DNA from: Patescibacteria group bacterium
GTDB taxonomy: Bacteria > Patescibacteriota > SICC01
Direction: 5' to 3'
DNA: 34,661 nucleotides
NCBI GenBank assembly: GCA_009694835.1
Contig: SICC01000005.1
Location: forward strand, 1-34,661
The position numbers and the translations under genes were made by a program. The notes beneath the pieces were generated by a model, which saw only the letters and a list, made by a program, of their open reading frames with translations, was not told where the DNA came from and searched no databases. Below are positions 1-34,661 of the stretch, one piece after another (the stretch's first letter is position 1; each line of letters starts with the position of its first letter).

Positions 1-477
1 GAAAAACTCCACGCTTCCCTGTACCGAATGGCCCTTAGCGATGTTAGGGCAGCGTCGGAAGGTGGCTCTAAGATGGGAGCATTTATTCTTGGCTACTGCT
101 TCATTGACGCGATGGCCAGCCTTTACTCAGGCGAAACCAATAACAATAATCCAGGGACTCGCTTTAAAAGGTTCGTAAAAGAGTATTTTACCCAGCGGAT
201 TGATACACGGTACAACGCCGAACATGTGTACCATGACCTCCGGAGCGGCTTAGTTCATTCGTACGCTATCGGGAAACACTATGAGTTCACCGATAAGCAG
301 CATCTCGGAAAGCAGTGGAGTATGTATCGGCGCAGAACCGTTCTTAATCTTGAAGACTTCATTGAACACCTCGAAGAAGCGTACTGGTTATTCATCCAAG
401 ATATCCGGGAAAATGATGACGTTTTCAAAAAGGCAAAGCGCCGCTACCGGAAATACCGGCTGATTGTTTCAAGATAA
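1..477 (+). CDS. 5'-truncated hypothetical protein with HEPN-like RX4H motif (DLRSGLVHSY)
   Basis: Frame stays open to base 1 (EKLHASLYR-MALSD...), so the gene probably starts outside the window. R-SGLV-H fits the HEPN RX4-6H pattern in an alpha-helical context. Confidence 0.55.
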   Translation, partial: EKLHASLYRMALSDVRAASEGGSKMGAFILGYCFIDAMASLYSGETNNNNPGTRFKRFVKEYFTQRIDTRYNAEHVYHDLRSGLVHSYAIGKHYEFTDKQHLGKQWSMYRRRTVLNLEDFIEHLEEAYWLFIQDIRENDDVFKKAKRRYRKYRLIVSR

Positions 478-513
478 TAGTAGCTTGCTGTCTCATTCTG
501 ATAGTCGATACCT

Positions 514-692
514 GTGTCTCATTTGTCTCGTTTCGTGCCTGATCCGCTGAAATTGTGAGACACTGGGAAATGTCTCAACGGCTTGGCAACCATTGGTTAT
601 GAACCCGAGTGGCCTGCACGTAGGGAATATATAGAACCAAATCGGTAAACCCCTCAACGGTCTCCTAAAAGTGGTTCTGAACTCGAGTGGCC
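514..692. repeat. Composite repeat upstream of heliorhodopsin: hairpin (GTGTCTCA 514-521 / TGAGACAC 556-563) plus two copies of CTCAACGG-N18/19-TGAAC[C/T]CGAGTGGCC
   Basis: Copies at 574-614 and 653-692; related hairpin and third copy downstream at 2006-2104. Confidence 0.7.
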
Positions 693-756
693 CACAAACA
701 ACAGAAATGGTCGGCTCTCAGCCCGATTTATTCTCCTGTCGGAACAAGCAAAAGCG

Positions 757-762
757 TATAGT
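757..762 (+). promoter_or_regulatory. Putative -10 box TATAGT, 8 nt before the heliorhodopsin ATG at 771
   Basis: Sequence TATAGT-TGAAAGCA-ATG. Confidence 0.45.
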
Positions 763-770
763 TGAAAGCA

Positions 771-1532
771 ATGAAGAATACAAAAATCCAAAGCTTCCGA
801 CGGCTCAATATCATTGCAGCTGCGTTACATGCTGCTCAGGGAATCATCATCCTTGCCCTGGCGACTGACTTCAAATTGCCCCTCAATCTCGGCTTTCTCC
901 AGTTCAATACGATCACCCAATCACTGGGGCCAGCCACTAAAACGATTGCTGATATCCCGCTGGTCTGGCTGGTCGTGGCCTTCCTGTTCATGTCAGCGAT
1001 CGCGCACCTAGTGATCGCCACCGTCGGACGCAAGCGTTACGAACGCGACCTCGCCAAGGGCATTAACCGTTTCCGGTGGATTGAGTACGCGTTCTCGGCC
1101 AGCACGATGATGGTCGCAATCGCGATGTTGGTCGGTATCTACGATCTGGCGACGTTGGCCGTCATCTTTATCGTGACCGCAGTGATGAACCTGATGGGGC
1201 TGACGATGGAAGTGCTCAACCAGACCACCCAACGCACGAACTGGTTGCCATACTGGATTGGCTGCCTGGCGGGAATCGCACCGTGGGTGGCGGTGGCGCT
1301 CTATCTTGGTTCAGGAGAAGCCTATGGTTCGGCCGCGCCGACATTCGTCTACTGGATCTTCTTCAGCATGTTCCTGTTCTTCAACTGCTTCGCGATCAAC
1401 ATGCTGTTGCAATACAAGAAGGTCGGGAAGTGGTCCGATTACCTCTACGGTGAGCGAGTCTACATCCTGCTCAGTCTATTCGCCAAGTCGGCCTTGGCGT
1501 GGCAGGTGTTCGCGGGGACGCTCAGGCCGTAA
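771..1532 (+). CDS. Heliorhodopsin
   Basis: Seven hydrophobic segments; TM7 SLFAKSALAWQVFAGTL with Schiff-base Lys; TM3 RFRWIEYAFSAS with Glu counterion position; His in the first two helices (AALHAAQG, AIAHLVIA). Start moved from TTG 762 to ATG 771. Confidence 0.93.
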   Translation: MKNTKIQSFRRLNIIAAALHAAQGIIILALATDFKLPLNLGFLQFNTITQSLGPATKTIADIPLVWLVVAFLFMSAIAHLVIATVGRKRYERDLAKGINRFRWIEYAFSASTMMVAIAMLVGIYDLATLAVIFIVTAVMNLMGLTMEVLNQTTQRTNWLPYWIGCLAGIAPWVAVALYLGSGEAYGSAAPTFVYWIFFSMFLFFNCFAINMLLQYKKVGKWSDYLYGERVYILLSLFAKSALAWQVFAGTLRP

Positions 1533-1996
1533 TGGATATTTCACTCAGCGGCGTCAACACAACCGACCTGGTCGGGCTGTTCATGATGCTGGCAGGATTC
1601 GTGATTGGACTCGGCGCGGTGACGGTCATCGATTTGCACGGGTTTCTCGGTCAGCACTCGAACTACTGGACGGAAGCTACCACCCGGACCCACAAGGTCA
1701 CCAAACCGATGATTTGGATCGGTATCAGCCTGGTGGCGCTCGGCGGTCTGATTTTCTACCGAGGTGACTATTCCGGCATTCCCACCGTGCAAGCTGTCCT
1801 GGTAGCGCTGCTCGTCTTGAATGGAACGTTCCTGACGTTCCGGGTCAGCCCGTTCTTGTTGAAGCGCGAGCGGCAGGGCAAGGCGGCCGAACTTCTTCCG
1901 GCGAGCTGGCAGCGGCGCATCATGGCCTCGTTCGTTATTTCGGTTATTGGGTGGTGGGGGAGCCTCGCTTTACTGACGTTGTATCTGGTTCGGTAG
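1532..1996 (+). CDS. Small multi-TM membrane protein, overlapping the heliorhodopsin stop (TAATG)
   Basis: ATG at 1532 overlaps the TAA at 1530-1532; about 4 hydrophobic helices; no family recognised. Confidence 0.8.
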   Translation: MDISLSGVNTTDLVGLFMMLAGFVIGLGAVTVIDLHGFLGQHSNYWTEATTRTHKVTKPMIWIGISLVALGGLIFYRGDYSGIPTVQAVLVALLVLNGTFLTFRVSPFLLKRERQGKAAELLPASWQRRIMASFVISVIGWWGSLALLTLYLVR

Positions 1997-2005
1997 GGGC
2001 CTTTT

Positions 2006-2104
2006 AGTGTCCCATTTGTCCCATTCCGTACGTAAACGGGACACTGCCATATAATCAAGAAAGCCCTCAACGGTTTGCGAACGGTGATTCTCAACCCGAG
2101 TGGC
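2006..2104. repeat. Downstream copy of composite repeat: hairpin AGTGTCCC/GGGACACT (2006-2045) plus CTCAACGG-N17-TCAACCCGAGTGGCC (2066-2104)
   Basis: Matches the 514-692 element; hairpin arms differ in sequence but still pair. Confidence 0.7.
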
Positions 2105-2201
2105 CTGCAGTTACTTGCAAAAGTAGCTTAACCGTGGTATATTTCTAAGCTCATTCAAAACCTGGTCAGCCAGTCCATCAGAACCCAACGGAAGGACTAA
2201 C

Positions 2202-2522
2202 ATGAAGTACCGCCTGGTAGAGCATGCGTACGACGGGCATATGGAGTACGAGGAAGGTCCCGGCAGTCTGAGCGATCTCGTTCAAGACAAAACCAGCCGA
2301 GTCGTGAAGACCGGTGAGGCGGACAGCCTCGAGGCAATCAAGGACCTGCCCGCATGGCTTTTCGAGGACCATCTCGAGGAGTCACCCCAAGATCAGCTCG
2401 AGACGCAATACTCCTACGAGCTTCAGGCTCACGTCGACGGGAAGTGGAAGTACGTGAAGAACGTCTACCCCTCTGAAGTCGAAGCGAGCTGGTCCGAACC
2501 GGTGGCTTTTCCAAGCCGCTGA
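2202..2522 (+). CDS. Hypothetical protein, 106 aa
   Basis: GGAAGGA upstream of ATG; acidic soluble protein; no family recognised. Confidence 0.55.
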   Translation: MKYRLVEHAYDGHMEYEEGPGSLSDLVQDKTSRVVKTGEADSLEAIKDLPAWLFEDHLEESPQDQLETQYSYELQAHVDGKWKYVKNVYPSEVEASWSEPVAFPSR

Positions 2523-2550
2523 AGAACCGGGTGGTTCTGATGTTCAAGTC

Positions 2551-2603
2551 GGGAGTGACGTGGAGTCATTGTTTATTTACTAAACAATCTCTATGTCACT
2601 CCC
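2551..2603. repeat. Near-perfect ~23-bp stem hairpin, 5-nt loop
   Basis: GGGAGTGAC-GTGGAG-TC-ATTGTTTA-TTTAC-TAAACAAT-CTCTAT-GTCACTCCC; only TC unpaired, two G-U pairs. Confidence 0.85.
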
Positions 2604-2649
2604 GCACCACCCTCGACTGGCTGATCAGGTTCCAGGATGATGTTTCTGT

Positions 2650-2682
2650 ATCGCAGTTCGAACGTCCTCTATCAAGCCCTGC
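2650..2682. repeat. 33-bp direct repeat, copy 1
   Basis: ATCGCAGTTCGAACGTCCTCTATCAAGCCCTGC, identical to 3469-3501. Confidence 0.95.
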
Positions 2683-2724
2683 AAGACTTGAATAATTACC
2701 TTAACCATAGTAGTATCCACTACT

Positions 2725-3459
2725 ATGACATCAGTGGAAGACGAGAAACAACCAGTGCCTATTCCCGATCAAGTTGTCGAGTTACTAGGTAGGTTCAAGC
2801 CTAAGTCAGTGTTCCTTTATGGCTCACGAGCGCGGCAGGACTTTACCGAGCGGAGTGACTACGAAATCGGAGCGTTGTTCAGGGAAGCAGCCTATGTACC
2901 ACGCTCGAAGATAGCTGAAGCAGTCCAGATCGACGGCGTGAACGTCTATCCGTTCGTGTATGAGGATTTGCTTGCCGGTAAAGTCGACACCCCGTTCCAA
3001 CAAGCAATATACCTACGTGAGCTGAGCGAAGGAGCCAAGACCATCCACGGAGAAAAAGTTGTCGAAAAACTGAAAGCCCCTCCGATCTCGACAGTCGATC
3101 TAATGCAAGAGATTGCCTTCGATAAAGGCGTAGCGGTTGCTGCCGTTCGCGCCAGACAGGAAAAGGACGCGATTTCCACCTCAGTTAACTTCGCCAAGTC
3201 GTGCCTGTTTGGGACGCGTGTATTAGAAATCCTCGAGCTACAAGAATTTCCAATTGAGTACGATCAAATTTATGCACTCAGCGCGAAAGTGGTGCCGGCT
3301 GAACACCAAGATGTTGTTGAGGCGGCGCAACGGGTGAGAAAAGGTGGCGAGATGGTGCGCGATGACATCTTCCGCAACATTGCTCTACTCAATCAATATG
3401 TTGAGCCTCGGGTATTAAAGGCGTTTCATGAAAATGGTGACGCGGTAGTCTTACCGTAG
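2725..3459 (+). CDS. Nucleotidyltransferase (MNT-like) domain protein with helical C-terminal region, possibly HEPN-like
   Basis: FLYGSRARQDFTERSDYEIGALF resembles the GSxAR...SDxD NTase motif, with SDYE in place of SDxD; C-terminal helical SVNFAKSCLFGTRVLEILEL. Confidence 0.75.
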   Translation: MTSVEDEKQPVPIPDQVVELLGRFKPKSVFLYGSRARQDFTERSDYEIGALFREAAYVPRSKIAEAVQIDGVNVYPFVYEDLLAGKVDTPFQQAIYLRELSEGAKTIHGEKVVEKLKAPPISTVDLMQEIAFDKGVAVAAVRARQEKDAISTSVNFAKSCLFGTRVLEILELQEFPIEYDQIYALSAKVVPAEHQDVVEAAQRVRKGGEMVRDDIFRNIALLNQYVEPRVLKAFHENGDAVVLP

Positions 3460-3468
3460 AACTGCTTA

Positions 3469-3501
3469 ATCGCAGTTCGAACGTCCTCTATCAAGCCCTG
3501 C
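3469..3501. repeat. 33-bp direct repeat, copy 2
   Basis: Identical to 2650-2682. Confidence 0.95.
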
Positions 3502-3803
3502 CAATATCCCAAAGTTCCGAAACCCGCACCGTCTTTTTAATTAAAAATACAACAGAAAGCTCTGCCAGCTTGTTTGGGTACCAAGTGAAGCTAGTGCAGA
3601 ATGGCACCCAAGTTAATCAAAAGAATATCTACGGGGAAGGCACTCAACAGTTTCCGACGGATGTGGCGGCGAACAGTCAAGCCAGCGGGATACTTTACTT
3701 TGAGAAAGCTGATCCTTCAAAGCCATCAACGATTGCTCTTGAAGGTACCGAGAGCGGTGGCTCTTACTCCCAACTCTCATTCACGTTCACAGCATCGCCT
3801 TGA
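3502..3803 (+). pseudogene. Possible remnant of a beta-sandwich (DUF4352-like) extracellular domain
   Basis: Frame reads ...SSETRTVFLIKNTTESSASLFGYQVKLVQNGTQVNQ...SGILYFEKADPSKPSTIALEG... with no good start or signal peptide. Confidence 0.45.
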
Positions 3804-3889
3804 GGCACCTATGGAACCGACGGCCAATTAAGCCTGTGACGGCCTTATAATGCTGGCTCCCAACCCGACTAAGGTCTTACCATGTAGGT

Positions 3890-4444
3890 ATGAGCACGGA
3901 CTCAGACATTACTTTCATTACCGGCAACCAGAAGAAGGCCGAGTATCTAGAGCAACACCTTGGGTACCCGGTCGAGCATATGAAGCTGGATCTGGACGAG
4001 ATTCAATCGCTGGACCTCAAGGAAGTCGTCGAGCACAAGGTCCGCCAAGCCTACGGCGAGATTAAGAAGCCGGTTATCGTCGAAGACGTTGCGTTGGAGT
4101 TTATGGCATTCGGCCGCTTACCCGGTCCGTTCATAAAGTACTTTGTGGACGAAATGTCGTTTGAAGATATCTGTGGGATGCTGCACGGTCAGGATCGGGC
4201 AGCGGTGGCCCGTTGCGTGTTCGGATATTACGACGGGAAAAACGTTGAGTTATTCGAGGGAAGTCTTGGCGGGAAGATTGCCGAGCAACCGGCGGGCGAT
4301 GGCGGTTTCGGATGGGATAAGATTTTTATTCCCGATGGCTACGATGTCACCCGCGCGGAGCTCAGCGAGAAAGATGACCGTAAGACGTACTTGCTGATCA
4401 AACCATTCGCCACGGTCAAGGCATTTCTTGAAGGTCGCGAATAG
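3890..4444 (+). CDS. rdgB: RdgB/HAM1-like non-canonical purine NTP pyrophosphatase
   Basis: FITGNQKKAEYL, VEDVALEF, GFGWDKIFIPDG, LSEKDDRKTY motifs. Confidence 0.85.
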   Translation: MSTDSDITFITGNQKKAEYLEQHLGYPVEHMKLDLDEIQSLDLKEVVEHKVRQAYGEIKKPVIVEDVALEFMAFGRLPGPFIKYFVDEMSFEDICGMLHGQDRAAVARCVFGYYDGKNVELFEGSLGGKIAEQPAGDGGFGWDKIFIPDGYDVTRAELSEKDDRKTYLLIKPFATVKAFLEGRE

Positions 4445-4550
4445 GGTAAGTAAAAAGTTTCGAGCCTGATTCGGTGAGCCGGGTGGACAATCGAACCGGT
4501 CAGATCAAGAACGAGACAATCAGCTCATTTTCGCTGTATGATGGGCCGCT

Positions 4551-5264
4551 ATGCAATCTGCAGAAAATCCAGAGAATCGGCCCGAAGCCGAGAAAGACGC
4601 TCTTGCGGAGCGGTTCTTGAATCTCATTTCCGACGAGCCAACGGTAGCGATTCTGATGTCCGGGAGGGGGACTAATGCCGAAGCAATTCTCAAGAACCGT
4701 CAGCGATATCCGAACCTTGAGATTGTAGCCATCAGCACTGACAACCCGGATAGCTACGCGACTCACATTGCTAATGAATTCCAGCTGGACCTGCTCGCAC
4801 CAGATATCACGATCAAGGATGATTCAACTCGGGCAGACTTCTTTGGAGCGCTATCGAAGGATCTGGAGTCTGAACAGGTTGACCTGCTTCTTTACGCAGG
4901 GTTTATGCGTGTTGCTCCGCCTGAGTTTGTGAGTAGATTCCCCGGAATGAATGTTCACCCAGCGGATTTAACCATTCGTGACAGTCGCGGGATGGCCAAG
5001 TACGTAGGTATAGCTGCCCTGGAACGCATGACTCGCGAGCATGATTACGTTGCCGCGACTGTGCACTTGATTGAATCAGGCGTCGATCAAGGACAGCCGC
5101 TAGCCGTCTCTGAGAAACTGGCAATCAGCGATGGCGATAGGGCGGACGTTACATCACTGCACGAACGACTTCGGACGACTCGGGAGCATCAGCTGTATCC
5201 GGCAGTCCTGGAAAAGTTGGCCAGTAAAAGGGTTTCATTGAGGGATTTACCTCTATACTTGTAA
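4551..5264 (+). CDS. PurN-like formyltransferase
   Basis: LMSGRGTNAEAIL, LLLYAGFMRV, MNVHPADL, VHLIESGVDQGQPL; diverged substrate loop. Confidence 0.8.
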   Translation: MQSAENPENRPEAEKDALAERFLNLISDEPTVAILMSGRGTNAEAILKNRQRYPNLEIVAISTDNPDSYATHIANEFQLDLLAPDITIKDDSTRADFFGALSKDLESEQVDLLLYAGFMRVAPPEFVSRFPGMNVHPADLTIRDSRGMAKYVGIAALERMTREHDYVAATVHLIESGVDQGQPLAVSEKLAISDGDRADVTSLHERLRTTREHQLYPAVLEKLASKRVSLRDLPLYL

Positions 5265-5269
5265 GGCTC

Positions 5270-5733
5270 ATGAATGACTATTCGACAATTCAGGACGGCG
5301 TGCGGTTCATCGATGCTGGCGAGCTTTGGAGGTCCGTTTCGGGTATTCCGCTTGAGAAGAGAAGCCGGGCGATCATGGAGAGAGTTGGGGTTGAGTTTTT
5401 TGACAAAGAAAGGACCCTGATTGCGAAGCCGGCCATTGCCATCATCGGTTTGGGCGGGATTCCAATCAGAGTTTCGGACAATGTCCCCAAGCTTAGCCTT
5501 GGCGGCTCAATAACCATTCCCAGTCTGTCCAAGACGTCAGAAGAAATGATGGGCATCGGGGGGGGTTAATAACCTACCTAAATCCAAACGATGCTGAACC
5601 CGCGGCCCTGGCCGACAAGATGTTTGAACTCGGGCATTTTTCAACTGCCCATCTGGTCAATTTGAACATCCTCATCGCTGGTGTGTCGACCGCGGTCGAG
5701 AATGAGTTCAATATCCAAGCATCTAAAGCTTAG
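5270..5733 (+). pseudogene. Hypothetical protein interrupted by a frameshift at a G8 tract (or sequencing error)
   Basis: Frame 1 (5270..5569) ends right after GGGGGGGG; +1 frame continues ...LITYLNPNDAEPAALADKMFELGHFSTAHLVNLNILIAGVSTAVENEFNIQASKA* to 5733. Confidence 0.6.
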
Positions 5734-5784
5734 AGTCTGAAATGCGTACTATCTCTCTGCTTACTTACCAGCTAAGCTTTAGCT

Positions 5785-6411
5785 ATGGATACTTCGATAG
5801 TCCCGCTGGCCATTACCATGATGGCCGGGCCACAGATTCTGTCGGCCATCATTTTTGCTACCAGTAAGAAACCGATTAAAGCCTCGGCCGCCTTTACGCT
5901 CGGTGTGGCCATAGCGGTTACCCTGGGCGTTTTCATTACCACAACTATCGCTTCGGCTATCGGTGCTCAAGCTAGTAGCGGCACTAGCGAACCGTCGACG
6001 GCTGCGCAAGCGGTTCAAATCGGCTTGGTAGCGTTGTTAATTTTCGCCGCGTTCCGTTCGTACCGAAAGCGGGAAACCATCAAACCGCCGAAGTGGCTTG
6101 GAAAGTTACAGGGGGCTTCTCCGCGACGCGCGTTCGAAGTTGGCGCCTTGCTCATTCTCTTTTTCCCGAGCGACTTGGTGATCCTGATCACGACGGGTAT
6201 TCACCTAGCGTCGAAAAACCTCGACGTTGTGGCCGCTCTCCCGTTCATCGCCCTGACGACATTGATAGCAGCGTTGCCACTGCTTGGTCTAGTGCTATTC
6301 CACAAGAAAGCCGTCACGGCGGTTCCGGCCATTCGTAAATGGATGAACGATAGTGTCTGGCTCGTAAACATCATCGTTTACGTCATTTTCATCTTCCTAA
6401 TTCTCGACTGA
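5785..6411 (+). CDS. GAP / Sap (sulfolipid-1-addressing)-like membrane protein
   Basis: Six-TM profile with LysE-like arrangement (MMAGPQILSAIIFATSKKPIKASAAFTLG; FFPSDLVILITTG). Confidence 0.65.
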   Translation: MDTSIVPLAITMMAGPQILSAIIFATSKKPIKASAAFTLGVAIAVTLGVFITTTIASAIGAQASSGTSEPSTAAQAVQIGLVALLIFAAFRSYRKRETIKPPKWLGKLQGASPRRAFEVGALLILFFPSDLVILITTGIHLASKNLDVVAALPFIALTTLIAALPLLGLVLFHKKAVTAVPAIRKWMNDSVWLVNIIVYVIFIFLILD

Positions 6412-6453
6412 CGCTCGATTGCTGCTTGCCTGAGCTGGGCGTATAGTTGAGCC

Positions 6454-7671
6454 ATGCCGAAGCAGAGTCAAAATAGCTCTCAATCTAAACGCGCAGAAAC
6501 CAAAAACAGGCCCTGGCGCACATTTAGCGTCGGACTTTTACTTCTCCTGGCCAGCACGTTTACCGCCTCTGCCGTGATAGCAGCCTGGGCCCAGCCGCTT
6601 ATTTTCAACACTGATACCTGGGTCGAGACGGTCGGTCCTCTCCCGCAAAATGAAGCCGTCGCCACGGCCGTTGCAGATGATGCGGTCACCGCGCTCTTCC
6701 AGTCTCAAGATGTGGAGGGGAAGATTAAGGGCGCACTACCGGCTCAGGCGGGCTTTTTAGCCGCGCCGCTGTCCTCGCAAATTAAGACGTCAGCCAATAA
6801 AGCCGCTCGAAACGTCATTCAGAGCGAACAATTCTCGACCATTTGGACCAGTGCCAACCGCTTGGCCCATGAGCAGTTTCTCAAATTGATTAAGAACAAA
6901 CCTGACGAACGACTAGCCGCCGCTCGCGGGAAAGCCGAATCAGTCACGCTCGACCTCGGGGCGATTCAGCAGCAGATTCGCAGCACCCTGGGTATTACCG
7001 GGGAAGCTCTGATCGACCCGGCTGCGGTCAATAATGCCGCGTCGACGGCCGACGAGGTTTCACTCAATCTGGAAAGTAAGATCAAAGACGTTCGCCGCTT
7101 TGCGACAGTCGTTGACCGTCTGAATAAAGTCTTGCCGATTGTTGCCATCTCATTGTTCCTAGCGGCGCTGGCCGTATCCCGCCGTCGCCAAAAGACCTTG
7201 CTGGTTGCGGGCGTTGCTATCGTGGTCACGTCGACTCTGTTACTGATTGCTCTCAAGGGAATCCGCCCAGAAGTGGTGAATATGGGATCGAATGTGACCG
7301 ATCAATCTGCGCTTGGCGCAATCTGGGATCAGGTCACCAACAAGCTTCATTCCGCTTCCAAAGAACTGATGATTCCAGGATTCCTCGTGATTCTATTAGC
7401 CCTTGTGGCGGGTCCATACGAGTCGGCAGTTCGGTTCCGCGAATCAACCGGGCTACACAAACTGGCGACTAGCCAGGCCGCAAAAAGTTGGCAGTCTGTA
7501 CGCCGATTTATCGACAGCGGTCGCCATTGGTTCCGCGGAGCCGGAATAGTCATTGTCCTCGCTTCGCTTTTGGTGGTTTCCCCTCTGACGCTGGCTGGGA
7601 TCGTCGGCGCTGTTGCGCTGACGGTCGCCTACCTTTCCGTGGTTGAAATCATTCGGCCGACGGAGGCCTGA
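6454..7671 (+). CDS. Integral membrane protein of unknown function
   Basis: N-terminal TM, extracellular region, several C-terminal TMs. Confidence 0.75.
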   Translation: MPKQSQNSSQSKRAETKNRPWRTFSVGLLLLLASTFTASAVIAAWAQPLIFNTDTWVETVGPLPQNEAVATAVADDAVTALFQSQDVEGKIKGALPAQAGFLAAPLSSQIKTSANKAARNVIQSEQFSTIWTSANRLAHEQFLKLIKNKPDERLAAARGKAESVTLDLGAIQQQIRSTLGITGEALIDPAAVNNAASTADEVSLNLESKIKDVRRFATVVDRLNKVLPIVAISLFLAALAVSRRRQKTLLVAGVAIVVTSTLLLIALKGIRPEVVNMGSNVTDQSALGAIWDQVTNKLHSASKELMIPGFLVILLALVAGPYESAVRFRESTGLHKLATSQAAKSWQSVRRFIDSGRHWFRGAGIVIVLASLLVVSPLTLAGIVGAVALTVAYLSVVEIIRPTEA

Positions 7672-7673
7672 AT

Positions 7674-8369
7674 ATGGAGACAGCGCTTTGGTACGGCTTA
7701 CTATCAGTGTCGCCGCTGATTTTGGCTCCGATCATTGGCACGTGGTGGAAACTATCCAAGCACACCATGGCGATTTTATTGGCCTTTGGTGCGGGAACGT
7801 TCATCTCGGCGTTGGCATTTGATTTATTCGCGGAATCGTTTCACCGTGGCGGCGCGTTGATTGCCAGTATCGGTTTACTTGGTGGGGCGGCCATTTTCAT
7901 TTCGCTCGGCCAGTTGATTACACACCGAGCCAAGAAAGGCGAAGCCGGGGGAATCATGCCATTGGCGGCCGGAATCATTGATGGTATTCCCGAGAGTTTA
8001 ACGTTGGGAACGGCCGTAGCCGTGGCGGCCAACCCAATCGCGCTGATGGCGGCTATCATCATCTCCAACATCCCGGAAGCCTTTTCCAGCGCCGAGAATC
8101 TGGAACGGTTGGGCCACTCCCGAAAGTCGATTATTCTATCCTGGACGACGGTAGCCATTGCGTTGCTGGGAGTGGTCCTTCTGGGCGAAGCGCTGGGTGG
8201 CATTCCGGATGGAGCCCTGGCGGCACTTCAGGCCATCGCCGCCGGTGCCGTTGTGGGTGTGGTTGCCGATACTATGTTGCCGCAGGCTTACGACCAAGGT
8301 GGCCCGTGGGTAGCGTTTGCCACCGCTGCCGGCTTCTTGACGGCATTCCTGCTCAGCGAATTAGTCTGA
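7674..8369 (+). CDS. ZIP-family metal transporter
   Basis: GIIDGIPESLTLG and SNIPEAFSSAENL motifs; ~8 hydrophobic helices. Confidence 0.85.
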   Translation: METALWYGLLSVSPLILAPIIGTWWKLSKHTMAILLAFGAGTFISALAFDLFAESFHRGGALIASIGLLGGAAIFISLGQLITHRAKKGEAGGIMPLAAGIIDGIPESLTLGTAVAVAANPIALMAAIIISNIPEAFSSAENLERLGHSRKSIILSWTTVAIALLGVVLLGEALGGIPDGALAALQAIAAGAVVGVVADTMLPQAYDQGGPWVAFATAAGFLTAFLLSELV

Positions 8370-8422
8370 CGCTCGCACTGCGCCAACCTGCTGACCGGCA
8401 GAGCCGGCCACCCGTTGGCGCT

Positions 8423-8517
8423 CATGACGCCAGGCTGCGTTGCTTGCTCCGGTGCTTCCTCGACGTACGTTAGTACGTCTCGGTTCGCTCCTCGCAGCGC
8501 CTTGCCTGGCATTCATG
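8423..8517. repeat. Large imperfect inverted repeat between ZIP gene and murB
   Basis: CATG..GCCAGGC.TGCG ... GACGTAC-GTTA-GTACGTC ... CGCA..GCCTGGC..CATG. Confidence 0.7.
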
Positions 8518-8544
8518 TGTAAGCGTCAGAGACGTGTTCACCGC

Positions 8545-8550
8545 TATAGT
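8545..8550 (+). promoter_or_regulatory. -10 box TATAGT 6 nt before murB ATG (leaderless candidate)
   Basis: TATAGT-AAGTCT-ATG. Confidence 0.6.
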
Positions 8551-8556
8551 AAGTCT

Positions 8557-9447
8557 ATGGCAAATCCGAAGATTGAAGAGAATGTTCCGCTGGCACCGTT
8601 TACCACGTTCGGGATCGGCGGGCCGGCCGATCTGCTGACCAAGCCACAGTCCAAACAAGAATTAGTCGAGGCCGTCCGTTGGGTGCAGGCGGAAGGTTTG
8701 GAATGGTTCGTACTGGGAGCCGGTGCCAATATTCTGGTCGGGGACAAGGGCTTTCGGGGATTGGTCATTAAGAACGAAGCGGCACACTGCGAGATTGACG
8801 GTACAGCTCTGACGGCCGAAAGCGGGATCACTATCGAACAACTCATTGCCCGGACCGTACCGAAAGGACTATCGGGGTTTGAGCATTACGTTGAAATTCC
8901 ATCGACCTTAGGTGGTGCGATGTGGCAGAATCTGCATTTCTTGAGCTATCCCCACAAGCAGACTCGATTTATTGAGGAAATTGTTGAGGGGGCGACTATT
9001 CTGTCCGGTGATGAAGAGAAAACAGTCGACAAAGGGTATTTCAAATTCGGTTACGACACCAGTGCACTACATCAAAACGATGACGTGGTGCTTGACGTAA
9101 CAATGCAATTGAGTAAGCGGACCGTTTCGAAACTAGAAGAAGTACTAGCAAAAAACGCCGAGTGGCGGCACGCCAAGCATCCGCCGAACGCCGTGAAGAT
9201 GAGTGCTGGATCAATTTTTCAGAAGATTAAGGACGTTGGGGCTGGACGGTTAATCGATCAAGCTGGATTGAAAGGGTACCGAGTGGGCGGTGCGGAAGTC
9301 TCACCAAAACATGCCAACTACATCTTGAACGTCGACCAGGCCACGGCGGTTGATGTCCGAAAGCTCATTGCGGAAGTTCAAGCCAAAGTGAAAGCCGAGA
9401 CTGCTCACGAATTGCAGCCGGAAATTAGTTTCGTCGGCGAATTCTAG
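8557..9447 (+). CDS. murB: UDP-N-acetylmuramate dehydrogenase
   Basis: APFTTFGIGGPADLL, LGAGANILVGDKGFRGLVI, KMSAGSIFQ, ELQPEISFVGEF. Start moved from 8440 to 8557. Confidence 0.93.
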   Translation: MANPKIEENVPLAPFTTFGIGGPADLLTKPQSKQELVEAVRWVQAEGLEWFVLGAGANILVGDKGFRGLVIKNEAAHCEIDGTALTAESGITIEQLIARTVPKGLSGFEHYVEIPSTLGGAMWQNLHFLSYPHKQTRFIEEIVEGATILSGDEEKTVDKGYFKFGYDTSALHQNDDVVLDVTMQLSKRTVSKLEEVLAKNAEWRHAKHPPNAVKMSAGSIFQKIKDVGAGRLIDQAGLKGYRVGGAEVSPKHANYILNVDQATAVDVRKLIAEVQAKVKAETAHELQPEISFVGEF

Positions 9448-9452
9448 TTCTA

Positions 9453-9522
9453 CGTGATTCCCGCGAAGGCGGGAATTAGTTGCGCCCCGATACTGATCCT
9501 CGGGTCAAGCCCGAGGATGACG
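9453..9522. repeat. Dispersed palindromic repeat (copy 1), with a diverged copy adjacent at ~9528-9589
   Basis: CGTGATTCCCGCGAAGGCGGGAATTAGTTGCGCCCCGATACTGATCCTCGGGTCAAGCCCGAGGATGACG; near-identical 70-bp copy at 23877-23946. Confidence 0.88.
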
Positions 9523-9683
9523 TTTTATCGTCATTCTGGCGAAAGCCGGAATCTCATCTCTAAAGATCCCGACGTACGTCGGGATGACAATGTAGTACCG
9601 CAAAAACGCTGGCAACCAGGCGGTACAAACGGTATGATTAGTCCCGACCGGAAAGGAATTTCCTTTCTTAGAGGAATCTCACA

Positions 9684-9977
9684 ATGCGACGCATCATTAC
9701 CTTTATCCAACAGACCTGGACCGAACTCGGTAAGGTCGTCTGGCCGACTCGACGCCGTACAATCCGGCTGACCGGGACGGTGATCATCGTGGCGATTTTC
9801 TTCGGAGCCTTCATCGGAGCGGTCGACTACGGATTGACCAAGGGACTGGAAGCCGTCATCACCACCCCAAAGAAGACACCGGCCAAGTCCATCACCGTTC
9901 CCGGCAGCGGCGGACAGCAGCCAATTCAGATCCCCGCCGGTGGTAACCAACCCGCTAATCAACCACAATCAAAGTAA
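9684..9977 (+). CDS. secE: Preprotein translocase subunit SecE with Pro/Gln-rich C-terminal tail
   Basis: TWTELGKVVWPTRRRTIRLTGTVIIVA; directly upstream of nusG. Confidence 0.92.
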   Translation: MRRIITFIQQTWTELGKVVWPTRRRTIRLTGTVIIVAIFFGAFIGAVDYGLTKGLEAVITTPKKTPAKSITVPGSGGQQPIQIPAGGNQPANQPQSK

Positions 9978-10025
9978 TCATGCGTTTAGACTCAAGACTA
10001 ACGACTAGCGACTAACGACTTTCTT

Positions 10026-10571
10026 ATGCCTCGACAAGTCCAACCTAAAGAACGCTCTTGGTACGCCATTCATACCTATTCCGGGTATGAGGATCGCGTA
10101 GCCGAGAATATCCGCCAACGGATCGAGTCGATGGATATGGCTGATAAGATTTTTGATGTGATTGTGCCGACCGAGAAACAGATTGAGATTCGTCAGGGCA
10201 AACGCCGCACGGTCGACAGGAAGATTTTCCCTGGCTACGTGATGGTCAACATGATTGTCACCGACGACTCGTGGTTTGTGGTGCGGAATACGCCGAATGT
10301 GACCGGATTCATTGGTACCGGCACCATCCCGACCCCGATGAGCGAAGAAGAGGTCAGTACCATCAAGCAACGGATGGGTGTTGAGGAGCCGACCTACGAG
10401 GTCGACTTGGAGAAGGGCGAGACCGTCAATATCGTCGATGGACCGTTCAAGGACTTCGATGGACAGATTGACGAGGTCGACAAGGCCAAGGGCAAGATCA
10501 AGGTGCTGGTCAACATGTTCGGTCGCGAAACGCCGGTCGAGCTCGACTTCCTACAAGTGAGGAAAATCTGA
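10026..10571 (+). CDS. nusG: Transcription termination/antitermination protein NusG
   Basis: WYAIHTYSGYEDRVAENI, FPGYVMVNM, VNIVDGPFKDFDG. Confidence 0.97.
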   Translation: MPRQVQPKERSWYAIHTYSGYEDRVAENIRQRIESMDMADKIFDVIVPTEKQIEIRQGKRRTVDRKIFPGYVMVNMIVTDDSWFVVRNTPNVTGFIGTGTIPTPMSEEEVSTIKQRMGVEEPTYEVDLEKGETVNIVDGPFKDFDGQIDEVDKAKGKIKVLVNMFGRETPVELDFLQVRKI

Positions 10572-10807
10572 TGGCTAAGGATAATAATCCAGAGACTATC
10601 ATTCTTCACGAAGCAGACTTGAAAGAGGCCTTAAAAGGTCCTCAAGGAGAAAGAATGGAACGGGTAAGAAAAAACCACGGTTCTCAAATAATTATTGACC
10701 AAGATGAATTTGAATCTGCCTTGGCGGAACCCGATGTTCAAGAAACGTTGGCTGCCGCACAAGAGCTTGTTGATAGTGGTGAATTTCCACCGAAAGGAAT
10801 GGAGTAA
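10571..10807 (+). CDS. Hypothetical 78-aa protein between nusG and rplK
   Basis: Overlaps nusG by 1 nt (TGATG) and rplK by 1 nt (TAATG); no family recognised. Confidence 0.8.
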
Positions 10808-11232
10808 TGGCTAAGAAAGTCATGACCATGGTAAAACTCCAGCTTCCGGCCGGAAAAGCCAATCCGGCGCCGCCGGTCGGTACGGCGCTGGGTCCGCACG
10901 GCATCCAGATTATGGATTTCTGTAAGCAGTTCAACGAGCAGACCAAGGATGCCGGTGATACCGTTATCCCGGTCGAGATGACGATTTATGAAGATCGGAC
11001 GTTTACGTTTATTACTAAAACGCCGCCGGCCGCCATCCTCATCAAAAAGGCCATCGGACTCGACAAGGGTTCCGACAACCCGCTCAAGAACAAAGTCGCC
11101 AAGATCAAGGAAGCTCAAGTTCTGGAAATCGCCAAAACCAAGATGGAAGACCTGAATGCGCATGATATTGATCAAGCCAAGAAGATCATCGCCGGCACCG
11201 CCCGGTCGATGGGCGTGACGGTTGAAAAGTAA
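10807..11232 (+). CDS. rplK: 50S ribosomal protein L11
   Basis: [33 protein letters not shown]. Confidence 0.98.
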
Positions 11233-11290
11233 GCAAATTCATCCACAAGCCAAGGCGCTGGTCCGGTGGTAGGGTTGGAAGGTACGGAGG

Positions 11291-11328
11291 CGCGGGAGTC
11301 TCGATAGCATCGGGACGCTAGCACCGCG
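11291..11328 (+). promoter_or_regulatory. Structured rplK-rplA intergenic hairpin (candidate regulatory element)
   Basis: Outer stem CGCGG/CCGCG, inner 8-bp stem GTCTCGAT-AGC-ATCGGGAC, just before rplA ATG at 11335. Confidence 0.45.
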
Positions 11329-11334
11329 AACTAC

Positions 11335-12153
11335 ATGACCGAAACTACCAAGACAACCAAAGCGAAATCCACATCGGCCGCTTCTACGACCGCCAAAACT
11401 GCGGCACCGGCGAAGCGGTCGAGCGCGCCCAAGGCTAAGAAGCCAGCTGGGGCTCCCGTCGGTCCCAGGGGCCGGAAGTACCGCGAAGCGGCTGACAAGG
11501 TTGAAGCTGGTAAACACTATCCGCTGGCCGAAGCCGTAGCGTTGGTCAAAGATACCAGCACCACCAAGTTTGATAGCACCGTGGAACTGCACATTCGGTT
11601 AGGAATCGATGCTCGGACGGCTGAACAAAGCGTTCGCGGAACCGTTCAGCTCCCGGCTGGTTCAGGTAAAGATATGAAAGTACTGGCATTTGTACCACCC
11701 GCCAAACAGGCCGCGGCCAAGAAGGCCGGGGCTGACTTTGTTTCCGACGCTGACACCCTGAAGAAAATCGAAGACGGCTGGACGGGCTTTGACGTCTCGG
11801 TCGCCACGCCAGACCAAATGGCCACGGTCAGTAAGCTCGGTAAGGTGCTCGGTCCGAAGGGGCTGATGCCGAATCCGAAAAGCGGGACGGTCACCGATGA
11901 TTTCGAGACCGCTATCAAGCAGGTCAAAGCCGGCAGTGTAGAATTCCGCGTGGCTGCTGACGGCACCATCCACGCTGGTATCGGTAAAGTCAGCTTCAAA
12001 GCTGACGATCTGGCTAAGAACGTGGCGGCGTATTATAAAGCGGTGAATGCCGCCAAACCGGATGACGCTAAAGGTGTTTTTATTCGTTCCGTCACCTTAG
12101 CTTCCACCATGGGGCCAGGAATTCGGCTGGCACCAGAGGGGATTTCGGCATGA
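11335..12153 (+). CDS. rplA: 50S ribosomal protein L1 with basic Ala/Lys/Thr-rich N-terminal extension
   Basis: RGRKYREAADKVEAGKHYPLAEAVALVK, GKVLGPKGLMPNPKSGTVT. Confidence 0.97.
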   Translation: MTETTKTTKAKSTSAASTTAKTAAPAKRSSAPKAKKPAGAPVGPRGRKYREAADKVEAGKHYPLAEAVALVKDTSTTKFDSTVELHIRLGIDARTAEQSVRGTVQLPAGSGKDMKVLAFVPPAKQAAAKKAGADFVSDADTLKKIEDGWTGFDVSVATPDQMATVSKLGKVLGPKGLMPNPKSGTVTDDFETAIKQVKAGSVEFRVAADGTIHAGIGKVSFKADDLAKNVAAYYKAVNAAKPDDAKGVFIRSVTLASTMGPGIRLAPEGISA

Positions 12154-12863
12154 TTCTGTCCGACCGTGACATTAAGCGATTGATTTCTTCCGGTCGGATC
12201 AAACTGAGTCCAAAGCCAGACATGAACGAAGCTCTCGGCGCGGCCAGTCTTGATTTACGGTTGAGTTCCAAGTTCCGAGTCTATAAGTCGACGGCCACGC
12301 CGTTCATCGACCCGCAAGACCGTGGAACCTTCGAGCAGCTGACCGAACCGATAGATGTCACTGAATCTGATCCGGCCCAAGCCTTGCTTCCGAACGCCCA
12401 ACCCGGACCGCGAGCCTTTGTCCTTCACCCAGGTGAATTTGTTCTCGGTTTAACTGAAGAACAGATTGAACTGCCAGATGACGTCGCCGCTCGAATCGAA
12501 GGAAAGTCATCACTCGGACGGCTGGGAATTGTCATCCACTCGACCGCTGGTCATATTGATCCGGGATATATCGGTGGTATCACCCTGGAAATTACCAATA
12601 TTGGCGTGATTCCCGTGTTGCTTCACCCCGGCATGCGGTTCTGCCAGCTGGTATTTGAAAGTATGTCCGGTCCGGTCGAAGTGCCGTACTCAGAAAAAAA
12701 GACGGCTAAGTACGCTGGCACCACCGAACCAGGTTCCAGCAAGATTTTTGAGGAAGCCGGCAAAAAGAAAGTTTCTCGACCAGCTGCCAAGAAGGGACTG
12801 AAGAAGGTCGCTAAGACCAAGAAGTCCACCCGAAGGGTGGCGCATAAAACGTCGGCGGCGTAG
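12150..12863 (+). CDS. dcd: dCTP deaminase with basic C-terminal tail
   Basis: MILSDRDIKRLI, ASLDLRLS, RIEGKSSLGRLGIVIHSTAGHIDPGYIGGITLEITN, PGMRFCQLVFE; ATGA overlap with rplA. Confidence 0.93.
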   Translation: MILSDRDIKRLISSGRIKLSPKPDMNEALGAASLDLRLSSKFRVYKSTATPFIDPQDRGTFEQLTEPIDVTESDPAQALLPNAQPGPRAFVLHPGEFVLGLTEEQIELPDDVAARIEGKSSLGRLGIVIHSTAGHIDPGYIGGITLEITNIGVIPVLLHPGMRFCQLVFESMSGPVEVPYSEKKTAKYAGTTEPGSSKIFEEAGKKKVSRPAAKKGLKKVAKTKKSTRRVAHKTSAA

Positions 12864-12865
12864 GT

Positions 12866-13555
12866 ATGCCGACCGCTAATCAGTTCGAAGTCGAGGTAAA
12901 GACACTGCTTGGAAGTAGGGAAGCGGCCGAAGAATTTGTCGTCAAACTCAAATTGAACGACAGTAACCTGAAACTGTCTGGCCAATCGAACCAACTCAAT
13001 CATTATTTTGACGAGGCTGGTGACACGGAGAAACTTCCTGACGCGATCGGGGGATTTCTCAGCGATGGCGATTTGGCAGCGTTTAAAGAAATCATCGACC
13101 AGTCCAAGTCCTTTGCCCTGCGCACGCGCGATGCTGACGGTACTATTCTGCTGGTGATAAAGGCCGCTAAAGGGGAAGGTGACAACCAGCACGCGCTGGA
13201 GCGACTAGAAGGTGAGTACGAGACGACAGCTTCAGATATCGACACTATAGACAAGGCTATTCAAAGTGCTGGATATGACTTTCTCTCTAAATGGTCACGA
13301 AACCGCATTGAATACAGCTACAAGGGTTTCAACGTCACCATCGATAAGAACGCCGGCTACGGCTACGTCGCGGAAATCGAGAAAGTGGTGCCGGATAGCA
13401 CACAAGCCGAACAAGCTCGAGATGAGATTTTAGCTGAATTGAAGACACTCGAGGTCGAAGAGCTTTCACAGGAACGCGTTGGCCGAATGTTTGAGCATTA
13501 CAACGAACACTGGCCAGAGTATTATCAAACCGAGAAGACCTTTACGGTCGAATAA
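12866..13555 (+). CDS. CYTH-domain-like protein
   Basis: FEVEVKTLL start, SFALRTRDADGTILLVIKAAKG, SRNRIEYSYKGFNVTIDKNAGYGYVAEIE. Confidence 0.7.
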   Translation: MPTANQFEVEVKTLLGSREAAEEFVVKLKLNDSNLKLSGQSNQLNHYFDEAGDTEKLPDAIGGFLSDGDLAAFKEIIDQSKSFALRTRDADGTILLVIKAAKGEGDNQHALERLEGEYETTASDIDTIDKAIQSAGYDFLSKWSRNRIEYSYKGFNVTIDKNAGYGYVAEIEKVVPDSTQAEQARDEILAELKTLEVEELSQERVGRMFEHYNEHWPEYYQTEKTFTVE

Positions 13556-13596
13556 CAAGTCGGCCCGTAGAGCCGCTGAAAGAAAGTCCACCCGAC

Positions 13597-14586
13597 ATGG
13601 CTAAAGAAAATCTCAAACACCCGGAATATCAATACCTTGATCTACTCAAGGATATTCTTGATAACGGTTCGGAAAAGAAGGATCACAATACCGGCAACGG
13701 ATTGACGAGCGTCTTTGGTCGGCAAATTCGGTTTGACTTGAGCCAGGGATTTCCGCTGCTCACCACCAAGAAAGTCTACTGGAACGGCGTGTTGCACGAG
13801 CTGGTCTGGTTTTTGACTGGCCAATCGAACATCAAGTACCTGGTCGACAACAACGTCCACATTTGGGATGACTATCCCTACAAGGATTACCAGAAGCTGA
13901 TTGAAGCCGGCAAAGCCAAAGAGATGACTCAGGATGAGTTTATCCAGAAGATTGCCGACGACGCCAAGTTTGCTAAAAAATACGGCGAATTACCGCATAT
14001 CTACGGCTCGCAGTGGCGCAGTTGGCCGCGAACGAACGGTGATTCGATCGACCAGATTGCCTGGGCACTCGATAACATTAAGAACTATCCGCAACGGAAA
14101 CACTCAGTGGTTACGGTCTGGAATCCGGAACATCTCTACTCAATGGCGCTACCGGGTGACGCTCTGAGTTTCCCGCTCTGCCATATTTTCTTCCACTTCC
14201 AAGTGATCGACGGCAAACTGTCGTGCCAGCTCTACCAGCGCAGCGCCGACATGTTCCTGGGAGTTCCGTTCAATATTGCCAGTTACGCCATGCTTACCCA
14301 GGTGATGGCTCATTTGGCTGGTCTTGAGCCAGGTGAATTCATCCATACGTTCGGTGACGCTCATGTCTATCACAACCATACTGATCAAGTGAAGGAGCAG
14401 CTGAGCCGAAAACCGCGGGCGTTCCCGAAGCTCAAAATCGACCCGAAACTGAAGAAACTTGATGACGCCAAAGCTGAACACTTTACGATCGAAGGCTACA
14501 ATCCGCATCCAACCATCAAAGCCGAGCTGACCGTGGCTGGCGGATTCCAAGAAAAAGACCGCCGCGAATTCGCCAAGAAAGGGTAA
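13597..14586 (+). CDS. thyA: Thymidylate synthase ThyA
   Basis: RFDLSQGFPLLTTKKVYWNGVLHELVWFLTG, LSFPLCHIFFHFQVIDGKLSCQLYQRSADMFLGVPFNIASYA. Confidence 0.98.
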   Translation: MAKENLKHPEYQYLDLLKDILDNGSEKKDHNTGNGLTSVFGRQIRFDLSQGFPLLTTKKVYWNGVLHELVWFLTGQSNIKYLVDNNVHIWDDYPYKDYQKLIEAGKAKEMTQDEFIQKIADDAKFAKKYGELPHIYGSQWRSWPRTNGDSIDQIAWALDNIKNYPQRKHSVVTVWNPEHLYSMALPGDALSFPLCHIFFHFQVIDGKLSCQLYQRSADMFLGVPFNIASYAMLTQVMAHLAGLEPGEFIHTFGDAHVYHNHTDQVKEQLSRKPRAFPKLKIDPKLKKLDDAKAEHFTIEGYNPHPTIKAELTVAGGFQEKDRREFAKKG

Positions 14587-14588
14587 TC

Positions 14589-15095
14589 ATGGCTGACTTC
14601 ACCGTTCCGGCCGGATTAGACGTCCGCGTCATCGTGGCGATGGATGAAGAGCGGGGAATCGGTAAGAACAACGACGTTCCGTGGCATATCCCGAAGGATT
14701 GGGCGCGACTGAAAGAGCTCACCATGGGTCATTCGTTGATCATGGGTCGGAAGACCTGGGACGGGATTGGCAAGCCGCTTCCGGGCCGCACGAACATCGT
14801 GGTCACCCGACAGTCCGACTTCAAAGCCGAAGGAGCGATCGTAGTTCACTCGGTCGAGGACGGGCTAACCGAAGCAGTAAAACACGATCCTGTCGCCTAT
14901 ATTTTTGGTGGGGAGCACATTTTCAAGGATGGTCTGAAGTACGTTGACAAGATTGAGCTGACCGAAGTTTCCGGTACCCATGGTGCGGATACGTTCTTTC
15001 CGGAATTTGAGCATAATTTCCACGAAGTCAGTTCGGAAGCACTAGATGAAGGCAGTCACCACATCCGGTTCGTTGATTATGAGCGGAATGCTTGA
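14589..15095 (+). CDS. folA: Dihydrofolate reductase
   Basis: VIVAMDEERGIGKNNDVPWHIPKDWARLKELTMGHSLIMGRKTWDGIGKPLPGRTNIVVTR. Confidence 0.96.
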   Translation: MADFTVPAGLDVRVIVAMDEERGIGKNNDVPWHIPKDWARLKELTMGHSLIMGRKTWDGIGKPLPGRTNIVVTRQSDFKAEGAIVVHSVEDGLTEAVKHDPVAYIFGGEHIFKDGLKYVDKIELTEVSGTHGADTFFPEFEHNFHEVSSEALDEGSHHIRFVDYERNA

Positions 15096-15126
15096 CCGTC
15101 CCTCACTCACTCCGTAGACTGAAACT

Positions 15127-15220
15127 TGTCGCCGAAGACCGCAGCCATTCCATAAGTACTGCGCAGGAGATCACAAAACATACTGTTTTTGATGATGTCC
15201 TTCGGTGAAGGACTATTTTT
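15127..15220 (+). ncRNA. Ribosomal protein L10 leader
   Basis: GTCGCCGAAGACCGCAGCCATT...ACTGCGCAGGAGATC upstream of rplJ resembles the L10 leader; ends in GTCCTTC-GGT-GAAGGAC-TATTTTT abutting ATG. Confidence 0.78.
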
Positions 15221-15736
15221 ATGCCTAAGACACGCGAACAGAAGGAACAAGAAGTCGCCGAGCTAACGGAGGCCTTGAAAGGTGCCTCGGCGTCGGTACT
15301 GACTAATTACCAAGGTCTCGGTGTCCGTGACCAGCAGGAATTGCAGAACAGTCTACGCGAACAGGGAATGCGCTTCCACGTAGCCAAACTGACCCTGCTC
15401 AATCGGGCAGCTAAAGAAGCCGGCATCGAGCTAGATACACTCGAAGGCCAACAAGCCTTGGCGATTGGGGCGGATGATCCAGTTGGCGTGGCTAAGGCCG
15501 TCGCGGAATTTGCTAAAGAGCACGAAGCCTTAGAGATTACGGGCGGCATCGTGGATGGTAAACAAGTCGGTGTTGAGTTGATTCAGCGCTACGCGAGCTT
15601 ACCAGGACGTGATGAGTTGCTGGGACGCCTAATGGGTAGCATTAGTGCGCCAGTTCGAAACTTGGCTAGTGGTTTGTCTGGTGTCAGTCGGAACTTGGTC
15701 TACGCGCTGACAGCTGTTAAAGAGAAGAAGGCGTAG
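15221..15736 (+). CDS. rplJ: 50S ribosomal protein L10
   Basis: KTREQKEQEVAELTEALKGASASVLTNYQGLGVRDQQELQNSLREQGMRFHVAKLTLLNRA. Confidence 0.96.
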   Translation: MPKTREQKEQEVAELTEALKGASASVLTNYQGLGVRDQQELQNSLREQGMRFHVAKLTLLNRAAKEAGIELDTLEGQQALAIGADDPVGVAKAVAEFAKEHEALEITGGIVDGKQVGVELIQRYASLPGRDELLGRLMGSISAPVRNLASGLSGVSRNLVYALTAVKEKKA

Positions 15737-15809
15737 TTATTATTCGAACGCAGTGAGCCCGGCTCGCTTCGCTCGAAGAGTAACTAAGTAATAATCACTA
15801 GGAGAAACT

Positions 15810-16364
15810 ATGGCAGACGAAGATAACGCCCAAAACACTGACGCTCCGGCGTCAGATGATCAGGCTAAGCCTGAAGAAGAGAAGAAAGAAGAAGCTACAC
15901 CGGAAGAAAAGCCGGCCGAAGCTAAGACTGAAGAGAAGCCAGCTGAAGAGGCTAAAGAAGACGATAAGCCTTCGAAGGAATACTCCAAAGAAGTCGGCGA
16001 AATAGTCGAGAAGGTTGAGAAAATGACTGTCCTCGAAGTTGCTGACCTGGTCAGTGCCATCGAAGATAAGTTTGGTGTTTCAGCCGCTCCGGTGGCGGTA
16101 GCCGGTGCCGCCCCAGCTGGTGGAGATGGTGATGGTGGGGGAGACGATGAAAAGTCTTCATTCACTGTTCATCTGACCGCGGCCGGTGATAAGAAGATTG
16201 AAGTTATTAAGGCTGTCCGCGAAGTTACGGACCTCGGTCTGAAAGAGGCTAAAGACTTAGTCGATGGCGCTCCGAAAGACGTTAAAACTGACGTTCCAAA
16301 GGACGAGGCTGAAGAAGCCAAGAAGAAGCTCGAGGCCGCTGGCGGTACCGTCGATCTAAAGTGA
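15810..16364 (+). CDS. rplL: 50S ribosomal protein L7/L12 with ~60-aa acidic N-terminal extension
   Basis: [23 protein letters not shown] and [27 protein letters not shown], preceded by Glu/Lys/Pro-rich sequence. Confidence 0.96.
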
Positions 16365-16410
16365 TCCTGACGTAGGAGGCATCATCCTGGGCACTCCGTG
16401 CGAAGGATCT

Positions 16411-16449
16411 AACGAAAAAGACCCTAGCCAAGCTGTGGTCTTTTTCGTT
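16411..16449 (+). terminator. Rho-independent terminator after rplL
   Basis: AACGAAAAAGACC...GGTCTTTTTCGTT, 13-bp stem. Confidence 0.88.
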
Positions 16450-16472
16450 ATAGTCGTAGGTTGTTCAGTTTG

Positions 16473-16501
16473 TTGACAACCAACGTATTTAGTTGTATAA
16501 T
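16473..16501 (+). promoter_or_regulatory. Consensus promoter TTGACA-N17-TATAAT
   Basis: TTGACA 16473-16478, TATAAT 16496-16501, 17-bp spacer. Confidence 0.9.
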
Positions 16502-16526
16502 CCTCTAATTTTCCAATAACCAAACT

Positions 16527-16826
16527 ATGAGTAACCAACCCAAAGATCTTAATCAGTTTACCGCCCAACTTATCAGCGAAAAGGGCTTAACTAATCTCGA
16601 GCCTGAGGTTCGCGAGCAGATGCAGAAGGACCTCGTGAGCCGAATAGAAGACCGTATTAACGTGGCTATCCTGAAGGCCATGCCAGAAGAGAAGCGCCGC
16701 GGGTTTGAAAGCTTGCTCGACACTGGTACTCAGGAAGACATTCAGGCGTATTGCCAAAAAGAAATCCCAAACCTTTCCGAACTCGTTGCGGCTGAGTTAC
16801 TAGCATTCCGTAGAACGTGGCTGTAA
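16527..16826 (+). CDS. Small conserved-looking protein (tentatively DUF5663-like)
   Basis: 99 aa, downstream of a consensus promoter; family call from memory only. Confidence 0.65.
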   Translation: MSNQPKDLNQFTAQLISEKGLTNLEPEVREQMQKDLVSRIEDRINVAILKAMPEEKRRGFESLLDTGTQEDIQAYCQKEIPNLSELVAAELLAFRRTWL

Positions 16827-16838
16827 TCGGGAGGGACG

Positions 16839-19800
16839 ATGTCTAGACGTGCCCCAGAAGATAGCCCACCACCAGAAGACATCGATTCCGACAAGTCGCT
16901 TGAGAAGCAGCGGATTGTTATTGTTGATGCCTCACAAGCCATCGGCGACACTGCTCGCGATGTGGCTGATGCTTCACTGACGGCTGATAAAGCTGAGTTA
17001 CAAGGTGTTAAAGGATTAGTTAAGCGAATTTGGAAACATAATCTAGCTGAGGAATATTATCGTCAGACAGAAATCGCCCGAGTTCGTGGGGCCCTTGAGC
17101 AAGCTGAACATGAAGGCGCCCTCGATGAGTCTGCGCTTGACGCTGAAGCCCGCCGAGCAATCTGGGAGCGTTTCCAGCACGAGTACGACGAGACCATTCA
17201 CCATGAAGCTGGCGAAACACGTGAGGCTATGGGTGATACGAGCCTTGAGAAAGAAGTTCAAAAAGACATTCAGACACTGGTTGAGCGGTATGCAGTTGGC
17301 GGCTTGAATGAGGATGCGTTTCAGGAGGAAAAAATTCGATTATTCTCGAAGCTGCACGGAGCTCGTCCGGACGTTATTAATAACGGCGATCTCTACGCCG
17401 ACAACCTTTTTGAAATTGCCCAGCAGAACCGAGAAGCGATTGAGGCTGGGCAACGTCTAGAAGAACTTGATCTTGATTTTGAAGTTGTACTTGGTCGCGC
17501 TACGCCAGGCGTTCGTACTGAAGCCAAGTTTGGCCAGGTAGATAAAATGGTCGAGCACTTACAAAAGACAAAAGTTGGTCGCTGGGTCAACGAGACGACT
17601 TTAGCGGTTGGATTATCGATGATTAGTATTGTTGGTCGAACAGTTTCACGATCGGTCATGCGGAGCCGAGCTTTAGCAATAGCCTCGCTAGGAGGTACAA
17701 CCGCGGTATCCGCTGGACTGGCCGGAGCCCGGGAAAGTAAACGATTTGCCGAAGAACGGCGTCAGCATTCTCGTGAAGCCGCTCAGGGCAAAGAGACGTT
17801 AACTGGTGAGCGTAGGCTTGAGATGGAAACCTTCCGCTACCGAACGGCAGACGCCAGAGAGCTCGCCGATACGTTAGAGCAAAGCGTGTATGAGCGTAAT
17901 GCGGACGGGGATCTGATAGCACGAACACTCTCGCCAGCAGAAGTGTCTGATACCCTCGCGAGCTTAGTCGACATAGAATCTCGAGTTGCGCTTTCAGACC
18001 GAGAACAGCTTGACCTTATTAGTTACACCGATGGCAACGTCGAACAAGAACGGTTGCGACTTGATATCTTGCGGGCTCAGGCTAAGGTCGATTTACGAGA
18101 CCAGCTTATCCTCCCGTCCGGAATGGGTCCGGACGAGTACTTCGAAACCCTTCGTGACACGGCGGCTCAAGAATTACGAACCGATACTGAAGGTGTCGAA
18201 GACCTCGACCGATTATTTATTAAAGCAAAGCACAAACGAGTGGCCAAGGCGGCTGCGATTGGGGCCCTGACCGGATTGACCATCGGTGCTACAGCGCAAG
18301 AAGCCTATGCTGTGTTGTCCGACAGTCACAGCGGTCTGATTGAAGGGTCTACTAGTGACCAACCAGGAGGACGTTTGACTGCACTCGAGCAGCTTCGCCA
18401 ACTGGTTACTGGTGATCATGCTGAAACAACTCTGCAGCCAGGACAATCTGTAGAAATGCCGTACGGTGTCGAAGTACTGAAACGCCATGATGGTAACTTC
18501 AGCCTGACCAAGCACGGAGAAGTAGTAGATGAGCGGGCACTACTGAACCGACACGGGGTACTCCCGGAACCAAACCAGCAGTTGCTGGCCGAGCATGGGG
18601 TAGATGCGACACAAATCACGACTAATATTACTGATCACCAGGTTGTTGAACGGAGTCCTGAGGAATACATTCGCCATAATCCGGACGGGACAACCAAAGT
18701 TGAGCGGGTGCTCTGGTACGACAACGATACCAGTGGTATCTACGATCAGAACGAGCTGCGGCTGTATCACGGCGGTATAGACGGTACTGGTCTGGATAGT
18801 CACGGAAACTATACCTACACGGTTTCCTCAATGACTCCGGATGGGTCATTCCATGATGGGCTGTCAGCCGATGCTGCCCAGCAAGCCCAACAAGGTAAAC
18901 TGCGTCTCAACCTATCACTCTCAGAGAATACGCAAGACCGCGTTTTCAGTATCCCGATTGATCAGAACGGTAATGCGGTAATCGATAAGCACAGCGAAGC
19001 CGGCCAATTGTTATTTGATCGTGTCGATGGTAAAGCGGAATTCCTCGGAAAGTATAATGAGGTGGCTCAGGTTGTTGGCCAGGAACACGGTGCCGAGCAA
19101 GTTAGGATGCTGGCGACCGAAGTAGGTCCGGGCCAACATACTGTTGAAGATGTCGTGAACACTTCGCGAACAGTACCGACAGTCCATTTGGCGTCGGGGG
19201 TTATCGAAGACCGCCCACCGTATGACTTCCCACCAGTGATTCCACTGCGGGCTCGACGGCCATTGGAGCGAACAAAAGCACTTCCGGAAAGTACCCCAGG
19301 ATATCTTGGCTATTACGGAGAAGGTGAGTATGGATTGCTCGATCGCGCTCGCTATCGTGAGCGCTTTGCACGAGAAATTATTGAGAATAGTGATCTTTCA
19401 ATATCTGAACACGAAGCCAGATTAGTAGCTGATTATCTAGATAGGCTCGATCCGGAATATCGAGCTACTTTGGATCGCTTAGTTGAATCTGCCCCAACTA
19501 TGCGCGGTGATACGACGGCCGTAATCGCTATTCCGGCCTATCGGGAGGGAGAGAATATCGAAAAGACTTTGGAGGCGTACGCGGCCATGACCGGAACTAA
19601 ACCGTTCGAGATCGTTATTCTTGAAAACCATCCGGATTCACTCGACCGTGACGATACGGAAGAGGCCATTAACCGTTTCAAGAATGCTCACCCAGAAATG
19701 AGCATCGCCCATCTTCACCAGACTTTTGAGGAAAAACCGACCATCGGGCTAGTCAGAAAAATACTCAATGACAGCGTCCTTCTGCGTAAGCAACAGGCTG

Positions 19801-20573
19801 GCATTGACCGCCCTTTTACCATCATTAGTAGTGATGCGGACGTTGAAAGCGTATCTCCGAAGTTTGTCGATGAAATGGTTGAAACGTTTGAAAATGATTC
19901 AAAAGTTGATGCCGTAGGTGGTCGGTGGGACTTCCCCATGGAAGCCTATGAGGCTCACCCGCTCTTTTATGCTTCACAGCGACTCTGGCAGCTCTATGAC
20001 TTACAAATGATGGCACGAGAAAAGGATCGATCACCCAATCTGATTGGCCGCTGCTCCGCCTTTCAATCAGGAATCTATGCGGCAGTGGGTGGATATAACC
20101 CGGCTGCTGAACTAGCAGAAGACATGGAGCTTGGCTGGTTGATAAAGAATGCCCGTCGAGAAGACCCGAGCCGAGTTAAATACCAAGGTAAAGCCCATGT
20201 CGTATCTAATCCGCGACGAGCCCTTTCTCATGTGCGAGCCGGTGGAATGCTCGTAGAGCAGTATGGAGACTTCCATACTAACGAGGAGGTTCGTGAACTA
20301 TCAGTAGATGAACTATTGGCTGAGCGCGGGGGATTTGATGAAGAAGACTTTCAAAACCAGGTTCAGGCGCTCTATGACTTTTACAGCCGCTGGAAAACTT
20401 CATATAGCGGGGGTTGGATGCCTGACGATCGGGTTGATGACATCTTCCGTCGCAGCATGAATGGCTTAGGCGTACAGTTCCGAATGGACGGTGGCCGAGT
20501 GGTGATTACTGATGCTGATAAACTCCGTGAGCGAATGTCTCGCGTACTTAAAGCCAGATCTACTAAAAAGTAG
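16839..20573 (+). CDS. 1244-aa protein: coiled/helical N-terminus, hydrophobic segments, novel middle region, C-terminal GT2 domain
   Basis: VIAIPAYREGENIEKTLEAY, ISSDADVESVSP, AELAEDMELGWLIKNA are GT2-like; the rest is unassigned. Confidence 0.85.
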   Translation: MSRRAPEDSPPPEDIDSDKSLEKQRIVIVDASQAIGDTARDVADASLTADKAELQGVKGLVKRIWKHNLAEEYYRQTEIARVRGALEQAEHEGALDESALDAEARRAIWERFQHEYDETIHHEAGETREAMGDTSLEKEVQKDIQTLVERYAVGGLNEDAFQEEKIRLFSKLHGARPDVINNGDLYADNLFEIAQQNREAIEAGQRLEELDLDFEVVLGRATPGVRTEAKFGQVDKMVEHLQKTKVGRWVNETTLAVGLSMISIVGRTVSRSVMRSRALAIASLGGTTAVSAGLAGARESKRFAEERRQHSREAAQGKETLTGERRLEMETFRYRTADARELADTLEQSVYERNADGDLIARTLSPAEVSDTLASLVDIESRVALSDREQLDLISYTDGNVEQERLRLDILRAQAKVDLRDQLILPSGMGPDEYFETLRDTAAQELRTDTEGVEDLDRLFIKAKHKRVAKAAAIGALTGLTIGATAQEAYAVLSDSHSGLIEGSTSDQPGGRLTALEQLRQLVTGDHAETTLQPGQSVEMPYGVEVLKRHDGNFSLTKHGEVVDERALLNRHGVLPEPNQQLLAEHGVDATQITTNITDHQVVERSPEEYIRHNPDGTTKVERVLWYDNDTSGIYDQNELRLYHGGIDGTGLDSHGNYTYTVSSMTPDGSFHDGLSADAAQQAQQGKLRLNLSLSENTQDRVFSIPIDQNGNAVIDKHSEAGQLLFDRVDGKAEFLGKYNEVAQVVGQEHGAEQVRMLATEVGPGQHTVEDVVNTSRTVPTVHLASGVIEDRPPYDFPPVIPLRARRPLERTKALPESTPGYLGYYGEGEYGLLDRARYRERFAREIIENSDLSISEHEARLVADYLDRLDPEYRATLDRLVESAPTMRGDTTAVIAIPAYREGENIEKTLEAYAAMTGTKPFEIVILENHPDSLDRDDTEEAINRFKNAHPEMSIAHLHQTFEEKPTIGLVRKILNDSVLLRKQQAGIDRPFTIISSDADVESVSPKFVDEMVETFENDSKVDAVGGRWDFPMEAYEAHPLFYASQRLWQLYDLQMMAREKDRSPNLIGRCSAFQSGIYAAVGGYNPAAELAEDMELGWLIKNARREDPSRVKYQGKAHVVSNPRRALSHVRAGGMLVEQYGDFHTNEEVRELSVDELLAERGGFDEEDFQNQVQALYDFYSRWKTSYSGGWMPDDRVDDIFRRSMNGLGVQFRMDGGRVVITDADKLRERMSRVLKARSTKK

Positions 20574-20579
20574 ATGTTT

Positions 20580-20892
20580 ACAAAGAGTTAACTTACTCGC
20601 CACTAGGTAAAAATCTTGCACGCCTGGCTAGGTTCGATATGATAAATCCTCGCGGTGTTATCGGGGCAAACGCATTCGGGTACAAAAGGCCTGAAAAAGC
20701 CCTTGACGTAGCGGATTAATATTGCTACGGTAACACGCTTCGGTGATTTTCACTGCGGGCACGATCGTTAACAACCTGGCCAATCAACCGTCATTAGGCA
20801 TCCCCTAACGACGTCCTTCTGAAAATCGTGTCTGTCAAAACCTAAACAAACCAACCAAAGCGCTCTCTTTTGAGCTCGGTTGGTTTTTTGTT
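20580..20892 (+). ncRNA. Candidate structured ncRNA region with promoter-like boxes and terminator
   Basis: Promoter-like TTGACG-N17-TACGGT; hairpin CGTC-A-TTAGG-CATCC-CCTAA-C-GACG (20789-20813); terminator AACCAACC...GGTTGGTTTTTT. No recognised RNA family. Confidence 0.5.
20849..20888 (+). terminator. Rho-independent terminator
   Basis: AACCAACC-loop-GGTTGGTT followed by T-run. Confidence 0.8.
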
Positions 20893-20897
20893 ATCCG

Positions 20898-20951
20898 GTC
20901 GGACGCCTTGCGCATCAGTCAGCATTGATGATGCCTAAGGCTGTCCGATCG
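20898..20951 (+). promoter_or_regulatory. Long hairpin in leader of the 20996 gene
   Basis: GGTCGGAC-G-CCTT...GCATCA...TGATGC...AAGG-CT-GTCCGATC; overlaps palindrome CTGTCCGATCGGACAG (20941-20956). Confidence 0.6.
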
Positions 20952-20995
20952 GACAGTACTCAACGGTTAGACACCTGACCCAGGAGGTTATAGAA

Positions 20996-22135
20996 ATGTC
21001 TAGCTCAACCGCAGTACGGCGCAAGCCGGCAGCGAAGAAGAGCTCGAGAGCCAAGTCGGCTAGCTCGAGCTCGAAGACCCGTACGTCCTCGGCCAAGCGT
21101 AAGCCGCCGAGTAACGGCAACGGAAACCAGAGGGTCGCGCAAACGACTGACTGGAAGATCCCCGTCGCCATCATCATCGGCATTGCGCTGATCGTCGGAG
21201 GTGTTCTCGGCTTCAAGGCCATCGACACCAACGACAGCAGCAGCGATGACACGCAGCAGGTCACTCATCCGGTTACGTCGGATGAACTGACTCAGCTTCA
21301 GGATCAGTTCGACTGGAGTTACGACGAGTTCCGAAAGACCGCCGTTCCTGGGAAGAATCTCCAGGGACAGGGTCGAGTCATCAAGACCGGCCTTCATGGC
21401 GCGTCTGTTGACCGGCTCAAGAAGGTCATCAATGGTGCCGCCTTGGATAAGGACGTCGCCTACGGTGTCCTGTTCGGTCTCTGTGTCGACGCCAAGTGCT
21501 CGAGGCATGCCTATGACATCGGTATGCTGCAGAAGCTTCGTGGCAGTCAGCAAGGAAGTCGTGTCCACTATATGGTGTGGCGTGACCTGATGTTGCTGTT
21601 CACGAGTAAGGCACAGGCTGGCAACACCTACATCAGTGGATCCTGGTACAACCAGGGTCTGAGTGATGGCGGTGGAATGGGATTCGCATCCGCGAACTAC
21701 AACCAGTTCAAGGTGACGAAGATCGCCACCCAGGCTCAAGTAGTTCCCGGTGTGGGTTACGTCCCGGCGTCAGCGGTTTACCTGAAGATGCTGTGCAGCA
21801 ATGCGCAGATCAAGGGTCCGCCGTCATCGCCGCCGAGGATTCCCCCTCCGCCGTCCAACCAGAAGGACATCCGTCCGCTGGATAACACGGTCACTGGCCC
21901 GGATCTCCACACCGACGCCGAAGACCAGTTTGTACAGGCGGATCCCGGTTCAGTCCCCGGTACCTCCCAGGGAGGCGATCAGGGACAGGACAACGGTTCC
22001 GGACCCGGCAACGGACCGGCGAATGGCACGGTTACCGATAACAACGGTAACATCGTGACCAACCCCGGTTGCCCGAGTTGTACCCCGACTGACACCGGTC
22101 AGGGTGCACACGGCGATTCGGGACCCCCCGGTTAA
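20996..22135 (+). CDS. Membrane-anchored secreted protein: basic Ser/Lys/Arg-rich N-terminus, one TM, Pro/Gly-rich C-terminus
   Basis: Strong SD CAGGAGG; TM VAIIIGIALIVGGVLGF; central domain ...YISGSWYNQGLSDGGGMGFASANYNQFKVTKI...YLKMLCSNAQIKG. Confidence 0.85.
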   Translation: MSSSTAVRRKPAAKKSSRAKSASSSSKTRTSSAKRKPPSNGNGNQRVAQTTDWKIPVAIIIGIALIVGGVLGFKAIDTNDSSSDDTQQVTHPVTSDELTQLQDQFDWSYDEFRKTAVPGKNLQGQGRVIKTGLHGASVDRLKKVINGAALDKDVAYGVLFGLCVDAKCSRHAYDIGMLQKLRGSQQGSRVHYMVWRDLMLLFTSKAQAGNTYISGSWYNQGLSDGGGMGFASANYNQFKVTKIATQAQVVPGVGYVPASAVYLKMLCSNAQIKGPPSSPPRIPPPPSNQKDIRPLDNTVTGPDLHTDAEDQFVQADPGSVPGTSQGGDQGQDNGSGPGNGPANGTVTDNNGNIVTNPGCPSCTPTDTGQGAHGDSGPPG

Positions 22136-22172
22136 CCCAGGAAAAAGCTCAACGAGCTAACCTCCTGGGTTA
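22133..22172 (+). promoter_or_regulatory. Hairpin overlapping the stop codon of the 20996 gene
   Basis: TAACCCAGGA...TCCTGGGTTA (10 bp) with nested AGCTC-AAC-GAGCT. Confidence 0.75.
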
Positions 22173-22273
22173 GAGAGTAGACATGGCCGGCCCGGCACTC
22201 AGATACACGCCGGGTCGGTCGGTCCACTCAATTTTGTAAAACACGACACCACGGGATGCCAAAGACGGTCTGC

Positions 22274-22329
22274 GAGAGAGAGAAGAGTGATTCAGTGCTT
22301 ACGCACTCGAACCCACTGTTCTCTCTCTC
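22274..22329 (+). repeat. Intergenic stem-loop GAGAGAGAGAA/TTCTCTCTCTC
   Basis: 11-bp perfect stem with nested GTGC-TTAC-GCAC. Confidence 0.7.
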
Positions 22330-22448
22330 CTCCATCCCCATTTCGATGACAGTTGATTGACTAGGTTTAGGACGCACTCCTTAACAACCAGCGCACACTC
22401 GATTTGCTTCACTAAACTATTTTATTAATACCATAAGGAGGAACGCGT

Positions 22449-23807
22449 ATGAAAAACGCATTCAAACTTCGCTTCCGTAAGCGGAAGATCCTGGTGGCCC
22501 TTGGCGTTATGGTGACCGCGGTAGCTCTGGCTCCGCTAATCCAAACCGTTAATGCCGCTGCAGTGAACTTGGATATGGATCTAGCCTCACGGCTGGTGAC
22601 CGGTCCGAATTCACCAACTCAATTTAAGGACAGCCTGGCTGTCCAGCATGGGAACGTTGTTGAGTCTCAGATCGTTGTCCACAACACGGAAGATGCTTAT
22701 AACGGCCCAACCGCCCAGGATTACAAAATCCACCTCACCGCCCCGAAGACGGTTGCCACTACCGCTGCCATTCAGGCCAGCGTGACCGCCTCAAACGCCG
22801 CGTCGAACGCTACGTTCAAGACGTCTGAGAGCAACAACTACACCTCGGCTAACGGTCGACCCTTCGTTCTCAGCAAGCCACGTAACTTCGTTATCCAACG
22901 AAACAACGTTGCTGATGATAAGTGCAACGTTGCTAACTTCAACTTTGGTCAAAGCTCGGATATCCCAGCTGGCCGAATTCAAGTTACTGAGACGGCCAAC
23001 AGCTATGAGTTCGTGATTGATCCAAACGGTGACAATCAGCTCAAGCCGAGCTTTTGTCAGGCCCTTCGACTTGGCTTCCTGACGGACGTCAATCAAGGAC
23101 CGAATATCACGATCAATAAACAAGTTCGTGAAACTGGCCAGACTGTCTGGCAGGAAGGTCCGATTGGCTCCAGTAAGGATAAGGAGCTCGAGTACCTGGT
23201 GTCAGTCAAGAACACCGGTGACAACCAAGCGACTAACGTAGTCATTCGTGACGCCTTACCACCGTATGTCAGCCTGGTTCCCGACTCCTGCAAAATGTAT
23301 GTAGGAACAACTCCGGAACAGGTATGTAGTGATAACTTTGTCCAAGGCGGATTAAAGTTCACTTTCATCGATCCGGCTTCAGCCATCTACGTGAAGTTCA
23401 AAGCGAAGGCTGACCAGCTTCCGCAGAACTTCTGCAAGACCACTAACGCTGCCATGGTCAAGACTGACCAGGCTCCGGAAGTGAATGATACGGCTAGCGT
23501 GAACTATGTCTGCACCCAGGCAAGTCCGACCCCGACCCCAACTCCGTCACCGACCCCACCGACCCCGACTCCAACCCCAACTCCAACGGAGACTCCAACC
23601 AGTACCCCGACGGTACCACCGGAGACTCCGCCAGCTCCGCCTCCGAACACGCCAAAGACGCCTCCGACAACTACCGGAGTGCTCCCAGTGACTGGTACCT
23701 CCAGCATGGGACTGCTCGCGCTGTTGGCCACGATGATTAGCGGATATCTCTATTACCGCGCTCGTCAGGCCCATCGGAAAGCCTCTGCTCGTTCGAGCAA
23801 GAAGTAA
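22449..23807 (+). CDS. Sortase-anchored surface protein (signal peptide, DUF11-like domain, PT-rich stalk, LPVTG, TM, basic tail)
   Basis: VALAPLIQTVNAAA; KELEYLVSVKNTGDNQATNVVIRDALPPYVSLV; (PT)n; VLPVTGTSSMGLLALLATMISGYLYYRARQAHRK. Confidence 0.9.
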   Translation: MKNAFKLRFRKRKILVALGVMVTAVALAPLIQTVNAAAVNLDMDLASRLVTGPNSPTQFKDSLAVQHGNVVESQIVVHNTEDAYNGPTAQDYKIHLTAPKTVATTAAIQASVTASNAASNATFKTSESNNYTSANGRPFVLSKPRNFVIQRNNVADDKCNVANFNFGQSSDIPAGRIQVTETANSYEFVIDPNGDNQLKPSFCQALRLGFLTDVNQGPNITINKQVRETGQTVWQEGPIGSSKDKELEYLVSVKNTGDNQATNVVIRDALPPYVSLVPDSCKMYVGTTPEQVCSDNFVQGGLKFTFIDPASAIYVKFKAKADQLPQNFCKTTNAAMVKTDQAPEVNDTASVNYVCTQASPTPTPTPSPTPPTPTPTPTPTETPTSTPTVPPETPPAPPPNTPKTPPTTTGVLPVTGTSSMGLLALLATMISGYLYYRARQAHRKASARSSKK

Positions 23808-23827
23808 CTAAGGTGCGCTGAGTCACG

Positions 23828-23856
23828 AAAAAGGCTCCCTCTCGGAGCCTTTTTCT
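23828..23856 (+). terminator. Rho-independent terminator
   Basis: AAAAAGGCTCC-CTCTC-GGAGCCTTTTT. Confidence 0.9.
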
Positions 23857-23876
23857 ATTTCTCCGTATTTCATCCT

Positions 23877-23946
23877 CGTCATTCCTGCGAATGCGGGAAT
23901 CAGTTGCGCCCCGATACTGATCCTCAGGTCAAGCCCGAGGATGACG
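23877..23946. repeat. Dispersed palindromic repeat (copy 2)
   Basis: 70-bp near-identical match to 9453-9522. Confidence 0.88.
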
Positions 23947-23992
23947 ATCATAGTGAGTACGAGAACCAGAAAGAACGCTTTATACTGAATTC

Positions 23993-25076
23993 ATGATTGA
24001 AGATCTCAACGAGCGAATCCGCGACCTGGAGACTCGCTTCTCCCAGGTAAAGGAGTTTCTTTGACCTGTCTGCCAAAGAAACAGAATTAGCGGATCTTAA
24101 GCAGCAATCGGAACGCGAAGACATTTGGGAAGACCGCGAGGCCGCTACCGCGGTCAGTAAGAAGCTTTCGGCGTTGTCGGAGCAGGTTTCGTATTGGCAG
24201 AAGTTTGAGCACGACCTGAAAGATCTGAAGGAACTACTGGCGATGGCTAAGGATGATGCTGGAACTGCCAAAGAGATTGACCAAAACCTCACCGAACTTG
24301 AGAAAACGTTCACTCACCACGAGACTGCTGCATTACTTTCTGAACCGTACGATACCTATTCCGCTCACCTCACTATCCAGTCTGGGGCTGGCGGTACTGA
24401 CGCTCAAGATTGGGCTCAAATGCTGGAACGAATGTACTTACGGTTTGCGGAGCGACGCGGCTGGAAGACGGAAATCGAGGAACGTTCGACTGGGGAAGAG
24501 GCTGGCATCAAGAGCGTCACTATCAAAATCGATGGCGACAGTGCCTATGGGTATCTTCGGGGAGAAGGCGGTGTTCATCGCTTAGTCCGGCAATCACCGT
24601 TCAATGCCAAGTCGTTGCGCCAAACTTCATTTGCTCGAGTTGAAGTGTTACCAGATTTACCAGATAGCGAGGTGACATTGGATGAAAAGGAACTACGGAT
24701 TGATACGTACCGCGCTTCATCGGCTGGCGGACAGCATGTTAATAAGACTGACTCGGCCGTCCGCATTACTCATGTACCAACCGGACTGACGGCCCAGTGT
24801 CAGAACGAGCGGTCTCAAGGCCAGAACAAAGCGGCGGCCATGAAGATCCTCTATGGAAAGTTGGTGGCGTTGGCGGCCAAGCAACACAAGGACGATTTAC
24901 GGAAGCTTGAGGTAGGGGACACGGCGGCCTGGGGAAATCAGATTCGTTCCTATGTGCTTCACCCATACAAACAAGTGAAGGATCTTCGAACTAAAATTGA
25001 GTCAAAGCATCCCGAAAAAGTACTTGATGGTGACCTTGATGCGTTCGTGGAAGCTGAACTGCGCCTTCCGTCGTAA
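23993..25076 (+). CDS. prfB: Peptide chain release factor 2, +1 programmed frameshift (join 23993..24061, 24063..25076)
   Basis: AAG GAG TTT CTT TGA C; +1 frame continues LDLSAKETELADLKQQSEREDIWEDRE into the 24174 ORF; SSAGGQHVNKTDSAVRITH with the GGQ motif. Confidence 0.95.
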
Positions 25077-25084
25077 ACAAATTG

Positions 25085-25168
25085 TGCCGGAGGAGAGACT
25101 CGAACTCTCAAGGCCTTGCGGCCAACGGATTTTGAGTCCGTCGCGTATACCAATTCCGCCACTCCGGC
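25085..25168 (-). tRNA. tRNA-Leu (anticodon CAA)
   Basis: Reverse complement GCCGGAGTGGCGGAATTGGTATACGCGACGGACTCAAAATCCGT...GTTCGAGTCTCTCCTCCGGCA folds as class II tRNA. Confidence 0.93.
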
Positions 25169-25205
25169 ATTGTATTTATTGTACGGGTTTTCATCTCAAG
25201 TGAGA

Positions 25206-25288
25206 GCTAGTCACGCTAGTCACGGTATACTGTCTCCACAAAGGGGAGGCCTTTTACCCTTGCCAAATGAGGTAAAAATGTGTATACT
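25206..25288 (+). promoter_or_regulatory. Sortase upstream region: tandem 9-mer, two TATACT boxes, dyad between them
   Basis: GCTAGTCAC x2 (25206-25223), TATACT 25226-25231 and 25283-25288, TTTTACC-N12-GGTAAAA (25252-25277). Confidence 0.5.
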
Positions 25289-25312
25289 AAGCTAATTTAA
25301 CTGCGCCTCGAT

Positions 25313-26197
25313 ATGGACGAATATACCTCAAATCCAGCCAATCAGCCTCAGTCGCCTTCACAACCGGCCGCTCCGGCTTATACTGCGCCACCTCAACCAC
25401 CAACGGCGGACACGAACTCACTACCCCAAGAGGAGGAGCAACCGAAGAAGAAGCGTTCATGGCCAGTTCGAATCCTGAAGGCTATTTTGCCGTTGCTCGT
25501 CATTGCCGCCCTGGTCTACGTGGTCTACAACTTTCCGGCCCTCTGGCAGCGATTGACCTATACACTCCATCCGCCCAAAGCCGGCAATTCAGCATTATTG
25601 CCGCCGACTATTCAGGGTAATAACCCGGGTGGTATTCCAGCGGGCGGTCAGGGTTGCGGGGCTGATCCGATCGACTATGACGGAAACGGTAACCCAAAAC
25701 AGATTTGTGACAACTACGTCTACATTCCAAAGATCGGTGTGGCCGCTCCGATTGTTCGTCCGGGCTCGACCGATGAGGCGACCATTGATGATGCGCTACT
25801 TAAAGGCGTGGTGCACTATCCAGGTACGGCCGAACCAGGTGAAAAGGGTAACGTGTTCCTGACCGGACACAGTTCCTTCTACTGGTGGGTGCCGACCAAG
25901 TTCCGAAACGTCTTTACGCTGGAGCCGCAATTAGAGAATAATGACGAGATTATCATCTACAAGAATGGCGTTCGGTATTCGTACCGCGTTACCAGCAAGT
26001 TCGAAGTGGCTCCGAACGAAATCAGTGTCCTGGCCCAAACTCCGGATTCTAGGGTAACCCTATCAACCTGTGTCCCGATTGGTACCAGTTACAAGCGAAT
26101 GATCGTGCAGGCTAAGCAGGTTTCGCCAGATCCGAACCGCGCCCGCGTACCGACCAGTCAGGCTCGGCCGCCAGCCAGGTTGCCGGGTGTCCGCTAA
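25313..26197 (+). CDS. Sortase
   Basis: IPKIGVAAPIV, GNVFLTGHSSF (His), VTLSTCVPIGTSYKRMIVQA (TLxTC Cys, then Arg); N-terminal TM. Confidence 0.92.
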   Translation: MDEYTSNPANQPQSPSQPAAPAYTAPPQPPTADTNSLPQEEEQPKKKRSWPVRILKAILPLLVIAALVYVVYNFPALWQRLTYTLHPPKAGNSALLPPTIQGNNPGGIPAGGQGCGADPIDYDGNGNPKQICDNYVYIPKIGVAAPIVRPGSTDEATIDDALLKGVVHYPGTAEPGEKGNVFLTGHSSFYWWVPTKFRNVFTLEPQLENNDEIIIYKNGVRYSYRVTSKFEVAPNEISVLAQTPDSRVTLSTCVPIGTSYKRMIVQAKQVSPDPNRARVPTSQARPPARLPGVR

Positions 26198-27477
26198 TTC
26201 GGCAGAATCTCTAGTCCGACCAACCGACCCGTGGCATTACGGACTAAGAGTGTTTCGTGATTCGGAACGTCGAGTAGGGTATCAGTTGCTGTCAGCTCCG
26301 TGGTGTTACTTCCATCAGCGGCAATGCTGTTAATTGTTGTTACGCTGCCAAAGAGGGCATAGTGTCCGCCCGGCAAAACACCGAGTTGGGCAGGGACGTC
26401 AGTAAATCGCGTCAGTAAATCGTCAGTTTTATCTTGCCCGTTCCATAGCCGCAGTTCACGTTGTCGAACGTAGACCAGCTGCTGGCCACCGCGGCCCGGT
26501 ACGATTCGATCCGCATTTGTGGTAACTTCTTGAGGTGAACTACTGAAGGCTGTTACGGTTCCATCAGCCGTTCGGCCGAATGTCCGGTCGGCGTCTGGGG
26601 CGGCAACCAGCTCGACCTGAACCGAACCAGTCCCGGCTACCTTTCGGTCTGAGCTGGTTCGCCGAATCACGCTGCCGTCGCTTCGGGAAATATACATAGC
26701 TTGATTAGTGACCGTCCAAGCTACAACATCAGTCTCAAGTGGTTCGATGGCTCCGCTGGTTTGAACGCGTACGAGTGTGCCCGGCTCTGATTCGGCCACT
26801 AAGACGTCGGATTGGTCTGGACTCAGCGCCGTTTTTCCACCGACGGATACCGTCGCGGTCGTACCGCCATCAATCGTAATAATCCGCGACTCTCCGGCCA
26901 CGCTGGCTACTAATCGATTACCGTCATTCGACCAGCTAAAACTGCTCGGAGTACCGTAGTTGGCTGGCAGTAGGGCAACTTGCTTCGGTTGGTTTTTTCC
27001 ATCCATATCGCGAACGAGCACTTTAACGCCATCCGGACTGGCCTGGAGATATGCCAGCTTCCGAGCCGAGGCGTCGAGAGCGTATCCAGCCACCGGAGCG
27101 TCAGTCAGTGCGATGCGGTTTGGATGGTCAGTAAAGAGTAAGATATCTTCCTCTATTACCGCCTCCCCTGGCTTGATGTCGATTTGTTTGTGCCAGGGGT
27201 GGGTGGTCGGCAAATCAACGGTTACGGAGTAGGGACCGGGATTCAGACTTAGACGCGATCGGGTATGCACGTCTTTGACTTGATCATTGATGGTGATGAA
27301 AGCTTTGTCGGGAAAGGATCCCAGTACCAGCAGGCCGGTTTTCTTGACCGAGCCATGATTAAGGTCGACCGTATAGCCGCGAGTAGCCAAGATGGCACTC
27401 GTAGCGACGACGACAAACAGGACGCCCGAAATAACGTAGGCGGCCAGGTGTCCCCGGTATGTGGGCGTTTTTGCCAT
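26194..27477 (-). CDS. Membrane-anchored PEGA-like plus beta-propeller-like protein
   Basis: N-terminal TM, PDKAFITINDQVKDVHTRSRLSLNPGPYSVTVDLPTTHPWHKQIDIKPGEAV (PEGA-like), then WD/TolB-like repeats. Confidence 0.75.
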   Translation of the reverse strand: MAKTPTYRGHLAAYVISGVLFVVVATSAILATRGYTVDLNHGSVKKTGLLVLGSFPDKAFITINDQVKDVHTRSRLSLNPGPYSVTVDLPTTHPWHKQIDIKPGEAVIEEDILLFTDHPNRIALTDAPVAGYALDASARKLAYLQASPDGVKVLVRDMDGKNQPKQVALLPANYGTPSSFSWSNDGNRLVASVAGESRIITIDGGTTATVSVGGKTALSPDQSDVLVAESEPGTLVRVQTSGAIEPLETDVVAWTVTNQAMYISRSDGSVIRRTSSDRKVAGTGSVQVELVAAPDADRTFGRTADGTVTAFSSSPQEVTTNADRIVPGRGGQQLVYVRQRELRLWNGQDKTDDLLTRFTDVPAQLGVLPGGHYALFGSVTTINSIAADGSNTTELTATDTLLDVPNHETLLVRNATGRLVGLEILPN

Positions 27478-27509
27478 GGCCCTAGCGTAGCACTTTCCGG
27501 ATTGCGGAT

Positions 27510-29380
<1,871 letters not shown>

Positions 29381-29384
<4 letters not shown>

Positions 29385-30646
29385 GCACGTTTATCATCGA
29401 CGGGCCGACTCAACTGAATGGCACCATCAAGGTTGGCGGTAGCAAGAACGCCGTAATGGCGATTCTGCCGGCCTGTTTGTTGGCGACCAAACCGGTCACA
29501 CTTCATAACGTTCCGGAGATTCGCGATGTCGCGGTAATGCTCGAGATCCTCGAACACTTCGGTATGAAGGTCGAAGGAACGTCGGGGTCGGTTACGCTCG
29601 ACCCGACCGGTCTGAAAGCCTCGGATATTCCGGACGACTTGGCGGTCCGACTGCGCGCCTCGATTACGATGCTCGGTCCAGCCCTGGCTCGCTTCGGAAA
29701 AGTAAAAATGGTTCATCCGGGTGGCGACATCATCGGCAAACGACCAATCGACGTTCATCTAAACGGTTTGCGAGCACTCGGCGCTTCGGTTGATCAATCA
29801 AATAGTCATTACGAATTGGAAGGCAGTCTTACTGGCGCCGAGATTTTCCAAGAAGAAGCTTCGGTGACCGGTACGGAAAGCACCGTGATGGCCGCGACCT
29901 TGGCGTCTGGCACCACAAAAATCCGCAATGCCGCCTCGGAACTTCACGTCACTGACTTGGTGAAATTTCTGACCACGCTCGGCGCCAAAATTACGGGCGG
30001 TGGCACTAACCAACTCGTGGTTGAAGGTGTTGATGAGCTCGGCGGCGGGGAACATACCATCCGTTGTGATGAGATCGAGGCCGGCACGTTGATGATTGCG
30101 GCCGGCGTTACTGGAGGCACCGTCACGCTGACGGACGTTGATCCGGAAAACTTCGCGATGATACCGATTAAACTTCGTGAGGCCGGGCTCAACTTCTCCA
30201 CGACCAAAGACACCGTTACCATCACTCCACCGCATGATTTCCGGAAGGTTGAGGTTAAGACCAACCTCTGGCCGTCGTTCCCATCAGATCTGCAGGCACC
30301 ATTTGCCGTGCTCTGCACCCAAGCGGACGGGGAGAGCCTGATTCATGACTGGATGTACGAAGAACGGTTCCAATACGTTGAGGCTTTGAACCGCATGGGC
30401 GCGAACATCAAGATCGCTGATCCTCATCGAATCATGATCACTGGTCCGACGGAACTGCATGCCGAGGAAATTAAAAGCCCGGACCTGCGAGCCGGTATCA
30501 CCCTGGTCGTGGCGGCCATGATTGCCAAAGGGAAGACGATTGTTGAACACGCTGAATGGATTGACCGAGGGTATGAGCGAATCGACGCTCGTTTACGAGA
30601 GTCGGGAGTCACTATCGAGCGGGTTGAGGACGCCCCAGCCCCGTAG
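29381..30646 (+). CDS. murA: UDP-N-acetylglucosamine 1-carboxyvinyltransferase
   Basis: GTIKVGGSKNAVMAILPACLL, GGDIIGKRPIDVHLNGLRALGA, DLRAGITLVVAAMIA. Confidence 0.95.
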
Positions 30647-30702
30647 TACGATGAGCACTGAGACTGTTCAACACTAGAACTAGAAAACTGTTCACCGGAA
30701 TC

Positions 30703-30734
30703 AAAAAAACGTAGCCACAAAGGCGCGTTTTTTA
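30703..30734 (+). terminator. Terminator between murA and mreB
   Basis: AAAAAACGTAGCC-ACAAA-GGCGCGTTTTTT. Confidence 0.8.
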
Positions 30735-30751
30735 TATCAGAAACCATCCCC

Positions 30752-31762
30752 ATGATTAGCAAACGAATCGGTATTGACCTTGGCACCTCCAATACGTTGG
30801 TGTACGTCCAAGATAAGGGCGTCGTCATCAATGAGCCTTCCGTAGTGGCGGTATCCGTTGAGGACAACAAGATTATGGCCGTCGGTGCCGAAGCCAAAGA
30901 AATGGTCGGTCGAACCCCAGAGCACATCGTCGCTCATCGTCCGCTGTCTGACGGGGTAATCGCAAATTACCGAATTACGGAAGCTATGTTGAAGTATTTC
31001 ATCAACAAGGCGGTCGGTAGTGTGCGATTCTTCCGACCCGACGTGATGGTCTGTGTGCCGGCCGGGGTGACCTCGACCGAACGCCGGGCCGTCATTGACG
31101 CCGCCACGGCCGCCGGTGCTAAGAACTCCTACATCATCCGCGAGCCCTTGGCCGCCGCTATCGGGGCAGACATTCCGATTGGCTCGGCTTCCGGCAATAT
31201 GGTTATCGATATCGGCGGCGGAACCTCTGAAGTAGCCGTGATTTCACTGGGCGGCATCGTGGCCGTGAATTCAGCGCGCGTTGGTGGAGACAAGTTTGAT
31301 CGAGCCATCGCGGCCTACATTCGCAAGCGTCACAATCTGGCGATTGGCGATGTGACGGCCGAACAAGTGAAAATTCAAATTGGTTCGGCCTTGTCCGTTC
31401 CGGAAGGTGAGGAAATGAAGATGGAAGTTCGCGGCCGCGACATGGTGGCCGAGATGCCGAAAACTATCAACGTTACCACCAACGAGGTCGTCCAGGCTGT
31501 TCAGGGCGAACTGTCCCAGATCATTCTGTCCGTTAAAGCCGTCCTCCAGCAGACACCGCCAGAACTATCTGCCGACGTCATCGATCGTGGAATGGTCATG
31601 GCTGGTGGTGGATCGCTCCTCCGTAACATCGACAAAGTCATCACTAAAGCTACCGGGGTGCCGTGCCACGTGGCCGAAGATCCGCTGTTCTGTGTGGTGA
31701 AGGGGACCGGCATCGCCGTCGAGAACCTCGATTCTTACAAGCGAGCTGTCGCGGCCCGATAG
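30752..31762 (+). CDS. mreB: Rod shape-determining protein MreB
   Basis: IGIDLGTSNTLVYV, NMVIDIGGGTSEVAVISLGGIV. Confidence 0.96.
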   Translation: MISKRIGIDLGTSNTLVYVQDKGVVINEPSVVAVSVEDNKIMAVGAEAKEMVGRTPEHIVAHRPLSDGVIANYRITEAMLKYFINKAVGSVRFFRPDVMVCVPAGVTSTERRAVIDAATAAGAKNSYIIREPLAAAIGADIPIGSASGNMVIDIGGGTSEVAVISLGGIVAVNSARVGGDKFDRAIAAYIRKRHNLAIGDVTAEQVKIQIGSALSVPEGEEMKMEVRGRDMVAEMPKTINVTTNEVVQAVQGELSQIILSVKAVLQQTPPELSADVIDRGMVMAGGGSLLRNIDKVITKATGVPCHVAEDPLFCVVKGTGIAVENLDSYKRAVAAR

Positions 31763-31794
31763 CGGCTCAACCACGAGCCAGGTAAGCTAAAACC

Positions 31795-32895
31795 ATGCGA
31801 ATCGGTATTGACGCCTCACGGGCGAATCTGAAAGAAAAGACGGGGGTTGAGTGGTATGGCTACCATCTGATTCTCGAGCTGGCCAAGATCGACAAGAAGA
31901 ATATCTACCGGCTCTACACCTGGGAGCCACTGCGCGGTGACCTTGCCAAGCTCCCCGACAATTTCAAATCGGTCATCGTCCCGCTTCGGAAGTTCTGGAC
32001 CTACACGGCTCTACCATTCGAGCTGCGCAAGCATCCAGTCGATCGGCTGTTCGTGCCGTCGCACATCGTACCACCGGTTCATCCGAAGAAAACCATCACC
32101 ACCATTCACGACCTGGGATTTCGGCATTTCCCGAAGAGTTATTCCAAGTACCATTTCCTAAACCTTCACGTGGGAACGCGGCTCTCGGCCCGCTGGGCTT
32201 CGAACATCATCGTACCGAGCCGCGACGTCGCCGAAGATGTTCATAATTACTACAAAGTTCCAGAGGAAAAAGTCACCGAGGTTCCGAATGGGTACGACAC
32301 CGATATGTTCAAAGACGTCACCGCCGCCAAAGTGGTCGAAGTGATGAAACACCACGGTGTGAGTGATCCCTATATCTTATTCATTGGCCGACTGGAAGCC
32401 CGCAAGAACGTAACGCGACTACTCGAAGCCTTTTATCGGCTCCGCGATTCTGGTTTGTTTGGTGGTCAGTTAGTGCTGGTGGGGAATCCCGGCATCGGCT
32501 ACGACGAAATTCGCCAGATGATCAACAAACGCAAAGGCCAGGAATCGGTCATTCACACTGGATATGTTTCGAACGAGGATCGAGCGGCGTTATTACGCGG
32601 CGCTCGGGCTTTAGCCTTTCCATCCCTGTTCGAAGGATTTGGCGTGCCGATACTCGAAGGATTTGCGGCCGATACACCCGTTCTGACCTCAAACCGCGGG
32701 GCTACCGCGGAAGTAGCCGGAGATGCGGCGTTACTGGTTAATCCGGAAAGCGTCACAGAAATCCACCAAGGGTTGGAACGGCTACTCTCTGATAGCGCCC
32801 TGACTAAGAAATTGGTGGCGCGCGGCCAAGAGCGACTGAAATCCTACAGCTGGAAAAAGACGGCCAAGCACGTTCACGAAATCATCACCTCATGA
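31795..32895 (+). CDS. GT4-family glycosyltransferase
   Basis: PYILFIGRLEARKNVTRLLEAF, FPSLFEGFGVPILEGFAADTPVLTSN. Confidence 0.92.
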   Translation: MRIGIDASRANLKEKTGVEWYGYHLILELAKIDKKNIYRLYTWEPLRGDLAKLPDNFKSVIVPLRKFWTYTALPFELRKHPVDRLFVPSHIVPPVHPKKTITTIHDLGFRHFPKSYSKYHFLNLHVGTRLSARWASNIIVPSRDVAEDVHNYYKVPEEKVTEVPNGYDTDMFKDVTAAKVVEVMKHHGVSDPYILFIGRLEARKNVTRLLEAFYRLRDSGLFGGQLVLVGNPGIGYDEIRQMINKRKGQESVIHTGYVSNEDRAALLRGARALAFPSLFEGFGVPILEGFAADTPVLTSNRGATAEVAGDAALLVNPESVTEIHQGLERLLSDSALTKKLVARGQERLKSYSWKKTAKHVHEIITS

Positions 32896-33755
32896 TTTCC
32901 AAAGCGAACATCCTTGGCGTCTCAGTGCAGGGCTTTCAGGCGTCCGAACTGCTCAACGCGTTGCGGCGTGACTTGAGTGAAGGTAAACGAGCCCAGGTTG
33001 TCACCATGACTAACGAGATGCTGATGGCGGCTCGGCGCGATCCGGAGCATCAGGCCGTACTCAATCATGCTCACTATCGGATTGCTGACTCGGTCGGGTT
33101 AGTGTGGGCCTCGGCATTCTTGGCTAAACCGCTGATGGGTTGGTTCAAATGGCTGCGGGCATATTGGCGAGCCTGGTGGATGCTGGTTGGCCTCCTGTTC
33201 CGTCCGAAGCATCTCCAGACAGTGCTACCCGGCGTCATCCGAGGATCTGAGCTAACACTCGACTTGGCCAAGCTGTGTGCAGAAGGGAAGCACGAGCTGT
33301 ATTTGCTCGGAGCCGGACCTGGGGTGGCGGTTGAAGCCGCTAGACGGCTCCAAAAAAAATTTCCAGGATTGGAAGTAACGGCTGATCCGAGTGATCCCAA
33401 GCCGGGACACGAGCAGACACAGGTTGAGCGAATCAACCGTAAGAAAGCTCGCGTGGTGTTGGTAGCGTACGGAGTTCCTGAGCAGGACCAGTGGATTAAC
33501 CGGAACCTTGAGCAGCTGTCCGCGCCGGTCATCGCCATGGGAGTTGGGGGAACGCTGGACTACCTTGCGGGAGGGAAGTCACTCAAGGGTGGCGGTCCGG
33601 CTAAGCAGCCGCCAGGATGGATGCGAAAGATAGGATTGGAGTGGCTGTGGCGATTGTTCACCCAGCCGTCCCGAACCGGGCGAATTTTCATGGCGTTGCC
33701 ACGATTCGTGCACGCAGTGGTTCGTCAAAAGCTCGACCAAAGACTCGACAACTAG
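32892..33755 (+). CDS. WecG/TagA/CpsF (GT26) glycosyltransferase
   Basis: TMTNEMLMAARRDPEHQAVLNHAHYRIADSVGLVWAS, LYLLGAGPGVAVEAA, GVGGTLDYLAG; ATGA overlap with upstream GT4. Confidence 0.92.
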   Translation: MISKANILGVSVQGFQASELLNALRRDLSEGKRAQVVTMTNEMLMAARRDPEHQAVLNHAHYRIADSVGLVWASAFLAKPLMGWFKWLRAYWRAWWMLVGLLFRPKHLQTVLPGVIRGSELTLDLAKLCAEGKHELYLLGAGPGVAVEAARRLQKKFPGLEVTADPSDPKPGHEQTQVERINRKKARVVLVAYGVPEQDQWINRNLEQLSAPVIAMGVGGTLDYLAGGKSLKGGGPAKQPPGWMRKIGLEWLWRLFTQPSRTGRIFMALPRFVHAVVRQKLDQRLDN

Positions 33756-33797
33756 GCTATTTTAGGCTATAGTAAGGCATTAATTTGCTAATGGTAA

Positions 33798-34362
33798 ATG
33801 GCTAAAAATCATCCAGAACAGGATTGGAATACGGAGCTCTTCAAAGTTGCCCCAACGGTGGCAACACTTCGCGCGGAACATCCAGATCCATGGACCGAAG
33901 CCCGTACCGACTCGTTGACCTAACTCCCGAATCGACGAGCATTTATGGAGCGCCTCAAAGATTCTGCCGCGCTAGCCAAGCGCGTTAAGCTGCCCTTTGG
34001 TGTGGCCCTCATTGATGTAGTCAATCAAAAAGGCTTTAACGAGATCAGTCATGCCGTTGGCGATAAAGCCTTGATGACGGTTTCGCGCGCCATGGAGACG
34101 CTGTCCCGAACCCATGAACATCCAGCCCGTATCGGAGGGGGACGAGTTTGGAATTTCTGCGGTTAACAGTGACCTACGGGCGTATGGCATGCGTTTAAAA
34201 ACGGAGTTCTCCAGGGACGAGTACCTTGTCGAGGGGGAACCAGTGTCGATATATGTCGGAGTGGTAATCGGTCAGCCTGGGGAGTCCGGAGGCTTACTTT
34301 ATGAGCGAGCTCAATTGGCTCTGGCTGAAGACAAGATACTCAAGAGCAGTTCAGGTTCCTGA
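33798..34362 (+). pseudogene. Degraded GGDEF-domain protein
   Basis: Frame reads DSLT*LPNRRAF (expected DSLTGLPNRRAF); removing one G at ~34136-34140 gives ARIGGDEFGIS joining the 33945 and 34114 ORFs. Confidence 0.8.
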
Positions 34363-34397
34363 ACGCTATACTTGGAAGGAACCTTTAAAGGTTGTTC

Positions 34398-34487
34398 GGA
34401 GAGGTACCCAAGTGGTTTAAGGGGCGGGATTGCTAATCCTGTAGGTCGGCGTTAGCCGGTGCGAGAGTTCGAATCTCTCCCTCTCCG
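34398..34487 (+). tRNA. tRNA-Ser (anticodon GCT)
   Basis: GGAGAGG...GGGATTGCTAATCCT...long variable arm...GAGAGTTCGAATCTCTCCCTCTCCG. Confidence 0.93.
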
Positions 34488-34488
34488 C

Positions 34489-34526
34489 AAAAAGCCGTCT
34501 GGCCTTTAGGCCAGCCGGCTTTTTGG
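34489..34526 (+). terminator. Terminator after tRNA-Ser
   Basis: AAAAGCCG-TCTGGCCTTTAGGCCAG-CCGGCTTTTT. Confidence 0.8.
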
Positions 34527-34637
34527 TGATGGCTAGGTTTCGAACTCGAGCAGAGAGTTCGTTCGCAAGGAGTGAGGACACATGCCGAGCTTGCTCGGGC
34601 ATGTTGTCCGAGCGACGCAGCCCGCCGCGCAGCGGCC

Positions 34638-34654
34638 ATCTCTCCCTCTCCGCA
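34638..34654. repeat. 17-bp duplication of the tRNA-Ser 3' end
   Basis: ATCTCTCCCTCTCCGCA at 34473-34489 and 34638-34654. Confidence 0.85.
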
Positions 34655-34661
34655 CGTCCAA

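Follow-up and report, generated by a model that had tools for sequence, protein, structure and literature searches.

Heliorhodopsins (HeRs) have an inverted topology, with an intracellular N-terminus and an extracellular C-terminus, and undergo a retinal photocycle. HtrII is the transducer of sensory rhodopsin II; the function of HeR is largely unresolved. HeR has been proposed to act in photo-oxidative stress and occurs in oxidative-stress operons (PMC8612252), and DUF2177 is a neighbour in HeR operons (PMC11109279). Among described HeR operons, some carry a small multi-transmembrane (multi-TM) gene, DUF2177 or DUF2238, and others a stress gene, glutaredoxin or GSHPx, next to HeR (PMC11109279, PMC8612252). 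A cyanobacterial TspO is light-regulated and linked to stress (PMC4677103). Our literature search found no paper naming heliorhodopsin and TspO together.

The window, which is the whole stretch of 34,661 nucleotides analysed here, resembles these HeR operons in that a small multi-TM gene adjoins HeR (Table 1). However, the encoded protein, predicted to have four TM helices and termed here the four-TM protein, matches neither the DUF2177 nor the DUF2238 Pfam model, and its family is unnamed in Pfam and NCBIfam.

Table 1 Features of the window, and example c2 genes at other loci (numbered within each locus)
Feature	Position	Strand	Basis
Direct repeat, upstream copies (~110 bp at 513-622; partial copy at 640-692)	513-692	+	Repeat search
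Heliorhodopsin, 253 aa, ending FAGTLRP-TAA	771-1532	+	PF18761, NF038020, PDB 6is6
TAATG overlap of the HeR stop and the four-TM gene start	1530-1534	+	Sequence
Four-TM membrane protein, 154 aa, unnamed family	1532-1996	+	ORF, 25 relatives, alignment, AlphaFold2
Direct repeat, downstream copy, closing the bracket around HeR and the four-TM gene	2005-2113	+	Repeat search
c2 gene, locus L145	321-833		
c2 gene, locus L125	1774-2274		
c2 gene, locus L009	5478-5987		

The original prediction of a heliorhodopsin with the expected Lys, Glu and His residues was borne out. The protein scored 320.7 bits against the Pfam model (cut-off 26.7, E = 6.9e-96) and 324.1 bits against the NCBIfam HeR equivalog (cut-off 100). 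Its closest solved structure, 6is6, aligned over the full length (E = 1e-79), and the alignment matched K239, the Schiff-base lysine that binds retinal (SLFAK, the SxxxK motif in TM7), together with E105, H20 and H79. In sequence, key residues and length it agrees with type-3 rhodopsin heliorhodopsins, and its neighbour gene is its sole unusual feature compared with known HeRs. As also predicted, a Pfam scan of 28 other window proteins found no retinal-synthesis enzyme. The retinal-forming dioxygenase model PF15461 gave no match in the window genome or in two other members of its family, and it was silent in the control as well, so this silence is no proof of absence. Plasmid-borne HeR was limited to two records with uninformative neighbours. 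Elsewhere in the phylum, some HeR genes are fragmented or carry internal stop codons (G112:C4:35286-35696 and G048:C9:11904-12697).

The downstream protein was expected to be unrecognised, and searches against Pfam (none at E 1), curated NCBIfam and PDB returned no match. We found relatives with 46-67% identity in 25 other genomes, and an alignment of 27 sequences (A1) contained 32 invariant columns, among them the motifs GLGAVxVxDxH, YW, a THKxTxP-like stretch and WW. The 25 relatives and the invariant columns identify the open reading frame as a real gene. No plasmid-borne homologue was found. AlphaFold2, run with the 27 sequences, predicted four long helices (residues 10-39, 44-75, 82-114 and 124-153) with a mean pLDDT of 92. 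Both termini probably lie outside the cell, since Lys and Arg are in surplus where helix 2 starts and in the loop joining helices 3 and 4, and two relatives (L073 and L075) have an apparent N-terminal signal peptide and exported domain before the first helix. With this topology, the start of the four-TM protein would share a side of the membrane with the extracellular C-terminus of HeR. The exported domain of L073 had no clear Pfam match. An apparent signal peptide and exported domain also precede a distant relative, L080.

The HeR stop codon (TAA, 1530-1532) shares one base with the start codon of the four-TM gene (ATG, 1532-1534), so that the predicted overlap with a multi-TM gene of ~154 codons was present. 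Nine of the 32 same-strand junctions in the window fall between -20 and +5 bases and are equally tight, and the TAATG alone is therefore unremarkable and proves little. Scans for promoters and terminators gave no signal above chance.

If the four-TM protein were a tightly coupled output of HeR, as had been proposed, its homologues should be found beside HeR. When their adjacency was tabulated, HeR was present at none of the 25 homologue loci within the fetched flanks. A family search also found HeR nowhere in the 25 genomes, with the control genomes silent too; across the phylum, the same search matched 59 of the 380 genomes sampled. Among these 380 genomes, 13 had strong matches to the four-TM profile, of which four also carried HeR and nine did not; this co-occurrence was not significant (4 vs 1.9 expected, p = 0.11). 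Proximity of the two genes was confined to the family of the window genome: in its three genomes they share a strand, adjoining each other in the window genome and separated by ~4 kb in G002 and by ~5.5 kb in G001. Direct adjacency was seen once. The fourth carrier of both, G372, has them on separate contigs. What stands of the proposal is the coupling in the window genome and the neighbourhood within ~5.5 kb in its two relatives; most homologues occur without HeR. On these comparative counts the four-TM protein is not a dedicated HeR transducer, and nothing in these comparisons implies that the two proteins touch.

The neighbours of the four-TM family point elsewhere. Clustering the neighbours of 38 four-TM loci, with families identified by Pfam on representatives, gave TspO at 15 loci, a family that we denote c2 at 11, SOUL, DUF1295 and MsrA at three each, and DUF2177 and carotenoid genes at two each. 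Directly upstream of the four-TM gene, the 34 loci outside the window had TspO in ten cases, SOUL and DUF1295 in two each, c2 in one and HeR in none. The junctions between TspO and the four-TM gene were mostly overlaps of 14, 22 or 23 bases, and otherwise gaps of 9 bases. In one genome (G276), TspO, DUF2177, DUF1295, the four-TM gene and c2 stand in one row. Within 5 kb across the 380 genomes, the four-TM gene paired with TspO five times (0.09 expected) and with c2 four times (0.07 expected), and c2 paired with TspO 12 times (0.46 expected); the expectation is that of genes placed at random, uncorrected for shared ancestry. A DUF2177 gene had c2 no more than 5 kb away in 11 genomes and TspO in ten. 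The gene pairs stem from several families and vary in gene order.

This company holds for the four-TM family at large; the window copy is adjoined by HeR only. Compared with clusters of TspO (TspO/MBR, tryptophan-rich sensory protein, PF03073), in which TspO is the commonest neighbour of the four-TM family and is coupled upstream of it, the window has HeR rather than TspO in the upstream position. TspO, c2 and DUF2177 had no match in the window genome, an 83% complete assembly. In the other family members, the gene upstream of the four-TM gene is DUF2939-like and follows TypA, with no stress gene there, and MsrA lies downstream.

The c2 family connects this set of genes to HeR. It is strongly conserved, 170 aa long and probably soluble, has no Pfam or NCBIfam match, and is present in 69 of the 380 phylum genomes; its structural model was modest (pLDDT 74), with no Foldseek match. 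In Rhizobium etli and Sinorhizobium medicae, c2 follows TspO with a 4-base overlap, and in Mesorhizobium with a short gap. The same gene pool recurs among 50 HeR loci from the phylum: c2 is directly beside HeR at two loci (L125 and L142), the order c2-DUF2177-HeR occurs at L145, and at L118 (genome G020) c2 lies 2.3 kb from HeR and is preceded by TspO. DUF1295 is directly upstream of HeR at L129, and a carotenoid desaturase is beside HeR at L133. Pairs of c2 and HeR within 5 kb numbered five in the 380 genomes, against 0.18 expected under the same random placement, and came from five families, one of the pairs (G112) consisting of two decayed fragments. By adjoining both, c2 links TspO and HeR, in a gene set that also includes the four-TM family. 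In G112, the c2 gene beside the fragmented HeR is likewise decayed.

We therefore favour the reading, with a probability of roughly 0.6, that the four-TM protein belongs, as a membrane component, to a conserved bacterial module for photo-oxidative or porphyrin stress, and that in the window lineage the gene for this component stands directly behind HeR, so that a sensor and a component would be made together. The putative module would comprise the four-TM protein, TspO, SOUL, DUF1295, DUF2177, MsrA, carotenoid enzymes and c2. In the window lineage, HeR and the four-TM gene are probably carried on one transcript with coupled translation, and such a single message would leave light sensing and protection at least co-regulated. 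HeR may control or assist the module, which, given the published roles of HeR, DUF2177 and TspO, may respond to light or oxidative stress. The established footing of this reading is the genes themselves, their overlap, the four-TM family with its company elsewhere, and c2 as a neighbour common to HeR and TspO; the step from there to function is guilt by association. The shared neighbours suggest a looser link than a dedicated pair, in which HeR and the four-TM family both keep the company of one photo-oxidative-stress module. The question of HeR function thereby shifts from one neighbour to a recurring gene set that HeR shares with TspO in genomes of the phylum (TspO, DUF2177, DUF1295, c2 and the four-TM family), and two uncharacterised, strongly conserved families become targets: that of the four-TM protein, and c2, which extends to rhizobia.

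Distant kinship gives a weak lead to what the four-TM protein might do. Profile comparison of A1 with an alignment of distant relatives (A2) gave a homology probability of 98.9%. Six of nine A2 members matched CopD, weakly (best E = 1e-4), and other sub-threshold matches of A2 were DUF2269, DUF2214, SirB and UPF0093 (HemJ), whereas the partner itself gave none. Its likeness to these four-TM families thus runs through A2 below threshold. One A2 branch (L078 and L079) is fused to an N-terminal VKOR-like, disulfide-forming domain, with a Pfam VKOR match for L078. As to a fold shared with heme-binding four-helix cytochromes (b561, NarI), the top Foldseek match of the four-TM model was the b-type cytochrome Dcytb (E = 0.49, TM-score 0.44), and no match had an E value below 0.001. 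The weak A2 matches to CopD, DUF2269 and UPF0093/HemJ, the VKOR fusions and the Dcytb match with its poor E value hint that the protein might handle a tetrapyrrole or redox cofactor. Compared by profile with two E. coli proteins, YebZ of CopD and YchQ of SirB, the family gave no signal.

The adjacency itself may have arisen as a by-product of deletion, with the genes between HeR and the four-TM gene lost in the window lineage and functional coupling not needed. We give this somewhat less than even odds, and it is compatible with the stress-module reading of the four-TM protein. In G001 and G002, the order is HeR ... TypA, DUF2939-like gene, four-TM gene, MsrA, and neither a full-length TypA nor the DUF2939-like gene was found in the window genome, although at 83% completeness either could lie in the missing part. 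Trees indicated that both proteins were inherited within the family (support 100/99 for the HeR clade and 91/91 for the four-TM group), and the frequency of tight junctions in the window also fits a deletion. However, HeR and the four-TM gene are the only parts of the window shared with G001 and G002, having stayed together while their surroundings changed, and a deletion landing exactly on TAATG would be a coincidence.

An improbable further reading is that HeR substitutes for TspO, filling its place upstream of the four-TM gene and next to c2, and gives a TspO-centred module in candidate-phyla bacteria another input that reacts to light. HeR does occupy the TspO position in the window and adjoins c2 as TspO does, and counted by genome the two co-occur below expectation (10 vs 22.5, p = 2e-4). 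Counted by family, however, the avoidance disappears (14 vs 17.3 expected, p = 0.23), so that clade structure probably explains it, and G020 holds TspO, c2 and HeR together. Were it true, HeR function would become testable through the TspO-type module.

Very unlikely is a dedicated, HtrII-like pair in which the four-TM protein binds HeR and either relays its light signal or performs transport: the TAATG overlap and the proximity of the two genes in all three family genomes speak for it, but the absence of HeR from all 25 homologue genomes and from nine of the 13 phylum carriers, the non-significant co-occurrence and the family's usual coupling to TspO speak against it.

HeR and the four-TM gene are bracketed by a direct repeat with the core CTCAACGG...AACCCGAGTGGCC. 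A 40-base core pattern, allowing up to 3 mismatches, occurred genome-wide only at 653 and 2066; the repeat copy at 562-614 is more divergent and lies outside this limit. The bracketing repeat may be a mark left when the two genes integrated as a cassette. Farther downstream, a perfect 33-base direct repeat (2650-2682 and 3469-3501) brackets a gene at 2725-3459 that encodes a 244-aa nucleotidyltransferase-like protein with weak MntA/Polbeta similarity, possibly another small cassette beside the first.
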